64,000 nt of DNA from Thermaerobacter subterraneus DSM 13965. GTDB taxonomy: Bacteria; Bacillota; Sulfobacillia; Thermaerobacterales; Thermaerobacteraceae. Within the stretch, counting starts at the first letter, position 1, and the number at the start of each line of letters is the position of its first letter. Positions 1-64,000 of this stretch are shown here, in pieces. The notes below the pieces were generated by a model that saw nothing but the letters and a program-made list of their open reading frames with translations, was not told where the DNA came from and searched no databases. The stretch lies in NCBI RefSeq assembly GCF_000183545.2, contig NZ_JH976535.1, forward strand, positions 2,047,837-2,111,836, given 5' to 3'. A program made the position numbers and the translations under genes.

Positions 1-207
1 CACCGCCCCGCGCGTCCGATCCAGAACGGTAAATGTAAATATGGAACGTTCCCGTCATCGATCGCGCCTCGCAAACCGGATGGGATCACACACCCCGATG
101 GGTTCCGCCCTAGAGTTCACCGGGTGGCGCCGGCGGTCCTCTTGGAACCCGTAGCCTCCCGGTCCCTCTGGCGCCCGCCCGTTCCCCTGGCACCCCGTCA
201 TCCGTAG

Positions 208-213
208 TACAAT
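208..213 (+). promoter_or_regulatory. -10 box of a probable leaderless promoter
   Basis: TACAAT at 208-213 differs from the consensus TATAAT at one position and ends nine bases before ATG 223. Transcription normally starts about seven bases after the -10 box, so the 5' leader would be only about three bases. No Shine-Dalgarno sequence precedes the ATG. No convincing -35 box is visible at 16-18 bp. The same geometry recurs at 60853-60858. Confidence 0.55.
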
Positions 214-222
214 GCGGTTGTC

Positions 223-1197
223 ATGACCCCCATGCGCGTTCCCGTCCTCCGCTCCACCGCCCGGCCCGGGCCCGCCGCCCGCTACGGGCTCCTGGCCCTG
301 CGCTTGGCCTTGCTGGCCGGGCTGGTGGCCGTGGCGGCGCGGGTGATACGGCCCGCCGACCTGGCCACGCTGGGCCGGTTCCTCCGGGACGAACCGGCCC
401 CGGCCCTGGCAGCCGTGGCCGCGTACGCCGCCGCCTTTGCCCTGCGGGCCTGGGCATGGCAGGTGCTCCTGCCGCCGGGGGGCCGCCGGCCGCCCTTCTT
501 GCTGCTCTGGCGCCTCACCCTGGCGGCCAACCTGGTCAACCACCTGGCGCCGGGCAAGCTGGGTGAAGTCGCCCGCATCGCCCTGGCGGCGCGAGCCGGC
601 CTGCCCCGGGCGGAAGCCCTGGTGTCGGTGGTGCAGGCGCGGGCCGTGGACACGGCCGCCTTGCTGGCGGTGGCGGCCGCCGCCCTGTTCCTGTCGCCCG
701 CCCAGGCGGCCGCCGTGCCGGCGGTGGCCCTGGGTCTCGCCGTCCCCGTGGGGCTGGCGGCGGGAGCCCGCCTGTCGCCGCGCCTGGCCCGGCGCTGGCC
801 CCGCCTGGCACCGGTGGCCGGCGCCCTGGCCGCCGTCTCCGGGCGCCGGCTGGCCCTGGCGTGGCTGCTCTCGGCCCTCAGCTGGCCCCTGGAGGCGGGG
901 ATCCTGGTGGTGGTGGCCCGGGGGCTTGGCGCGCCCCTGGACCCGGCCGCCGCCCTCACCGCCACCCTGGTGGCGGTGGCCGGCCAGGTCCTGGCCATCA
1001 CCCCGGGCGGCCTGGGCACCTACGAAGCGAACATGACCCTGGCGCTCCAGCTCTACGCGGTGGAACCCGCCGCCGCCTTCCGCATCGCCCTGGCCACCCA
1101 CCTGGCCAAGTACCTCTTCGCCTTCGCCGCCGGGCTGGAGCCCGCCTGGCGGCTGGCGGGAGGCCCGATACGCCTGCTGGGCCGGTTGCGGGAGTGA
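223..1197 (+). CDS. Flippase-like (lysylphosphatidylglycerol synthase TM-region family) membrane protein
   Basis: A 324-residue polytopic membrane protein with about eight hydrophobic segments from residue 23 to 310. It carries the two hallmarks of the UPF0104/YbhN-like family: APGKLGE at residues 109-115 and TPGGLGTYE at 260-268. The family includes the flippase half of MprF, and free-standing members are thought to move lipids or lipid-linked sugars; the substrate here is unknown. Start at ATG 223 fits the promoter nine bases upstream. The soluble MprF synthase domain is absent. It is monocistronic and converges on the HIT gene. Confidence 0.85.
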   Translation: MTPMRVPVLRSTARPGPAARYGLLALRLALLAGLVAVAARVIRPADLATLGRFLRDEPAPALAAVAAYAAAFALRAWAWQVLLPPGGRRPPFLLLWRLTLAANLVNHLAPGKLGEVARIALAARAGLPRAEALVSVVQARAVDTAALLAVAAAALFLSPAQAAAVPAVALGLAVPVGLAAGARLSPRLARRWPRLAPVAGALAAVSGRRLALAWLLSALSWPLEAGILVVVARGLGAPLDPAAALTATLVAVAGQVLAITPGGLGTYEANMTLALQLYAVEPAAAFRIALATHLAKYLFAFAAGLEPAWRLAGGPIRLLGRLRE

Positions 1198-1265
1198 CGG
1201 GACAGGGACGCAAACTCGAGATACGTTTTGCGGATTCGTGAATGCGTCCTTGCGTGAGGACTTCG

Positions 1266-1664
1266 TCAATGCGGCCCGGTGTGATGCCGCCGGTTATCCT
1301 CGCTCTTCAGCCAGTACCGGATTCCCTTGCCGGCCAGGGGCTCGTCCCGAAAGCGCGGGATCACATGCAGGTGAGCATGCATGATGTGCTGCCCGGCGGT
1401 GGGACCGCAATTCCACCCAAGGTTGTACCCATCGGGACGGCATTGCTCGTCGAGCAGCCGCTTCACGTCCTGTAGCAACGAAAAAGTGGCCGCCCACTCC
1501 TCCTCGGTCAAGTCCAAGACCGTCTCCCGGTGCTGCTTCGGGACGATCACGCCAGACCCGATCAGAACCTTTTGCGGCTTTTGCAGGAAGAGACAATGCT
1601 CGTTCTGCAGCACGACCCGTTGTTCCGGGTCAATGGCCAGGTGACAAAACGGGCACCGTTCCAC
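1266..1664 (-). CDS. HIT family nucleotide-binding hydrolase
   Basis: A 132-residue histidine-triad protein. An N-terminal CPFC pair (Cys4, Cys7) resembles the zinc-binding start of many bacterial HIT/GalT-like proteins. The triad H96-A-H98-L-H100-V-I near the C-terminus is complete, with H98 as the expected nucleophile. Family members hydrolyse nucleoside phosphoramidates or dinucleoside polyphosphates. The start is GTG 1664 because an AGGAGGA Shine-Dalgarno lies six bases upstream (1671-1676); the frame is open further upstream but that part is Arg-rich and not protein-like. The exact substrate cannot be told from sequence. Confidence 0.9.
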   Translation of the reverse strand: MERCPFCHLAIDPEQRVVLQNEHCLFLQKPQKVLIGSGVIVPKQHRETVLDLTEEEWAATFSLLQDVKRLLDEQCRPDGYNLGWNCGPTAGQHIMHAHLHVIPRFRDEPLAGKGIRYWLKSEDNRRHHTGPH

Positions 1665-1852
1665 GCAGATCCTCCTCGTCCCCGCCGCTTCGTCTTCGTC
1701 GCCCAATGACCGCCGTCGCCGGCGTCGCCGCCGCGGGTTGAGGCTGCTGGGCAGGAGTGGTACAAGTACAGGCATCAACGGACAGCGCCTTGACCGGCGC
1801 CCTACCGCCCATAACGCCATTCTGACATGCCCTCCGGATGGGAGGAAACACC

Positions 1853-2416
1853 GTGGCCGTCGTGCTGACCACCCGCGTTGAGGCCGTACTAGGAGCCTGG
1901 GATGCCGGAACCTTCGTGACACAGCGGGTTGAGGCGGTGGAAGTGGATTTCGGCGGCATCCCCGGCGACCGCCACCACGGCCTCACCCGCCCGGCGGGCA
2001 GCCGGGAGCCCATGTACCCGCGGGGCACCCCCATCCGCAACCGGCGCCAGCTCAGCGCCGTGTCGGTGGAGGAGTGCGCCGCCATCGCCACCGGCCTCGG
2101 GCTCGATGCGGTCCTGCCCGAATGGCTGGGCGCCAACCTGCTGCTGGAGGGCCTGCCGGAGCTGACCCGCCTGCCGGCGGGGGCCCGGCTGCTCTTTCCC
2201 GGCGGCGCCGGGCTGGTCTGCGAGGGCGAGAACCGCCCCTGCCGCCATCCGGGCGAGGTGCTGGCGGCGCTGCACCCCCTGCACCCCGAGCGGGAGGCTT
2301 TGCCCGTGCGGTTCGTCCAGGTGGCGCGGGGGCGGCGGGGTATCGTCCTCTCCGTGGAGCGGCCGGGCCGCATCGCCCAGGGCGACCGGGTGCGCATCTG
2401 GCTGCCGCGAAGCTAG
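1853..2416 (+). CDS. MOSC domain protein
   Basis: A 187-residue stand-alone MOSC domain, the sulfur-carrier domain found at the C-terminus of molybdenum cofactor sulfurases and in YiiM/YuaD proteins. GDRHHG (residues 38-43) and the conserved cysteine in ENRPC (126-130), which would carry the persulfide, are both present. I chose GTG 1853 because GGAGG at 1841-1845 sits seven bases upstream; ATG 1838 lies before that ribosome site and is rejected. It probably acts in molybdenum cofactor-linked sulfur transfer or N-hydroxylated base detoxification. It is divergent from the HIT gene and shows no operon partner. Confidence 0.85.
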   Translation: MAVVLTTRVEAVLGAWDAGTFVTQRVEAVEVDFGGIPGDRHHGLTRPAGSREPMYPRGTPIRNRRQLSAVSVEECAAIATGLGLDAVLPEWLGANLLLEGLPELTRLPAGARLLFPGGAGLVCEGENRPCRHPGEVLAALHPLHPEREALPVRFVQVARGRRGIVLSVERPGRIAQGDRVRIWLPRS

Positions 2417-2617
2417 AGCCTCGTCGCGGTGGTGGCACCGGCAACCCGCCGCCGGCGAGACGCCCGCCGCCGGCTCCTTGGGACGGTCACCGGCTCAGTC
2501 CCGGCGCTCCGCCCCGTCGCTGCCGGGCCGGAGCCGCCGCAGCTTGACCTCACGCCACCGAGCCTCAGCGCAACCTGGCCCCCGGCCGCCGGGGAGCAAC
2601 CTTCCCGCTCCGGCCCG

Positions 2618-4786
2618 TCACTGCCGAGCCGGAGCCGGCACCGCCTCCGCCTGGGCGTAACTGCGCTTCAGCTCCTCATCCGGCAGGAAGAACAGGCAGA
2701 AGAGCCCCATCACCGCCATGGCCGCCGTGTAGAGGTACACCTGTCGCAGGGCCTCGGTGACAGCTTGGTTGAAGGCGTTGCGGAAGGTGGCCACCGCCTG
2801 GTCCACCTGCTGCTCCATGGCCCGGCGGATCTGGGCGATGGCCTGTTCTTCCGCCTGGGCTGCCATGGCGTCCACCCGGCCGTCCAGCGCCTGCTCCGCT
2901 GCCGCCAGGGCCGCCTGGCGCACCGCCGGCTCGGCCGGCGGGTGCTCCACCAGCTGGCGCAGGGAAGCGGGCAGCGCCGGGTTGGCCAGCAGGGCCTGCC
3001 GGGCCTGCTCGTCCCCCTGGAGAGCCGCCGCCAGGGCCGCCTTGAGGCCCGCCACCTGCTGGCGCACCTGGGCGCGCACGCCGCCCTCGGGCAGCTTTTC
3101 CTTGAGCGCCGCGGGCACCCGCGGGTCGGCCTGCAGCCGCGCGTAGGCCTGTTCGTCCCCGCGCAGCGCCTTCTCCACGTCGGCCAGCACCGCCTCGAAC
3201 CCCTGGCGCACCCGGGCCGCCAGGTCCGTCCCGCCCGTCATGCCCTCGGCGGGCATCTGGATCGACTGGGTCGCCGCCTGGTAGGCTGGCGGCAGGTGCC
3301 GGATCATCCCGTCGTGAAGGGCGCCGCTGAGCACCGTGCCGAGCAAGGCCACGGCCACTGTGGACCCCACCTGGCGGAAGAACTGGGTCGCGCTGCTGGC
3401 GGTGCCGAGGCGCTCCCTGGAGACGCTGTTCTGCACGGCCATGCCGTAGAGGGGCATGGACGGGCCGAAGACGAAGCCCAGGAGGACCATCAGCACCAGC
3501 ACCTGCCAGAGGGGCGTGTCGACCCGCAGCACCTCGTGGAAGACCAGGAACAGCGCCACCGAGCCCACGGAACTCACCAGCAGCATGGGCTTGTAGCGCC
3601 CGTACCGGGTGGCCAGTTGGCCTGCCAGCAGGCTGCCGGCCATGGTGCCGAAGGTCAGGGGCGTCAGGGCCAGGCCCGAGTTGGAGGCCGAAAAACCCTT
3701 GACCTGCACCAGGTAGAGGGGCAGGAACATCACGCTGCCCAGGAAGGTGCCGCCGAAGAAGAGCAGGGCCAGCACCGACCAGCGGAAGGTGGGGTTGGCG
3801 AACAGGGTCAGGTCGAACAGCGGCTGCGGGCTGCGCCGCTCGACGGCGATGAACAGGCCGAGACCCACCGCCGCCAGCGCCAGGAGCCCGACGATGACCG
3901 GCGAGCTCCACGGGTAGGTCGAACCGCCCCAGGCACAGGCCAGGATCAGCGGCACCGTCCACAGGGCCATGGTCACCGCGCCCGGCAGGTCGAAGGCCGA
4001 CCGCCGCACGGGCGGCAGCAGCGGCATGTGCCGCAGCAGGAAGTAGAGGGCCACGATGCCGACGGGCATGTTGACGTAGAAGACCCAGCGCCAGTTGATG
4101 TGGTCGGTCAGAAGGCCGCCCACCCAGGGGCCGATCACGCTGGACAGCCCGAAGACGGCAGCAAAGACGCCCTGGACCCGGCCGCGCTCCCGGGGCGGGT
4201 AGAGCAGGCCGATGGTGGTGATGGACGTGGCGAAGAGGCCCCCGCCGCCGATGCCCTGGAAGGCGCGGAAGGCGATCAGGGCGTCCATGCTGGGCGAGAG
4301 GCCGCACAGGGCCGAGCCGGCCAGGAACAGGCTGGCCGCCGTGGTGAACACCCACTTGCCCGGCAGGAGCTCGTTGAGGCGGCCGAAGATGGGCAGGGCC
4401 ACCACGGTGGCCAGCAGGTAGGCCGTGGCCACCCAGGCGTAGCGGTCCAGGCCGTGGAGTTCCTCCACCACCCGGGGCATGGCCGTGGCCACGATGGTCT
4501 GGTCCAGGGCGCCCAGGAACATGGACAGCAGCACGCCGATCATCGCCAGGCGCCGCTCGCCCGGACGGTAGCCGGCCGGCGCCGCGCCGGCCTCAGCCAC
4601 CCCTCCGGCCTGAGCCGCCCCTCCGGCCGCGGTGCCGGCCCACGCGCCGGCACCGGGCGCCGAGGCCGGTTCCGCGCCGGGGGACGCCGCCGTGGACGGC
4701 GACCCCCCTCCCGACCGGCCGGGGGTGCCCGCCCCGGGCCGGCCGCGGGCTACGGTCTCACGGGTCATGGGGTTGCGTTCCTTCAC
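2618..4786 (-). CDS. DHA2-type MFS multidrug exporter with a large extracytoplasmic insert
   Basis: A 722-residue EmrB/QacA-like drug:H+ antiporter. The family motif LDQTIVATAMPRVVEEL begins at residue 94, and 14 membrane segments are expected between residues 80 and 700. Residues 1-75 are Ala/Gly/Pro-rich. Residues 490-680, between the last two membrane helices, form a mostly helical charged insert that contains a duplicated unit (about 539-567 and 587-615). Start is GTG 4786 with AAGGAG nine bases upstream; ATG 4768 is an alternative. It overlaps the end of the MarR gene by 29 bp, so the regulator is probably co-transcribed and controls it. Confidence 0.9.
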   Translation of the reverse strand: MKERNPMTRETVARGRPGAGTPGRSGGGSPSTAASPGAEPASAPGAGAWAGTAAGGAAQAGGVAEAGAAPAGYRPGERRLAMIGVLLSMFLGALDQTIVATAMPRVVEELHGLDRYAWVATAYLLATVVALPIFGRLNELLPGKWVFTTAASLFLAGSALCGLSPSMDALIAFRAFQGIGGGGLFATSITTIGLLYPPRERGRVQGVFAAVFGLSSVIGPWVGGLLTDHINWRWVFYVNMPVGIVALYFLLRHMPLLPPVRRSAFDLPGAVTMALWTVPLILACAWGGSTYPWSSPVIVGLLALAAVGLGLFIAVERRSPQPLFDLTLFANPTFRWSVLALLFFGGTFLGSVMFLPLYLVQVKGFSASNSGLALTPLTFGTMAGSLLAGQLATRYGRYKPMLLVSSVGSVALFLVFHEVLRVDTPLWQVLVLMVLLGFVFGPSMPLYGMAVQNSVSRERLGTASSATQFFRQVGSTVAVALLGTVLSGALHDGMIRHLPPAYQAATQSIQMPAEGMTGGTDLAARVRQGFEAVLADVEKALRGDEQAYARLQADPRVPAALKEKLPEGGVRAQVRQQVAGLKAALAAALQGDEQARQALLANPALPASLRQLVEHPPAEPAVRQAALAAAEQALDGRVDAMAAQAEEQAIAQIRRAMEQQVDQAVATFRNAFNQAVTEALRQVYLYTAAMAVMGLFCLFFLPDEELKRSYAQAEAVPAPARQ

Positions 4787-5231
4787 CGGACACCGCTCCT
4801 TCGCGTTCCGCCGATCCTCCCGGGAGATCCTCGTGCAGGCGCGCCAGCAGCCGGGCCAGCAGGTCCCGTTCCTCGGGAGCCAGGCCCTCCAGTCGCCGGT
4901 TGACGGCCTCTTCCAGGCAGGCGCGGGCCGCCCGCAGGGCCTCCTGCCCCTCCGGGGTCAGGGCCAGCCGGTAGCGCCGCAGGTCCTGGGGATCGACCTG
5001 GCGCCTCACCCAGCCCTCGGCCTCCAGGCGCCGCAGGATGTGGCTGGCGGTCGGAGCCGGCACGCCCATGGCCGAGGCAACGCCGGAGGGCGTGCCGCAG
5101 CGCCGCACCATGGCCAGGGCGAAGGACGCCATGCGGAAGAGGCCGTGCCGCTCCAGGCAGGGCGTGGCCTCCCGCAGGACGACCTGCTGCAGGCGCCAGA
5201 TGTGCTGAAGGATCTCCCAACCGTTCATCAT
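4758..5231 (-). CDS. MarR family transcriptional regulator
   Basis: A 157-residue winged-helix regulator. The HTH and wing occupy about residues 46-95 (VASAMGVPAPTASHILRRLE, then a wing with DPQDLRRY), flanked by the helices that dimerise in MarR proteins. It lies directly upstream of and overlaps the MFS exporter gene, the classical repressor-exporter arrangement, so it probably responds to a toxic small molecule. The start ATGATG (5231 or 5228) lies only four bases after a good -10 box and has no Shine-Dalgarno, so the transcript looks leaderless. The frame is open upstream to 5474, but that part lies outside the promoter. Confidence 0.9.
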   Translation of the reverse strand: MMNGWEILQHIWRLQQVVLREATPCLERHGLFRMASFALAMVRRCGTPSGVASAMGVPAPTASHILRRLEAEGWVRRQVDPQDLRRYRLALTPEGQEALRAARACLEEAVNRRLEGLAPEERDLLARLLARLHEDLPGGSAEREGAVSGEGTQPHDP

Positions 5232-5235
5232 GGGG

Positions 5236-5264
5236 ATCGTAGGCGGGGCGAAGATCGTTGTCAA
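5236..5264 (-). promoter_or_regulatory. Sigma-A type promoter of marR, leaderless
   Basis: On the minus strand TTGACA (5264-5259) is a perfect -35 box, followed after 17 bp by TACGAT (5241-5236), a 4/6 match to the -10 consensus. Only CCCC separates this from ATGATG. The AT-rich palindrome AAATATTT lies just upstream (5268-5275) and is a candidate operator for the MarR protein; that role is inferred. Confidence 0.75.
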
Positions 5265-5400
5265 GCGAAATATTTTCACTATAAAACAAGCTCCGGCTGC
5301 CTGCGGCGGGGATGGCCCGCTGCCGCCGCTTGGATCGCCCGTGGCATTGGCAGCCACCGCCCGCAGCGCCTGTGGGCGACCGCCCGCCGCGGCCCTGCCG

Positions 5401-6765
5401 CTAGGACTGCCCGCCGCCCGCCCCGCCGGCCAGCCAGGACCGGGCCTCCCGCAAGAGCCGCAGCCGCTCGGCATAGGGCACCGTGCTGCGGCCCGACGGG
5501 TTGGGCGCGACGAACTCGGCCACCCCGGGCACCGTCTGGCGCGGCTGCAGGCCCCATTCCACGGGCGCCGTGCGGGCCAGCCCGGCGTAGGCCCGGTAGA
5601 CCTGCTTGCCCAGGAGGATCACCAGCCGCGGCCGGAAGCGGGCCACCTTCTCCCGCAGGGCGGCACCGCCCGCGCGGAGTTCGTCCCAGGTCAAATCGGC
5701 CTCCCCCCGGGTGGCCCGGGGCACCACGTTGGTCACCCCCAGCCCCCACCGGGGCAGCAGCCCGTCCTCTTCAGGCCGCAGGACCCGCGGCACGAAGCCC
5801 GCCTCGTGCAGCAGGCGCCAGAACAGGTTGTTGGGCCCGGCGAAGTGGTGGCCGGCGGTGGCGCTGGCCCGCCCCGGGTTGAGCCCGACGAACACGGCCC
5901 CAAGCCCCGGCGCCAGCACGTCGGGGACCTGCATGCGCTCCCAGTGGAGCGCCCGCAGTTCTTGCAACACGGGCATGGCCTCGAGATCCTCGGGGGTCAC
6001 CGCCTCCCAGCGGATGCCCCGCGGCTTGGGGTAGGGGGTGCGGGTGAAGATCACCTCGTCGGGGGTGACGATGATGTCCACCGAAAGGTCGTGGGGCGCC
6101 ACGGGCAGCCGCTCCACGATCTGCAGGGGGTGGACCGTGGTCACCACGGGCAGTTCGGGATGCCCGAGCTCCCGCAGGAGGGCGTACTCGTAGTCCGCAT
6201 AGCCCTCCCCCTTCCCCGCCCGGGCCCCGTCCCGGGTGACGGCGACGGCGCCGGCCACCACCAGATCGATGGGCGCCGCCTCCGGAGTCATCTCGTCCAG
6301 GGTGACGAACCGGCCGTACTCCGCAGCCCTGCCCAGCTGGGCCGCGCGCCGCTCCTCGCCGCGGGGGACGTCTTCGGGCCGGATGCGCAGGAAGGCCCCG
6401 CGGAGGCGCGGCGTGGGCATGTACACGGTCTTGCCGTCGGCCAGGGCCATGGCCCGGACGGGCAGCTGGGGCGTGTCGGGGTTGACCTTCAGGGCCCGGG
6501 CGCGGCGGTAGACGTCCAGCTCCCGCAGCCGGGCCGCCGCCCGCTCGGCGCCTTTGAAGTTGGGGATGCGGCCTTCGATGGGAAAGGGGAAGCGGGCAGC
6601 ACCGGCCTCCCGCAGCCGCCGGTACACCTCTTGACGGGCCGCTGCCTTGGCGGCGCCGGCCTCGCTGGCAGAGCCGGCCTCGCTGGCGGATCCGGCCTCC
6701 CAGGAGTGCCCGGCGCCCGCCGGCGCCCTGCCGCCGCCCTTGCCCTCCCCGGCCGCCGGCTCCAA
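5401..6765 (-). CDS. Fusion of 5-formyltetrahydrofolate cyclo-ligase-like and Mug/TDG-type DNA glycosylase domains
   Basis: About 454 residues in one uninterrupted frame. Residues 40-270 match the MTHFS-like family (COG0212, resembling human MTHFSD), including IPNFKGAE, VNPDTPQLPVR and the phosphate loop GKGEGYADYE (about 184-193). Residues 280-450 match mismatch-specific uracil/thymine glycosylases: motif I GLNPG (about 294-298) and motif II NPSG (about 422-425). The first activity would return 5-formyl-THF to methenyl-THF; the second would excise U or T opposite G. Start is uncertain: TTG 6765 follows GGAGG by nine bases, and GTG 6807 is an alternative. Residues 20-37 hold a short EAGSAS repeat. 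Confidence 0.8.
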   Translation of the reverse strand: MEPAAGEGKGGGRAPAGAGHSWEAGSASEAGSASEAGAAKAAARQEVYRRLREAGAARFPFPIEGRIPNFKGAERAAARLRELDVYRRARALKVNPDTPQLPVRAMALADGKTVYMPTPRLRGAFLRIRPEDVPRGEERRAAQLGRAAEYGRFVTLDEMTPEAAPIDLVVAGAVAVTRDGARAGKGEGYADYEYALLRELGHPELPVVTTVHPLQIVERLPVAPHDLSVDIIVTPDEVIFTRTPYPKPRGIRWEAVTPEDLEAMPVLQELRALHWERMQVPDVLAPGLGAVFVGLNPGRASATAGHHFAGPNNLFWRLLHEAGFVPRVLRPEEDGLLPRWGLGVTNVVPRATRGEADLTWDELRAGGAALREKVARFRPRLVILLGKQVYRAYAGLARTAPVEWGLQPRQTVPGVAEFVAPNPSGRSTVPYAERLRLLREARSWLAGGAGGGQS

Positions 6766-6901
6766 GGCCCTCTCCCTCCATGCGCCATCTTTCGCCACAA
6801 GCTTCACCCGCGCTGGTCCGATCCTGACCCGCTGAGCGGCGCAGGCCCGTACCGGACCGCGGCGGCAGGATATGCCTTCACGTGACTTTTGCTGCAAGGA
6901 C

Positions 6902-6930
6902 TGGTCCCGTTCCTCCAACACTTTTATCAT
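6902..6930 (+). promoter_or_regulatory. Possible hppA promoter
   Basis: TGGTCC (6902-6907) and TATCAT (6925-6930) are separated by 17 bp in an AT-richer stretch upstream of hppA. The -10 box matches 5/6 and the -35 only 3/6. The leader would be about 60 bases and would include the Shine-Dalgarno/hairpin element at 6964-6989. Confidence 0.4.
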
Positions 6931-6963
6931 GTTCATCGGACCGTCAGCATTTGTCGGGGAAAG

Positions 6964-6989
6964 AAAGGAGGGACCCGCCTCACAGCGGG
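6964..6989 (+). promoter_or_regulatory. Shine-Dalgarno followed by a hairpin that bridges to the hppA start
   Basis: A strong ribosome site, AAAGGAGGGA at 6964-6973, lies about 26 bases from ATG 6999, too far for normal initiation. The five-base arms CCCGC (6974-6978) and GCGGG (6985-6989) directly after it can form a GC hairpin with a six-base loop. Folding this hairpin would leave only nine unpaired bases before the ATG, close to ordinary spacing. The bridging role is inferred from the geometry. Confidence 0.5.
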
Positions 6990-6998
6990 GCAAAGCAC

Positions 6999-9008
<2,010 letters not shown>

Positions 9009-9057
9009 GCCGGGGCAACCGCGGCGAACGACAGAGCAAACCAGCAGCAGCGTGGAA

Positions 9058-9090
9058 CGGGGGCAGGATGCACTGGGTATCCTGCCCCCG
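9058..9090 (+). terminator. Intrinsic terminator of hppA
   Basis: A perfect 12-bp GC-rich stem (arms 9058-9069 and 9079-9090) with a nine-base loop lies 50 bases after the hppA stop and is followed by TTCTTC. The uridine run is short, as in other GC-rich genomes. Confidence 0.8.
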
Positions 9091-9112
9091 TTCTTCAGAC
9101 CAGGGCTCCATC

Positions 9113-9701
9113 TTATCGACCCGTAAGCAGTCGCCGGACCTCCCGGTAAAACTTATCGAAGGACGGGCTTCTCTGGCGCGCAAGAACAAGATCCATCCGG
9201 CTGGCCAGGGCAGCTTGGGTCCACGGTTTCCCGATAATCCCTTGGCGGCTGCATCTGCCTTCTGAGATATTCCTTGCTCCCGCGGATCGCTTCCGGATCG
9301 GGGGGTACGGTAGCGTCCTCACGAATGCCCCGGCAACCCCGCAGGGACTCAACGGCGGCAAGGAACCAGGTTTCGAACTCCTTGTGGGCCAGAACGACTG
9401 CCACCGGGAGCGGTGACAGCCTGGCGGCAAGATCGCTCTGCAGGGCGGGCCCGCAGTGGGCCGAACAATCATCGTCGGCATCGAAGAGAACGAGTACACC
9501 TCCATGGCGACCCACACGGCAAGCGGCCAACAGGGCTGCCTGGTGCAGCCGGGGCGAACCGGCATGAAAGTGGCCGCGCTGCACACGAATCGGAGGGAGG
9601 ATTTCCAGGTCGTACATCTCCAGGTCGTGGGCAATGCGGCGTAGAAGGACGGGCACGGCGTCCACCTCACCGTGGCCCTCCACGATGCTCGCCAGGCGCA
9701 T
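9113..9701 (-). pseudogene. DUF4276 family protein gene with a one-base frameshift
   Basis: ATG 9701 follows AAGGAAGG by six bases. The first frame encodes DUF4276 hallmarks (VEGHGE near the N-terminus, LFDADDD, HKEFETWFLA) to about residue 160, then after YRETVD runs into a stop at 9153. Removing one G from GGG at 9217-9219 (one C on the coding strand) restores the frame and gives QAALASRMDLVLAR plus SPSFDKFYREV, ending at 9113; this is the usual C-terminus of the family. The intact protein would be 195 residues. DUF4276 proteins resemble TOPRIM-like domains and are often the partner of an AAA ATPase, as here, 32 bases upstream. Confidence 0.8.
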
Positions 9702-9733
9702 ATCCAACCTTCCTTACCCGCAGTCCTTGAACC

Positions 9734-10948
9734 TCATTCAAGGGCCAGCCGAGTTTGCTCGTGGGGAGATGCTGACGCGCGGGACCGCTCCGGCTGAAGT
9801 TGTCCCAACCTCAGCAACTCGCCAGCCGTGTACAGGTGCTCGCGGATGGCGCGGCGCGTGGTGATGTCAACCGGGGCAATGAGCGTTTCCCCCTGATCGG
9901 CCTCGACGGCCAGCAACATGTCATCTGTCAGGTCGGGGTGATCGAGCAATTCCGGGCTGTGGGTGGTGATCACGATTTGCGTTTGGCGGGCTGCCTCTAG
10001 CAGCGCATCCATGAGCTTGACCGCGGCTCCCGGGTGGATCGCGATCTCTGGCTCCTCGATTCCCACCAGTGGAACCGGGAATCTGGTCATGGCCTGCGTC
10101 TGAAAAGCGGCCACCAGGACACCCAGAGCCCTGAGCGTACCGTCAGAAACGTTGGCTGCCGCAAAAGTCCACGGGTCCCGGGCACCCCGAACCGCTTGGC
10201 GGAACCGCAGCGCTGCTTTATGCTGCAGGTAGACAACCTCAACCGACCGCACGCCCGGAACCACCGCTTGTAAGTACTCCATGATGCGATCCAATACATC
10301 AGGGTTATTCTCATGAAGCCGCCGGATCACGCTGGCCATATTGCGGCCGTCCCGACTCAACAACTCGCCAGGGTCCGGATCTTGGATATCCTTAATGACG
10401 TCCGGATTCAGGTTATAGAAGCCCATGTGGGAAAGGCCGTCGTATAGAGCACGAAACTGAGGCAATCCCGATACCAGCGTCAGGTAGAGGCGATCGCTTT
10501 CAATGTGCTCCGGTCCCAGGTTGCCGAAGCTTGCCCTGCGGACAGTCCCCTTCTCCACTTCGTAAAAGTGCTGCCCCATATCGGCCGTCCGAATGGCGCA
10601 CGTTTCGTGAATCACCTGATATCCCGCACCGCGGGTAGAGCCGATCCTGAAAGCATATTCGGCCTCCGCCCCATCACGAAGGTTGACCTTCAGTTCAATA
10701 TCGAAGTTATGGGGATGTCCGTGGGACCGCCGGCGTACCTCGTTGATCCCGCCTCTGTCCCGTATGGCGTGTTCTAGGGTCGTTCGCAGAGCATCCGCCA
10801 CGAAGCGCAGGGCATCTAGGAAATTACTTTTGCCAGAACCGTTAGGCCCTACGAGCACCGTAACATGACTCAAATGCACCTCGCATGCAGCAATGCTCTT
10901 GTAGTTCCGTACCCTGACCGACTGAATGAAGGGGCGCCCACCCGCCAC
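9734..10948 (-). CDS. AAA family ATPase (AAA_21/RecF-like), likely accessory or defence-type
   Basis: A 404-residue SMC/RecF-like ATPase. Walker A GPNGSGKS is at residues 34-41 after the typical opening VRVRNYKSI; a signature-like NVSDGTLRALG lies near residue 275; Walker B GIEEPEIAIHP and the switch ITTHSPELLD follow near 310-345. GTG 10948 has AGGGGTGA six bases upstream. The downstream partner is the frameshifted DUF4276 gene. This two-gene layout recalls ATPase/TOPRIM-like phage-defence pairs such as PARIS or AbiL, but the assignment to a named system is inference. Base composition is clearly lower in GC than the neighbours, which suggests transfer. Confidence 0.85.
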   Translation of the reverse strand: MAGGRPFIQSVRVRNYKSIAACEVHLSHVTVLVGPNGSGKSNFLDALRFVADALRTTLEHAIRDRGGINEVRRRSHGHPHNFDIELKVNLRDGAEAEYAFRIGSTRGAGYQVIHETCAIRTADMGQHFYEVEKGTVRRASFGNLGPEHIESDRLYLTLVSGLPQFRALYDGLSHMGFYNLNPDVIKDIQDPDPGELLSRDGRNMASVIRRLHENNPDVLDRIMEYLQAVVPGVRSVEVVYLQHKAALRFRQAVRGARDPWTFAAANVSDGTLRALGVLVAAFQTQAMTRFPVPLVGIEEPEIAIHPGAAVKLMDALLEAARQTQIVITTHSPELLDHPDLTDDMLLAVEADQGETLIAPVDITTRRAIREHLYTAGELLRLGQLQPERSRASASPHEQTRLALE

Positions 10949-11152
10949 CGCTCGTCACCCCTCTCGCGCGGCGTGCCGCAACGACCCCGTGTCCTTTCCC
11001 GCATCGCATCAGGTGAGTCCGCCTGCCGTAAGTATCGTACCCATCTTGAACCAAGAATGCAGCGAACCAGATCATGTGGCGAGCTTGGTCAGCTGGCGGG
11101 ATGAAACATAACAATGACGGCCTCTACCCTTCCTTGCCGTGACGCCCCGTCC

Positions 11153-12196
11153 CTAGCGCCAGCTCTCGCGGCGATCCCCGCTCCGGCGGGAGCGGCCCCC
11201 CGCTGACAAGCCAGGACGTCCCTGGGCCCACTGGTGATGCCACCGCACCCAGGCCACGTACCGCGCCAGCCCCTGCTCCAGCGAGACCCGGGGCTCGTAC
11301 CCGAGCCGCTCCCGGGCCCGGCCGATGTCCGCCCAGGTGGCCGGCGCGTCGCCAGGGGCCGGCGGCTGCAGATCCAGGGCGATGGGCCGGTGCAGGACCC
11401 GTCCCAGGGCGGCGATCAGCTGCTGCAGGGTGAAGGGCCCTCCGCTCCCCAGGTTGTAGATTTCAAACCCCGTGCCCGGCTCCAGCAGGGCGGCCCAGGT
11501 GCCTCGCACCACGTCGCCCACCTCGGTGTAGTCGCGGCGGCTCTGGATGTCGCCGAACACGGGGATAGGCTGGCCGGCCAGCGCCCGGGCCGTGAAGCGG
11601 GCGATGGCCATGTCCGGCCGCTGGCGCGGCCCGTACACCGTGAAGTAGCGCAGGCAGCTGACCCCGATGCCCAGCAGCCGCTGGTACGTCAGGGCGTACT
11701 GCTCGGCCGCCGCCTTGGATGCGGCATAGGGCGACAGGGGCGCCGGCGGCATGTCCTCCCGCCAGGGACCGGGCTGGGCGCCGTAGACCGACGACGACGA
11801 CGCCACCACCACCCGCCGGACCGTCCCCGGGTGCCGCCGGATGGCCTCGAACAGGGCCACCGTGCCGCCCACGTTGGCCTCCAGATAGCGCCGGGGCTCG
11901 GCCAGGGACGGGCGCACCCCCGGCAGCGCCGCCAGGTGGGCCACATGGGTGAAGCGGTGACGGGCGAAGAGGCGGTCGAGCAGCTCCCCGTTGCGCACGT
12001 CCCCCCGGACGAACCGGAAGGATCCTGAAGCCCGCGCCGCCCGCAGGCGCAGAAGCTCCACGTTGGCCTGCTTCAGGGCCGGATCGTAATTCGACGCGAA
12101 GGCGTCCAGCACCACCACGTCGGCGCCTTGCACCAGCGCCCACTCGGCCAGGTGGGAGCCGATGAAGCCGGCTCCGCCGGTGATCAGGAGCCTCAT
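11153..12196 (-). CDS. NAD-dependent nucleotide-sugar epimerase/dehydratase
   Basis: A 347-residue extended short-chain dehydrogenase. The Rossmann motif TGGAGFIGS is at residues 6-14, and the catalytic SSS...YAASK set lies near residues 130-160, followed by YFTVYGPRQRPDMA, typical of UDP-glucuronate/UDP-glucose 4-epimerases. It would supply a UDP-sugar for glycosylation, matching the glycosyltransferases in the same minus-strand block. Start ATG 12196 overlaps the last bases of the ABC ATPase gene by 4 nt, so it is probably translated with it. Substrate (UDP-Glc, UDP-GlcNAc or UDP-GlcA) cannot be decided. Confidence 0.88.
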   Translation of the reverse strand: MRLLITGGAGFIGSHLAEWALVQGADVVVLDAFASNYDPALKQANVELLRLRAARASGSFRFVRGDVRNGELLDRLFARHRFTHVAHLAALPGVRPSLAEPRRYLEANVGGTVALFEAIRRHPGTVRRVVVASSSSVYGAQPGPWREDMPPAPLSPYAASKAAAEQYALTYQRLLGIGVSCLRYFTVYGPRQRPDMAIARFTARALAGQPIPVFGDIQSRRDYTEVGDVVRGTWAALLEPGTGFEIYNLGSGGPFTLQQLIAALGRVLHRPIALDLQPPAPGDAPATWADIGRARERLGYEPRVSLEQGLARYVAWVRWHHQWAQGRPGLSAGGRSRRSGDRRESWR

Positions 12197-13527
12197 GGCC
12201 GGTCCCCCCGGCCCCGGAGGGCGGCCCACAGGGCGCGCTGCCGCCCGTTCAAGGCTTCCGGGCGGGGTCCTGCCGGGCGGCCCTCCCCCCGCCGCTGGCA
12301 GCCAACCTGCTCAAGGGCTTGCCCGCCCTGGCCGGCCTGGCCGGGCGTGTCGCCCTGGCCTGTCACCGGCCTGCCGCCCGGTCCCCCGGCCGCCGCTTCC
12401 ATCGCCGCCCCCTCCGCCGGCGAAGGACCTGCCGCGGCAGGGGCCGGTTCGTCCCCCTGCGGGAACCAGTGCAGGGGATGGCCGGCCTCCACGGTCACGG
12501 CGACCCGGGTGCCCACCGGGTAGTCGTGGACGTGCACCAGCTCGCTGCCCACCACGGTACCGCTGTCCAGGCGCACCCGGTAATGGTAGTAGCCGTCCCG
12601 CCGCTCCCGGCCGGCGATGACGCCCGTGGCCCCCGGCCCGGTCCAGGCGGCGGCGCGCCCGCCCGCCAGAGGACGCAGGGTGATGTCGTCGGGCCGCACC
12701 AGCACCCGCACCGGCGTGCCCGGCGCCACGGTGACGCCTTGCCGGAAGAACCCCAGCTCGGTGGCGATGCCGCCGGGTTCGACCCGGCCCTCCAGCAGGG
12801 TGGCAGGTCCCATGAACTCCGCCACGAAGGGGGTCAGGGGCCGGTAGTAGACCTCCTCCGGCGTGCCTACCTGCTCGATGCGGCCCCCGTGCATGACCGC
12901 CACCCGGTCGCCCAGGTTGAGGGCTTCCCGCCGGTCGTGGGTCACCAGCACGGTGGTGGTCCCCGTGCGGCGCAGGATCTCCCGGACTTCTTCCCGCACC
13001 TGCTGGCGCAGGTCGGCGTCCAGGTTGGAGAAGGGTTCGTCCAAGAGCAGGATCTGGGGCCGCGGGGCCAGGGCCCGGGCCAGGGCCACCCGCTGCTGCT
13101 GCCCGCCCGAGAGCTCGTGGGGGTAGCGGTCTTCCAGGCCCTCCAGCCGCACCAGTTCGACCATCTCCGCCACGCGGCGCCGGCGCTCGGGCCCCCGGGG
13201 CAGGCCAAAGGCGATGTTCTCCGCCACCGTCAGGTGGGGGAACAGGGCATACTCCTGGAACACCAGCCCGGCCCGCCGTTCTTCGGGAGGAACCGGCCGG
13301 CCCGCTCCCGCCACCACCCGGCCGCTCAGCTCGATGCGGCCGGCGTCGGGCACCTCGAAGCCGGCGATCAGCCGGAGGGTGGTGGTCTTGCCACAGCCGC
13401 TGGGCCCCACCAGCACCAGGATCTCGCCCCGGTACACATCCAGGTCCAGGCCCGCCACCGCCTGGGTGGGCCCGAAGCGCTTCACCAGCCCGCGGCAGCG
13501 GATGACGGGCGCGCCGGCATCCTTCAC
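12193..13527 (-). CDS. Ferric-iron type ABC transporter ATP-binding protein (FbpC-like)
   Basis: A 444-residue ABC ATPase with Walker A GPSGCGKT, signature LSGGQQQR, Walker B ILLLDEPFSNLDADLR and a C-terminal TOBE-type domain ending near residue 360 (HPLHWFPQGDE). The final 80 residues are Gly/Pro/Ala-rich and probably disordered. Start GTG 13527 shares a GTGA overlap with the permease stop and has AAGGGGAG eight bases upstream. Together with the permease and the separate binding protein at 17210 it should import Fe3+; thiamine or spermidine import is less likely given the binding protein. Confidence 0.85.
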   Translation of the reverse strand: MKDAGAPVIRCRGLVKRFGPTQAVAGLDLDVYRGEILVLVGPSGCGKTTTLRLIAGFEVPDAGRIELSGRVVAGAGRPVPPEERRAGLVFQEYALFPHLTVAENIAFGLPRGPERRRRVAEMVELVRLEGLEDRYPHELSGGQQQRVALARALAPRPQILLLDEPFSNLDADLRQQVREEVREILRRTGTTTVLVTHDRREALNLGDRVAVMHGGRIEQVGTPEEVYYRPLTPFVAEFMGPATLLEGRVEPGGIATELGFFRQGVTVAPGTPVRVLVRPDDITLRPLAGGRAAAWTGPGATGVIAGRERRDGYYHYRVRLDSGTVVGSELVHVHDYPVGTRVAVTVEAGHPLHWFPQGDEPAPAAAGPSPAEGAAMEAAAGGPGGRPVTGQGDTPGQAGQGGQALEQVGCQRRGEGRPAGPRPEALNGRQRALWAALRGRGDRP

Positions 13528-15218
13528 GCCTGCCACTCCCCTTCCCGGCGCAGGATCAGCATGACCGAGGCGGCCGACGCCGCCACCAGCAGCAGGGACT
13601 TCACCGCCGCCTGGCCGAAGAAGCCCTCGGTGATGGAGTTCCAGACCGAGGTGGCCAGGGTGCCGAACCCCGCCGGGCTCAGAATCAAGGTCAAGGGCAG
13701 CTCCTTCAGCGTCACCAGGAACACCATCCCGGCCCCGGCCAGCAGGCCCGGCCGCACCAGGGGCAGGGTCACCTGGGCCAGGACCTGCCACGGCCGCCGG
13801 CCCAGGGTGCGGGCCACTTCCTCCAGCTTGGGATCCACCTGCAGCCAGGACGCCCGCAGGGGGCCCAGGGCCGTCGGCAAGAAGACGATCACGTAAGCGG
13901 CCACCAGCAAGGCCACCGTCTGGTAGAGCGGTCCCAGGAACCGCACCCCGAAGAAGACCATGGCCAGGGCGATGACGATCCCGGGAATGGCGAAGCCCAC
14001 GTAGCTGGCCCGCTCCACCAGGCCGCTCAGGAAACCGGGGAACCGGGCCCCCAGGGCCGCTACGGGCAGGGCGGCGGCCACCGTTCCGGCGGCGGCCAGG
14101 GCGGCGACGGCCAGGGAGTTGAAAGTGGCCGGCCCGAGTAGCTCCCACCAGCTTCCCTCCAGCACGCCGCGCACCACCCAGTAGGCCAGCACGCCCAGGG
14201 GGACGCCCAGCCCCAGCAGGACTACGGCGGCGCAGAAGGCCAGGGCGGGCCAGCGCCACGGGCCCAGCGGAACCGGCGCCGGTGGCCGCGGCGTGCCGGG
14301 GGTGTCCCGGTGGTACCGCCACCGCTCCCGCAGCAGGGCGTCCAGTCCCAGAATGGCCAGGGCCGCCGCCACCAGCACCAGGGCCAGGCCCCCCGCCGCC
14401 GCCCGGTCGAAGGCGGCCTGGTACTGGACGTAGATCGCCCACGTGAAGGTCTCGTAGCGCAAGGTGGTCACGGCGCCGAACTCGGCCAGGGTGTACAGGG
14501 CCACCAGCCGCGCCCCGGAGAGGATGGCCGGGCGCAACTGGGGCAGGATGACGCTCCGGAAGGTGGCGCCGCGGCCGCGGCCGAGGCTGAGCGCCGCTTC
14601 TTCCAGCGCCGGGTCGAGGCGCGCCAGGGCGGCCCGCACCGGCAACAAGATGTAAGGATAAGTGAAAAGGGTCATGACCAGGTAGGCGCCCCAGAAGCCG
14701 TGCAGGTCCGGCAGCCGCTGGACGCCCAGGGGCGCCAGCAGGCGCTGGAGGAGCCCGTGGGGCCCCGCGGCGACCACGTAGAGGAAGCTGCCCACGTAGC
14801 TCGGGATGGCCAGGGGCAGCACCGTGGCCACCGCCCAGAAGCGCCGCCCGGGGAGATCGGTCCGTACCACCAGCCAGGCCAGGGGTACCGCCAGGATGAC
14901 GCCCGTGGCGGTCACCGCCGCCACCAGCCCCAGGGAGCGGCCGGCGATGGCCCAGGTGGCGGGCCGGAAGAGCAGCTCGGCCACCCGGTCCCAGGCTCCC
15001 GCCGTGCGGATGAGCAGGTAGGCCACCGGCAGCAGCATCGCCGCCGCCACCAGGGCTGCCGGCACCACCAGGGCCAGCGGCGGCTGGGGGCCCTGACCCG
15101 GCCCTCCCGCCTTGCGGCGGGCGGCCTCCAGGAAACCGGCCCGGGGGCCCGGACCGGGCCGTCTCGCCGGCTGGGGGGCTGGCACCGGGGTCCGCGCGGG
15201 GGACCAGGCCTCTGCCAC
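13524..15218 (-). CDS. Ferric-iron type ABC transporter permease, two fused domains (FbpB-like)
   Basis: A 564-residue permease with about 12 membrane helices and two BPD_transp_1 halves, each with an EAA loop (EEAALSLGRGRGATFRSVILP in the first, EEVARTLGRRPWQVLAQVTLP in the second, each read here as its key segment). This double architecture is typical of FbpB/SfuB iron permeases. Start GTG 15218 follows GGAGG by eight bases. It overlaps the ATPase gene by 4 nt. A Fur-box-like element lies about 45 bases upstream of the start, so iron repression is plausible. Confidence 0.88.
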   Translation of the reverse strand: MAEAWSPARTPVPAPQPARRPGPGPRAGFLEAARRKAGGPGQGPQPPLALVVPAALVAAAMLLPVAYLLIRTAGAWDRVAELLFRPATWAIAGRSLGLVAAVTATGVILAVPLAWLVVRTDLPGRRFWAVATVLPLAIPSYVGSFLYVVAAGPHGLLQRLLAPLGVQRLPDLHGFWGAYLVMTLFTYPYILLPVRAALARLDPALEEAALSLGRGRGATFRSVILPQLRPAILSGARLVALYTLAEFGAVTTLRYETFTWAIYVQYQAAFDRAAAGGLALVLVAAALAILGLDALLRERWRYHRDTPGTPRPPAPVPLGPWRWPALAFCAAVVLLGLGVPLGVLAYWVVRGVLEGSWWELLGPATFNSLAVAALAAAGTVAAALPVAALGARFPGFLSGLVERASYVGFAIPGIVIALAMVFFGVRFLGPLYQTVALLVAAYVIVFLPTALGPLRASWLQVDPKLEEVARTLGRRPWQVLAQVTLPLVRPGLLAGAGMVFLVTLKELPLTLILSPAGFGTLATSVWNSITEGFFGQAAVKSLLLVAASAASVMLILRREGEWQA

Positions 15219-15260
15219 AGGGGTCGCCTCCTCGGGTTCACTGTAGCACGGCCGCGGCCG

Positions 15261-15278
15261 AATTGATAGACATTCTCT
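15261..15278 (-). promoter_or_regulatory. Fur-box-like operator upstream of the iron permease
   Basis: The minus-strand sequence GAGAATGTCTATCAATT (15277-15261) matches the classical 7-1-7 Fur half-site pattern at 10 of 14 positions (read on the plus strand as TGATAGA-C-ATTCTCT). It is an AT-rich island in a GC-rich gap and overlaps a possible -10 box TATCAA. A second site with the same GARAATG-N2-TNTCAAT pattern lies at 22038-22054. Binding by Fur is inferred. Confidence 0.5.
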
Positions 15279-16776
15279 ATTTCAACAAGGCCTGGCCCTT
15301 GGCCCAAAGGTCCCGGCGGTCAAGACGGCCGCTCCCGTCCTTCCGGTCAAGCCGCCATCCCCAGCTCCCCAATGCCCAAAGGACGGCCAGCCACAGCCCC
15401 GTCAGCCAGGGGGTGCTCCCCGCCCAGGAGCGGTAGTCCGGGAACAGCAGGCCCATGGCCTGGAACCAGCCCACCGGCATGGCGAAGGGGTCGACGGCCA
15501 CCGTGACCTGCCCCAGGTTGACCGCCCGCACCAGGGCCGCCGTCACCGCCACCGACAGCCCGGCCAGCAGGAAGAAGGCGCTGCGCGCCCCACGCCCGCC
15601 CCGCTCGAGCACCAGGGCCAGGGGCAGGGCGTAGAGCGGCAGGACGGTCATCACGGTGCGGCCGGGGAACCACCAGCCCATCATGGTGATGGCGACGAAG
15701 ACCGCCATCAGGTGCTGCACCGCGATCAGGCCCAGGGCAAGACGCGGGGCGCCCTTCCGCCGCGCCATGAGCACCAGCCCCGGCAGCGCCAGGAGCAGCA
15801 CGGGCGCCCAGCGCGCCAGGCCGAAGCGGCGGTCCACGAAGAGCCCCCAGAGCCGGTAGAACCGGTTGGCCAGGTCCGTCACGTGCGCCCGCAACACCTC
15901 GGGCGTGGAGTCGCCCGCGTACACCACGTTGACCGAGTAGGGCGTCAGGGCGCCGAAGACCCGCAGGTGGAACAGCACGTAGGGCACGGCCAGCAGCACG
16001 CCCGCCCCGGCCAGCGCCCAGCGGCCCTCCCGCCCGGCCCTCCAGAAGGCCGCCGCGGCCACCACCGCGGCCAGGGGCGCGTATTTGATGCCCAGCCAGA
16101 GCAGGGCGGCCAGCAAGAGGGCCAGCATCAGGGCCCGGGTCACCTCCCGCCGCGGGGCTAGGCTTCCCCCGGCGTCCCGGGCCCCTGCCGCCAGAGGGAG
16201 GTGGCGGGGACCGCCCGCAGCCCGAGCCGGATCCCCGGCCGCCGGCCCGCCGGCCTCCAGCAGCAACAGCGCTGCCACCAGCACCAGGGCGGCCGGCACC
16301 TCCGGGTAGATCTCCGTGGCGTAGACGAAGGGCGTGGCCGCCAGGGCCAGGGCCAGGGTCGCCCAGGCGCTCCAGCGCGCCTCGCCCGTCACTCGGGCCA
16401 CCCAGACGTAGACCAGGGCGAAGGTCAGGGCGGCCAGCAGCTGGAGCTGGAGCTGCGCGCCCCGGAGGCCGCCCAGCGCGAAGCCGGGGATCAGCAGCAC
16501 CGACAGCCCGGGGTTATGCGGGCTCAGGATGCGCCCGTCGGCCGTGGGGACCGACTGCATCCAGAGGCCGTCGGGATGGTCGAAGAAGGCCCGGTAGGAA
16601 TGGCGCCGGTACTGCTGGCTCAGGTCCAGGTCGCCGTCCTCCAGCAGGCTCTGGGTGGTGAGCAGGTAGAACGGCTCGTCCCCCGTGATGGCGGCGCCCT
16701 GGCTGGCCCGCAGGCCCGCCGAAAGGCTGTAGAGCGCGGCCAGCAGGACGAACAGCGCCACGGCCCTCCGGGCCAT
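15277..16776 (-). CDS. Membrane glycosyltransferase of the GT-C / PMT-like (GT39-type) class
   Basis: About 499 residues with 11-12 hydrophobic helices. ITGDEPFYL just after the first helix (about residues 31-39) is the Asp-Glu motif of dolichyl/undecaprenyl-phosphate sugar transferases of the PMT/ArnT class, placed in the first outer loop. The enzyme would move a sugar from a lipid carrier to a protein or glycan outside the membrane. I start at ATG 16776 (GTG 16785 possible); the open frame upstream is low-complexity. It sits between the iron-binding protein and the iron permease genes, splitting that transporter set. Confidence 0.75.
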   Translation of the reverse strand: MARRAVALFVLLAALYSLSAGLRASQGAAITGDEPFYLLTTQSLLEDGDLDLSQQYRRHSYRAFFDHPDGLWMQSVPTADGRILSPHNPGLSVLLIPGFALGGLRGAQLQLQLLAALTFALVYVWVARVTGEARWSAWATLALALAATPFVYATEIYPEVPAALVLVAALLLLEAGGPAAGDPARAAGGPRHLPLAAGARDAGGSLAPRREVTRALMLALLLAALLWLGIKYAPLAAVVAAAAFWRAGREGRWALAGAGVLLAVPYVLFHLRVFGALTPYSVNVVYAGDSTPEVLRAHVTDLANRFYRLWGLFVDRRFGLARWAPVLLLALPGLVLMARRKGAPRLALGLIAVQHLMAVFVAITMMGWWFPGRTVMTVLPLYALPLALVLERGGRGARSAFFLLAGLSVAVTAALVRAVNLGQVTVAVDPFAMPVGWFQAMGLLFPDYRSWAGSTPWLTGLWLAVLWALGSWGWRLDRKDGSGRLDRRDLWAKGQALLK

Positions 16777-17209
16777 CCTTGCCACCCCCTTGTCCGCGGC
16801 AGCCGCCTGCACCCGCCAGGCGAAGCCGCACCCGCTGCTGCTCAGCGACCCGGCGCGACCACCCGCTCCCGGGCTCCCCGGCCGCTGCTCCGGCCCGGCG
16901 GTGCCCGGGCCGCCGGGCGGCGGTCGCCGTCCCGGCTCTAGTCGCCGTCCCGGCTCCGTCTCCACGCCATGCCGGCCCCGGCACGGGATGGTCCCGGCTG
17001 CGTCCCGGTTGCATCGCGGCCCCTGCCCCTTGGCCCGCCCCTGCCTGACGGCAGCCTGGGGAACCCGACCCTACCCGGCCGGGCGGCCGGCGTCAGCCGG
17101 GCCGACGGCCCCGCCCCCGCGGGTGGATGGCCAAACCTGGGCGGCGGCCCCGTCCCCGCCGGTGCCGCCGGCTCCCGGCCTGCCCTTCAGGCTGTCCCGG
17201 CGGGCTTTC
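16777..17209. other. 433-bp gap between glycosyltransferase and iron-binding protein genes
   Basis: GC-rich, Gly/Pro/Arg-type low-complexity sequence in all frames. I see no convincing gene, AT-rich promoter or U-tract terminator. Open frames across it are shadows without family resemblance. Confidence 0.6.
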
Positions 17210-18421
17210 TCAGGGCAGCACGCCCGTATCCCGCAGCAGGTTGACCGTCTCCCGGATCTGGGCCAGGTCGCTCTGGTCGATGGCCGGCGGGTCCAGCTCC
17301 TCCATGGGCGGCACGCCCTCGGGAAGCGGGATGCCGGCGATCATCGGGAACTCCTTGGTCTCTTGGGTGAAATAGCGCTGGGCCTCCTCGCTCAGCAGGA
17401 ACCGGACGAACCGCTCCGCCGCCTCCTTCTGGTCCGTCGAGCGCAGGATGGCCGCCCCCGTCACGTCGATCACCGCGCCGGGATCGCCGTTCTTGAGGAA
17501 GTGGTTGCGGGCGGCGAAGCCGGTGCCCAGCTCCTCCATGAGGCGCGGCACGTAGTAGTGGTTGGCCACGCCGATGTCGATCTCGCCGTCGGCCACCGCC
17601 CGGACGATGCTGATCAGGTTGGGGTACTCCTTGGGCTCATTGGCCTTCATGCCCTCCAGCCACTGCCGGGCCGCCTCTTCCCCCCGGGTCAGCCGGATGG
17701 CGGTGACCAGGATCTGCCATTCACCATGGGTCGGTGCCCAGCCGACGCGGCCCTTCCACTTGGGGTCGGTCAGGGCCATGACCGAATCGGGCAGGTCGCG
17801 GGCGGGATCGATGCGGTCCTTGTTGTAGACGATGACCTTGGACCGGCCCGACACCCCCACCCACTGCCCGTCGGGCGAGCGGAACCGCGGGTCGACCTTC
17901 TCCAGCACGTCCTGGGGCAGCTGGGCCAGCAGGCCGGCTTCCCGCAGGGGGCCCCAGCCGCCGGCGTCGGACAGGTACAGGACATCGGCCTCGGTGCGGT
18001 CCCCCTCTTCCAGCAGGGTGTTGACTAGCTCGGCCGTGCTGCCGTAACGCACCCGGATGTCGATGCCCGTTTCCTTCGCGAACTGCTCCAGCAGCGGGTG
18101 GACCAGGCTCTGGGTCCGGCTGGAGTAGATCACCAGCTGCTGGTTGCCGCCGCCCAGCGGGCCGCACCCCGCCAGGACGAACCCGGCCAGCGCCAGGAGG
18201 AGCACCGACCCCAGGAGCCGGCGCCCGGCCGCCAGGTAGCGGCGCCAGCCCGAGGCCCCGGGACCCCGGTGACCGGCGGTTCCCCGGGCCCGCCGGGCCC
18301 GCGGTGAAGCGACGGGATCGCCGTCCGGGCCGCCCCCGGGTGCGGCGGTGGGACTCCAGCCGTTGCCCGCTGGCGCCGGCCGCCGGGAGGCGGCCGGCGC
18401 CGGTTCGACCACGGTCTGCAA
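17210..18421 (-). CDS. Ferric-iron ABC transporter substrate-binding lipoprotein (FbpA-like)
   Basis: An extracytoplasmic solute-binding protein of about 403 residues. A membrane segment and lipobox LAGC lie about 80-90 residues in, after an unusual Gly/Pro/Arg-rich leader. The mature part opens LVIYSSRTQSLVHPLLEQF and contains ANHYYVPRLM, the tandem tyrosine pair that binds Fe3+ in FbpA proteins. Start is uncertain: TTG 18421 has AAGGAG nine bases upstream; TTG 18439 overlaps the previous stop by 4 nt; ATG 18430 has no usable spacing. It follows the cupredoxin gene directly, which implies co-expression. Confidence 0.85.
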   Translation of the reverse strand: MQTVVEPAPAASRRPAPAGNGWSPTAAPGGGPDGDPVASPRARRARGTAGHRGPGASGWRRYLAAGRRLLGSVLLLALAGFVLAGCGPLGGGNQQLVIYSSRTQSLVHPLLEQFAKETGIDIRVRYGSTAELVNTLLEEGDRTEADVLYLSDAGGWGPLREAGLLAQLPQDVLEKVDPRFRSPDGQWVGVSGRSKVIVYNKDRIDPARDLPDSVMALTDPKWKGRVGWAPTHGEWQILVTAIRLTRGEEAARQWLEGMKANEPKEYPNLISIVRAVADGEIDIGVANHYYVPRLMEELGTGFAARNHFLKNGDPGAVIDVTGAAILRSTDQKEAAERFVRFLLSEEAQRYFTQETKEFPMIAGIPLPEGVPPMEELDPPAIDQSDLAQIRETVNLLRDTGVLP

Positions 18422-18435
18422 GGGCCTCATCTCCT

Positions 18436-19119
18436 TCAAGGCGTGACGGTGAGTTCGGCCACCATGCCCTCTTCCACGTGGCTTACGGCGTGCTCGCCCT
18501 CACCCTCGACGATGTTGCAGATCAGTAGGTAGCGGCCCGGCTGCAGGGTGAAGAGCCCCGAGGCCTGGGTACCGGCGGCGAAGGCCTCCACCTCGCCGAT
18601 CATCTCCACCTGGTCCTCGGGCACCCGGCCGTCCACCACGGGCAGTTCCTCCGGCCCGGCATCGGACCGGACGATGACCAGCTCGTGGGGATGCTCGGGG
18701 CCGGCGTTGGTCACCAGGAAGTAGACCTGACCGGCCTTGACCTCCGCCGGTTCGACCTCGATGGCCCACTCCTTCAGGGTGACGTTGACCTGGGCGGCGC
18801 CGGCCGGCTTGGGCTCCACGTGACCCGCCGCGGCGCCGCTGTGGGTATGGGTGCCGGAGACGCTGCCGCTGTGGGTGCCGGAGCTGCTCCCGCTGTGGGT
18901 GCCCGACCCGCTGCCCGAGTGGGTCCCGGTGCCCGAGCCCGACACCGACGGGGTCGAGCTCTCCGGGTCCACCGACACGGTCCCCGGCCGGTCTTCCCCG
19001 CGGCCACAGGCCGCCAGCACCACGACCGTCAGGACCAGCACCGCCGCCAGGGCGGCCCGCCCCAGCCAGGCCCGGCGGCCAGGCCGGTGCCCGCCCGGGC
19101 GCCCGTCATGTACCGTCAT
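18436..19119 (-). CDS. Cupredoxin-like lipoprotein with a His-rich repeat linker
   Basis: A 227-residue exported lipoprotein (lipobox LAAC, Cys38). Residues 61-95 are a Ser/Gly linker with repeated GTHSGS units carrying five histidines. Residues 108-227 form a plastocyanin/sulfocyanin-like fold: HPHELVI supplies His143/His145, and the ligand loop holds Cys201, His214 and Met219. The Cys-to-His spacing is 12 residues, longer than the usual four or so. It may handle copper or electrons outside the membrane and sits in one unit with iron uptake. Start ATG 19119 follows AAGGAGGG. Confidence 0.8.
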   Translation of the reverse strand: MTVHDGRPGGHRPGRRAWLGRAALAAVLVLTVVVLAACGRGEDRPGTVSVDPESSTPSVSGSGTGTHSGSGSGTHSGSSSGTHSGSVSGTHTHSGAAAGHVEPKPAGAAQVNVTLKEWAIEVEPAEVKAGQVYFLVTNAGPEHPHELVIVRSDAGPEELPVVDGRVPEDQVEMIGEVEAFAAGTQASGLFTLQPGRYLLICNIVEGEGEHAVSHVEEGMVAELTVTP

Positions 19120-19416
19120 GGAACCACCCTCCTTGCGGGCCCTCCGGCCCGCTGGTGTGCCTGCTGGCGATACCTCAGGTGATGTCTCCGGGCGGTGGCC
19201 GGGCGGGCCACCCCCCGGTGAACCGCCCCCGCCGGCCTCCCGGCGGGCTGGGCGGGCCCCTGCCCGTCCCCCGCTTTCCGCCCCTCCTCGCCGCCCCCAC
19301 CGCTGCCCGCCTGGCGCTGGCCGGCTCGGGCTGCAGCACCCGGCTCCCCCGAGGCTGGCCGCGAGCCCGCCCTCCTCCGCCCGGCGTCTCCAGTGGCCTG
19401 CGCCGGCACCACGGCC

Positions 19417-20244
19417 TCACCCCGTGCGGCCCGCGGGCCGGACCAGCTCCGGGGCCGCCGGCCCCTGTCCCGGCGCCACCCCCTGGCCCCGGGCCCGTGA
19501 CACGGGCGGGCCCAGCCTCGGCAGCCGCCCTGGCACCGGCTCCACCGGCAGGCGCAGCTCCCGCACCATGGCGGGGAGCACCCGGCGGGCGTAGTCGCGG
19601 AAGCGGACGAAGGACTGGCCCGTGGATCGGAACTGGTAGTGGATGGGCACCTCGGCCAGGCGGAAGCCCTGGCGCAGAAGGTTGAGATTCATCACCTGGG
19701 CGTAGTTGTAGTCGTGGACGATCCGGCAGCGGCGGAGCGCGGGCCGGCTGAAGGCCCGCAGCCCCGTCTGGCCGTCGCTGATCCAGCGGCGCAGGATCAG
19801 GGCCTGCAGCAGGGTGAAGGCGTAGTTGCCCAGCCGCCGGTACCAGCGCATGCCCCGGATGCGCCCGCGAAAGCGGGAACCCAGCACGTAATCGGCCCGG
19901 CCTGCCATGATGGGCGCCAGCACGTCCGGAATGGCCTCGGGCGGGTACTCGCCGTCGGCGTCGATCATCACTGCCGCCCCGGCACCCAGGCGGTAGGCCA
20001 GGCGCAGGGCCTGCCGCACGGTGTAGCCCAGGCCGCGATTGCGGGGATGCCGCACCACCAGGTCCGCCCCCGCGGCCCGGGCCACCTGGGCCGTGCCGTC
20101 GGTCGAGCCGTCGTCCAGCACCAGGACCAGGGTCTCCCATCCCGGCCAGGCAGGCCGCGGGATCCGTCGGATCACCTGGCCGATGGCCGCCGCCTCGTTG
20201 TAGGCCGGGAGGAACACCACCACCAGCCGCCGCCCGGGGGTCAT
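19417..20244 (-). CDS. Family 2 glycosyltransferase (polyprenol-phosphate sugar synthase-like)
   Basis: A 275-residue soluble GT-A enzyme: VVFLPAYNEA at the N-terminus, LDDGSTDGT, the metal-binding DADGEYPPE near residue 90, and GSRFRGR with the acceptor-side GNYAF. This pattern fits polyprenyl-phosphate mannose/glucose synthases, which would feed a lipid-linked sugar to the GT-C enzyme at 15277. The C-terminal 30 residues are Gly/Pro-rich. ATG 20244 lacks a good Shine-Dalgarno; GTG 20250 is an alternative. The acceptor is not deducible. Confidence 0.85.
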   Translation of the reverse strand: MTPGRRLVVVFLPAYNEAAAIGQVIRRIPRPAWPGWETLVLVLDDGSTDGTAQVARAAGADLVVRHPRNRGLGYTVRQALRLAYRLGAGAAVMIDADGEYPPEAIPDVLAPIMAGRADYVLGSRFRGRIRGMRWYRRLGNYAFTLLQALILRRWISDGQTGLRAFSRPALRRCRIVHDYNYAQVMNLNLLRQGFRLAEVPIHYQFRSTGQSFVRFRDYARRVLPAMVRELRLPVEPVPGRLPRLGPPVSRARGQGVAPGQGPAAPELVRPAGRTG

Positions 20245-20453
20245 GCCGGCCACGCCTGGGGGCCGGTGGCCACGCCCCCGGGCTGCGCGCCGGCCCCGGG
20301 CTGCGGGCCGGCCGCGGACCGCTCCCGGCCCGCAGCCCGGCCGGGCGGTGGCATCCCCTGCCCCGCCGGCAGAGAGCCCAAGCCGTGCCCACCGGCCGGT
20401 TCGTCCCGGGAGATGCACCTGGCCGGTTCGGGCCGGCGGATGCCCTCGTTCCC

Positions 20454-21992
20454 TCACAGGGCGGCCCTCCCCTCGGCGGCGAAGTAGCGGTCGAGGTCCG
20501 CGGCCAGGTCGGGGGCACTCGGATCCAGCGCCTCCTCCAGCACGGGCCCCCGGGCCCGGGCGGGCAGGGGGAGGCCCAGCAGGTGCGTCAGCGTTGCGGC
20601 CACCGACACGATGCTGTGGTGCCGTTCGCTGCGCCGGTCCCGGGCCACGTTCCGCCCCACCAGGAAGAAGGGCACCCACCGCTCCCCCTCGCCCAGGTGG
20701 CCGTGGCCGCCGATGCCGTCCCCCTGGCCGTGGTCGGCACAGATCAGGAAGGTGGCGTCCCGGGTGTAGCCGTGGCGGTGCATCCAGGCGAAGAAGGCCT
20801 CGATGTGGGCGTCGGCCTCGCGGATGCGCTGCAGGTATTCCGGGTAATGCACGCCCCGGGCATGGCCGGTCTGGTCGGTGGCGATCAGCTGGACGACCAG
20901 CAAATCCGGGTCGTCCCGCTGGAGGATCTCCCGGGCCGCGGCCATGATGTTGCCGTCCACCTCGTCGCCGTTCTGCACGCTGGTGATGGCCCGCACGTGG
21001 TCGCCGAAGGCGTCGATCAGGTGGGCGATCCCCAGCAGGACGCCCTTGCGGCCGTGGCGCGCCAGCACGTCGAAGGCGCTCTCGACCCGCACGCCCAGGC
21101 GCAGCACCAGGTTGCTGGTGATGCCGTGCTCCCTGGGGTAGGTGCCCGTGAACATCGAGCTGAAGCAGACCACCGTCCGAGCAGGATAGACCGTCTCCAT
21201 CCGGTCGAACCGGGTCCCCCGGGCCGCCAGCCAGTCCAGGAAGGGGGTCTCGGCCCGCTCCAGCTTGTCCTTGCGGCACCCGTCGATGACGATGACCACC
21301 ACCCGCTGCGACGGCTGCGGCAGCGGCGGGGGCACCGGGGCGTAGTCCGGGTACTCGGCCGGCCGCCAGTTGAACCCCAGCCGGTGGACCACCGCCCCGT
21401 AGGCCGCCACCGCCAGGGCGAAGAGGAACACGGGCAGGAGGTCCTCCATGCGCCCCGCCGCGGCGGCGGAGGCGGTGCCCGGTCTTGCCAGCAGGTGGTG
21501 CCACACCGCCAGGGTGAGGAAGGACTTGGGCAGCTGTTCCTGGGCGTTGCCGCTGGTGGAATCGGCGTTCTTGAGGACGAGCTTCCAGAAGCGGAGGAAG
21601 TTCCAAAGGGTCGTGCCGGTGCGCAGGTGGTAGTAGATCGTTCCCCAGACGATGACGGTGAAGAAGAAGTACAGCCCGGCCGACAGGACCACCGCGGCGG
21701 CCGGCGGCCAGCCGAAGAACAGGCCGAAAGCCAGCAGCGGCGGCCAGAGGAACCAGCGCAGGTGCAGGGGGAAGTCCCAGCGGATGTAGGCCAGCACCAG
21801 GGGCAGGCTGGCCAGCAGGGCCAAAGCCAGACCCGTCCCGCCCCCCGCCAGGGCGCCCCGGCGCCAGGCCGGGTCGGCCGCCACCAGAACCGCCAGCAGG
21901 CCCAGGTTGAAGATCGGGTAGAAGCTCTTGCCCTCGTTGAGCAGGTTCCAGCCGCGGGCTGCGATGACCTCAAAGGCCGATGCCGCTTTCAC
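20454..21992 (-). CDS. Alkaline-phosphatase-superfamily membrane phosphodiesterase
   Basis: A 512-residue protein with about six membrane helices in the first 200 residues and an extracytoplasmic nucleotide pyrophosphatase/phosphodiesterase-like domain after them. VVVIVIDGCRKDKLE opens the domain with the first metal Asp; ARTVVCFSSMFTG supplies a Ser/Thr nucleophile region; ICADHGQGDGIGGHGH gives the Asp-His metal ligands. It probably cleaves a phosphoester of a lipid or cell-wall polymer. Start GTG 21992 follows GGAGG by seven bases. It heads a minus-strand block and has its own promoter at 22072-22100. Confidence 0.8.
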   Translation of the reverse strand: MKAASAFEVIAARGWNLLNEGKSFYPIFNLGLLAVLVAADPAWRRGALAGGGTGLALALLASLPLVLAYIRWDFPLHLRWFLWPPLLAFGLFFGWPPAAAVVLSAGLYFFFTVIVWGTIYYHLRTGTTLWNFLRFWKLVLKNADSTSGNAQEQLPKSFLTLAVWHHLLARPGTASAAAAGRMEDLLPVFLFALAVAAYGAVVHRLGFNWRPAEYPDYAPVPPPLPQPSQRVVVIVIDGCRKDKLERAETPFLDWLAARGTRFDRMETVYPARTVVCFSSMFTGTYPREHGITSNLVLRLGVRVESAFDVLARHGRKGVLLGIAHLIDAFGDHVRAITSVQNGDEVDGNIMAAAREILQRDDPDLLVVQLIATDQTGHARGVHYPEYLQRIREADAHIEAFFAWMHRHGYTRDATFLICADHGQGDGIGGHGHLGEGERWVPFFLVGRNVARDRRSERHHSIVSVAATLTHLLGLPLPARARGPVLEEALDPSAPDLAADLDRYFAAEGRAAL

Positions 21993-22037
21993 GGGCACGC
22001 CTCCACTCCGGTCGCGTTGCGCAGGAGGTCGGTTTTT

Positions 22038-22054
22038 GAAAATGAGTGTCAATA
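22038..22054. promoter_or_regulatory. Second Fur-box-like operator
   Basis: GAAAATGAGTGTCAATA on the plus strand matches 12 of 17 bases of the element at 15261-15277, sharing GARAATG-N2-TNTCAAT. It lies at about +11 to +27 relative to the predicted start of transcription of the phosphodiesterase gene, a typical repressor position. Fur binding is inferred. Confidence 0.45.
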
Positions 22055-22071
22055 ATGGTGACCCGCGGCCA

Positions 22072-22100
22072 AGTATAACGGCCGCCGCCCGGGGCGTCAA
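22072..22100 (-). promoter_or_regulatory. Strong sigma-A type promoter
   Basis: On the minus strand TTGACG (22100-22095), 17 bp, then TATACT (22077-22072): 5/6 and 5/6 matches. The start would be near 22065, giving a leader of about 70 bases for the phosphodiesterase gene, with the Fur-like element inside it. Confidence 0.8.
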
Positions 22101-22148
22101 GACGAGCGGGGCCGGATTTCAGGGCAAAGGAAGCAAGCAAAGCAAAAC

Positions 22149-22188
22149 CAGGCGGGGCCGGGACGCCGCAGCGTCCCGGCCCCGCCTG
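22149..22188 (-). terminator. Intrinsic terminator of the amidase gene
   Basis: A perfect 18-bp GC stem with a CGCA loop (arms 22149-22166 and 22171-22188). On the minus strand it is followed by GGTTTTGCTTTGCTT, so it ends transcripts coming from the amidase gene, about 230 bases after its stop. Confidence 0.75.
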
Positions 22189-22420
22189 TGGTCTCCGGGC
22201 TCCCTCTCGCCGGTTGCGATGAAACGGAACCGCTGGGCACTGCCGGGCGGAGGCGCCACCCCCTGCCGGCCGGCGCCGGGCGCGTCCCGCCGCCGGCGGC
22301 CGGATTGGCCCACGGGTCGCGTGCAACCGCCGGGCCCCATCCCACCGCCGGCCGCAGGCGCCACGCCCCGGGTCGGGTCCAGCCGCCGGTCGCCAGGGGC
22401 TCCGGTCCTCCCGGCGCCCC
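22189..22420. other. Gene-free stretch between amidase stop and its terminator
   Basis: With the terminator and promoter just beyond it, this forms a gap of over 400 bp (21993-22420). The 232 bases here are GC-rich low-complexity sequence; I see no gene, repeat or regulatory site that I can support. Confidence 0.5.
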
Positions 22421-24280
22421 TCACCCCCGCAGGGGGCCCCGGGCCCGTTCCAGGGCCGCGCCGACCCGCAGGACCGTGGCCTCGTCGAAGGCCCGGCCCG
22501 CGATCTGGATGGCCAGGGGCAGCCCGCTGGGGCCGATGGCCACCGGCACCGACAGCACCGGCTGGCCCGTGACGTTGAAGGGCGCCGTCAGCCGGATCAG
22601 CGCCTCGGGCACCGGCTCGGCGCCGGCACCCTCGGGCTGCCACGTGGCCTGCCCCAGCCGCGGCGCCGGGATGGGCAGGGTGGGCGCCACCAGCACATGG
22701 CAGCGCGCCATCACCGCCGCCGCCCGGCGGGCCAGCTCGGTCCGCAGCCGCTGGGCCAGCAGGTAGTCCCGGGCCAGGAGGAACTGGCCCAGCTCGAACC
22801 GGACCCGCACCTCCCGGCTGTAGTCCCCGCCCTGCCGTGCCAGGGTGGCCGCATGGTAGGCGCCCCCCTCGGCCAGGGCCAGCAGGCGGTTCACCAGGGT
22901 CAGCACCCCGGCGGCGGGAAAGTCCCCTTCGCCGGGACCCGTTCCTCCGATCTCCACCAGCTCGGCCCCCATGGCCTGCAGGTGCCGGAGGGCGGCGGCG
23001 AAGGCCTGCTCGACCTCCGGGTGGATCCGGTCGCGGGCCCAGGCGGCCAGCACCCCCACCCGCACGCCCCCCAGGTCCCCGGCGGCCCCCGCTGCCGCGG
23101 CCTCGACCAGGCCCTGGGCGGTGGCGGGCACGGTGGCCGGATCCAGGGGATCGGGTCCGGCCAGGACCTCCAGCACCCGGGCGGCGTCGGCCACGGTGCC
23201 CGCCAGGGGCCCGGTATGGTCCAGGGACCAGCTGAGGGGCACGGTGCCGTGCCGGCTCACCCGGCCGTAGGTGGGCTTGAGTCCCACGGTGCCGCAGGCG
23301 GCGGCGGGAATCCGGATGGAGCCGCCGGTGTCGGTGCCCAGGGCCACGGGCAACAGGCCCGCCCCCACCACCGCACCGGAGCCGCCGCTGGACCCCCCCG
23401 CCGAGTGCTCCAGGTTCCACGGGTTGTGCACCGGGCCGTGGAAGGGCGTGTCGGTGGTGGCGCCGAAGGCGAACTCGTGGGTGGCCGTCTTGCCGACGAT
23501 CACGGCCCCCGCCGCCTCCAGCCGCCGGACCACCGTGGCGCTCTCCCGGGCCACGTGGCCGGCCCGGACCCGGGAGCCGGCCGTGGTGGGCACCCCGGCC
23601 AGGTCGATCAGGTCCTTCAGGGCCACGGGCACCCCGAAGAGGGGACCCGGACCGCCGCCGGCCCCATCCCCTGCCCCACCCCCGCCGCGCCGCCAGCGGG
23701 CCAGCTCCTCATCCCGGCGGCGGGCCGTGGCCAGGGCCTGTTCGGCCGTTACGGTGACGAAAGCGCGAAGGTCCCGGTCCAGGGTTTCCACCTGCTCGAG
23801 AACGGCCCGGGTGACCTCCTCGACCCCCATCCGGCCGCGGCGGAAGGCTTCGACCAGTTCCCCCGCGCTCACCCCGGCCAACGGCCCGCCGGCCATGACC
23901 CGCCGGCCGGGGGCCGCCCAGGACCCGGTGGCCCGGGTGGAACGTTCCCGGTCCCCGCCTGCTGCCGCGCGCCCGGACCCGGTCCCGGCGCCTTCCGGCC
24001 CGGAAGGCGAAGCCACCGGGCGGGCCGCCCCGTAGCCCGTCCCGCCCGCCGTGCCCAGGCGTTCGAGGGTTTCGACCGGCAGGCCGGGGGCGGCATGGTA
24101 CGCGGGATGGCCGGGGTCGAAGGCGATGGCGGGCAGCGTCTCGCCCAGCACCTCCTCGCCGAAGGCCCGCAGGCGGGCGACGAGCCCCTCCAGGCGGGCG
24201 GCCGTCTCCCGGATCACCTCGTCCTCCACCGCGCCGCGGCCCAGGAGCTCTTCAGCCATGGAACGGACCAGCTCTTCCAA
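22421..24280 (-). CDS. Amidase-signature enzyme with an N-terminal helical extension
   Basis: About 619 residues. The amidase domain runs from about residue 135 to the end with the Ser-cisSer-Lys triad: Lys in VALKDLID, cis-Ser in AGGSSGGSG and nucleophile Ser in TDTGGSIRIPAA. Ahead of it, residues 1-70 form a separate helical unit (ELVRSMAEELLGRG through GETLPAIAFDP), joined by a Gly/Ala-rich linker. I favour one long protein: TTG 24280 has a GGGGGTG site, while the internal ATG before MAGGPLAG has none. The substrate is unknown; GatA is less likely because gatB and gatC are absent. Confidence 0.8.
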   Translation of the reverse strand: MEELVRSMAEELLGRGAVEDEVIRETAARLEGLVARLRAFGEEVLGETLPAIAFDPGHPAYHAAPGLPVETLERLGTAGGTGYGAARPVASPSGPEGAGTGSGRAAAGGDRERSTRATGSWAAPGRRVMAGGPLAGVSAGELVEAFRRGRMGVEEVTRAVLEQVETLDRDLRAFVTVTAEQALATARRRDEELARWRRGGGGAGDGAGGGPGPLFGVPVALKDLIDLAGVPTTAGSRVRAGHVARESATVVRRLEAAGAVIVGKTATHEFAFGATTDTPFHGPVHNPWNLEHSAGGSSGGSGAVVGAGLLPVALGTDTGGSIRIPAAACGTVGLKPTYGRVSRHGTVPLSWSLDHTGPLAGTVADAARVLEVLAGPDPLDPATVPATAQGLVEAAAAGAAGDLGGVRVGVLAAWARDRIHPEVEQAFAAALRHLQAMGAELVEIGGTGPGEGDFPAAGVLTLVNRLLALAEGGAYHAATLARQGGDYSREVRVRFELGQFLLARDYLLAQRLRTELARRAAAVMARCHVLVAPTLPIPAPRLGQATWQPEGAGAEPVPEALIRLTAPFNVTGQPVLSVPVAIGPSGLPLAIQIAGRAFDEATVLRVGAALERARGPLRG

Positions 24281-24366
24281 GAGGGCACCCCCTGTTGCCT
24301 TTGCTTTGCCGGGGATTTCGTGACGGGCCGGCCCGTCCCTACCCGGCCGCGGCAAGGGGCCGGGGG

Positions 24367-24416
24367 AAAAAACGGGGCGGGCCCGGCAGCCTGGGCTCGC
24401 CGCCGCCGGACCCGCC
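24367..24416 (-). terminator. Intrinsic terminator of hemQ
   Basis: A 12-bp stem with one G-U pair (arms 24376-24387 and 24405-24416) is followed on the minus strand by CCG and six T (24372-24367). It lies about 110 bases after the hemQ stop and separates it from the amidase gene. Confidence 0.8.
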
Positions 24417-24524
24417 GGAGGATGACCGCCTGGACCCAGGGGATGATGCCCGCGACCCGGGCGCGGTGGCGGTGGCGCCGAGGTGCGGGCCCGTGGGAGC
24501 GGCCCGAGACCCGGTTCAGCACCC

Positions 24525-25388
24525 TCAGCCGCCGGCCGCCTGGGCCCCCTCCCGGGCCCCCGCCGCCCCGGCCGCCGTCTCGGGGCTGAGGAAGCGCACC
24601 AGCTCGCCGGGCGCAAGGCGCACGCCCACGTAGAAGGGGCCGAACTCGCCGTAGCGGGCGCTGGCCTCGTCGAAGCGCATCTCGTAGACCACGCGCTTGA
24701 AGTCCACGGGGTCGTCGGCGAAGAGGGTGACGCCCCACTCCCAGTCGTCCAGCCCCACGGACCCGCTGATGATCTGGGTGACCCGGCCCGCATACTTGCG
24801 CCCGATGAGCCCGTGGCTGTGCATCAGGCGGCCGCGTTCTTCAAAGGGCAGGGTGTACCAGTTGTCGGCGCCGTCCCGCTTCTTGTTCATCGGGTAGAAG
24901 CAGGCGTGCCGGGCCGGGGGGATGGCGGGGTACAGGCGGGCGCGGACGAAGGGCTCCTGGCGCACGTCCCGCTCGGGACCGCCGGGTCCGGAGCGGTAAA
25001 AGCTGAGCTCCGTCACCGAGACGTAGGAGTACGCCGGCTCCAGATAGTCGCCCAGGGCCGTCCGGGCCAAGGCCGCCTCCAGCTCGCCCAGGTCGGCCAG
25101 GGCCGGGCGGAAGTGGAGCCACAGCAGGTCCGCCTTGTGGCCCACCACGCGATAGAGGGCGCTGGCCCCCTCGCCCGTGTCCCCTGCGGCCTCCACGTGC
25201 CGGAGGAACGCGGCCGCCTCGCGGGCAATCTGGGCCCGCCGGGCGGGATCCAGGGCTTTCCAGCGGCGCCAGTCCAGCCGCCGGAAATCGTGCAGGATGA
25301 ACCAGCCCTCCAGGGTGAAGGGCGGTGCATTCTGGGTCGACTGGGGGTTGGCGGAGTGATGGCTGGTTTCGGTTCCACCGGGGTGCAT
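24525..25388 (-). CDS. hemQ: Coproheme decarboxylase HemQ/ChdC (chlorite dismutase family)
   Basis: A 287-residue chlorite-dismutase-fold protein. NWYTLPFEERGRLMHSHG contains the Tyr expected to act as radical catalyst and the proximal heme His (in MHSHG), followed by KYAGRVTQIISGS. The distal Arg of true chlorite dismutases is not evident, so the heme-synthesis role is favoured. HemQ converts coproheme to protoheme in the Gram-positive pathway, which supports a Firmicute or Actinobacterial host. ATG 25388 has GAGGTGG six bases away; ATG 25394 is also possible. No other heme gene is adjacent. Confidence 0.93.
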   Translation of the reverse strand: MHPGGTETSHHSANPQSTQNAPPFTLEGWFILHDFRRLDWRRWKALDPARRAQIAREAAAFLRHVEAAGDTGEGASALYRVVGHKADLLWLHFRPALADLGELEAALARTALGDYLEPAYSYVSVTELSFYRSGPGGPERDVRQEPFVRARLYPAIPPARHACFYPMNKKRDGADNWYTLPFEERGRLMHSHGLIGRKYAGRVTQIISGSVGLDDWEWGVTLFADDPVDFKRVVYEMRFDEASARYGEFGPFYVGVRLAPGELVRFLSPETAAGAAGAREGAQAAGG

Positions 25389-25443
25389 GGGCATCCACCT
25401 CACCGCCACGAGCATGACAGAAGGCGCCGCAGGCTACAAGGGC

Positions 25444-25489
25444 GGCGGGGCCGGACCGGGCGGGCTGGGCCGCCCGGTCCGGCCCCGCC
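25444..25489. repeat. Perfect 20-bp inverted repeat (hairpin)
   Basis: Arms 25444-25463 and 25470-25489 are exactly complementary with loop GCTGGG. It lies between the rlmD stop and the hemQ start and may end rlmD transcripts, but neither side has a clear U-tract (GCCCTTGTAG on the minus strand). The arm GGCGGGGCCGG is shared with the terminator at 22149. Confidence 0.7.
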
Positions 25490-25528
25490 CTGCCCCCTTC
25501 CCCCCCCGTCCTCCAGGGTCCCCTGCCC

Positions 25529-27424
25529 TCACCCGTCCTCCAGGACCAGCAGGGCGGCACACTCCACGTGGGCGGTGTGGGGGAACATGTCCACCGGCTG
25601 GACGGCCTCGAGGCGGTAGCGGGCCCTCCGCCCCCGCCGCCGGCCGCTGCCGTGGACGGCGGGCGCCGCCGGCGAGCCCGTGTCGCAGAGCACGGCCAGG
25701 TCCCGGGCCAGGGTGACGGGATTGCAGGAAACGTAGACGATCCGGGGAGGCGCCAGTTCGAGGCACGCGGCAAGCGCCGCGGGCTCGCAGCCCTTGCGTG
25801 GCGGATCGAGGAGGATCCCGTCGGGCCGGCCGCCGCGGGCCGCGGCCCCGTCCCCGCCTCCGGCGCCGCCCTGGCTCTCCGCGGCCAGGCGGGGCAGGAC
25901 GTCCTCCACGGCGCCGGTGATGAACTCCACGCCCTGCAGGCCGTTGCGCTCGGCGTTGACGCGGGCGTCGGCCGTGGCCTCGGACACCACCTCGATGGCC
26001 GTCACCCGGTAGCCGGAGCCGGCCGCCCCCCGGCCGGCGGTGCCGGCAGCCAGCCGGGCCGCCGCCAGCAGCGCCAGGGTGCCGATGCCGGCGTAGGCAT
26101 CGATCAGCCAGAAAGGACGGTCGCCCGCCGCAGTCCCGCCGTCCCCCGTCCCGGGGTCCCGCCTCGCCCCGGTGGCCCCGGCGTCCCGGGCCGGCCGGCC
26201 GGCCGCGGTATCCCGTTCGGCCACCGCCGCCCCCGGGTTCGAACCCGTGGCGGCGGACCCGGCCTCCCGGCCCGCCAGGGCGTAGTCCAGGGCCACCTGG
26301 TAGAGCCGCTCGGCCTGGACGGGGTTGACCTGGTAGAAGGACTCCAGGGAGATGCGGAACTCCAGCCCGCCCAGGCGGTCGACGATCCACGGCCGGCCGG
26401 CGATGGGCACCGTCTCCGGGCCGAGGATCGCATTGCCGCGGCGCCGGTTCAGGTTCTTCACCACACCCGCCAGGGCCGGCACCTGTTCTTGCAGGTGCCG
26501 GGCCAGCCGCTCTTCCCCCGGCAGGCCGTCCCCGTTGATCACCAGCCCGGCCAGCACCTCGCCCGTCCGCAGCCCCACCCGCACCACCAGATGCCGCAAC
26601 AGTCCCTGGTGCCGCTCCTCGTCATAGGTGCTCGTCGCCCGGCCGTCCGGGTCTTCCTCCAGCCAGCGGCGCAGGGCGGCCGCCACCTGGTCGATCACCG
26701 GGTGCTGGATGGCGCAGCCGTGTTCTTCCAGGTCGACGACGGTGTGGGTGCCGGGAGCGAAGAAGCCCATGGCCACCCGCCCGCCGGGTAGCCGGCGGAC
26801 GGGCAGGGCGGCCTTGTTGCGGTAGAACCAGGGCGGGTCCATACCCAGGGTCTCGGCTACCGGCGGCGCCTCCAGCCGCCCCACCCGCTCCAGGGCGTCG
26901 ACCACCAGGCGGCGCTTCCAGGCCAGCTGGGCCGGGTACGACAGGTGCTGCAGCCGGCAACCGCCGCAGCGGGCAAAGAGAGGACAGGCGGGGCTTACCC
27001 GGTCCGGCCCCGGCGCCAGCACGGCCTCCGCCGCCGCCCGGGCGTAGCGGGGCTTCACCTCGGTCACCCGGGCGCGGATCCGGTCCCCCGGGGCGACCCA
27101 GGGGACGAACACGGCCATGCCGCCGTAGCGGGCCACCGCGTCCCCGCCGGCCGCCAGGGCATGGGGTTCCAGCTCGACCACCTGGCCCACCTGAAGGGGG
27201 GCGGGGGATGGGGCGGCCTGGGGGGACGCGGGGGACACGGTGGGCGGCCCGTGCCCTGCCGGATCAGCGGCCGCCGCCCGGTGCCCCTGCGGTTCGGCAC
27301 CCTGCGGCCGGCCCCCCGGAGCGGGCCGGCGGTGAGCATGGTGCCGGTCCGCGGGCTGCCCGGGGAACCGGGTCCCGGAACGCCGGGAGCGGGCTCGTGG
27401 GCGGTGGTGCGAATCTTGTGGCAT
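25529..27424 (-). CDS. rlmD: 23S rRNA (uracil-1939-C5)-methyltransferase
   Basis: About 631 residues. A TRAM-like domain starts near residue 80 (VGQVVELEPHALAAGGDAVAR split as VGQVVELE and GGDAVARYGG). Three cysteines in CPLFARCGGCRLQHL and a fourth in CAIQHP mark the [4Fe-4S] site. The SAM-binding DAYAGIGTLAL, the motif DPPRKGCEP and the catalytic SCNPVTLARDL follow. Two poorly conserved inserts, one of about 50 residues after LAGREAGS and one of about 20, are Gly/Ala/Arg-rich. Start ATG 27424 has GGGAGGA six bases upstream. RumA/TrmFO-type paralogues are possible, but the Cys pattern fits RlmD-like enzymes. Confidence 0.92.
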   Translation of the reverse strand: MPQDSHHRPRARSRRSGTRFPGQPADRHHAHRRPAPGGRPQGAEPQGHRAAAADPAGHGPPTVSPASPQAAPSPAPLQVGQVVELEPHALAAGGDAVARYGGMAVFVPWVAPGDRIRARVTEVKPRYARAAAEAVLAPGPDRVSPACPLFARCGGCRLQHLSYPAQLAWKRRLVVDALERVGRLEAPPVAETLGMDPPWFYRNKAALPVRRLPGGRVAMGFFAPGTHTVVDLEEHGCAIQHPVIDQVAAALRRWLEEDPDGRATSTYDEERHQGLLRHLVVRVGLRTGEVLAGLVINGDGLPGEERLARHLQEQVPALAGVVKNLNRRRGNAILGPETVPIAGRPWIVDRLGGLEFRISLESFYQVNPVQAERLYQVALDYALAGREAGSAATGSNPGAAVAERDTAAGRPARDAGATGARRDPGTGDGGTAAGDRPFWLIDAYAGIGTLALLAAARLAAGTAGRGAAGSGYRVTAIEVVSEATADARVNAERNGLQGVEFITGAVEDVLPRLAAESQGGAGGGDGAAARGGRPDGILLDPPRKGCEPAALAACLELAPPRIVYVSCNPVTLARDLAVLCDTGSPAAPAVHGSGRRRGRRARYRLEAVQPVDMFPHTAHVECAALLVLEDG

Positions 27425-27562
27425 GACCAGTCCTCCCGGGCCGGTCCAACCCGCCGGGGCAGGGATGCCCGGGCGGGCGGCCAATTCTGTACATACACAT
27501 GCAACGGGCCCGCGGGCACCGCCTGCGCGGCCTGCAGCCTGCACCGAGGAGGCGCATGGGAC

Positions 27563-27766
27563 GTGGCCGTCGATCCCGTATGCGGCATGACCATCGACGA
27601 GTCGACCGCCGAGGAGATGGGTATCGAGACGGTGCAGTACCGCGGCACCACCTATTATTTCTGCTGCCCCTACTGCCGCAAGCAGTTCGAGCAGGACCCG
27701 GAAAGGTACATCAAGCAGGCACCGGGAACCCACCACGACGCCATCCACGGCGACGGGCCGGCCTGA
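27563..27766 (+). CDS. YHS domain metal-binding protein
   Basis: A 67-residue protein that is a single YHS domain: DPVCGMTIDE at the N-terminus, YRGTTYYFCCPYCRKQFEQDPERY after it. Cys residues in VCGM and FCCPYC probably bind a transition metal; such domains occur alone or on copper P-type ATPases. Start is GTG 27563, ten bases after GAGGAGG (27546-27552). It is one of the few plus-strand genes in this part and converges on the CDF transporter gene, 36 bases away. Confidence 0.9.
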   Translation: MAVDPVCGMTIDESTAEEMGIETVQYRGTTYYFCCPYCRKQFEQDPERYIKQAPGTHHDAIHGDGPA

Positions 27767-27802
27767 CCCGGCCTGAACCGGCCTGCTGCGGCGCCGGATC
27801 CC

Positions 27803-28855
27803 TCAGCCCCTCCGGCCGTCCCCCGGGTCTTCTCCCCTGCGGCCGGCAGGTCCCACCGGCGTCACCGGGCGGCCCGGCCTCCCGGCTTCCGGGGACGAAC
27901 CGGCCGGCCCGGCCCTCGCGCCGGCCTCCGGGTCCGTCGCCCGGCGGCGGGCCGGACCCTTTCCCCGGTGGGGCTCTACGTGCACGTGGACGTGCGTCAC
28001 GTCGGGATCCTGGCGCAGGACCTGTTCGACCCGGTCGGCCACGGCGTGGGATTCCTCCACCGTCAAGCCGGGGTCGACGGTAATGGTCACGTCGATGGCC
28101 GTGGCCTTGCCCAGGCGGCGCCCCCGGACGTCCCGGACCGTCTCCACGCCGGGCACGCGGGCCACACGCCGGCCTAGCCGCTGCACGCGCTCCGGCTCGA
28201 AGCCGTCCAGGAGCTCATGCGTCGCCTCGCTGGCCAGCCGCCAGGCCGTCCGCACCACCAGCAGCCCCACCACCACGCCCGCCACGGGATCGAGCCAGGT
28301 CCAGCCCCGGCCGGCTCCCCAGATGCCCACCACCGTGCCCAGGCTGACCAGCGCATCGGAGCTGTGGTCGCGGGCGGCTGCGCGCAGGGCGGGGCTGCCG
28401 GTGCGCCGGGCCAGGGCCCGGTTGTAGAAGTACACCGCGGCCATCACCGCTGCCGCAGCGAGGCCCACCCCGGCCGCATAGGGCTCCGGCGGCTCCAGGT
28501 TGGGCGCCAGGGCGGCCTGCAGGGCCGACAGGCCCACGTTCAGCCCCACCATGCCCATCACCGTGCCCACCACCAGCTGGGCGACGGTCTCCGCCCGGCC
28601 GTGGCCGTAGCGGTGCTCGGCGTCGGCCGGCCGCGCCGCGGCCCGGATGCCCCACAGGACGGCCAGCGATGCCAGCACGTCGGTCAGGTTGTTGAGCCCG
28701 TCGGCCAGCATGCCCCGCGACCCGGCCCGCCAGCCGACCCCGATCTTCACCGCACTCAACACGACGTAGCTGGCTGCGCTCAGCCAGGCCCCCTTCAAGC
28801 TGGCCCGGACGGCCTGGTCCTGCCCCTGGCGGTGAGCCCGCGCCTGCGCCGTCAC
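27803..28855 (-). CDS. Cation diffusion facilitator (CDF) family transporter
   Basis: A 350-residue efflux protein with six membrane helices and a C-terminal ferredoxin-like domain. The metal sites are ADGLNNLTD in helix 2 and DHSSDALVS in helix 5; the Asn in helix 2, in place of the usual His, resembles CDFs that move Mn2+ or Fe2+ rather than Zn2+. HVHVHVEPH near residue 300 closes the cytoplasmic domain; a 45-residue Gly/Pro/Arg tail follows. Start GTG 28855 follows GGAGG by seven bases. Its leader of about 100 bases is strongly structured. Confidence 0.9.
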   Translation of the reverse strand: MTAQARAHRQGQDQAVRASLKGAWLSAASYVVLSAVKIGVGWRAGSRGMLADGLNNLTDVLASLAVLWGIRAAARPADAEHRYGHGRAETVAQLVVGTVMGMVGLNVGLSALQAALAPNLEPPEPYAAGVGLAAAAVMAAVYFYNRALARRTGSPALRAAARDHSSDALVSLGTVVGIWGAGRGWTWLDPVAGVVVGLLVVRTAWRLASEATHELLDGFEPERVQRLGRRVARVPGVETVRDVRGRRLGKATAIDVTITVDPGLTVEESHAVADRVEQVLRQDPDVTHVHVHVEPHRGKGPARRRATDPEAGARAGPAGSSPEAGRPGRPVTPVGPAGRRGEDPGDGRRG

Positions 28856-28907
28856 CGGATTTCCTCCCCACAACAAGGTTGCCGTCGTGCAAATCCCTCG
28901 ACACGCA

Positions 28908-28947
28908 GGGAGGGAGGCCCGCCACCCAGGGGTGCGGCCTCCCTCCC
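28908..28947 (-). promoter_or_regulatory. Structured 5' leader hairpin of the CDF gene
   Basis: A 12-bp stem, GGGAGGGAGGCC paired with GGCCTCCCTCCC, encloses a smaller CACCC/GGGTG stem. It lies directly after the predicted start of transcription. Two more short stems (GTCG/CGAC and CAAC/GTTG) follow before the ribosome site. I do not recognise a known riboswitch consensus. Confidence 0.55.
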
Positions 28948-28958
28948 ACAACGGTTCC

Positions 28959-28987
28959 AGTATAGCCTCCGCCACCGGTCCGGTGAA
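28959..28987 (-). promoter_or_regulatory. Promoter of the CDF transporter gene
   Basis: On the minus strand TTCACC (28987-28982), a 17-bp spacer and TATACT (28964-28959). The -10 box matches 5/6 and the -35 box 4/6. Transcription would start near 28952, giving a leader of roughly 97 bases. Confidence 0.65.
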
Positions 28988-29059
28988 CCCCGGGTGCTCC
29001 TGCCGCTCCCCAAGCGCCCGGGATCAGCGGGCGCTGCCGCGGCCGGGGGCCGGCATCCA

Positions 29060-29872
29060 CTAGCGCCGCCCGGCCACCAGCCGGCGCTCGTCGCGCTCCC
29101 GCGCCGCCAGCACCTCGTCCCGCAGGGCCTCCCACACCCGCTGGTAGGTGGCCGCGTAGGCCGGGTGGCTGCGCAAGGTGTCCAGGTCCCGCTGGCGCGG
29201 GATGGCCACCGGCACCTGGGCCTTGATCCGCCCCGGCGAGGCGGTGAAGACCACGATGCGGTCGGCCAGGTGGATCGCCTCGTCGATGGAGTGGGTGACG
29301 TAGAGCACCGTCTTGCGGTTCGCCTCCCAGAGGCGGAGCAGCTCTTGGGCCAGCAGCAGCTTGTTCTGCTCGTCCAGGGCGGCGAAGGGTTCATCCATCA
29401 ACAGGATCTCCGGGTCGACCGCAAAGGCCCGGGCCACGCTGACCCGCTGCTTCATGCCGCCGGAGAGCTGGTGGGGATAGGCGTCGGCGAAGGCTTCGAG
29501 GCCCACCAGCTTGAGGTAGTGGTCGACGATGCGTTCCCGCTCGGCCCGGGGCACCCGCCGCAGGGCCAGGCCGTAGCCGATGTTGCGCCGGACGGTCATC
29601 CAGGGGAACACCGACTGCTCCTGGAACACCATGGCCTGCAGAGGCCGGGAGGGATCGCTGCGCGCCACCTGGATCTCGCCCGCCGTGGGCCTCTCCAGGC
29701 CGGCCAGGATCCGCAGCAGCGTGGTCTTGCCGCAGCCCGACGGCCCCACCAGGCAGACGAACTCGCCCTCCTGCACCTCCAGGTCGACCCCGTCCAGCGC
29801 GGTCACCACCCGGCGGCGGGCGACGAACTCCTTGCGCAGGCCGCGGATCCGGATCTTCCACCGCTCGGACAT
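29060..29872 (-). CDS. ABC transporter ATP-binding protein, nitrate/sulfonate/thiamine-precursor type
   Basis: A 270-residue ATPase of the SsuB/TauB/NrtD class: Walker A GPSGCGKT, Q-loop FQEQSVFPWMTV, signature LSGGMKQRVSVARA and Walker B ILLMDEPFAALDEQNK. The FPWMTV motif after the Q-loop is typical of this class. ATG 29872 is preceded by GGGGGG at suitable spacing; ATG 29878 is an alternative. It is the last gene of a three-gene minus-strand transporter unit with the permease at 29972 and the binding protein at 31188. Confidence 0.92.
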   Translation of the reverse strand: MSERWKIRIRGLRKEFVARRRVVTALDGVDLEVQEGEFVCLVGPSGCGKTTLLRILAGLERPTAGEIQVARSDPSRPLQAMVFQEQSVFPWMTVRRNIGYGLALRRVPRAERERIVDHYLKLVGLEAFADAYPHQLSGGMKQRVSVARAFAVDPEILLMDEPFAALDEQNKLLLAQELLRLWEANRKTVLYVTHSIDEAIHLADRIVVFTASPGRIKAQVPVAIPRQRDLDTLRSHPAYAATYQRVWEALRDEVLAARERDERRLVAGRR

Positions 29873-29971
29873 CCTCATCCCCCCTGAAGCCGTCCCGTCA
29901 CCCCGGCTTCCCCTCGCGGCAGGCCGCCGCCCCGCAACCTCCGTTCCGGCATCGCCGGCCCTGGGCCCCGC

Positions 29972-31006
29972 CTAGCGGGGGCGCCAGGGCAGCACCAGCC
30001 GCTCCAGTTCGTTCAGGGCCATGGTGAAGGCGTAACCGAAGAAGCTCATCAGCACCAGGCCGATGAACATGGCGGCCATGTCCCAGACCTGGTAGGAGTT
30101 CCAGATCAGGTAGCCCAGGCCGCTGCGGGCGCCGATCATCTCGGCGGCCACGATGAGCAGCAGCGAGACGCCCATGCCCAGCTTGAGGCCGGCGAAGATC
30201 ATCGGCAGGGCGCCCGGCCAGGCCACGGTGCGGTAGAAGTCGAGGCGGGAGGCGCCGAAGTTGCGCGCCACGTCCACGTAGATCCGCTCGATGTTCACCA
30301 CGCCGGCCACGGTGTTGACCAGCACCAGGGTGAAGCAGCCCAGGGCAATGGTCACCACCTTGAAGGCCTCGCCCACGCCGAAGATCATCAGCAGCAGCGG
30401 CAGCAGGGCGATCTTGGGGATCGGGTAGATGGCCGCCACGATGGGCTCCAGCACCGCCCGCACCAGGGGGAAGAGCCCCATGGTCAGGCCCAGGATCACC
30501 GCCGGGATGGCGCCGGCGGCAAAGCCCAGGATGACGCGCAGGAGGCTGATGCCCAGGTGCTGGGCCAGGGTCCCGTCGGCCACCATGGCGGCAAACCGCA
30601 CGGCAATCCGGCTGGGCGGCGGGAAGAACCGGGGATCCAGCATGCCCGCCCGGACCATGAGCTCCCAGATGAGGAGCAGGGCGATGGGGCTGACCACGGA
30701 AAGCCACCGCTCGCGATCGAGCCAGGGGACGCGGCGCCCCGGAACCGCCCCGGCACCGCCGGCCCGGCCCCGCCGGGATCCCCTTCCGGGCAGGATCCCC
30801 GCCCGGCGCCGGCCGGCGCCGTTGGCGCCTGGAGCCAGGGCACCGGCTTCGGGCCGGCGGTCGTCCGGCCCGCCGGGCCCCCTTTCCGCGGTGGCCCCCG
30901 CGGGGACCACCGCCTGCCGGTCCTGCCGGCCCCCCGCGGCGGCCGGCGCTTCCAGCCCCGGCCGCCGCGCCCAGCCGTCGCCCTGCACCTGTCGCCGGTT
31001 CAGCAT
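29972..31006 (-). CDS. ABC transporter permease, SsuC/TauC type
   Basis: A 344-residue permease. Residues 1-98 are Gly/Ala/Arg-rich and cytoplasmic; six membrane helices follow from about residue 103. DVARNFGASRLDFYRTVAWPGALP is the EAA-type loop that docks on the ATPase (key residues Gly-Ala-Ser and Pro). ATG 31006 has AAGGAGG seven bases upstream, so the long N-terminal extension appears genuinely translated. Its partner genes flank it on both sides. Confidence 0.9.
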   Translation of the reverse strand: MLNRRQVQGDGWARRPGLEAPAAAGGRQDRQAVVPAGATAERGPGGPDDRRPEAGALAPGANGAGRRRAGILPGRGSRRGRAGGAGAVPGRRVPWLDRERWLSVVSPIALLLIWELMVRAGMLDPRFFPPPSRIAVRFAAMVADGTLAQHLGISLLRVILGFAAGAIPAVILGLTMGLFPLVRAVLEPIVAAIYPIPKIALLPLLLMIFGVGEAFKVVTIALGCFTLVLVNTVAGVVNIERIYVDVARNFGASRLDFYRTVAWPGALPMIFAGLKLGMGVSLLLIVAAEMIGARSGLGYLIWNSYQVWDMAAMFIGLVLMSFFGYAFTMALNELERLVLPWRPR

Positions 31007-31187
31007 GGCATTCCCTCCTTGACCAGACTCCTGGCTACCCGCCTCCCGGCCCGCCCCGGAGGGACGGCGAACGGTGGCCGGGAAAGGGAGCGGTCGCCGG
31101 GCCGCGGGAGTGGGACCCGGACACCCCCCAGCCGCTTGCGACCGCCCCCAAGTTCACCGGCAGCCCCTCAGGGAGGCCCCGCCTTCC

Positions 31188-32387
31188 CTATTGACCCCCG
31201 TCGTACGGACCAAGGACCTGGACCGCATACTCCACCAGGGACTGGTCCACCACCTTGTTCAGGTCGATCTGCCCGGTGAAGTAGCCCCGCTCCCGGTACC
31301 AGTCCAGCTGGGCCTGCAGGCTTTCCACGTTCAGCCGCCCGTCGGGGTTCAGCCCCGGGACGTAGACCTTCTTCCACAGCTCCGGGTCCTTCAGGGCGGT
31401 GTACTTGGTCATGATGGGGATGATCTCGGCCATCTTGGCCTCATCCCGCTTGACGAAGGCGTCGTTGTAGTCCCGCAGCGCCTTGACGTACGCCAGCATG
31501 AAGCGCTGGGACAGTTCCTTGTCGGCGACGAACTTGGGGCTGGCCAGCACCTCGGCGATCTGGAAGCCGGGCGCGTAGTCCCGGGCCGCGTCGCCGAAGC
31601 GCTTGAGGATGCCCTGTTCCTCCGCCTGGGTGATCAGGGGCTCAATGTGCATCGCCACATCGACGGCCCCGTTGGCCAGGGCGGCGTTCATGTCGCCGAA
31701 GGACTTGATGATCACGTACTCCACGTCGTCCCGGGTCAGGCCCGCGTGCCGGAGGGCCAGATCGACGAACTGTTCGTCCAGCGACGCCTCGGCGGTGATG
31801 GCGATGCGCTTGCCCTTGAGGTCGGCGTAGTCCTTGATCTCGGCGGCCTTGCCGGCCGCCACCGTCAGGTTGAAGTAGGAACGCCCGGGGACGTTCTCGC
31901 CCTTGGTGGCGATGAGCCGCAGGTCAAGGCCGCTCTGGATGGCGTTCCAGAGGCCGACGCTCAGCACCCCGCCGGCCACCTGCACCTGGTCGGCCGCCAG
32001 GGCAGGCAGCATGTAGGCGCTGGACTCGAAGGTGACGAACTCGGGCTTGATGCAAAGGTCGCGGAAGTACCCCTTCTCGGTGGCGATGTAGAAGCCCGCC
32101 CCCGACGGGGCCCCATCCTCCGCGATCTTGACGGTGACCTCCTGGGGCAGCGGCGGGACGCCGGCCAGGCCGGGCCGCTGGCTGCAGTCGCCGGCGGCCG
32201 CCCCTCCGCCCCCGTCCCCGCCCCCGCTGCCGCCGGCCGCTCCACCGGCCGGTGAGCCGGACGGGGTCCCGCTGCCCGTGCCCCCACCGGCGCCGCAGGC
32301 GGCCAGCAGCAGAGCCGCTGCCAGCAGGGCTGCCAGGGCGGGAAGAACGTGGCCCCACCGCCTGCTATTCCAGATACTTCCTCCCAT
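31188..32387 (-). CDS. NMT1/SsuA-type substrate-binding lipoprotein
   Basis: A 399-residue lipoprotein with signal peptide and lipobox LAAC near residue 31, a Gly/Ser-rich linker with an extra cysteine, and an NMT1/SsuA-like periplasmic binding domain from about residue 80: VTVKIAEDGAPSGAGFYIA, then DLKGKRIAITAEASLDEQ. Such proteins bind sulfonates, nitrate-like anions, riboflavin or thiamine precursors; the ligand cannot be told. ATG 32387 follows GGGGGG. It heads the transporter unit; palindromes at 32420-32438 and 32458-32473 lie upstream. Confidence 0.9.
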   Translation of the reverse strand: MGGSIWNSRRWGHVLPALAALLAAALLLAACGAGGGTGSGTPSGSPAGGAAGGSGGGDGGGGAAAGDCSQRPGLAGVPPLPQEVTVKIAEDGAPSGAGFYIATEKGYFRDLCIKPEFVTFESSAYMLPALAADQVQVAGGVLSVGLWNAIQSGLDLRLIATKGENVPGRSYFNLTVAAGKAAEIKDYADLKGKRIAITAEASLDEQFVDLALRHAGLTRDDVEYVIIKSFGDMNAALANGAVDVAMHIEPLITQAEEQGILKRFGDAARDYAPGFQIAEVLASPKFVADKELSQRFMLAYVKALRDYNDAFVKRDEAKMAEIIPIMTKYTALKDPELWKKVYVPGLNPDGRLNVESLQAQLDWYRERGYFTGQIDLNKVVDQSLVEYAVQVLGPYDGGQ

Positions 32388-32419
32388 ACTCGACCCCCCG
32401 CATGGATTGCCGCCGGCCG

Positions 32420-32438
32420 GCGTCAGGAAACCTGACGC
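32420..32438 (-). promoter_or_regulatory. Perfect palindrome upstream of the binding-protein gene
   Basis: GCGTCAGG and CCTGACGC are separated by three bases, with CCGG blocks just outside on both sides. It lies 33 bases upstream of the start and could be an operator or an mRNA hairpin. Confidence 0.5.
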
Positions 32439-32457
32439 ACCGGCCGTGACGACTACC

Positions 32458-32473
32458 CCACGATATGCCGTGG
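32458..32473. promoter_or_regulatory. Inverted repeat CCACG-N6-CGTGG
   Basis: CCACGATATGCCGTGG has five-base arms around an AT-richer centre, about 70 bases upstream of the binding-protein start. Its size and symmetry suit a dimeric repressor, but no regulator gene is adjacent. Confidence 0.4.
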
Positions 32474-32885
32474 CCATGGGCGGGTGTGCAGCAGCGGGCC
32501 CTTCCGTCACGGGCCCCAAGGACGGTGGGGGATCCGGAGGCAGGGGGACTCGCAGGCCACCTCCCTCAGCCTGGGCGGGGGCCTGCGGTGCCGCCCGCCC
32601 GGCCGGGCGGCGAGAGGCGGCAGGGAAGGCGGCGGCCCGGGGGGAAAAGCACCGGTGGCGGCCGTCAGGGCGCAGGCCGCAAGCTTCAGGGAATCCGGGC
32701 GGGATGGGGCGAGGCGGGGCGGCGGGAGGGACGCGGCCCCACCGGGACGCTCCCCCGCCGGGCCGTTCCACCCGTCGGGAAGCGTTGAACCTGCGAAAGG
32801 AAGCCAGCCTGCCCGATCCGCGGCCGGAGCCGGCGGGTCGAGGAACTTGCCCCGGCTGGGGGGACGGGAAGGAGCTGGAGCGACG

Positions 32886-33416
32886 GTGCCGATGGAGCCG
32901 GATGCAGGTCCCGCCCACCGCGGGCCGGCCGTGCAGGACCGCTACCCGGACGACTTCGCCTGGTGCTACGGCTGCGGCCGGCACAACCCTGCGGGCCTGC
33001 ACCTGAAGACCTATCCCGACGGCGATGAAACCGTCACGGTGTTCGAACCCCGCCCGGAACACATGGCGGTGCCCGGGTTCGTCTACGGCGGGCTGATCGC
33101 CTCTTTGATCGACTGCCACAGCATGGCCACGGCCTCGCTGGCCCTCTATCGCCGGGACGGCCACCGGCTGGGCGATCCCGAGCCGGTGCCGCGCTGTGTC
33201 ACCGCGTCGCTCAAGGTCGACTACCTGCGGCCAACGCCCCTGGGAGTTCCCCTGACGGTGCGCGGCCGGGTGGTGGAGCTGGGCCAGCGCAAGGCCGTGG
33301 TGGAGAGCGAGCTCTACGCCGGCGAGACCCTTTGCGCCCGGGGCCAGGTGGTGGCGGTGCTGGCCCCACCGGCCATGACCCCGGGCCCGGCCGGCGCGGA
33401 GCGCCGGCCGGGTTGA
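32886..33416 (+). CDS. PaaI-type hotdog-fold thioesterase
   Basis: A 176-residue single hotdog domain. CYGCGRHNPAGLHLK near the N-terminus and FVYGGLIASLIDCHSMATAS (key residues Gly-Gly and Asp) are characteristic of PaaI/4HBT acyl-CoA thioesterases, followed by LKVDYLRPTPLGVPL. It probably hydrolyses an acyl- or aryl-CoA in the cytoplasm. Start GTG 32886 or ATG 32892; GGAAGGAG lies upstream. It is a plus-strand gene that ends nine bases from the convergent racemase-like gene. Confidence 0.85.
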   Translation: MPMEPDAGPAHRGPAVQDRYPDDFAWCYGCGRHNPAGLHLKTYPDGDETVTVFEPRPEHMAVPGFVYGGLIASLIDCHSMATASLALYRRDGHRLGDPEPVPRCVTASLKVDYLRPTPLGVPLTVRGRVVELGQRKAVVESELYAGETLCARGQVVAVLAPPAMTPGPAGAERRPG

Positions 33417-33425
33417 GCGGGTCGG

Positions 33426-34733
33426 TCAGGACGCGTGCCAGGAGCGGTGCCGGAGGGTGTACTTCTCGACCCGTTCCGGCACCACCCGGTACCCCAGGCC
33501 GGGCTCCTGGGGCACCTCCACCGTGCCGTCGGGCCCCACCCGGACCGCCGGGTCGATGACATCCTCGTGGTAGTACCGGTCGCTTCCCGACGTGTCGCCG
33601 GGCAGCGTGAAGCCGGGCAGGGTGGTCAGGGCGATGTTGTGGGCGCGGCCGACGCCGGTCTCCAGCATCCCCCCGCACCACACCGGGATGCCGTAGCGGC
33701 GGCAGAGGTCGTGGATCCGCCGGGCGTCGATCGGCCCTCCGACCCGGCCCTGCTTGATGTTGACGATCCGGCCGCTGCCCAGGGCCAGGGCCTCCCGGGC
33801 GCCGTGGACGTGCTTTACGGACTCGTCCAGGCACACCGGCGTGGCCAGCTGCCGCTGCAGGGCGGCGTGGTCCAGCAGGTCGTCCTCGTGCAGGGGCTGT
33901 TCGATCATCATCAGGCCGTAGTCGTCGAGGACCCGGAGCCGGCCGGCATCGGCCAGGGTGTAGGCGGCGTTGGCATCGACCATCAGGGGGATGCTGCCGA
34001 ACCGCTGCCGCAAGGCCCGGACCGGTTCGACCTCATAGCCGGGCTTGATCTTGATCTTGATGCGCCGGTAGCCCTGCTCCAGGAACCGCTCCACCGTGGC
34101 CAGCAAGGCATCCAGGCTGGGCTGGATTCCCACGCTGACCCCCACGGGAATCCGCCGGCGGGCCGGGTAACCGCCGTACTCCTGCCACAGCGGCACGCCC
34201 CGGGCCCGGGAACGGGCGTCCAGCAGGGCCATCTCCACCCCGGCCTTGGCCATGGGATGGCCGCGCACCCACTCGCACGCGGCCCGCCACTGGCCGGGCG
34301 TCGCGAAGGTGCGGCCGGGCAGGGCGGGCAGGATGAACTCGGTGAGGACGTGCCAGGCCGTGCCCGTGGTCTCGTAGCTGTAGCCCGGGTCGGCGTCGGC
34401 CACCACCTCGCCCCAGCCCTCCACCACCCCCGCCTCCGGATGACGGGCCTCCAGCCGCACCAGCAGGCACTCCCGCCGGTCGACCCGGCCGTAGCTGGTC
34501 TCGAAGGGCGCCACCAGGGGCATACGCAACCAGAAGAGCTGGACGCCGGTGATGGTCAGCGGCACGGCCTCCACCTCCGGCTCGGCAGGCATGGGGGGAA
34601 AGTCCAGAACGCCCGGACCTTCTGATCCCGCCGCCGGTGCCACCGCATCCCGCTGCGCGGCAGTCGCCGCGGCCCCGGCTTCCGCTGCCGCCTCCTGCCA
34701 CTCGCCCCGTTCCACCCTGTCCCGCTGCTCCAC
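33426..34733 (-). CDS. Enolase-superfamily o-succinylbenzoate synthase / N-succinylamino acid racemase
   Basis: About 435 residues. Residues 1-60 are a low-complexity extension. The muconate-lactonizing-type barrel follows with the acid/base lysine in IKIKIKPG, metal ligands in MVDANAAYT, IEQPL and DESV, and the second lysine in NIKQGRVGG. This is the OSBS/NSAR family. A COG3375-type acyltransferase gene lies directly upstream, and no menaquinone genes are near, so the N-succinylamino acid racemase role is favoured over MenC. GTG 34733 follows AGGAGG by seven bases. Confidence 0.88.
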   Translation of the reverse strand: MEQRDRVERGEWQEAAAEAGAAATAAQRDAVAPAAGSEGPGVLDFPPMPAEPEVEAVPLTITGVQLFWLRMPLVAPFETSYGRVDRRECLLVRLEARHPEAGVVEGWGEVVADADPGYSYETTGTAWHVLTEFILPALPGRTFATPGQWRAACEWVRGHPMAKAGVEMALLDARSRARGVPLWQEYGGYPARRRIPVGVSVGIQPSLDALLATVERFLEQGYRRIKIKIKPGYEVEPVRALRQRFGSIPLMVDANAAYTLADAGRLRVLDDYGLMMIEQPLHEDDLLDHAALQRQLATPVCLDESVKHVHGAREALALGSGRIVNIKQGRVGGPIDARRIHDLCRRYGIPVWCGGMLETGVGRAHNIALTTLPGFTLPGDTSGSDRYYHEDVIDPAVRVGPDGTVEVPQEPGLGYRVVPERVEKYTLRHRSWHAS

Positions 34734-34876
34734 GGCGGTTCCTCCTCTCTCCGGCGCCGGCCCGGAGCCCGGTCCTGCCGGGTCCGGGATCCTTCCCGCC
34801 GGCCCCTGCCCCCTGGCGAAAGGTCCCAGGGCCGCGCCGGTCGCATGGATTGGGCGTTGCGGAAGAAAAAGGCGGG

Positions 34877-35968
34877 TCAGGGGGAGGCCCGCCGCGCCAG
34901 CACGTACGTCACGATGGCCCCACCGGGCCCGGGCAGGCACCGGTCCAGCAGGTAACCCGCCCCCAGCGCCGCCTCCAGCACGTGGCGCAGGTGGAACCGC
35001 CACTCCAGGCCCCACTGGGGCCGGTTCTGCCGCCACTCGGCGAAGCGGGCCGGGATCAGCACGGCCACCTCGGGTTCACCACCGGGCGCCTGCCAGTCCA
35101 GAGGCACGGGGAGCCCCCCATCGTCCCGCACCCGGTTGAGCACGGGCCGCTCCGCCGGTCCCGGCGCTGGCGGTACCGGGTCGGGCCGCAGCTGCGGGCG
35201 GTGCCGAGGGCGATCTCCCGGTGCCCGGGAACCCTCGGGAGCGGAGCCTGGGGCGTCCCCGGCGGCCGCCGTCTCCGCGCCGGCCCCCGGGCCTGGTGCG
35301 CCGGCCGGGACCGCCAGGCCCGACCGCCCCGAGTCCCCCGGGCCCTCGCCGGCCCCGGCCCGCCGGGCCACCCGGCGGCTGGTCAGGTACCACTCGATGA
35401 CCACCCGGTCGGCCGGCAAGCCGCGGTTCAGCTCGTCGTCCAGCACCCCGTAGAACTCCCGCACGTAGCGGCGCGCCACGCCGCCCAGGCGGGTCAGGTT
35501 GAGATAGCCGTTGCGGGCCTGCAGGGGGTCGTAGGTCCAGGTGATCAGGTGTAGCCCCTGTCGAAGCGCCCACTCCCGCTGGGCCAGCTTGAGCCGGCGG
35601 CCGATGCCCCGGTCCCGCAGCTCGGGCCGCACGGCCAGCAAGTCCGAATGGAAGACCGGCTCCCGCCGGCCCGGCTCGCCCGGAACGGGCGGCGGCCCGT
35701 CCGGCGGCCCGGCCGCCGCGGCAGCGCCGCCAGCCGGTTCCTCCAGGCCGGGAGGCACGGGCTGCCGCTGGCGCCACCCCGGGAAGCCGAAGCAGAAGCC
35801 GGCCAGCTCGCCGTCCAGCCAGGCCCCCAGGACGGACCCGCCCACTTCCAGCACCGCCCGCATGGTGGCCGACGGCACCAGGGGCGGCCCGCCCCACACC
35901 GCCTGCTGCAGGGCTTCGGCCTGGGCCAGCTCGGCATGCCGCTCCAGGGGCCGGATGACCAGTTGCAA
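34877..35968 (-). CDS. GNAT-fold N-acyltransferase of the COG3375 type
   Basis: A 363-residue member of the predicted GNAT group COG3375. The acyl-CoA loop ELRDRGIGRRLKLAQ lies near residue 120, and ITWTYDPLQARNGYLNL near 145 is a hallmark of this group. A C-terminal part (EVAVLIPARFAEWR onward) follows a Gly/Pro/Ala-rich spacer of about 80 residues. Related enzymes in Geobacillus N-succinylate D-amino acids, and the racemase-family gene is the next gene downstream. Start TTG 35968 follows GGGGGGAG. Confidence 0.8.
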   Translation of the reverse strand: MQLVIRPLERHAELAQAEALQQAVWGGPPLVPSATMRAVLEVGGSVLGAWLDGELAGFCFGFPGWRQRQPVPPGLEEPAGGAAAAAGPPDGPPPVPGEPGRREPVFHSDLLAVRPELRDRGIGRRLKLAQREWALRQGLHLITWTYDPLQARNGYLNLTRLGGVARRYVREFYGVLDDELNRGLPADRVVIEWYLTSRRVARRAGAGEGPGDSGRSGLAVPAGAPGPGAGAETAAAGDAPGSAPEGSRAPGDRPRHRPQLRPDPVPPAPGPAERPVLNRVRDDGGLPVPLDWQAPGGEPEVAVLIPARFAEWRQNRPQWGLEWRFHLRHVLEAALGAGYLLDRCLPGPGGAIVTYVLARRASP

Positions 35969-36070
35969 GGCTCTCCCCCCTTCTCCGCTGACCGCTTCTC
36001 CCGTGACCGGGAATTCCGCCGGCGCCGGGCGGCCGGCCCTGGGCCGGTCCCCGGAGCGGGCCCGGGACGG

Positions 36071-36850
36071 CTACGGGGTCGCGCCCCCGGCCGGATCCGG
36101 GCCCGGTGCCGCCCCGGCGGGCAGGCCGCCGGACGGTGCCCCGCCCGCCGGGAATCCGCCGGCTGACGGGTCGGGCCGGATCCCGCCGGCCGGCACGGTG
36201 CCGGCCGGCCCCTCTCCGGCCGCCTCCGGCAGGCCGGTTCCCGCCCGGCCTGCCCGGGCCAGGCGCTCCTGCCGGCGGAGCCGAGCCTCCGCCTGCAGGC
36301 GCTGCTCGTCGGGCGTCTCGGCGATGACGGCGGGCACGGGGGCCGGGCGGCCGCTGTCGTCCAGGGCCACGAAGGTGAAGAAGGCCGTGGCCGTGTGCCG
36401 CCGCTGGCCGGTGCGCAGGTTCTCGCTGTAGACGTTCACCCGCACTTCCATGGAGGTGCGGCCGGCGTCCGTCACCTGGGCCTCCAGCAGGATCGCCTCG
36501 CCCACGCGGATGGGGTGCAGGAAGTCGATGCGGTCGACCGAGGCGGTGACGCAGATCCGCCGCGAGTGGCGCGCCGCCGCCAGCGCCCCGGCGATGTCCA
36601 TGAGGTGCATGACCTTCCCGCCCAGGATGTTGCCGAGGGGGTTCGCATCGTTGGGCAGGACCAGTTCGGTCATTTCCACCCGGGATTCCCGGGCGGGCCG
36701 CGCCGGTGGCACGGGGCCCGTATCGGGGGCCGCCGGGGGGTTCTCGGCGGCGGGCTCCGGCCGGCCGGGCTCCCCGGACGGGCGCGCCCCCGGCAGGCCG
36801 GCATCCCGGGCCGGGCCCGTTTCGGGATCCTGCGGCTGCTGGCCGTTCAT
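36071..36850 (-). CDS. Acyl-CoA thioesterase with a hotdog ACOT domain
   Basis: About 259 residues; the hotdog domain spans about residues 55-170. NPLGNILGGKVMHLMDIAGA holds the active-site Asn/Asp region of the YciA/BACH family, and TASVDRIDFLHPIRVGE follows. N-terminal (about 50 residues) and C-terminal (about 85 residues) tails are Pro/Gly/Ala-rich, the C-terminal one with a PAGG-type repeat. It is the last gene after the acyl-CoA ligase and may release fatty acids from CoA. ATG 36850 is chosen; ATG 36922 is possible. Confidence 0.85.
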   Translation of the reverse strand: MNGQQPQDPETGPARDAGLPGARPSGEPGRPEPAAENPPAAPDTGPVPPARPARESRVEMTELVLPNDANPLGNILGGKVMHLMDIAGALAAARHSRRICVTASVDRIDFLHPIRVGEAILLEAQVTDAGRTSMEVRVNVYSENLRTGQRRHTATAFFTFVALDDSGRPAPVPAVIAETPDEQRLQAEARLRRQERLARAGRAGTGLPEAAGEGPAGTVPAGGIRPDPSAGGFPAGGAPSGGLPAGAAPGPDPAGGATP

Positions 36851-37066
36851 GGGCTCACCCCGCTGCGCGGGAGGGGCCGGTCGGCCGGCCCCTCCCCCAC
36901 GGTCCTGGCTCTCGTTGCCCATGATACCACGGCCCTGCCGCGATCCCACGACCTGCCCCGGTCCCGGCCGCCGGCGGGCGGCAGCCATCTGCTTCGCGCC
37001 CCGGGCGACGCCCAGCGCGCCCCGCCCGGCCGCCGGGGAGCCTCCCTGTCCCCGCCGGGCTCGGCC

Positions 37067-38911
37067 CTAGCGGGGCTGCGGGTCGCCGGGTTCCTCCCCG
37101 TCCCCCGCCACCCCGGCCTGCGGCCCGGCCGGTCCTTCCCCGGACGGGGTCGCCTGCTCGCCCGCCGCCGGTGCCCGCTTCCGCTCCTCCTCGGCCAGGA
37201 CCCGGCGGAGGACCTTGCCGATGAGGCTCTTGGGCAGCTCGCTGCGGAACTCCACGGCCCGCGGCACCTTGTACTTGGCCAGCCGCTGGCGGCAGAACTC
37301 GATGATCTCCTGCTCCGTGGCCGTCTCCCCCGGCTTGAGGACCACGTAGGCCTTGACCATCTCGCCCCGGTAGGGATCGGGCACGCCGGCCACGGCGGCC
37401 TCCAGCACCTTGGGGTGCTGGTAGAGGACCTCCTCCACCTCGCGGGGGTAGACGTTGTAGCCGCCGGTGATGATCATCTCCTTCTTCCGGTCCACGATCC
37501 GGAAGAAGCCGTCCTCGTCCATGGTGGCGATGTCGCCGGTGTAGAGCCAGCCGTCTCGGAGAGTACGCTCGGTCTCGTCGGGCCGGTTCCAGTAGCCCTT
37601 CATCACCTGGGGGCCGCGGATGACGAGCTCGCCCACCTCGCCCGGCCCCAGCACCCGGGTGCCGGTCTCGATGTCCACGATGCGGGCCTCGGTGTCGGGC
37701 AGGGGAATGCCGATGGTGCCGTTGCGCTTGCCGGGGCCCGTGGGGTTGACGTGGGTGACCGGCGAGGCCTCCGTCAGCCCGTAGCCCTCCACCAGCGAGC
37801 CGCCGGAGAGCCGCTCGAACTGCTCCTGGACCTCCAGCGGCAGGGGGGCGGCGCCGCTGACGCACGACTCGATGGACGAGAAGTCATACCGGCGCAAGTC
37901 GGGGTGGTTCAGGATGGCCACGTACATGGTCGGCACGCCGGGGAACATGGTGGGCCGGTAGCGGGCGATGGCCTTCAGCACCTCGCCCGCGTTGAAGCGG
38001 GGCAGCAGGATCATGGTGCCCTGGATGGCGATGGCCAGGTTCATCACGGTGGTCATGCCGTAGACGTGGAAGAAGGGGATGACCCCCATGATGCGGTGGC
38101 GGGGCCCGTCGTCCACCTTGCCCTGCAGCACCCACTCCGCCGTCTGCAGGGCGTTGGCCAGCAGGTTCCGGTGGGTGAGCATGGCGGCCTTGGGCCGCCC
38201 CGTGGTACCGCCGGTGTACTGCAGCAGCGCCACCTGATCAGGCTCCACGGGCACCGGCACCGGGGGCGCTCCGCCGCCGGCCTCCCCACCCTCGCCCAGC
38301 ACGTCCTGGAACCAGAGGACGTCGTCGTTTTCGCGGATCTCCGGCCAGGTGCCATCGCGCCGGGCCTTCAGCGGGTAGAGCAGGCGGAGCAGGGCCGGCA
38401 TGTACTCGTTGACCCGGGTCAGGATCACCGTCTCCAGGCGGGTCCGCGGCCGGACCTGGCGCACCGTGGGATAGGTCATGTCCAGCGCCACCAGCACCCG
38501 GCAGCTCGAGTCGTTGAGCTGGAACTCCAGCTCCGGCGCGGTGTAGAGCGGGTTGTGGTTGACCACCACGCCGCCCGCCTTGAGGACGCCGTAGTAGGCG
38601 ATGACGAACTGGGGGCAGTTGGGCAGCATGATGGCCACCCGGTCGCCGGGCCGGACTCCCCGCCGCACCAGGGCCCGGGCGAAGCGGTCGGCGGCGTGGT
38701 TGAGCTGGGCGTAGGTCAGGGTCCGGTTGAAGAAGATCACGGCCGGGTGTTCGGGCCGTTCCCGCGCCGCCTTGTCCAGCAAGCCGTAGAGCGGCATCGA
38801 GGGATAATCCAGGCGATGCCGCACCCCCTCGGGGTAGAAACGCAGCCAGGGGAACTCCCCCGCCTGGGCTTGTCCCGCCGGGGTCCCCGTTCCCGCCAGG
38901 GATTCCGCCAC
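37067..38911 (-). CDS. fadD: Long-chain fatty acid-CoA ligase
   Basis: A 614-residue AMP-forming acyl-CoA synthetase. The P-loop YTGGTTGRPKAAMLTH, GYGLTEASP, YTGDIATMDEDG and DRKKEMIITGGYNVYP are all present, and the catalytic lysine lies in PKSLIGKVLRR near the C-terminus. It activates fatty acids with ATP and CoA for beta-oxidation. Start GTG 38911 follows GGAGGGGAG. It lies downstream of the Etf:quinone oxidoreductase gene by about 100 bases, in the same direction, so it belongs to the fatty-acid oxidation unit. The last 45 residues are low-complexity. Confidence 0.93.
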   Translation of the reverse strand: MAESLAGTGTPAGQAQAGEFPWLRFYPEGVRHRLDYPSMPLYGLLDKAARERPEHPAVIFFNRTLTYAQLNHAADRFARALVRRGVRPGDRVAIMLPNCPQFVIAYYGVLKAGGVVVNHNPLYTAPELEFQLNDSSCRVLVALDMTYPTVRQVRPRTRLETVILTRVNEYMPALLRLLYPLKARRDGTWPEIRENDDVLWFQDVLGEGGEAGGGAPPVPVPVEPDQVALLQYTGGTTGRPKAAMLTHRNLLANALQTAEWVLQGKVDDGPRHRIMGVIPFFHVYGMTTVMNLAIAIQGTMILLPRFNAGEVLKAIARYRPTMFPGVPTMYVAILNHPDLRRYDFSSIESCVSGAAPLPLEVQEQFERLSGGSLVEGYGLTEASPVTHVNPTGPGKRNGTIGIPLPDTEARIVDIETGTRVLGPGEVGELVIRGPQVMKGYWNRPDETERTLRDGWLYTGDIATMDEDGFFRIVDRKKEMIITGGYNVYPREVEEVLYQHPKVLEAAVAGVPDPYRGEMVKAYVVLKPGETATEQEIIEFCRQRLAKYKVPRAVEFRSELPKSLIGKVLRRVLAEEERKRAPAAGEQATPSGEGPAGPQAGVAGDGEEPGDPQPR

Positions 38912-39014
38912 GGTACTCCCCTCCCTGGCCCCCAGCCTCTCCGCTTCTCCTGGCCGGGGGCGTTGCACGCACCGGCAGAGCGACCGGCCGGGCCGCCGTC
39001 CGGACCGGCCAAGG

Positions 39015-41150
39015 CTAATCGCCCGCCGCCTGCCGGGCCTCTCCTCCTGCGGCGGCACCGGCGGGACCGGCCAGGGCCTCGTCCACCAGCTCGACAAAGT
39101 CCCGCACGCGCACGCCGCGTTCTTCCGCACCGGCCACGGCCTTGACGCCGGTCTCCATCATCGCCAGGCAGAAGGGGCAGCCGGTGACCACCACATCCGC
39201 TCCGGTGCCCACGGCCTCTTCCGCCCGGTTGCGGTTGATCTTGCCGCCGGACTTGTCCTCGTACCACATGTGGGCGCCGCCCGCCCCGCAGCAGAAGCTG
39301 CGCTCCCGCGACCGCCCCATCTCCAGCCGCCGGGTCCCCAGGCCGTCCAGCACCTGGCGGGGCGCGTCGTAGACGTCGTTGTAGCGGCCCAGGTAGCAGG
39401 GGTCGTGGTAGGTGACCTGCAGCGAGCGGTGCAGCTCGCGGGCCAGCTCCAGCTTGCCCTCCTCCATCAGCTTGAACACCAGCTCGCTGTGGTGGATCAC
39501 CTCGTAGTGGCCGCCGAAGCGCTTGTACTCGTGCTTGAGCTGCTGGAGGCAGTGGGGGCAGTGGGTGACGATGCGCTTGACCTTGTAGCCGTTCAGGGTC
39601 TCCACGTTGGCCTGGGCCAGCATCTCGTAGTGGTACTCGTTGCCGCTGCGCCGGGCGGGGTCGCCGGTGCACTGCTCCTCGGGCCCCAGCACGGCGAACT
39701 TGATGCCGGCCCGGTCCATCACCCGGGCCAGGGCCCGGGCCACCTTCTGCACCCGCTCGTCGAAGGCGCCGGCGCAGCCGACCCAGTAGAGGTACTCGAT
39801 GTCCTCGGGGTCGTCCAGCTCCGCCATGGTCTTGACCGGCAGGTCCTTGTACCAGTCGGTGCGATCGGCGGTGGCGCCCCGGTAGGGGTGCTGGCGCGTC
39901 TCCAGGCTCTCCATGGCGCTGGCCAGGGTCTCGGGCATCTCCGCCTTCTCCATGGCCAGGTAACGGCGCATGTCAAGGATGGTGGGCACGTGCTCGATGA
40001 AGACCGGGCACGCCTGCTCGCAGGCGCGGCAGGTGGTGCAGGCCCACAGGGTCTCTTCCTTGATCACGCCGCCCGCCAGGATGGGCAGGTGCTCGACGAT
40101 GCTGTCATAGGTCTCCTGGTCGCCGGCCAGCTGGGCCGCCTTGGCCCGCAGCAAATCGTCCCGGTAGGCCCGCACGTGATCGCGCAGGTCCAGGATCACC
40201 CGCTTGGGCGACAGGGGCTTGCCCTCGGCGAAGGCGGGGCAGGCCGCCTCGCAGCGGCCGCATTCGGTGCAGGCGTCCAGGTCCAGCAGCTGCTTCCAGG
40301 TCAGGTCCAGCGCCGTCCGGGCCCCCAGGCTGGCCGTCTCGTCCTCCAGGTCCATGGGCTTGGGCTCGCCCTTGGCGTCCAGGTTGCTGAAGAAGATGTT
40401 CAGCGGCCCCGTCACCAGGTGGAAGGCCTTGCTGTACGGAAGCGCAGCCAGCCAGGCGTGCCAGGTCAGCATGTGCAGCAGCCAGGTCCCGGCATGGACC
40501 GCCCGCAGGGCGCCCTCCGCCGGCAGCACGGCCGCCAGGGCCAGGCCCGTCAGGTAGCCGAAGGGCGACCAGAGGGCCCAGGGATCGGCCGTCACCACCA
40601 GCCGGATCCCCTCCAGGACGAACCCGGTCACCATGATGACCAGAAGCCCCAGGAGCAGCAGGAAGTCGGCCCGCTTGCCCTTCTCCAGCTGGCCCGGCCG
40701 CATCACGTACCGCCGCCAGAAGAACACCGCCAGGCCCACCGTGGCCAGGGCGCCGAACACGTCCAGGGTCAGGCTGTGGAAGTACAGGTAGAACCGGCCC
40801 CGCAGGATGGGGATGCCCAGGTCGTGGTGGATCATCACCACCAGGGTGCCGATGAACAGCACGATGAAGGCGAAGAACAGCAGCGCGTGGGCGATGCCCG
40901 GCAGCCGCTCCTTGAGCAGCCGCCCCTGGCCCAGCCCGTGGATCAGGACGCGGCGCAGGCGCTGCCCGGGGCGATCCCACCGCACCTCGGGCCTGCCCGC
41001 CATCCAGGTGCGCACCCGCTGCCAGGCACCATAGGCCATCACCGCCAGGGCCACGGTCATGCTGATGTACATGATCCACACGAAGCTGTGGGGAACGTTC
41101 CACTGGACCTGGCGGGTCGCCTCGGCGACGGCAGGCATCGCCTCCGGCAT
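39015..41150 (-). CDS. Membrane Fe-S electron-transfer flavoprotein:quinone oxidoreductase (EMO/HdrD-like)
   Basis: A 711-residue fusion. Residues 20-250 hold about six membrane helices with several His (for example HH108-109 and H226) suited to heme b, as in NarI. Two ferredoxin clusters follow ([13 protein letters not shown], cysteines 294-304; [13 protein letters not shown]). Two cysteine-rich CCG-type domains come last (WVGCAG, THCPHC, DPCYLG, FCCGAGG, GCPFC). This architecture is the DUF224-type Etf:menaquinone oxidoreductase, which passes electrons from acyl-CoA dehydrogenases via Etf to quinone. It lies directly after etfB-etfA. ATG 41150 is near AAGGAG. Confidence 0.9.
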
Positions 41151-41249
41151 GCTCCTTCCCCCCTCGCTCCTTGCCGCCCCCGCCCGCCGGGAGGCGGTCC
41201 GGCCCCGGGCGGCGGCCGCGCCGCCCGGGCACCGGCGTCCGGGCCGGCA

Positions 41250-42206
41250 TCAGCCGGCCTTGAGCTTGCGTACTTCCTCGATCAGGTGGGGCAGCACCTT
41301 CTGGTACTCCATGGGCACCCCCAGGCGCGCCACCTCGAAGATCGGCGCCTCGGGATCCTTGTTGATGGCCACCACGGTCTTGGCGCCGGCGATGCCGGCC
41401 AGGTGCTGGCTGGCGCCGGAGATGCCGATGGCGATGTAGAGGTCCGGCGCCACGATCTTGCCGGTCTGGCCCACCTGCCGCTCCGGCGGCGCCCAGCCCT
41501 CGTCCACCGCCGCCAGGGAAGCGCCCACCGCGCCACCCAGCAGCCGGGCCAGTTCCTCCAGATCCTTGAAGGGCTCGGGACCGCCCAGGCCGCGGCCGCC
41601 CGAGACGATGACCCGGGCTTCCTCCAGGCGCACGCCGCCCTCGTCGGCGACCCGCACCTCCACCCGGCGCAGCGGCCGGTCGGTGCCGCTGACGGGCAGA
41701 TCCTCCACCTCCGCCGGGGACGAACCGGCCTTCTCCGCCGCCGGGAAGGACCCCGGCCGCACCGTGGCCACCTGGGGCGACTTCTTCAGCACCACGTCGG
41801 CTACGGCCTTGCCGCCGAACACCGGTCGCGACCACACGATCCGGTCCCCGTCCCGCCGGGCCTCGATCACGTCGGTCACCGCAGCACCCCCCAGCCGGGC
41901 CGCCAGCCGCGGAGCCACCTCCCGGCCGCGGGGGTCGGCCGGCAACAGGACCACCTGGGGCTGGAGGCTCTGGCAGGCCGCCGCCAGGGTCGCCACGTAC
42001 GCCTCGCCGCCGTAGCTCTCCAGGTCCCCGTCGGCGGCGTAGGCCCGGGCACCGTAGGCGCCGGCCTCCGCCGCCGCCTCGCGGGCGCCGGGTCCCAGCA
42101 CGGCCACGGCCACGGGACCGTCGCCGGCCAGCTGCCGGGCGCCACCCAGGAGCTCGGCGGTCCCCTGGGTCAGGCCCTTTCCGTTCCACTGGACTACCAG
42201 GATCAT
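41250..42206 (-). CDS. etfA: Electron transfer flavoprotein alpha subunit
   Basis: A 318-residue EtfA with the C-terminal FAD domain: [14 protein letters not shown], then [19 protein letters not shown] and ASQHLAGI, and [13 protein letters not shown]. The protein pairs with EtfB and shuttles electrons from acyl-CoA dehydrogenases. ATG 42206 has GGAGGA at good spacing; the open frame adds six residues upstream. It starts 26 bases after the etfB stop, so the two are co-translated. Confidence 0.96.
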
Positions 42207-42231
42207 GGCATGTCCTCCTCCCAAGGGCGGT

Positions 42232-43038
42232 TCAGAGCACCTTCAGCTCCCGCAGCCGCCGCACCAGGGTCGCGGCAACCTCCGCCGGATCGTCGCCCTG
42301 GATCATCTCGCACTCGGTCTTGCGCTCCGGGATGCGCAGCGCCAGCACCTCGCTCGCCGCCTCGCCGGCCAGCGCCCCCTCGTCCAGTCCCAGATCGGCC
42401 AGGGTCCACTGGTCGATGGGCTTCCGGTTGGCCATCATCACGTCGCGCACCTTGGGCAGGCGCAGGACGTTGCTGTCGTCGTTGGTCACCGTGACCACCA
42501 GGGGCAGGGAGGCTTCCAGCACCTCGCGCCCCCCCGGCGCCTCCCGCACCAGGCGCAGGCCGCCGCCGGCCGGTTCCACCTGCTGGACCAGGGCGGCGCA
42601 GGGCCAGCCCAGTTCCTCCGCCAGCAGGTACCCCACCTGGCCCTGGTCCCAGTCGCCCGCCTGTCGCCCGGCCAGGACCAGGTCCACCGGGCCCGCCTGG
42701 CGCACCGCCGCCGCCAGCACCCGCGCGGTGGTGGCCGCGTCGGGCAGGTCCAGCCCGCCCAGGTCGACCCGCACGGCCCGGTCCGCCTTGAGGGCCAGGG
42801 CCTTGCGCAGCCCGTCGGTGGCCTCGGCGCCGCCGGCGCTGATGACCGTCACCGAGTCCGCCGCGCCCTTGTCCTTGAGCTGCAGCGCCAGCTCCAGGGC
42901 ATTCTGGTCAAAGGGGTTGATCACCACCGGCGCGTCGCCCCGCTCGGGACGGCGCCCGTCGGCCGCCACCCGGAACTTCCGCGCCGGCAGCTCCGGGTCG
43001 AGGATGGGCTTGACCAGCACCACCACGTTCCAACCCAT
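42232..43038 (-). CDS. etfB: Electron transfer flavoprotein beta subunit
   Basis: A 268-residue EtfB: VVVLVKPILDPELPARKF at the start, NPFDQNALELALQLKD, the AMP-site region VLAGRQAGDWDQGQVGYLLAE and, at the end, KVRDVMMANRKPI. It forms the heterodimer with EtfA. ATG 43038 follows a GGGGAAG site. It lies 55 bases after the TetR gene in the same direction. Confidence 0.96.
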   Translation of the reverse strand: MGWNVVVLVKPILDPELPARKFRVAADGRRPERGDAPVVINPFDQNALELALQLKDKGAADSVTVISAGGAEATDGLRKALALKADRAVRVDLGGLDLPDAATTARVLAAAVRQAGPVDLVLAGRQAGDWDQGQVGYLLAEELGWPCAALVQQVEPAGGGLRLVREAPGGREVLEASLPLVVTVTNDDSNVLRLPKVRDVMMANRKPIDQWTLADLGLDEGALAGEAASEVLALRIPERKTECEMIQGDDPAEVAATLVRRLRELKVL

Positions 43039-43093
43039 CCGGCTTCCCCACCTTTCCCTGGGGTTGTCAAAGGGTTTCGGCCACGGCCCGCCT

Positions 43094-43705
43094 TCAGGGC
43101 GCCCGGCCGGGCGTCCGGGCCTGGCGCCCCGCCCCGCCCGGCGCCAGCAGGCCGTGGAGGATCACCTCAACGAACTGGTCGCCGATCTGCTGCGGCGTCA
43201 GCCGGCCGTCGGCGCTGTACCAGCGGTACATCCAGTTGCAGGCACCCAGGATCGCCAGGCAGGCCGCGCCGGGGTCGACCGGCCGCAGCTCGCTGGCGGC
43301 CACCCCGCGCGCGATGAGCTCCGTGAGCCGCCGCGTGTACCGGCCCGTCTCGCCGCGGACCTTCTCCGCGTGCTCGGGCGGCAGGGCGTGGGACTCGCGG
43401 AACAGCACCGTCAGCGTCTCCTGGTGCTCCGCCACCACCTTGACGTGGGCGCGGATCGCCGCCGCCAGCTGCTGGGCAACGCTCCCCCCCGCCGCCTCGA
43501 TGCGGTCCAGCTCGGCGTGGAAGAGCCGCATGGTCTCGCCGGCGATCTGCAGCAGGAGCGCCTCCTTGCTGCGGATGTAGTGGTAGAGGGACGCCTTCTG
43601 CAGGCCCACCGCCTCGGCGATGTCCTGCATGGTGGTGGCGTAGTAGCCCTTCTGGCGGAACAACTTGCGCGCCGCGTCCAGGATCTCCTGCTCCCGGCTG
43701 GCCAT
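43094..43705 (-). CDS. TetR family regulator of the fatty-acid/Etf operon
   Basis: A 203-residue repressor. The N-terminal HTH reads ILDAARKLFRQKGYYATTMQ then IAEAVGLQKASLYHYI, and the C-terminal part has the AMWEYVRE-free, helical ligand domain of FadR/YsiA-like TetR proteins. As first gene of the unit with etfB, etfA, oxidoreductase, ligase and thioesterase, it probably senses acyl-CoA. ATG 43705 has AGGAGG seven bases upstream. A strong palindrome about 100 bases upstream is the likely operator, suggesting autoregulation. Confidence 0.9.
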   Translation of the reverse strand: MASREQEILDAARKLFRQKGYYATTMQDIAEAVGLQKASLYHYIRSKEALLLQIAGETMRLFHAELDRIEAAGGSVAQQLAAAIRAHVKVVAEHQETLTVLFRESHALPPEHAEKVRGETGRYTRRLTELIARGVAASELRPVDPGAACLAILGACNWMYRWYSADGRLTPQQIGDQFVEVILHGLLAPGGAGRQARTPGRAP

Positions 43706-43796
43706 GCCGTCGCCTCCTGCGCTGCCCCGTCCCACGCCGCAGCGGGGCTTCCGCCCGCCCGCAGCGGTGGCCCCAGACCCCCTCCCGGCTCGGGTG

Positions 43797-43820
43797 CCCC
43801 GACCGACCGTTCGGTCGGGG
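43797..43820. promoter_or_regulatory. TetR-type operator palindrome
   Basis: CCGACCG-TT-CGGTCGG (43803-43818) is a perfect inverted repeat. A second, wider reading uses arms CCCCGACCG (43797-43805) and CGGTCGGGG (43812-43820), nine bases each with six between. Both suit a TetR dimer. An AT-rich stretch that could hold a -10 box lies immediately upstream on the minus strand (43826-43835). Confidence 0.7.
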
Positions 43821-43829
43821 CGGGGGCAT

Positions 43830-43880
43830 AAAAAAGGGCGGCGCGGACGGCTCAGGACGAACGCGGCCCGCGGGCCGCCC
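43830..43880 (-). terminator. Possible terminator downstream of the Gld-type operon
   Basis: On the minus strand GGGCGGC (43880-43874) can pair with GCCGCCC (43842-43836), enclosing a nested GC palindrome, followed by six T (43835-43830). The loop is large, so this is tentative; the same T-run may instead be part of the tetR promoter. Confidence 0.35.
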
Positions 43881-43992
43881 GCCTGCCCTCCGGACGCCCG
43901 CCCTGTGCGGCGGGTGTTACAGAGATTCGGCGCGCCCGGCCCGTTTCCTCCCCGGCCGCGGCGGGCCGCCCTGGGGGATCCTTGGGGTGCCG

Positions 43993-45210
43993 CTAGTCGC
44001 TTCCAGCCCCCTGCCCCCGCCCGGCCTGGTCCTCCTGCGCCTCCTGTCCCGCCTGCCCGCCGTCCTGCCCCTGGCCCGCCTGGCCGCCGGCCTCGCCCTC
44101 TTCCACCGGCTTCTCCAGGGCAGGCAGCACCTGATCTTCCAGGTAGGACAGGTCGTCGGGATCGAGCCGGTACACCCACGGCCCCTCGCTGGTCATCACG
44201 AAGCGGCCGCCCTCCTCCGCCGGGGCGCCCACCCGGATCTCCAGCCACGGTGCCGCCTGCTGGCCCGGCGCCGGCTGGAACTCCAGGCGGATCCGGCCGT
44301 AGGGCTCCGCCAGGCCGTACCGCCGCTGGGCGGCGGGTTCGTCCCCCTGGTCGGCGGCGAAGCCGGCGGCGCGCCACTGGTGCAGGGCGAACCAGAGCTC
44401 CGACAGCTGGCTGCTGTCCTGCTTGCCCACCGGCCGGCCGTCCCGCTCCATCGACCAGCTGGTGCCCCCTTCCTCCCGCACGAACACCAGCCGCCGGCCG
44501 TTCCAGTCGACTTCCACCCGCCGGACCCGCTCGTCGTTGAAGGGGAGGAACATGGTTTCCCGCAGCTGGCCGGGGGGCAGCTGCAGGGTGTCCGCCACCC
44601 CCGGGGCGATGAGGTACACCTGGCGGCCGCCCTCAAGACGCGCGTAGGTGCCGCCGCCCGTGAGGGGGCTCCGGGCCCCCAGTTCCAGCACCCGGGCTTC
44701 GCCCTGGCCGGCAAAACGGACCGTGACCCGGGTGGCCGGCCGGTCCAGGCCGTACTGGGCCAGCTCGCCTTCGGGGACGTCCTCGGCCACCACCCGCTGG
44801 GCCACCAGCCGGCGCAGGTTGTCGGCGATGGTGGTGGCATACTCGTCGGCCACGGGGTACGGGCCCGGCTGGTGGATCCACCAGCGGCGGCTGGACAGCA
44901 GGCCGTCGATGGTATCCGCGGCCACCGGCCCCTGGCCGGCGAAGGGCCGGTCGGGCGACACCACTAGCTCCGGCGGCGGGCCCGGACGCAGGACGATCCG
45001 GCCGTCCTCGCCCTCGATCACCACCTCGCGCACCGCGGCATCGCCGGCATCCCACACGACGGCCGTCTCGCCCTCACCGGCCTCCCCGTCGCCGGGCTGC
45101 CGGTCCCGGGTGGCCCAGGCGTACACCGCCAGGCCGGCCGCCACCACCAGCAGGAACAGCCCCAGGAAGGCCTGCTGAACCGGCCCGCGGCGGCGACTGC
45201 GGCGGCTCAT
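43993..45210 (-). CDS. DUF4340 domain protein
   Basis: A 405-residue protein with one N-terminal membrane helix (about residues 13-33) and an extracytoplasmic region containing the repeated DUF4340 unit: a first half near residues 80-200 (GLDRPATRVTVRF) and a second near 250-370 (YGLAEPYGRIRLEF). The C-terminal 35 residues are Gln/Gly/Glu-rich. DUF4340 genes commonly follow GldG-like genes of Gld-type ABC systems, as here, where ATG 45210 overlaps the previous stop as ATGA and GGAGG lies eight bases upstream. Its function is unknown. Confidence 0.85.
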   Translation of the reverse strand: MSRRSRRRGPVQQAFLGLFLLVVAAGLAVYAWATRDRQPGDGEAGEGETAVVWDAGDAAVREVVIEGEDGRIVLRPGPPPELVVSPDRPFAGQGPVAADTIDGLLSSRRWWIHQPGPYPVADEYATTIADNLRRLVAQRVVAEDVPEGELAQYGLDRPATRVTVRFAGQGEARVLELGARSPLTGGGTYARLEGGRQVYLIAPGVADTLQLPPGQLRETMFLPFNDERVRRVEVDWNGRRLVFVREEGGTSWSMERDGRPVGKQDSSQLSELWFALHQWRAAGFAADQGDEPAAQRRYGLAEPYGRIRLEFQPAPGQQAAPWLEIRVGAPAEEGGRFVMTSEGPWVYRLDPDDLSYLEDQVLPALEKPVEEGEAGGQAGQGQDGGQAGQEAQEDQAGRGQGAGSD

Positions 45211-46727
45211 GCGTGCCGCCTCCTCCACCAGATGCCGAGCCCCACCAGCGCCACCAGGGCCGGGAAGCCCAGCACCAGGCCGTAGAAGATGCCCACCACC
45301 GCGCCGGGGGTCAGGACGATGGGCGTGGACGCCAGCTCCTTGGGCCGGATGGTCAGCCGCTCTTCGGACCCCACCAGCCAGTTGACGGCGTTGACCACGA
45401 AGTCCCGGTTGCCGGGCACCCGGTCCAGGTAGTCATTGGCGACGAAGGCGGCACTGCCGACCACCACCGCCACCGGGCGCGGGCCGCCGGCCGGCTCCGC
45501 CGCCTCGGACCCCGCATCCTCCCCTTGCCCGGCGGTTCCTGAGGCGGCCTCCTGATCGCCGGCGCCGCCCTCTTGCCCGTTCCCACCGGTACCGGCCGTC
45601 CCCTGGCCCAGCTCCCCTTCCACCGCCAGGGCCAGCGCCAGCGGGCCGGGCCGGTCCTGGCTGTCCTGCCGGACGGCCCGGGCCCGCAGATCCGTCTCGC
45701 CCCACGCTGCGTCGCTGGTATGGAGCAGCTCGGTGGTGGTCAGCTGGGTGTCCTCCCTGGGCGCCAGGCTGCGGCTGCCGGGAAGGACCAGCACCAGGTC
45801 GCCCCGCTGCAGGGGGTCGACGATGGGATGGCTGCCCAAAAGCGGCATGGGCGAGAGAGGATCCTGCCCCAGGAAGGCCCGCTCCGGGTCGACCACCACG
45901 TCCGCCGCGGCGTCGACCCCCACGGTCGCCAGCAACCGTTCCAGCTGCTCCAGGCGCGGCTGGTTGGGCACCGGGCCGTAGAGGACCAGCAGCCGCCCGC
46001 CGCGTTGGACGTACTCCTCCAGGCGCTGGCGTTCTTCCTCGAGAAGATCGCGGGTGGGACCGGCGATGGCCACCACGGCGGCGTCGGCAGGCACCTCGCC
46101 CTTCTGGGCCAGGTTGAGGGTCTCCACGGCCAGCGCCTCACCCTCCAGCAACCGGCCCAGGGTCGCCAGCTCCCCGCCGGGCGTGCCCTCGCCGTGGCCC
46201 GTCAGGAAGTACACCTTCTTGCCGCCACGGCCCGTCAGATCCAGGAGAGCGCGGGTGATGGCCTGCTCCGCGCGGATCTCCAGGCCGCCGCCCGCACCGT
46301 AGCCGAACAGGCTGAGCGGGTCGATCTTGCGGTAGTCGTCGCCCGACTCCACCACCACGGTGTTGTAGGTGTCCACCTCGTACCGGCGGGCCGTGGCGGG
46401 TTCCCGCTCCGGGTCGACCACCTCGAGCCGGATCCGGTCCGAGTTCCGGTCGTACAGCTCCAGGATGCGGCGCAGGGTGTCACCCTCGGCCGATCCGGAC
46501 TGGAGGAACCCGTAGAGGGTGACGTCCTGGTCGAGCTCGCTCAAGACCTGGTGGGTTGAAGGCGAGAGGGAGTAGATCTTTTGCGCCGTCGCATCGTACC
46601 GCCACGAGTAGCGGGCGGCGAACACATTGGCCAGCACCAGAAGGGCCAGGACGGCCACCGTCAGGACGGCCGTGTTCGTCCCCCGCCACAGGACCCGGCG
46701 GCGATGGGCATCGGCCCGTTCGGCCAT
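45207..46727 (-). CDS. GldG-like ABC system auxiliary membrane protein
   Basis: A 506-residue protein with a membrane helix at each end (about residues 18-38 and 475-500) and an extracytoplasmic domain between them. YSLSPSTHQVLSELDQDVTL and the FLTGHGEG motif are typical of the GldG/ABC_transp_aux family. A Gly/Glu/Ala-rich linker lies near residues 375-410. It works with the ATPase and ABC-2 permease upstream, but the substrate of non-gliding versions is not known. ATG 46727 follows GAGGAGG. The 218-bp gap upstream carries short tandem repeats. Confidence 0.87.
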   Translation of the reverse strand: MAERADAHRRRVLWRGTNTAVLTVAVLALLVLANVFAARYSWRYDATAQKIYSLSPSTHQVLSELDQDVTLYGFLQSGSAEGDTLRRILELYDRNSDRIRLEVVDPEREPATARRYEVDTYNTVVVESGDDYRKIDPLSLFGYGAGGGLEIRAEQAITRALLDLTGRGGKKVYFLTGHGEGTPGGELATLGRLLEGEALAVETLNLAQKGEVPADAAVVAIAGPTRDLLEEERQRLEEYVQRGGRLLVLYGPVPNQPRLEQLERLLATVGVDAAADVVVDPERAFLGQDPLSPMPLLGSHPIVDPLQRGDLVLVLPGSRSLAPREDTQLTTTELLHTSDAAWGETDLRARAVRQDSQDRPGPLALALAVEGELGQGTAGTGGNGQEGGAGDQEAASGTAGQGEDAGSEAAEPAGGPRPVAVVVGSAAFVANDYLDRVPGNRDFVVNAVNWLVGSEERLTIRPKELASTPIVLTPGAVVGIFYGLVLGFPALVALVGLGIWWRRRHA

Positions 46728-46765
46728 AGGCGGTCCTCCTCAGCCAGTGCTCATGAACGTCGTGG

Positions 46766-46829
46766 TGCTCCGCATCACGTCGCTGCTCCGCCTCACGTCC
46801 TCACGTCATGCTGCTCCGCAGCGAAGCCG
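46766..46829. repeat. 18-nt repeats in the leader of the GldG-like gene
   Basis: TGCTCCGCATCACGTCGC (46766-46783) and TGCTCCGCCTCACGTCCT (46784-46801) are adjacent copies with an 18-bp period; a third partial copy TGCTCCGCAGC starts at 46812. They lie between the permease stop and the GldG-like start. GCGAAGC/GCTTCGC arms downstream could form a hairpin. Confidence 0.6.
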
Positions 46830-46945
46830 CCGCGCTTGACGCTGCGCTTCGCGTCCTGCCGGGCGGGCTGCAGCCGGCCATCCCGCGGCCGTTCCGGTCG
46901 CCTGCGCGTCCCGGCGGACGCAGCCGGCCGGCGCAGAACCCGCCG

Positions 46946-47665
46946 TCAAGCGGCCCAGGTGCGCCGCTCCACGTTGCGCACGGCCAGGAACAAAAAGCCG
47001 GCGATCAGCGTGACGAAATAGACCAGGCGCCGGGTGTCCAGCACCCCGTTGATGAAATCGCTCAGGTTCTCCCAGACCGAGGCGGCGCGCAGCACGTCGC
47101 CGGTGGTCCCGCCGACGGAGCCGGCGGCCCAGTCCAGCATGTAGAGGGCCAGCAGGATGCCGAACCCGGCCACGGCGGCGATCACCTGGCTGTCGCTCAG
47201 GGTCGAGGCCAGCACGCCCGCGGCGGCAAAGGTGGCGGCCACCAGCCACACACCCAGATAGCCGACCAGCAGCATGGGCCACTCCACCCCGCCGTAGGCG
47301 GCGGTGACGGCCGGGTAGATCCCCGTCACCAGCAGGAGGACGGTCAGCAGGGTCAGCACGGCCAGAAACTTGGCCAGCACCGCCTGGTTCAGGGTGATGG
47401 GCGAGGTCAGCAGGAGTTCCGCGGTGCCCCGTTGCTGCTCCTCGGCCCAGGAGCGCATGGTCAGCGCGGGCACCACGAACAGCAGCAGCACCACCATGTG
47501 GTCGAGCAGGAAGCGCAGGTCGGGCGCCTGAAAGCTGGCCACCACGGCCAGGTAGTACCAGCCCGTCAGGGCCAGGAAGACGGCGGCCACCACCCACCAC
47601 AGGGGGGACAGCCAGAAGGACAGCACGTCCTTGCGCCACAGGGCCAGAAGCCCGTGCCAGCCCAC
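46946..47665 (-). CDS. ABC-2 type permease (GldF-like)
   Basis: A 239-residue permease with six membrane helices. RKDVLSFWLSPLWWVVAAVF opens the protein, and PALTMRSWAEEQQRGTAELLLTSP (key motif EEQQRGTAELL) is the ABC-2/GldF hallmark. I start at GTG 47665 because a full AGGAGGTGA site lies five bases upstream. GTG 47674 would overlap the ATPase stop as GTGA, but it sits inside the ribosome site itself. It is paired with the ATPase at 47671. Confidence 0.88.
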   Translation of the reverse strand: MGWHGLLALWRKDVLSFWLSPLWWVVAAVFLALTGWYYLAVVASFQAPDLRFLLDHMVVLLLFVVPALTMRSWAEEQQRGTAELLLTSPITLNQAVLAKFLAVLTLLTVLLLVTGIYPAVTAAYGGVEWPMLLVGYLGVWLVAATFAAAGVLASTLSDSQVIAAVAGFGILLALYMLDWAAGSVGGTTGDVLRAASVWENLSDFINGVLDTRRLVYFVTLIAGFLFLAVRNVERRTWAA

Positions 47666-47670
47666 GGCCC

Positions 47671-48762
47671 TCACCTCCTGGCGGCGCCTGCGGCCGGGCG
47701 GCGACCCCGCCGGTCGCCGGCCGCCGCCCCGCCCCGCCCTTGCTCGCCCGGGGCGGAAGGCGCCGGTTCGTCGGTCACCAGCTGCATGAAGATCTCCTCC
47801 AGGGTCATCTCTAGGGGGCGCATCTCCAGGATGGGCCAGCGCTCGGCGGCCATGGCGTAGAAGATCGGCTCGCGCACGTCCCGGCCCCGCGCCGTCACCT
47901 CCAGCCGGACCACCGCTTCGGGCTCCGGGCCCGTCCGGTCACCGGGCGCGGCTCCCGCCCCGGCCGGGGCCGGGGCCGCCGTCCTGGGGCCGGGCTCCAG
48001 CAGCCGCACGGCTTCCACGCCGTCCAGCTCCCGCAACCGGCGGGCCACCGCCTCGGCAGGCCCCTTGACGGCCAGCTGGAGGGCCGTTCCGCCCTGGAGC
48101 GCCCGGGTCAGGCCTTCCGGCGTGTCCTGGGCCACCAGGCGGCCCCGGTTCATGATCAGCACCCGCTGGCAGGTCTGGCGCACTTCCGGCAGGATGTGGG
48201 AGCTCAGGATCACCGTGTGCTCCCCGGCCAGGTCGCGGATCAGCTGGCGCACCTCCACGATCTGGGCAGGATCCAAGCCCACGGTGGGCTCGTCCAGGAT
48301 CAGCACATCGGGCTTGCCCACCAGGGCCTGGGCCAGGCCGACCCGCTGCCGGTAACCCCGGGACAGGTTGCCGATGAGGCGCTTCCACACGTGGGCGACG
48401 CCGGTGCGCTCGGCCGCTTCCTGGGCCTCCGCCCGCCGCCGGGGCCGGGGCACGCCCTTGAGGGCCGCGACGAACAGCAGGTAGGACTCCACCGTCATGT
48501 CGGGGTAGACCGGCGGATTCTCCGGCAAGTAGCCTACCCGCCGTTTGACTTCCAGGGGTTCTTCCCAGGTGTCGAACCCGGCCACCCGGATGGTGCCGGC
48601 GCTGGGCGGCATGTACCCCGTGATGAGGCGCATGGTGGTCGTCTTGCCCGCGCCGTTGGGCCCCAGCAAGCCGACGATCTCGCCCCGCTGGACGGTGAAG
48701 GTCAGATCCGTCACCGCCCGGTGCTCGCCGAAGCGCTTGCTCACGCGGGAAACCTCGATCAT
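47671..48762 (-). CDS. ABC transporter ATP-binding protein (GldA-like)
   Basis: A 363-residue ATPase: Walker A GPNGAGKT, signature LSRGYRQRVGLAQAL, Walker B VLILDEPTVGLDPAQI, then a C-terminal regulatory domain with the EMTLEEIFMQLV motif and a low-complexity tail. The LSRGYRQR signature is typical of GldA/CcmA-like ATPases that work with ABC-2 permeases. ATG 48762 follows GAGGAGGG. It is the first gene of the four-gene Gld-type operon, downstream of an extended -10 promoter. Confidence 0.92.
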   Translation of the reverse strand: MIEVSRVSKRFGEHRAVTDLTFTVQRGEIVGLLGPNGAGKTTTMRLITGYMPPSAGTIRVAGFDTWEEPLEVKRRVGYLPENPPVYPDMTVESYLLFVAALKGVPRPRRRAEAQEAAERTGVAHVWKRLIGNLSRGYRQRVGLAQALVGKPDVLILDEPTVGLDPAQIVEVRQLIRDLAGEHTVILSSHILPEVRQTCQRVLIMNRGRLVAQDTPEGLTRALQGGTALQLAVKGPAEAVARRLRELDGVEAVRLLEPGPRTAAPAPAGAGAAPGDRTGPEPEAVVRLEVTARGRDVREPIFYAMAAERWPILEMRPLEMTLEEIFMQLVTDEPAPSAPGEQGRGGAAAGDRRGRRPAAGAARR

Positions 48763-48804
48763 GGCAACCCTCCTCCCCTCCGGGCAACCCGGCTGCCGCG
48801 AAAC

Positions 48805-48813
48805 AGTATAGCA
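48805..48813 (-). promoter_or_regulatory. Extended -10 promoter of the Gld-type operon
   Basis: On the minus strand TGC TATACT (48813-48805) combines the TGn extension with a 5/6 -10 box. No -35 box is visible 17 bp upstream, as expected for this promoter type. The leader would be about 35 bases. Confidence 0.65.
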
Positions 48814-48941
48814 TTGGCCCCCGCCACCCCGCGGGGCGCGGCAGGAGCCAAATGTAAAGGATTTGTTAACGGGCAGGACGGGCTTCGGGTTCGCCGGGGA
48901 GGGCTCCGCGGGAGTTCACCGCGAGACGGGGACCCGCAGGT

Positions 48942-50144
48942 TTACCGCAGGGAGGGGGCCGGCGGGACGGACAGGAATCCCTCTTCCGCGCGGCCGGGAC
49001 CGGCCGGGTTAGGACCGAAAGGCGGCGGGTCAAGCCGCCCGGCCAAGACGGGCCCCGGGGGCACCAGGGGGCGGAAGGCGGGATCCGCCTCGCCGGCGGG
49101 CAGGGGCGAGAGCAACTGGCCCAGGGGCACGATGGCAAGGCCCCGCCGCTGGAGGCCCTGGATCATGGCGGGCAGGGCCTGGACCGTCACCGCCGTGGGG
49201 TGCATCAGGATGAGGTCGCCGGGCTGGGCCTGGGTCACGATGCGGCGGGCCATGACCTCGGGAGCCGGTTTCATCCAGTCCACGGTATCGAGGCTCCAGT
49301 AGATCAACCGCACGCCGGCCGCGGCCGCCGCCTGCTCCACGGCGGCGGTGCGCACCCCCCGGTGGGTGCTGTAGAAGCGGATGGACACCGGGTCGACCCC
49401 CGCCGCCCGGGCCACCGCCTCCGCCCCGCGGCGCAGGTCGGCCAGCACGGTCTCTGCGGGTGCCCCTTCCAGGTCGAGGGCATCGGAGTAGCCGTGGTTG
49501 CCCAGCTCATGGCCGCCCCGGACCATGGCCGCCACCAGGTCGGGATGGGATTCGGCCCAGCGCCCCACCGGGAAGAAGGTCACCCGGGCGCCGCCCTGGG
49601 CAAGGGCATCCAGCATGGCGGGCAGGTACTCCTCGCCCCAGGCCACGTTGACCAGGAAGGTGACGGCCTGCTTGCGGCGGTTGCCGTGGTAGACGGGCTC
49701 GGCGGGAAAATCGTCCAGGTCCTGTCGCGGCGGGAGGGCCCGGAAGGCCAGGTCGACCCGGCTGCCCCGGCGCGCCCGCAGAATGGCCTCCAGGCTGGCG
49801 GGAACGTCCAGGGCCAGGCCGGCGGCGCCGGGGATGACCGCCCGGTTGGCCGGATCCAGGCGGGCATCCTCAGGCGGCATGGCCACCTGCCGGGCCAGGC
49901 CGGCCAGCCAGGACTCCACCTGCTGCCGGGGCCAGCCGCCCACGGCCACCGGCCCGACCCATACATCCGGGGCGGCCCGGGCGGGCAAACCGTCGCCACG
50001 GCCGCTCCACGGCAGCAGCCGGAAAGGGGACCAGCCCGCCTTTCCCAGCGCCATGGCCGCCGCGATGAGCAGGATCCACCCCGCCGCCCACCGCCACCGC
50101 CGGGCCCCTGCAGGTCCCCGCCGGCCACGACCACCTGCCGCCAT
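48942..50144 (-). CDS. Polysaccharide deacetylase-like protein lacking the catalytic Asp pair (YlxY-like)
   Basis: A 400-residue protein with an N-terminal membrane anchor (about residues 18-35) and a NodB-like domain. The motif that normally reads TFDDG is TFLVNVAWG here, so the catalytic base and metal Asp are missing; HELGNH keeps the His pair, and LILMHPT keeps the last His. B. subtilis YlxY has a similar INVAWG. It may be a non-catalytic wall protein or an enzyme with changed chemistry. ATG 50144 follows GGGGAG. The last 50 residues are Pro-rich. Confidence 0.85.
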   Translation of the reverse strand: MAAGGRGRRGPAGARRWRWAAGWILLIAAAMALGKAGWSPFRLLPWSGRGDGLPARAAPDVWVGPVAVGGWPRQQVESWLAGLARQVAMPPEDARLDPANRAVIPGAAGLALDVPASLEAILRARRGSRVDLAFRALPPRQDLDDFPAEPVYHGNRRKQAVTFLVNVAWGEEYLPAMLDALAQGGARVTFFPVGRWAESHPDLVAAMVRGGHELGNHGYSDALDLEGAPAETVLADLRRGAEAVARAAGVDPVSIRFYSTHRGVRTAAVEQAAAAAGVRLIYWSLDTVDWMKPAPEVMARRIVTQAQPGDLILMHPTAVTVQALPAMIQGLQRRGLAIVPLGQLLSPLPAGEADPAFRPLVPPGPVLAGRLDPPPFGPNPAGPGRAEEGFLSVPPAPSLR

Positions 50145-50400
50145 AGGCCACGCTCCCCTGGATGGCCGGCCGGTTGTCCGGCCGGCGACGGCGGGCCGGG
50201 CCGGGCCGGCCGGCCAGGCCCGCCGCCACCGTTGCGGGCGGGTCCGGCTCCTGAGCCCGGTCGCCGGATCCGGAGGCGAGACCCACCCGCCGGGTCACCC
50301 TCCAGGTCACCTCGCCGGACCGGCCGGCCCGGCGGGGCGCCATCCCGGCCCTGCCTCCTGGGCTGGGCGGGCCCGCCCCCCTTTCCCGCCCACTCCGAGC

Positions 50401-51771
50401 CTATGGGCCGGGGGACTCTAGCATGAGTGGGATCCGGGCGGTGACGGTGCCCGTGGCCGACGTGTCGAAGCCGCCCAGGGCGGCCAGCTGGCGGCGCACC
50501 CAGGCGTCCCCCAGGCTTCCCAGGAGGGCCTGCACCGCCGGTTCGTCCAGGACAGAGCGCAGGAAGACCAGATCGTAGGCCACGGACCGGAAGGGGATGA
50601 AGTCGAGCCCGTAGGCGGCCGCCACGGCGGCCGTGGTGATGCCGGCGTGGGCCTGGCCCCGGGCCACGGCCCGGGCCACCTCCAAATGGTCCGCGGCCTG
50701 CCGGTCGAAGCCGGCCACCGCCGCCGGGGGAATCCCGGCGACCGCCAGGCTCTGCTCCAGCAGCGCCCGGCACCCGGCTCCCGGCTCCCGGTTGACCACC
50801 ACCACGCCGGGGCGGGCCAGGTCGGCGACGCCCCGCAGGCCCAGGGGGTTGCCCGGCGCCACCACCAGGCCCTCCTCCCACACCCCCAACCGGACGACCA
50901 CGGCCTCCAGGCCCTCCAGCACCGCCCGGATCAGGGGCAGGTTGTCGGGCTCGCCGGCGGAACCGGCCAGGTGGACCCCGGCCCCGTGGACCATCCCCGC
51001 CCGTAAAAGCTCCAGCGCCTGCCGGCTGTTGGCCGGGATGCGGTGCAGGGTCACCCCGTACCGGCCCGCCCCCAGGGCGCGGGACCACAGGGAGAGCTCG
51101 GGAGCGCAGCCGGCGATGAGGATGCTCCGGGCCAGGTCGCCCGGGGGTTCCAAAAGGGCGGCCCGCCACCGGCCGCCCGCTCCGGGGCCCGGGGCCGGCC
51201 CGCCGCCGGCGGGCGCCAGCAGCCGGGCCCCGGCCGGCACCAGCCCCGGGGTGAAGGCGCCGTCGCCCTGGAGCAGGTGGCCCACCCAGCGCCCGCCCAC
51301 CCGCCCCACCAGAATCCGGGCTCCGGCTCCGGCCGGGACCGGCCCCCCATCCCGGTCCTGCCGGGGGGTGGCCAGGGCCGTGGCCGGTGCCAGTTCGACC
51401 ACCATCTCGGGTGCCGGCTCGTCGAGGCGGAACAGGTCTTCCACCCGGCAGCCCAGGGCGCGGGCCAGGCGCATGGCCACGGCCAGCGAGGGGGTCATCC
51501 GCCCGGCCTCGATGGCGCCGATGGCCTGGCGGGACACGCCGGCCCGGACGGCCAGCTCCCGCTGGCTGAGCCCCAGGCGCCGGCGGGCCTCCCGCAGGCG
51601 GCTGGCGACACCCTCGCGGCCTGGCCGGGCCCGGCCGCGAGCCTCCGGGCCGGCCTCGCCATCGCGGCGCCCCGGGGCCCCTCCATCCGGCGCCGGCTGG
51701 TCCCCGGGCCGGTGAAGAGGCCGGCGGGAAGGCCGGTCCGGGTGATCCCGGCGGTTCCACCGGCCGGTCAT
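50401..51771 (-). CDS. Regulator fusing an XRE-type HTH to a molybdate-binding-like domain
   Basis: About 456 residues. After a basic low-complexity start, residues 55-115 form an XRE helix-turn-helix (LREARRRLGLSQRELAVRAG then VSRQAIGAIEAGRMTPSLAV). A PBP-like domain of the type fused to molybdate regulators follows (about 210-440: ILIAGCAPELSLW; VVVNREPGAGCRALLEQ). It overlaps modB as ATGA and has AGGAGG eight bases upstream. It probably senses the oxyanion carried by ModAB and takes the place of ModE. Confidence 0.85.
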   Translation of the reverse strand: MTGRWNRRDHPDRPSRRPLHRPGDQPAPDGGAPGRRDGEAGPEARGRARPGREGVASRLREARRRLGLSQRELAVRAGVSRQAIGAIEAGRMTPSLAVAMRLARALGCRVEDLFRLDEPAPEMVVELAPATALATPRQDRDGGPVPAGAGARILVGRVGGRWVGHLLQGDGAFTPGLVPAGARLLAPAGGGPAPGPGAGGRWRAALLEPPGDLARSILIAGCAPELSLWSRALGAGRYGVTLHRIPANSRQALELLRAGMVHGAGVHLAGSAGEPDNLPLIRAVLEGLEAVVVRLGVWEEGLVVAPGNPLGLRGVADLARPGVVVVNREPGAGCRALLEQSLAVAGIPPAAVAGFDRQAADHLEVARAVARGQAHAGITTAAVAAAYGLDFIPFRSVAYDLVFLRSVLDEPAVQALLGSLGDAWVRRQLAALGGFDTSATGTVTARIPLMLESPGP

Positions 51772-52502
51772 GAGCGGGCCCTCCTTCCCGGCGGCGCAGA
51801 GAGCCTTGCCGGGATCCCCCCGACCCCAACGGGAAACCCCGGCCCCCCGGGCCGGCGCCAGCGGTAGCCGGCCCCCAGGGAGAGGGCCGCCACGGCCGTC
51901 AGCAGCAGCGCCAGGCGGCCGGCCAGGTCGTCCCGCCCGGCCTGGACGGCGCTGTAGATGGCCAGGGACAGGGTCTGGGTACGCCCCGGGATGTTCCCCG
52001 CCACCATCAGGGTGGCGCCGAACTCGCCCAGGGCGCGGGTAAAGGCCAGCAGCACCCCGGTGGCCACCCCGGGCCACGCCAGGGGCAGGATCACGTGCCG
52101 GATCAGGGCCCAGCCCACCGCCCCGTCGATGGCGGCGGCCTCCCGCACCTCGGGCGGGATCTCCTCCAGGGCCGCCCGGGCCGGCTGGACGAAGAGGGGC
52201 AGGGCCAGGACCGCCGCCGCCAGCACGGCCGCCGCCGGCGTGAAGATCAGGGTGCTGCCCAGCAGGTGCCGGCTGAGCCAGCCCAGCGGCCCCCGGTAAC
52301 CCAGAAGCTCCAGCAGGTAGAACCCGAGGACCGTGGGCGGCAGGGCCAGGGGCAGGGTCACCAGCACGTCGACCAGCGTCCGGCCTTTCCAGCCCGGCCG
52401 GGACAAGGCGACGGCCAGGGGGAGCCCCGCGGCCACCACCAGGACGGTGGCCGCCGTGACCACCAGCAGCGAGACCTGCAGCGCCTGGATGCCGTCGACC
52501 AC
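51768..52502 (-). CDS. modB: Molybdate/tungstate ABC transporter permease
   Basis: A 244-residue permease with five or six membrane helices. LVTLPLALPPTVLGFYLLEL is typical of ModB, and EEIPPEVREAAAIDG to ILPLAWPGVATG is the ATPase-docking loop, followed by RALGEFGATLMVAGNIPGRTQ. GTG 52502 follows GGAGG by seven bases; the open frame upstream is low-complexity. It is downstream of modA by about 220 bases. No modC ATPase gene is present in the window, so another ATPase must serve it. Confidence 0.9.
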   Translation of the reverse strand: MVDGIQALQVSLLVVTAATVLVVAAGLPLAVALSRPGWKGRTLVDVLVTLPLALPPTVLGFYLLELLGYRGPLGWLSRHLLGSTLIFTPAAAVLAAAVLALPLFVQPARAALEEIPPEVREAAAIDGAVGWALIRHVILPLAWPGVATGVLLAFTRALGEFGATLMVAGNIPGRTQTLSLAIYSAVQAGRDDLAGRLALLLTAVAALSLGAGYRWRRPGGPGFPVGVGGIPARLSAPPGRRARS

Positions 52503-52720
52503 CCGCCGGCCTCCTCCCCGGACCCCGGTGCTCCGGTGCACCGGTCTCCCGCCCGTTTCCGCACCCCGCTTCCCGGCCGCCAGGCCAGCGCCCGCACCCT
52601 GGGGCCCGAGGCACGGTCCAGGCGTCGCCGGCCCGGCGGCCTCACCCTGGGCCTCACGATCACCCGAGGGAAGCCGGGCCCTCGTCCTGCCCCGCGGGGC
52701 CCCACCTGGCCGTGCCGGCC

Positions 52721-53746
52721 TCAGGGTGGCGGCGCAAAGCCGTGTTCGTCCAGGATGGCCCACACCTCGGGCCCCAGGAGGAAGTCCGCGAAGACCCGGG
52801 CCGCTTGGGGCTGGGGGGCGCTGCGCGGGATGACCAGGGGGTAGACGATGGGATCGTGGCTGCCGGGCGGTGCTTCGGCGACCACCCGCACCCCCGGGGC
52901 CGTGGCGGCGTCCGTCGCGTAGACGATCCCCGCGTCGGCGGCTCCGGCGGCCACATGGTGCAGCACCTGGCGCACGTCCTGATCCAGGACCAGCCGGGAG
53001 GCCACCGCCGGCCAGAGCCCCAGGTGTTCCAGCACCTGCCGGCCGTACTGCCCCGCCGGCACGTGGGCCGGGTCGCCCAGCGCCACCCGGCGGACCTGGT
53101 CTCCCGCCAGGTCCGCCCAGCTGCGGACCCGTGTCCCGGGCCCGGCCGGTCCCGGGCCCGCGGGGGCCACCAGCACCAGCCGGTTGCCCGCCAGCACCCG
53201 CACGTCGCCGGGTGCCGCCAGGCCGGCCCGGATCAGGCGGTCCACCGGCGGGCGCCCCGCCGCCACCAGGAGGTCAACCGGCGCCCCGGCCTCCACCTGG
53301 GCCGCCAGCGCCCCCGACGAGCCGAAGTGGAATCGCACCCGGATCCCGGGACGAACCCGGCCGAAAGCGGCGGCCGCTTCCTCCATGACCTCCTGGAGCG
53401 AGGCCGCCGCCGCCACCAGGATCTCCGTGCCGCCCGGCGGGCCTTCCCCCGGACCGGCGGGTGGCCCGGGCGGCCCACCTTGCGGGCTGGCATGGGAGCC
53501 GGCCGGTTCCTCCCGGGAGGATGCCGGCACCAGAGCGCCGGCTCCGGGCCCCCCATGCCCGTCCCGGGGTAGCCCTTCCCTGCCGCAGCCGCCCAGCCCC
53601 ACCAACACCAGCACAAGGACCAGGCCGGCAAGGATGCGGGCAGCCCGGCTCGCCCCCCACCGCCGGCGGCGGCGTCCGGCGTGCCGTGGGAGAAGCGGGC
53701 CCGCTGGGCGGCAAGTTCCCGGAGCGGCATCCTCCATGGCCTGCAC
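52721..53746 (-). CDS. modA: Molybdate/tungstate-binding protein
   Basis: A 341-residue lipoprotein: membrane segment LAGLVLVLVLVGLGGCG with a lipobox (GLGGC), a Pro/Gly-rich linker of about 55 residues, then ILVAAAASLQEVMEEAAAAF, FGSSGALAAQVEAGAPVDLL and IVYATDAATA, all typical of ModA. It captures molybdate or, in a thermophile, perhaps tungstate. GTG 53746 lies four bases after GGAGG, slightly close; ATG 53737 is an alternative. It heads the mod unit. Confidence 0.9.
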   Translation of the reverse strand: MQAMEDAAPGTCRPAGPLLPRHAGRRRRRWGASRAARILAGLVLVLVLVGLGGCGREGLPRDGHGGPGAGALVPASSREEPAGSHASPQGGPPGPPAGPGEGPPGGTEILVAAAASLQEVMEEAAAAFGRVRPGIRVRFHFGSSGALAAQVEAGAPVDLLVAAGRPPVDRLIRAGLAAPGDVRVLAGNRLVLVAPAGPGPAGPGTRVRSWADLAGDQVRRVALGDPAHVPAGQYGRQVLEHLGLWPAVASRLVLDQDVRQVLHHVAAGAADAGIVYATDAATAPGVRVVAEAPPGSHDPIVYPLVIPRSAPQPQAARVFADFLLGPEVWAILDEHGFAPPP

Positions 53747-53924
53747 GGCTCCTCCCGCCCCGGCGCCCCGCCCCCGGACCTGGGGATGGCCCCCGGAGCT
53801 GCGGGTTGACCTGCCAGGGGGGTGGGGTGCTGGGGCTTGCGGATTGGGGATCGTAGTTCCCCGCGGCGGACGCAATTCCTGTTGGCTAATCGGCTAGTTT
53901 ACATTGCCTCGCTCCACCCCGCCG

Positions 53925-53982
53925 GTGCCCCTGGCCCATGGGACCCGTGCCCCTGGCCCATGGGACCCGCGCCCCTGGCCCG
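53925..53982. repeat. 22-nt tandem repeat, about 2.6 copies
   Basis: Exact copies lie at 53925-53946 and 53947-53968 and a diverged partial one at 53969-53982. Each unit begins GTGCCCCTGGCCCATGGGAC, ends CC and holds a near-palindrome GGCCCATGGGACC. It lies upstream of modA on its leader side. Confidence 0.8.
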
Positions 53983-54197
53983 TACAGCGGGCCAGCCCGC
54001 GGACCCGTCCTTCGGGCCGGCCCCTCCTGGGCGGGGTGCCCCGAGAAGGGGGAGCCTCGGGCCGGCGGCCTCTGGCGCCGGCCTCGGGCCAACTGCCGGC
54101 CACTACCTGGGGCCGGCGGCCTCGACCCGCTGTCTCCGGCGGCGCGACCCAAGTCCCCGGGTGCCGGTGCCCCCGGCGAGCCGGCAAGATGCCGGAC

Positions 54198-54230
54198 AAA
54201 AAAGTGCAGCGGCCCCGGCAGCCGCTGCAC
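54198..54230 (-). terminator. Intrinsic terminator of the glpX-GAF-pfpI unit
   Basis: A perfect 10-bp stem (arms 54204-54213 and 54221-54230, seven-base loop) is followed on the minus strand by six T (54203-54198). It lies about 100 bases after the pfpI stop. Confidence 0.9.
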
Positions 54231-54328
54231 CCTGTCCTTTCCCTGCGCCGTCCCCCGGTCCATGCGCCGTCTCCCGGCTTCACCACAGCCGGGCCGCCCG
54301 GGCCCCGCCGCGGCCGGGCGGCCCGGGC

Positions 54329-54847
54329 TCACCCCTCGCCCAGCTTGGCCAGGATCGCCTTCATGTAGGCCGGCAGGTCGTCGGGCGTCCGCGAGGTCAC
54401 CAGGTTCCCGTCCACCACCACGGGCTCGTCGACCCACTCGCAGCCGGCGTTGCGCATGTCGTCGCGAATGGCCCGGACGCTGGTGGCCCGCCGGCCGCGC
54501 AGGACGTCGGCCGAGACCAGCATCCAGCCGGCATGGCAGATGGCCGCCACCAGCTTGCCCTGATCGTGGATCTCCCGGACGAACCGGACCATCCGCTCGT
54601 CCCGCCGCATCTTGTCCGGCGCGTAACCGCCGGGGATCACCACACCATCGTAGTCTTCCGGCCGGACCTCGCCGATGGACTTCACCGCCTTGGCCGGGTA
54701 GTGGTGCTTGCTGGTGTACGCCCGCTCCCGCTCGCTGCCGATGAGCTCGACCTGGTGGCCCGCCTCCAGCAGGCGGTAGTAGGGATACCAGAGCTCCAGG
54801 TCCTCGTACATGTCATCGACCAGGATGGCGATGCGCCTTGCCGCCAT
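54329..54847 (-). CDS. PfpI/DJ-1 family glutamine-amidotransferase-like protein
   Basis: A 172-residue DJ-1/PfpI fold. The nucleophile-elbow cysteine is in AAICHAGWML, and the conserved acidic residue is in VDDMYEDLELWYP. RDDMRNAGCEWVDEPVVVDG and TSRTPDDLPAY are typical of the PfpI branch, reported as proteases or deglycases. ATG 54847 follows GGGGAGGTGG. It lies 26 bases after the GAF gene and ends at the terminator, so it is the last gene of a short operon with glpX. Confidence 0.92.
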   Translation of the reverse strand: MAARRIAILVDDMYEDLELWYPYYRLLEAGHQVELIGSERERAYTSKHHYPAKAVKSIGEVRPEDYDGVVIPGGYAPDKMRRDERMVRFVREIHDQGKLVAAICHAGWMLVSADVLRGRRATSVRAIRDDMRNAGCEWVDEPVVVDGNLVTSRTPDDLPAYMKAILAKLGEG

Positions 54848-54873
54848 GGGTGCCACCTCCCCTTTCGTGCATC

Positions 54874-55431
54874 TCAGCGGCTGCCACCCGCCAGGGCTGC
54901 CTGGACCGCCCCGTCGCCCGCCGCCACCTCGGCCAGGACGGCGCAGACCGCCTGCAGGAAGTCCTCGTCCTCCGGCCCGAAGGCGGCCAGCCGGTCGCTG
55001 TCGATGTCGATCTCGCCGTACACCCGGCCCTGCCGGGCGATGGGGACCACGATCTCCGACCGGCAGGAGAGGAAGCACTGCAGGTACCGCGGGTCCTGGC
55101 GCACGTCGGGGACGTTGGCCAGCTGGCCCGTGGAGGCGGCCCAGCCGCACAAGCCCGCGTTCAGGGGAATCTCCACGTGCTGGGTGGGCTGGGGGCCGTC
55201 CCAGGCCCAGAGCTTGAGCCGGTCCCCCTCCACCATGTAGATTCCCACCCACGAGTAGTGGGGGAACTCCCGGTACAGGTGGGTGCACACCGCCTGGGCC
55301 AGGTCACGGAAAGGCTGCCCCCGGCCGGCCTCCTCCCGCAGCCAGGCCAGGGTCCGGGCCCGCCGGGCCTCCAGATCCCCCGGGGCCTCTCCGGCTTGCC
55401 CGGCCCGTTCGTCCCGTTCCCGCTCCGCCAT
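54874..55431 (-). CDS. GAF domain protein, possibly free methionine-R-sulfoxide reductase-like
   Basis: A 185-residue single GAF domain: WVGIYMVEGDRLKLWAWDG, NAGLCGWAAST with Cys95, and CFLSCRSEIVVPI with Cys119 and Cys123, then VYGEIDIDSDRLAAFGPEDE. Cys95 and Cys119 align with two of the three cysteines of fRMsr enzymes (E. coli Cys94 and Cys118); the third position is His85 here. The enzyme role is therefore uncertain and a ligand-sensing role is possible. ATG 55431 follows GAGGTGA by six bases; glpX ends 11 bases upstream. Confidence 0.8.
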   Translation of the reverse strand: MAERERDERAGQAGEAPGDLEARRARTLAWLREEAGRGQPFRDLAQAVCTHLYREFPHYSWVGIYMVEGDRLKLWAWDGPQPTQHVEIPLNAGLCGWAASTGQLANVPDVRQDPRYLQCFLSCRSEIVVPIARQGRVYGEIDIDSDRLAAFGPEDEDFLQAVCAVLAEVAAGDGAVQAALAGGSR

Positions 55432-55442
55432 CGCCCATCACC

Positions 55443-56432
55443 TCATGCCCTGCCCGCCCCGGCGCCGCCCACCATCTCGCCGATGACGGGCTTGCGCTCC
55501 AGCCGGTGCCACGCCTCGACGAACCGCACCGTGCCCGTGCGGTAGCGCATGGCCACCGAGTGGGTGTAGGCGCCGCGGCTGGTGAACTGAACGCCGCGCA
55601 GCATCTCCCCGCTGGTGATGCCCGTGGCGGCGAAGATCACGTCCTCGCCCCGCACCAGATCCTCGATGCGCAGCACCCGGGCCTGGTCGATGCCCATGGC
55701 CTGCATCCGCCGCCGGTCCTCGTCGTCCTCGGGCCAGAGCCGGCCTTGCAGCTCGCCGCCCAGGCAGTAAAGGGCCGCCGCCGCCAGGACGCCTTCGGGG
55801 GCGCCGCCGATGCCGACCATGAGATCGATGCCCGTCCCCTCCAGGGCCGTGGCGATGGCGGCCGAGACGTCGCCGTCGGAGATCAGCCGGATGCGGGCAC
55901 CCGCCCGCCGGATGCGGGCCACCAGGTCCGCATGGCGCGGCCGGTCCAGCAGGATCACCGTCACGTCTTCGACCCGCTTGCCCAGGGCCCGGGCCACGGC
56001 CTGGAGATTGTCCTCGATGGGCCGCTCGATGTCGATGGAGCCCGCCGCCGCCGGGCCGACGGCGATCTTCTCCATGTACATGTCGGGGGCGTGGAGCAGG
56101 CAGCCCCGGGGCGCCACGGCCAGGACCGCAATGGCCCCCGGCAGACCCTTGGCCACCAGGTTGGTCCCTTCCAGGGGGTCGACGGCCACGTCGACCTCGG
56201 GCCCCCGGCCGCTGCCCACCTGCTCGCCGATGTAGAGCATGGGCGCCTCGTCCATCTCCCCCTCGCCGATGACCACCGTCCCGCGGATGTCCACGGTGTC
56301 GAACACCGCCCGCATGGCGTCCACCGCGGCGCCGTCGGCGGCCTTCTTGTCCCCCCGCCCCATCCAGCGGGCGGCGGCCAGGGCGGCCGCCTCGGTCACC
56401 CGCACCAGTTCCAGCGTCAGTTCCCGTTCCAT
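55443..56432 (-). CDS. glpX: Class II fructose-1,6-bisphosphatase
   Basis: A 329-residue GlpX. The N-terminal [20 protein letters not shown], metal-binding [27 protein letters not shown] and [10 protein letters not shown] are all present. It makes fructose-6-phosphate in gluconeogenesis, which fits the aldolase gene upstream. ATG 56432 follows GGAGG by eight bases; the open frame upstream is not protein-like. It is separated by about 145 bases from fba. Confidence 0.96.
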
Positions 56433-56577
56433 CCCGGCTGCCTCCCCTCCCCCGCGGCCGCCACCCCCCGGCCGGACGAACCGGCCCGGGCGGCCTCCGG
56501 GCTCCCGGGCCGCATCCCGCGTCGGGATCAGGCGGTCCAAGGGGCCCTGCTCTCCTCGCCCCTGGCCCGGACGGCGC

Positions 56578-57435
56578 TCACGCCTTGCCCGAGGAGCCGA
56601 AGAGCCGCATCTTCTCCTTGACCTTTTCCTTCATGGCCTCCCGGGCGGGGCCCAGGATCTTGCGCGGGTCGATCTCCTGGGGCTTCTCCGCCATGATCTC
56701 CCGCGCCCGGCCGACGAAGGCGGCCCGCAGCTCGGTGTCGATGTTGATCTTCCGGACCCCCAGGGGAATGGCCCGCCGGATGTGCTCCTCCGGGATCCCG
56801 CTGCCGCCGTGCAGCACCAGCGGCAGGTCCGGCATCAGCTGGTGGATGCGGGCCAGGCGGTCGAAGTCCAGCTTGGGCTCGCCCTTGTAGAAGCCGTGCT
56901 TGGTGCCGATGGCCACCGCCAGGTAGTCGACCCCGGTGCGCTGGACGAAATCGGGCACCACCTCGGGGTCGGTCAGCACCACGTCCCAGTCCTCGACGCG
57001 GATCTCTTCTTCCACCCCGCCGATCTTGCCCAGCTCGCCTTCCACGGAGACGCCCACGGCGTGGGCGGCCTCCACGGCCTTGGCCGTCAGCCGCACGTTC
57101 TCCTCATAGGGCAGGTGGGATCCGTCGAACATCACCGAGGTGAATCCGTAGCGCAGGCACTCCATCACCTGCTCGAAGCTGGGGCCGTGGTCCAGGTGCA
57201 GGCAGATGGGCACCCGGGCCTCTTCCGCCGCCGCCGTCACCAGGGCGCGGATGTAGCGGATGCCCGCGTACTTGATGGCGCCCTGGCTGGCCTGCAGGAT
57301 CACGGGCGACCGCTCCTCCTCGGCGGCGGCAATGATGGCCTGGATGATCTCCATGTTGTTGACGTTGAAGGCGCCCACGGCGTAGTCCCGCTTGCGGGCG
57401 TCTTCCAGGAGCTCGATGCCGGTGACCAGCGGCAT
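56578..57435 (-). CDS. fba: Class II fructose-bisphosphate aldolase
   Basis: A 285-residue zinc aldolase: [17 protein letters not shown] at the N-terminus, zinc ligands in HLDHG and [16 protein letters not shown] and the phosphate loop LHGGSGIP, ending with the usual basic helix. It cleaves fructose-1,6-bisphosphate, or a related sugar such as tagatose bisphosphate. ATG 57435 follows GAGGTGA by eight bases. A TGCTATCGT extended -10-like sequence near 57475-57483 may be its promoter. Confidence 0.94.
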
Positions 57436-57513
57436 GTCGAGAATCACCTCGCGCGAGGGTAGTCCACACCGCTCCCACGATAGCAAGAAACTTCCGTCCG
57501 GGGAAAGCGGACC

Positions 57514-57912
57514 TCAGGCCTGCAGCGGCCGGGAGAGCCCGCTGTGGCCCGGCCGCACGGCTCGGAACCACAGCGCCTCCCCGGTGGCCAAGAGCACCCG
57601 CACCCCGCCGGTGGCGTGCTCCCGCCGCACCTGCTGGATGTGGTGGAGCAGGAGCACCAGCTCCCCGGCCGCCCCCTCGAAGCCCAGACCCGGCCCGGCC
57701 GCATCCCAGACCAGCTCCCGGGCCTCCGAGGCCACGTCGGCAATCACCGCGTGCCCGCCCCCGAACTCGATCCAGACGTCCAGGGTGGCCCCCGCGTCGA
57801 CGGCATCCAGCAGGTCCAGCAGGGGGCCCAGGCGACCGGCGATGCCGGCCAGGGCCGGGTCCGCCGCAGCCACCCGTTCCAATGCCTGGGCCAGGCGCTG
57901 CCGGCTGCTCAC
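57514..57912 (-). CDS. Hypothetical protein
   Basis: A 132-residue protein with no family I recognise. It is rich in Ala, Leu and Val, with a helical N-terminal third and a beta-rich middle (TLDVWIEFGGGHAVIADV, then VRVLLATGEALWFRAV), no signal peptide and no membrane helix. GTG 57912 overlaps the thioesterase stop as GTGA, so the two are probably co-translated. It lies upstream of fba in the same direction. Confidence 0.65.
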   Translation of the reverse strand: MSSRQRLAQALERVAAADPALAGIAGRLGPLLDLLDAVDAGATLDVWIEFGGGHAVIADVASEARELVWDAAGPGLGFEGAAGELVLLLHHIQQVRREHATGGVRVLLATGEALWFRAVRPGHSGLSRPLQA

Positions 57913-58379
57913 CGGCCGCCGTCCCCCCCGCCCGGCCTGCCGGCTTCCACCGGCACCTCGAGCTGCAAGCCCTCCAGCTGGGCCCAGATCTTAGGCCGGG
58001 CCTTGCGCAGGTTGATGGGCCGGCCCCGGGTGTCGATGAAGGCGTGGCGGGTCTCGCCTTCGGCGACCACCTGGGCGCTGCCGGCCGCCCGCAGCCGGTA
58101 GGCAAAGTCCATGCGGGTGGGCGTCAGGCGCACCAGCTCCACGTCCAGCTCCAGCTCGTCGTCGTAATCCACCGGGCGCAGGTAGCGGCAGGTCGCCTCC
58201 AGGACCGGGAGGAACACCCCCTCGTCCTCCAGGCGGCGGTACGAGAGGCCCAGGCGGCGGATCAGCTCGGTGCGACCGTCGGTAAACCAGTCGAAGTAGC
58301 GCGCGTAGTACGCCCGGCCCATGCGGTCCGTCTCACCGTAGCGTACCCGCAGGCGCAGGGTCCAGCGGGCCAAGACCAT
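57909..58379 (-). CDS. YbgC/FadM-type acyl-CoA thioesterase
   Basis: A 154-156 residue hotdog protein: VRYGETDRMGRAYYARYFDW carries the catalytic Asp region of the 4HBT/YbgC family, followed by LEATCRYLRPVDYDDELEL. The start is ambiguous: ATG 58379 lies only two bases after AGGAGG, while TTG 58373 has eight-base spacing and may be the real one. It is coupled to the hypothetical gene downstream by a 4-nt overlap. Confidence 0.9.
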   Translation of the reverse strand: MVLARWTLRLRVRYGETDRMGRAYYARYFDWFTDGRTELIRRLGLSYRRLEDEGVFLPVLEATCRYLRPVDYDDELELDVELVRLTPTRMDFAYRLRAAGSAQVVAEGETRHAFIDTRGRPINLRKARPKIWAQLEGLQLEVPVEAGRPGGGDGGR

Positions 58380-58440
58380 CGCCTCCTACACGTCCACCAT
58401 ATCACCTGGCCGGGGCGGGCCACCCTGAGGCAGCCCGCCG

Positions 58441-58494
58441 TGCCTTGACAGGCCACCTCACCTTGTCAGGCCGGCTTGCCTTGACGGGCCACCC
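58441..58494. repeat. 18-nt tandem repeat, three copies
   Basis: TGCCTTGACAGGCCACCT, CACCTTGTCAGGCCGGCT and TGCCTTGACGGGCCACCC follow each other with an exact 18-bp period. They lie in the 205-bp gap between the ABC exporter stop and the thioesterase start. No coding function is evident. Confidence 0.75.
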
Positions 58495-58584
58495 TGACCC
58501 ATGACGGCTGGGTCGCGGGCAAGGTCGCCCCCGAGACGGGGTGGACCCACGAGACCATCCGGGCACAGATGGACGGATCCCCGG

Positions 58585-60843
58585 CTAGTCTCCCGTGCCT
58601 GTCCCGCCGGCCGGAAGGCCCGGCCGCGGCCGGCCGGGGCCGCGAGGACTGAAGAAGGTGCGGTACAGGCGGGCGTAGAGGCCGCCGCGGGCGATGAGCT
58701 GGGCGTGGGTCCCCGCCTCCACCACCCGGCCGCCGTCCAGCACCACGACGCGGTCGGCCCGCAGGGCGGTGGAGAGCCGGTGGGCCACCACGATGCTGGT
58801 ACAGCCGCCGGCCGCCAGCAGGTCCAGGGCCTGGTGGATCCGTTCCTCCGACTCGGCATCCTGGAAGGAGGTCGCCTCGTCCAGCAGCAGGAGCCGCGGC
58901 CGGCGCAACAGGGCCCGGGCGATGGCGATCCGCTGCCGCTGGCCCCCGGAAAGCCGCACGCCCCGCTCCCCCACCGGGGTGTCATAGCCCTGGGGCAGGG
59001 CGGCGATGAAGCCCGCCGCGTTGGCCAGCTCGGCGGCCCGCTGGATGGCGGCGCGGCTGGCGCCGGGGCAGCCGTAAGCGATGTTGTCCGCCACCGTGCC
59101 GGAAAAGAGCACCGGGTCCTGCATCACCCAGGCCACCTGGCGGCGGAGTTCCGCCAGGTCGAACCGGCGCACGTCCTGCCCGTCCAGCAACACGACCCCC
59201 TGTTCGGGGTCGTAGAACCGGGGTATCAGGTGCAGCAGGGTCGTCTTTCCTGCACCCGAAGGCCCGACCAGGGCGATGCGCTCGCCGGGTTCGACCCGCA
59301 GGTTCACACCCCGCAGCACCGGCGGGTCGCCGGGCCGGTAGCGGAACCAGACTCCGGCCAGCTCCAGGGCCGCCCCCGCGGGCGACGGCCGGCCGGGCCG
59401 CCCCGCTGCCCCGGGCCGTGGCAGGGCCTCCGCCCCAGCGGCGGCGCCAGCGGCCCCGGCGCCGCCGCCACCCCCGGGCGCCCCAGGTCCTCCGGGAGGC
59501 CGCTGCGCTCCCTGAGGCAGCGCGGGGCCTCCCGCGGGACGCGACGGGCCGGCTCCGGCGATCGCCGGCACGGCTACGGCCCCCCGGCCATCCTGGCCGG
59601 CGCCCGCCCGGACCTCGCCGCCCGCCTCCGGCGGGAGCAGGCGGTCCGGGCGGTCCGGTCCGCCGCCGGCCGCTGCTTCCCGGTTGCCGCCGGCAGGCGG
59701 TACCCCCTCGGCGGGCAGCTGCAGGATCTCCTGGACCCGCTCCATGGCCGCCAGGCCCTCCTGCAGGATCAGGTGGAAGTTGACCAGGCTCCTGACGGGT
59801 GCCAGCATCATCCGCAGGTAGAGCACCAGGGCCGCCAGGGTGCCCGGGCTCAGCCGGCCCGCGATGGCCAGGTAACCGCCGGCGAAGAACAGCAGCAGCA
59901 GGCCCAGGTTGCCCATCAGGTCGGCACCGCTCTCCATCCGCCCGATGAACCGGCGCCGCGCCATGTTGAGGGCACGGTAACGCTGGCTGGCCGCCGCCAG
60001 CCGCCCGGCCTCGCGGGTTTCACCGCCAAACGCCTTGACCGTGGCGATGGCGCCCACCGCCTCGGTGGCCGCGGCCCCGATGCGGCCCGCCTGGGCCTGG
60101 ATCTCCCGGCTGAGGCTGCGGATCCGCACGGTCTGCAGGTAGAACCAGGCTCCCGCCAGGGGCAGCAGAAGGACCAGCCCCAGCCCCAGGGCCGGCTGCA
60201 GGGCCACCACCGTCGCCACCACCGCCAGCACGCCGCCGAACTCGCCGGCCAATCGGGCGAAGACGGCCTGGATGAACCTTTCCACCGCGCCGGTGTCGGT
60301 GGTCAGGCGGGCGACCACGGCCCCCTGCCGCTCCCGGTGGAAGAAGGCCAGGGGAAGGGACAGGATGTGGCGGTAAAGGCGCACCCGCAGCTCGTGCACC
60401 ACCCGCTGGGTCAGGTCGAAGGAGACGTAGACGGCGGCATAGTGCACGGCGGCCCGCGTCCCCACCAGGGCCAGGGCCACCAGCGCCCCCATGGCCAGGC
60501 GCCGCAGGTCGCCGGCGGGGATGGCCACGTCGAGAAGCCAGCGGAAGATCTGGGGGATGCCTAGATCGAGCCCGGACCGGGCCAGAAGGAGGGCGACGGC
60601 CAGCACGGCCTGGGTGCGGAAGGGACGCAGCAGCTGGCGATAGGCGGCCCAGGCACCGGCTCCCGGTTCCTTTCGGTCGGTGCCGGCGGTACCGGCGGTG
60701 CCAGAGGGCTCCGCGGCGCCGTCGCTCACCCCGGGCAGCCCGGTTCCCTGACCGGAGCGGGCCGCTCCGGAACCGGGAGTGGCACCGGCCGGGGAAGGGG
60801 CGGCACCGGACGAGGAAGAACGGCGGCGGTTCCAGCGGTTCAT
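58585..60843 (-). CDS. ABC exporter, fused membrane and ATPase domains (MsbA/LmrA-like half transporter)
   Basis: A 752-residue half transporter. Residues 1-65 are low-complexity; six membrane helices span about 75-370; a Gly/Pro/Ala-rich linker of about 120 residues follows; then the ATPase with Walker A GPSGAGKT, signature LSGGQRQRIAIARA and Walker B LLLLDEATSFQDAE. The D-loop reads SFQD where most transporters have SALD. The start is ATG 60843, nine bases after the -10 box TACAAT and with no Shine-Dalgarno. Substrate is unknown; lipid or drug export is typical. Confidence 0.93.
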   Translation of the reverse strand: MNRWNRRRSSSSGAAPSPAGATPGSGAARSGQGTGLPGVSDGAAEPSGTAGTAGTDRKEPGAGAWAAYRQLLRPFRTQAVLAVALLLARSGLDLGIPQIFRWLLDVAIPAGDLRRLAMGALVALALVGTRAAVHYAAVYVSFDLTQRVVHELRVRLYRHILSLPLAFFHRERQGAVVARLTTDTGAVERFIQAVFARLAGEFGGVLAVVATVVALQPALGLGLVLLLPLAGAWFYLQTVRIRSLSREIQAQAGRIGAAATEAVGAIATVKAFGGETREAGRLAAASQRYRALNMARRRFIGRMESGADLMGNLGLLLLFFAGGYLAIAGRLSPGTLAALVLYLRMMLAPVRSLVNFHLILQEGLAAMERVQEILQLPAEGVPPAGGNREAAAGGGPDRPDRLLPPEAGGEVRAGAGQDGRGAVAVPAIAGAGPSRPAGGPALPQGAQRPPGGPGAPGGGGGAGAAGAAAGAEALPRPGAAGRPGRPSPAGAALELAGVWFRYRPGDPPVLRGVNLRVEPGERIALVGPSGAGKTTLLHLIPRFYDPEQGVVLLDGQDVRRFDLAELRRQVAWVMQDPVLFSGTVADNIAYGCPGASRAAIQRAAELANAAGFIAALPQGYDTPVGERGVRLSGGQRQRIAIARALLRRPRLLLLDEATSFQDAESEERIHQALDLLAAGGCTSIVVAHRLSTALRADRVVVLDGGRVVEAGTHAQLIARGGLYARLYRTFFSPRGPGRPRPGLPAGGTGTGD

Positions 60844-60852
60844 GATGAGCCT

Positions 60853-60858
60853 ATTGTA
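60853..60858 (-). promoter_or_regulatory. -10 box of a probable leaderless promoter
   Basis: TACAAT on the minus strand ends nine bases before ATG 60843, the same sequence and spacing as at 208-213. A -35 box is not clear. The predicted leader is about three bases long. Confidence 0.55.
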
Positions 60859-60875
60859 ACGCGGCCCGGAAGCCC

Positions 60876-60897
60876 GGGGCGCATCGCCGGGCGCCCC
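60876..60897 (-). terminator. Possible terminator of the lipoprotein gene
   Basis: Arms GGGGCGC and GCGCCCC enclose an eight-base loop, 55 bases after the lipoprotein stop and just upstream of the exporter promoter. There is no T-run, so this is tentative. Confidence 0.35.
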
Positions 60898-60951
60898 GGC
60901 GGCGCCAGGCGCCGGGCGCCGGCACCGGCCCGGCCACCCTCCCGGGCGCCC

Positions 60952-61617
60952 TCACCGGTTCCCCGCACCCGGGCCGGAGGCTCCAGTCTCACCGAAGACC
61001 TCAAGCCCCTGGTACTGGATGTCCTCGCCCGGTTCCAGGCGGATGTAACGGGGATACCCGTCCCAGGTGAGCTTCAACCACATCGGGGTCTGGAGGGCCG
61101 CCCGGAGGGCGCGCCGCTCCTCCCCGGACAGCACGGAGGGGTCCGGCACGCCGGTGACCCGCGACACCAGAAGCCCGGGCGATTCGGTACCGGGACCCAC
61201 GTCAAGAGGCGCATGCCTATCGCTGCCAAAGACCAGCAGGCCCGAAGGGATCCAGGGCGCCAGCGCCGCGTTGAGCCGCACGCCCGCCACCACCCCTCGC
61301 AGCGCCCGGCCGCCGGCCGGTTCGATGCGGACCTCGAAATGGACATCCCGCCACGGCACCTGGCGCGAGGGATTCCGGGGATCGGGCCCCGGGCGGGTCA
61401 CCGGCCTCACGGTCACCCGGGCGGTGACCCGCACATCGCCGGCCAGTTCCGCCGCCGGCAGGAAGCGGTCGAAGGGAGGCCAGCCTTCCACGTCATACAG
61501 GGTCACCGGTTCCGGTTCGGGTGGGCGCGCCCCGCAGGCAGGCGCCGACAGGGTGATGGCCGCCAGGAAAAGCCCCCATGCGAGGGCCGCGCTCGTCCGG
61601 CGGCGGGTACGTGGCAT
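60952..61617 (-). CDS. Predicted lipoprotein of unknown function
   Basis: A 221-residue exported protein. The signal peptide (RTSAALAWGLFLAAITLSAP) ends in a lipobox-like APAC near residue 28. The mature part is a mainly beta domain of about 180 residues that I do not recognise. ATG 61617 follows GGAGG by eight bases. It lies downstream of the glycosyltransferase gene, with a hairpin between them, so it is probably a separate transcript. Confidence 0.7.
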   Translation of the reverse strand: MPRTRRRTSAALAWGLFLAAITLSAPACGARPPEPEPVTLYDVEGWPPFDRFLPAAELAGDVRVTARVTVRPVTRPGPDPRNPSRQVPWRDVHFEVRIEPAGGRALRGVVAGVRLNAALAPWIPSGLLVFGSDRHAPLDVGPGTESPGLLVSRVTGVPDPSVLSGEERRALRAALQTPMWLKLTWDGYPRYIRLEPGEDIQYQGLEVFGETGASGPGAGNR

Positions 61618-61816
61618 GGGATGCTCCTCCCCTCCGAGAAGCGCCCTGTCGCCGGGTGCCGCGCCCGGCCGGCACCCCGGCTGCGCCGGCCGCCGCCCCC
61701 CAGATGAGCCTGCGGCTTCGCCGGTCTGGGTGGCTCTGGATCCCTTCCTTCGAAACCCAGGCCCCCGTTCCCTTCCCCGCTCGATCCGGACCGGCAGGCA
61801 CTCCGCCGGGACGCGG

Positions 61817-61842
61817 AAGGGCGCCCCAACCGGGGCGCCCTT
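61817..61842 (-). terminator. Hairpin terminator of the glycosyltransferase gene
   Basis: A perfect 11-bp stem (AAGGGCGCCCC and GGGGCGCCCTT, loop AACC) lies about 30-55 bases after the glycosyltransferase stop. The stem is symmetrical and could work on either strand; the U-tract is minimal. Confidence 0.6.
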
Positions 61843-61872
61843 GGCCGTTTCCTCGGACCGCCGCCTGGCCCG

Positions 61873-63132
61873 TCAGCGGGACAGCTCCCCCAGCCGCACC
61901 GCCCGGGTGTGGACCGTGGGAACCCACTGCCGGTTCCGCGGGGTGAGCAGCGCCCACAGCACCAGGGCGATCCAGGAGTACTGGAACAGCGGCAGCAGGG
62001 GGATGAACCGGTACGGCCGCAGCGGCAGCCGGTCCAGCACCAGCACCAGCAGCGGTCCCGCCAGGGCAAAGAGGGCCGTCAGGCGCACAGGCCACTCGGG
62101 CAGGGGGATCCAGCCCCACTGGGCCAGGGCCGGCCCAGCCACCAGGTTGAGCAGGGAGGCTGCCGCCGTCACCACCAGGTGCAGCGGCCGCGTCAGGTCG
62201 AAGACGAACTCGAACTTCACCGGATCCAGCTGGCGCAGGCCGGCCCAGAGCAGCCGGGGCGCGTGGATCAGCATGACCTGGACGTTCCCCCGGGCCCAGC
62301 GCACCCGCTGGCGGCAGGAGGCCACGAACCCCGTCACCTTTTCGTCGTAGATGCGGGTCTCCCGGGCGAAGGTGGTCACGTAGCCGTGCAGCAGCGCCTT
62401 GGCGGAGAACTCCAGGTCTTCCGTCAGGGTGTTCACATCCCAGCCCACCCGCTCCAGCACTTCCCAGGCGATGCACATGCCCGTGCCGGCCAGGGCGCCG
62501 CACAGGCCCCAGTTGTGCCGGGCCTGCAGCCGCCAGCGGTTGCTCATCCAGAAGCTGAAGGCGAAGGCCGCGGCCACCCAGCTGTCGTCGGGGTTCTTGG
62601 CGTCCACGTAGGCCTGGATGATCTTCTCGCCCGCCGCCAGGTGATCGTTCATCACCTGCAGGAAGTTGGGCTGCACCAGGTTGTCGGCGTCAAACATCAC
62701 CACGGCGTCGTAGCGCCGGCCCAGGCTGGCGATGCGCTCCAGGGCGTAGGCCACGGCGTACTGCTTGCCGCGCCGGCGGTGGTCGAAACGCTCCCACACG
62801 CGGGCCCCCGCGGCCCGGGCGGCGGCGGCCGTCCCGTCGGTGCAGTTGTCCGCGATGACGAAGACGTCGTAGAGGTGGCGCGGGTACTCCTGGCGCCACA
62901 GGCTTTCAATCAGGGGGCCGATCACGGCCTCCTCGTTGTGGGCGGGGATCAGCACCGCAAACCGCGCTCGCGGCGCGGTGCGGGGAACCGGGCGGGGATT
63001 GCGCAGCCCCCCGAGGTACACGGCCAGGTTGTAGACCACCACGAAGACCACGGCCGCTTCCAGGCCGCGCAGGAGCCACAGAGGCCAGGCCGGCGTGCCG
63101 ATCACCGTGGCCGCCGGATCCAGGTACGTCAC
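61873..63132 (-). CDS. Processive family 2 glycosyltransferase (poly-N-acetylglucosamine synthase-like)
   Basis: A 419-residue membrane glycosyltransferase with one helix at about residues 20-42, a GT-A domain and three or four C-terminal helices. All GT2 processive signatures are present: VLIPAHNEE, ADNCTDGT, metal-binding MFDADN, TEDLEFS and QRVRWARGN (the Q/R-X-X-R-W motif). It would polymerise and export a polysaccharide such as poly-GlcNAc or a related capsule. GTG 63132 follows GGAGG by seven bases. A probable glycoside hydrolase gene lies upstream. Confidence 0.9.
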   Translation of the reverse strand: MTYLDPAATVIGTPAWPLWLLRGLEAAVVFVVVYNLAVYLGGLRNPRPVPRTAPRARFAVLIPAHNEEAVIGPLIESLWRQEYPRHLYDVFVIADNCTDGTAAAARAAGARVWERFDHRRRGKQYAVAYALERIASLGRRYDAVVMFDADNLVQPNFLQVMNDHLAAGEKIIQAYVDAKNPDDSWVAAAFAFSFWMSNRWRLQARHNWGLCGALAGTGMCIAWEVLERVGWDVNTLTEDLEFSAKALLHGYVTTFARETRIYDEKVTGFVASCRQRVRWARGNVQVMLIHAPRLLWAGLRQLDPVKFEFVFDLTRPLHLVVTAAASLLNLVAGPALAQWGWIPLPEWPVRLTALFALAGPLLVLVLDRLPLRPYRFIPLLPLFQYSWIALVLWALLTPRNRQWVPTVHTRAVRLGELSR

Positions 63133-63272
63133 GGTTCTCCCTCCCACAGGGCCTCCTCGGCCCGCGAGCCCGGGGCGGCAACCCGGGAACTCAAGCCCAG
63201 GGCGGGGACCCCGGCGACCCGGGTCGCCTTCCGGAATTCCAGCATAGTCCGGCTGCAGGCGCCGTCAATGGG

Positions 63273-64000
63273 TTAGGACGAACGCAGCCGCTCCGGGGTT
63301 CCCCCCGGGTCCCCGGCGCCACCCGCCGCGGGCGCACCGGGGCCGGCCGGGCCGGGAAGCCAGGCCGGCAGCGGGTAGGCCGAACGGACTGCCCGCCCGC
63401 CCACCTGCAGGTCCAGGTGGAGCACCAGGGGCAAGGCCCGCGCCGGGGGGCCGGGTTCGTCCCTTCCCGCACCGGTGGCCGGCCTCGCCCAAGGCGAGGG
63501 TACGGCCTCCTGGGGCCACCGGCCGGTGATCCAGCCCACCGGCACCAGGGACCTGGCAGCGGCCCCGCAGGCCATGGTGCCGGCGGCCAGCACCTGCCGT
63601 CCCGCCACCAGCTGCCACGTCCACCGCCCTGCCAGGGGCCGGGCGGTGTCATTGACCAGCCACACCGGCAGGCGAAAGCCGCGGCCCGGGCGGCAGCGCC
63701 GGGGCCACGCCCCCACGAGCAGGCGCACCGGCGCAAGGACCTCCCGGCATGCCCGGGCCGCCTCGCGGGGCCGTCCCTCGGCCGTGTAGAGGCCGTAGGC
63801 CGGACCGCCAGGAGGGTCGTTGAGCGCAAAAAAGAACCCGCCGCTGGCCGGGTAGGGCCGCCGGCGCAAAGCATCCCCGCTATACCTTACGAATCGCGCC
63901 TGGGCAGTCTGGTCGCCCGCCGGCCAGCCAAGGGACGCGATCACCGTAACATGGGGTGCCAGGCGCCACCGCCGTTCCAAGGCAGCGGGGTCGGGGACGT
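63273..64000 (-). CDS. C-terminal part of a probable glycoside hydrolase (GH2-like), cut by the window edge
   Basis: The frame is open to the window end, so the N-terminal part is missing. The visible 242 codons include GGFFFALNDPPGGPAYGLYT and GRPREAARACREVLAPVRLLV, which resemble the end of the catalytic barrel and the start of the C-terminal beta domains of beta-galactosidase/beta-mannosidase-like enzymes; FRLPVWLVNDTARPLAGRW fits a beta-sandwich. No catalytic residue is visible in this piece, so the family call is tentative. It lies upstream of the polysaccharide synthase gene. Confidence 0.55.
   Translation of the reverse strand, partial: VPDPAALERRWRLAPHVTVIASLGWPAGDQTAQARFVRYSGDALRRRPYPASGGFFFALNDPPGGPAYGLYTAEGRPREAARACREVLAPVRLLVGAWPRRCRPGRGFRLPVWLVNDTARPLAGRWTWQLVAGRQVLAAGTMACGAAARSLVPVGWITGRWPQEAVPSPWARPATGAGRDEPGPPARALPLVLHLDLQVGGRAVRSAYPLPAWLPGPAGPGAPAAGGAGDPGGTPERLRSS

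Follow-up and report, generated by a model that had tools for sequence, protein, structure and literature searches.

5-Formyltetrahydrofolate cyclo-ligase (5-FCL, EC 6.3.3.2; equivalog model TIGR02727; solved structures 2jcb and 3hy4) performs ring closure on an N-formyl amine. Its COG0212 paralogues, which coexist with the true enzyme, share the motifs RIPNFKGA, NPDxPQ, GKGxGYxD and TTVH. The title of a 2011 study by Pribat et al. is said to place COG0212 in all domains of life. That study is cited for COG0212 in PMC4120688 and PMC5041015, and PMC4120688 terms the biochemical function of the family unknown. According to a table in PMC3223725, the COG0212 member At1g76730 has no detectable 5-FCL activity, cannot replace 5-FCL and is tied to thiamine salvage. 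Mug/TDG proteins (UDG family 2; 1mug, 2rba) are DNA glycosylases characterized by a motif-1 Asn and an NPSG motif.

Here, we describe a gene from a 64,000-nucleotide stretch of Thermaerobacter subterraneus DSM 13965 DNA (hereafter, the window), the product of which joins members of these two families. Both families are known; the conserved COG0212-Mug pairing is genuine, and no published account or earlier description of it was found in the literature searched, in line with an earlier note on this DNA that had considered the pairing undescribed.

Gene structure and domain composition

The gene is a single open frame on the minus strand (6765 to 5401, stop at 5401-5403) encoding one protein. 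The start at 6765 is a TTG with GGAGG just 5' of it. In-frame GTG codons at 6798 and 6807 are alternative start candidates; in the closest relative (genome G002, 97% identity), the TTG is absent and the equivalents of both GTGs are retained. The domain search proposed in the earlier note placed PF01812 (5-FTHF cyclo-ligase-like; 92.2 bits, Pfam cut-off 27) at residues 46-240 and PF03167 (75.8 bits, cut-off 24.3) at residues 287-450 of a 459-residue translation, in this order and joined directly, which confirms the uninterrupted two-domain frame described there. The motifs GKGEGYADYE, GLNPG and NPSG were all found in the fused protein. Coordinates are given in Table 1.

Table 1. Features of the fused gene and of its neighbours (window coordinates)
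Feature	Position	Strand	Basis
Fused CDS, 454 aa from TTG 6765	5401..6765	-	Full-length in 15 genomes
GGAGG, candidate ribosome-binding site of the TTG start	6775..6779	-	Sequence
N-terminal domain, residues 38-240, assigned as COG0212 paralogue of 5-formyl-THF cyclo-ligase	6046..6654	-	PF01812, TIGR02727 score, tree, 2jcb match
GKGEGYADYE loop, residues 184-193 (canonical enzymes: GxGxGYYDR or GxGxGFYDR)	6187..6216	-	Alignments
COG0212 C-terminal tail, continuing into the joint, residues 241-278 (standalone copies end with the same tail)	5932..6045	-	Alignments
Predicted Mug/TDG-type mismatch uracil/thymine DNA glycosylase domain, residues 279-450	5416..5931	-	PF03167, PRK10201 121 bits, 1mug match
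GLNPG motif 1, catalytic-position Asn296	5872..5886	-	Asn invariant, 8/8 aligned fusions
NPSG motif 2 (NPSxRST among fusions)	5491..5502	-	Alignments
MarR-type regulator, downstream neighbour, outside the fusion	4758..5228	-	Pfam MarR
DHA2/EmrB-type MFS efflux pump, downstream neighbour, outside the fusion	2618..4786	-	
Membrane pyrophosphatase, divergent neighbour, outside the fusion	6882..9008 (listed ORF)	+	

An AlphaFold model of the fused protein, computed from the window sequence and 12 relatives, had a mean pLDDT of 83.7 and a pTM of 0.65, with an unreliable placing of the two domains relative to each other. Model residues 34-241 matched Bacillus anthracis 5-FCL (2jcb) with Z 16.7, and residues 279-447 matched E. 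coli Mug (1mug) with Z 24.1, 2.0 Å and 39% identity.

No folate or dTMP genes adjoin the fused gene. The divergent pyrophosphatase gene probably starts near 7000, inside its listed frame. The efflux pump carries a C-terminal extension of ~200 residues past its matched MFS domain.

The N-terminal half is assigned to the COG0212 paralogues

Against TIGR02727, which models true 5-FCL, the N-terminal half scored 33 bits (cut-off 84.9), and 0 of the 15 full-length fused proteins exceeded the cut-off. A separate protein passing this model was present in 13 of the 15 fusion genomes, including that of the window (G000:C1:1550753-1551331, L038:1468-2178; 122.8 bits). The branch of the latter protein is very long (3.65 changes per column), and its N-terminal third is diverged, TIGR02727 being matched only from position 42. 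In the tree, fused and standalone COG0212 copies split from true 5-FCL with an SH-aLRT of 100.

Alignment showed that the N-terminal half shares with true enzymes, besides the fold, the N-terminal KxxxR, the loop Arg, the Gly residues and the Asp; ATP, Mg or folate binding roles of the aligned residues are presumed here from MTHFS structures. It differs from them in three respects. The second Tyr of YYD/FYD is replaced by Ala, Ser or Gly in fusions, giving a GKGxGY[ASG]D loop; an Asp stands at the position aligned with a Glu of the true enzymes, which we take to be a substrate-site residue; and a segment ending in RIPNF is added. Both the motifs and the clade of the non-5-FCL COG0212 paralogues are matched, the motifs being common to this half and to standalone archaeal and bacterial copies. 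Coexistence with a true 5-FCL is a further likeness to these paralogues. The C-terminal Mug domain distinguishes the fused protein from the standalone ones, and thiamin genes, seen beside two standalone copies, do not adjoin it. At1g76730 was compared through shared COG0212 membership.

Judged by sequence, the N-terminal half is thus a COG0212 paralogue and not a canonical 5-FCL, and is probably not itself a folate enzyme. The domain had been described in the earlier note as a COG0212-like 5-formyl-THF cyclo-ligase with an intact phosphate loop; the family assignment and the intactness of the loop hold, but the domain does not group with the true enzyme and the loop is of the paralogue type, GKGxGYAD, rather than GxGxGYYD.

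Several standalone COG0212 copies (L106:6908-7651, L107:6935-7705, L108:6908-7744, L109:6908-7738 and 4009-4746) are named 5-formyltetrahydrofolate cyclo-ligase in public records. They scored ≤39 bits on TIGR02727, less than the cut-off of 84.9, indicating that this naming is a systematic misannotation; on the paralogue profile, the plasmid copies reached 183-231 bits.

The C-terminal half is a predicted Mug-type glycosylase

The best solved match of the C-terminal half was E. coli Mug (1mug, 7.5e-30), and its UDG fold is nearest to Mug/TDG. The score on the PRK10201 equivalog (121.4 bits) was below the cut-off of 144; we therefore label it Mug-type, not proven Mug. Motif 1 reads GLNPG or GINPG in fusions, always with the Asn in the eight aligned, and an NPSG-type motif 2 is present. 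Compared with known Mug/TDG proteins, the half is fused to COG0212 and has NPSxRST in place of NPSGLSR, a replacement that unfused same-class relatives show as well. By its motifs and fold, it is a complete-looking Mug-type (UDG family 2) glycosylase, as had been proposed from the two motifs.

The window's genome encodes two more UDG-superfamily proteins, one clearly of family 4 (188 versus 125 bits) and one weaker match, presumably of family 5. Consequently, the fused copy is not the sole uracil glycosylase of this genome.

Distribution and age of the fusion

The fusion was searched for in the window's class, its phylum and a second class. It was found in frame in 15 genomes as a full-length gene and in one more as a contig-edge copy, covering seven families (f1, f2, f44, f140, f148, f166 and f170) of two classes. 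Its occurrence is patchy, with 7 full-length copies and 1 cut copy in 154 genomes of the window's class and 8 copies in 73 genomes of the second class. Identity is 84-97% in three congeners and, across both halves, 59-68% in distant relatives, a match far beyond chance. A survey for the same domain order had been suggested earlier, and the order proved identical in all relatives found. No fusion was detected in 396 genomes of Actinomycetota, though standalone COG0212 occurs there, and the plasmids searched gave single-domain matches only.

All 16 aligned joints were in frame. At residue 279, just 6 of them had an ATG, five of these belonging to the window's family; several lacked any nearby start codon, and none was conserved at the joint. 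The joint comes straight after a DLxxMPxLxEL tail, which also terminates standalone COG0212 copies, with almost no linker. The in-frame joints without a conserved start codon rule out a frameshift or two-gene artefact: across the 16 joints, we found neither a frameshift nor a split into two genes with a ribosome site between them, the two observations listed in the earlier note as speaking against its own reading.

All fused N-terminal halves fall into a single clade (SH-aLRT 96), and the fused Mug halves likewise group together in one (support 94). In close pairs, dN/dS was about 0.06-0.18 for the N-terminal half and about 0.11-0.26 for the Mug half, indicating purifying selection on both. 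This is a real, old fusion of single origin, with both halves under purifying selection. Within the window's class, nothing but the fused copy matched either half at E 1e-8 in the seven genomes with a full-length fusion; both domains are also encoded separately in many genomes of this class. Among unfused proteins, a standalone Mug of the second class (genome G538, L082:1480-2094) is the closest sister to the fused Mug halves; it may mark the lineage from which the fusion was donated, or a split that came later.

No neighbourhood was conserved across genera: beyond the fused gene, the loci had in common only a generic ABC ATPase cluster and, in sets of two or three, a few genes. A role in anti-phage defence was also considered and was rejected, there being no PADLOC match; the sole match in PHROGs was a Mug-like family of unknown function.

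Thiamin context of COG0212 genes

In one genome of the window's class (G064), a standalone COG0212 gene (locus L101) lies divergently beside genes for an ABC ATPase and a substrate-binding protein (span L101:3994-7742). The substrate-binding protein belongs to the NMT1/THI5 family (214.5 bits), and its best solved match is 3ix1 (E 2.4e-64), the binding protein of N-formyl-4-amino-5-aminomethyl-2-methylpyrimidine (FAMP); the transporter is thus ThiY-like. On a Roseicitreum plasmid, a standalone COG0212 gene and a LysR gene adjoin thiD-thiO-thiS-thiG-thiE-thiF-substrate-binding protein-tenA, a thi operon bearing a TPP riboswitch. Rhodobacterales plasmids share a cassette of a LysR regulator, COG0212 and a BMP-family ABC transporter (L107:5726-12452, L108:5830-12871, L109:5829-12946), which in L108 abuts a thi operon.

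Clear thiamin context was seen at just two standalone COG0212 loci among those annotated or searched. A role of the COG0212 family in thiamin-pyrimidine metabolism is supported, but indirectly. At the fused loci examined, neither thi genes nor a TPP riboswitch were found near the fused genes. Of 16 genomes searched, among them 15 that carry the fusion, only 11 had a full-length ThiE. Together with the lack of a conserved neighbourhood, this suggests that the thiamin role may not extend to the fused branch. The window's genome has two ThiE (thiamin phosphate synthase) genes over the curated cut-off (G000:C1:630739-631314 and 659954-660529).

Discussion

We favour, with moderate confidence, an old and stable in-frame fusion of a thiamin-pyrimidine-associated, ATP-dependent COG0212 enzyme with an intact Mug-type glycosylase, the halves most likely working separately in one chain. 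Two genes would have merged once, in frame, long ago. The N-terminal half would have kept the fold and most loop residues of ATP/Mg type and changed its substrate pocket, a change pointing to a probable ATP-dependent reaction with a different metabolite, pyrimidine-like and N-formylated, with the substrate most likely to lie within thiamin-pyrimidine salvage. In this GC-rich genome, the Mug half would be expected to act on mispairs with G, excising uracil, thymine or related bases, and the two probably act side by side as separate enzymes.

The earlier note had put forward another explanation, in which the N-terminal half has the activity of 5-formyl-THF cyclo-ligase and its fusion to Mug ties the one-carbon balance of folate, and so dTMP supply, to uracil removal from DNA. 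The 5-FCL Pfam family and fold and the retained ATP/Mg-type loop residues are what such an enzyme should have; however, the half falls under the TIGR02727 cut-off, as do all 15 fusions, and sits in its own clade, a separate true 5-FCL exists in 13 of the 15 carriers, the substrate-site-aligned Glu is replaced by Asp, the second Tyr of YYD is lost, and folate or dTMP genes do not adjoin. Moreover, the table in PMC3223725 reports At1g76730, of the same COG, as lacking 5-FCL activity. We consider this folate link most unlikely and do not retain it. A passive fusion, in which a chance intergenic deletion joined unrelated enzymes that were retained because both were useful, would leave the joint functionally meaningless. 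We regard this as possible though unlikely. The fused loci share no neighbourhood, each domain also occurs by itself in numerous same-class genomes, and the almost linkerless joint simply continues the usual COG0212 tail, all of which a passive event would explain; yet none of the 15 full-length copies, in seven families, is broken or re-split, and at E 1e-8 the seven same-class carriers have no other homologue of either half. These two observations suggest some benefit of the fusion, without proving it.

A closer cooperation between the halves can also be envisaged, in which the COG0212 half would apply ATP-dependent formyl or ring-closing chemistry to a pyrimidine that is damaged or modified (a free base, a nucleotide, a residue in DNA or a formylated ring-opened lesion) and that the glycosylase finds or releases. 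The N-formyl amine grouping handled by 5-FCL would also occur in formamidopyrimidine lesions and in FAMP, and a FAMP-type transporter adjoins one standalone COG0212 gene. However, among the loci examined, standalone COG0212 was near thiamin genes twice and near a glycosylase never, and such a two-step repair enzyme appears very unlikely to us. If it were true, the protein would be a new kind of base-damage enzyme acting in two steps, and would reveal the missing COG0212 substrate.

The preferred reading, that of separate enzymes in one chain, carries a caution for annotation, as Pfam names alone misleadingly suggest a link between folate and DNA. For the COG0212 family, the ThiY-like transporter beside the standalone gene in L101 is a concrete substrate hint. 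The fused protein, at 454 residues, offers a practical handle for assays, and the physical tie of COG0212 to a DNA glycosylase for odd pyrimidines provides an independent clue to the substrate of COG0212.
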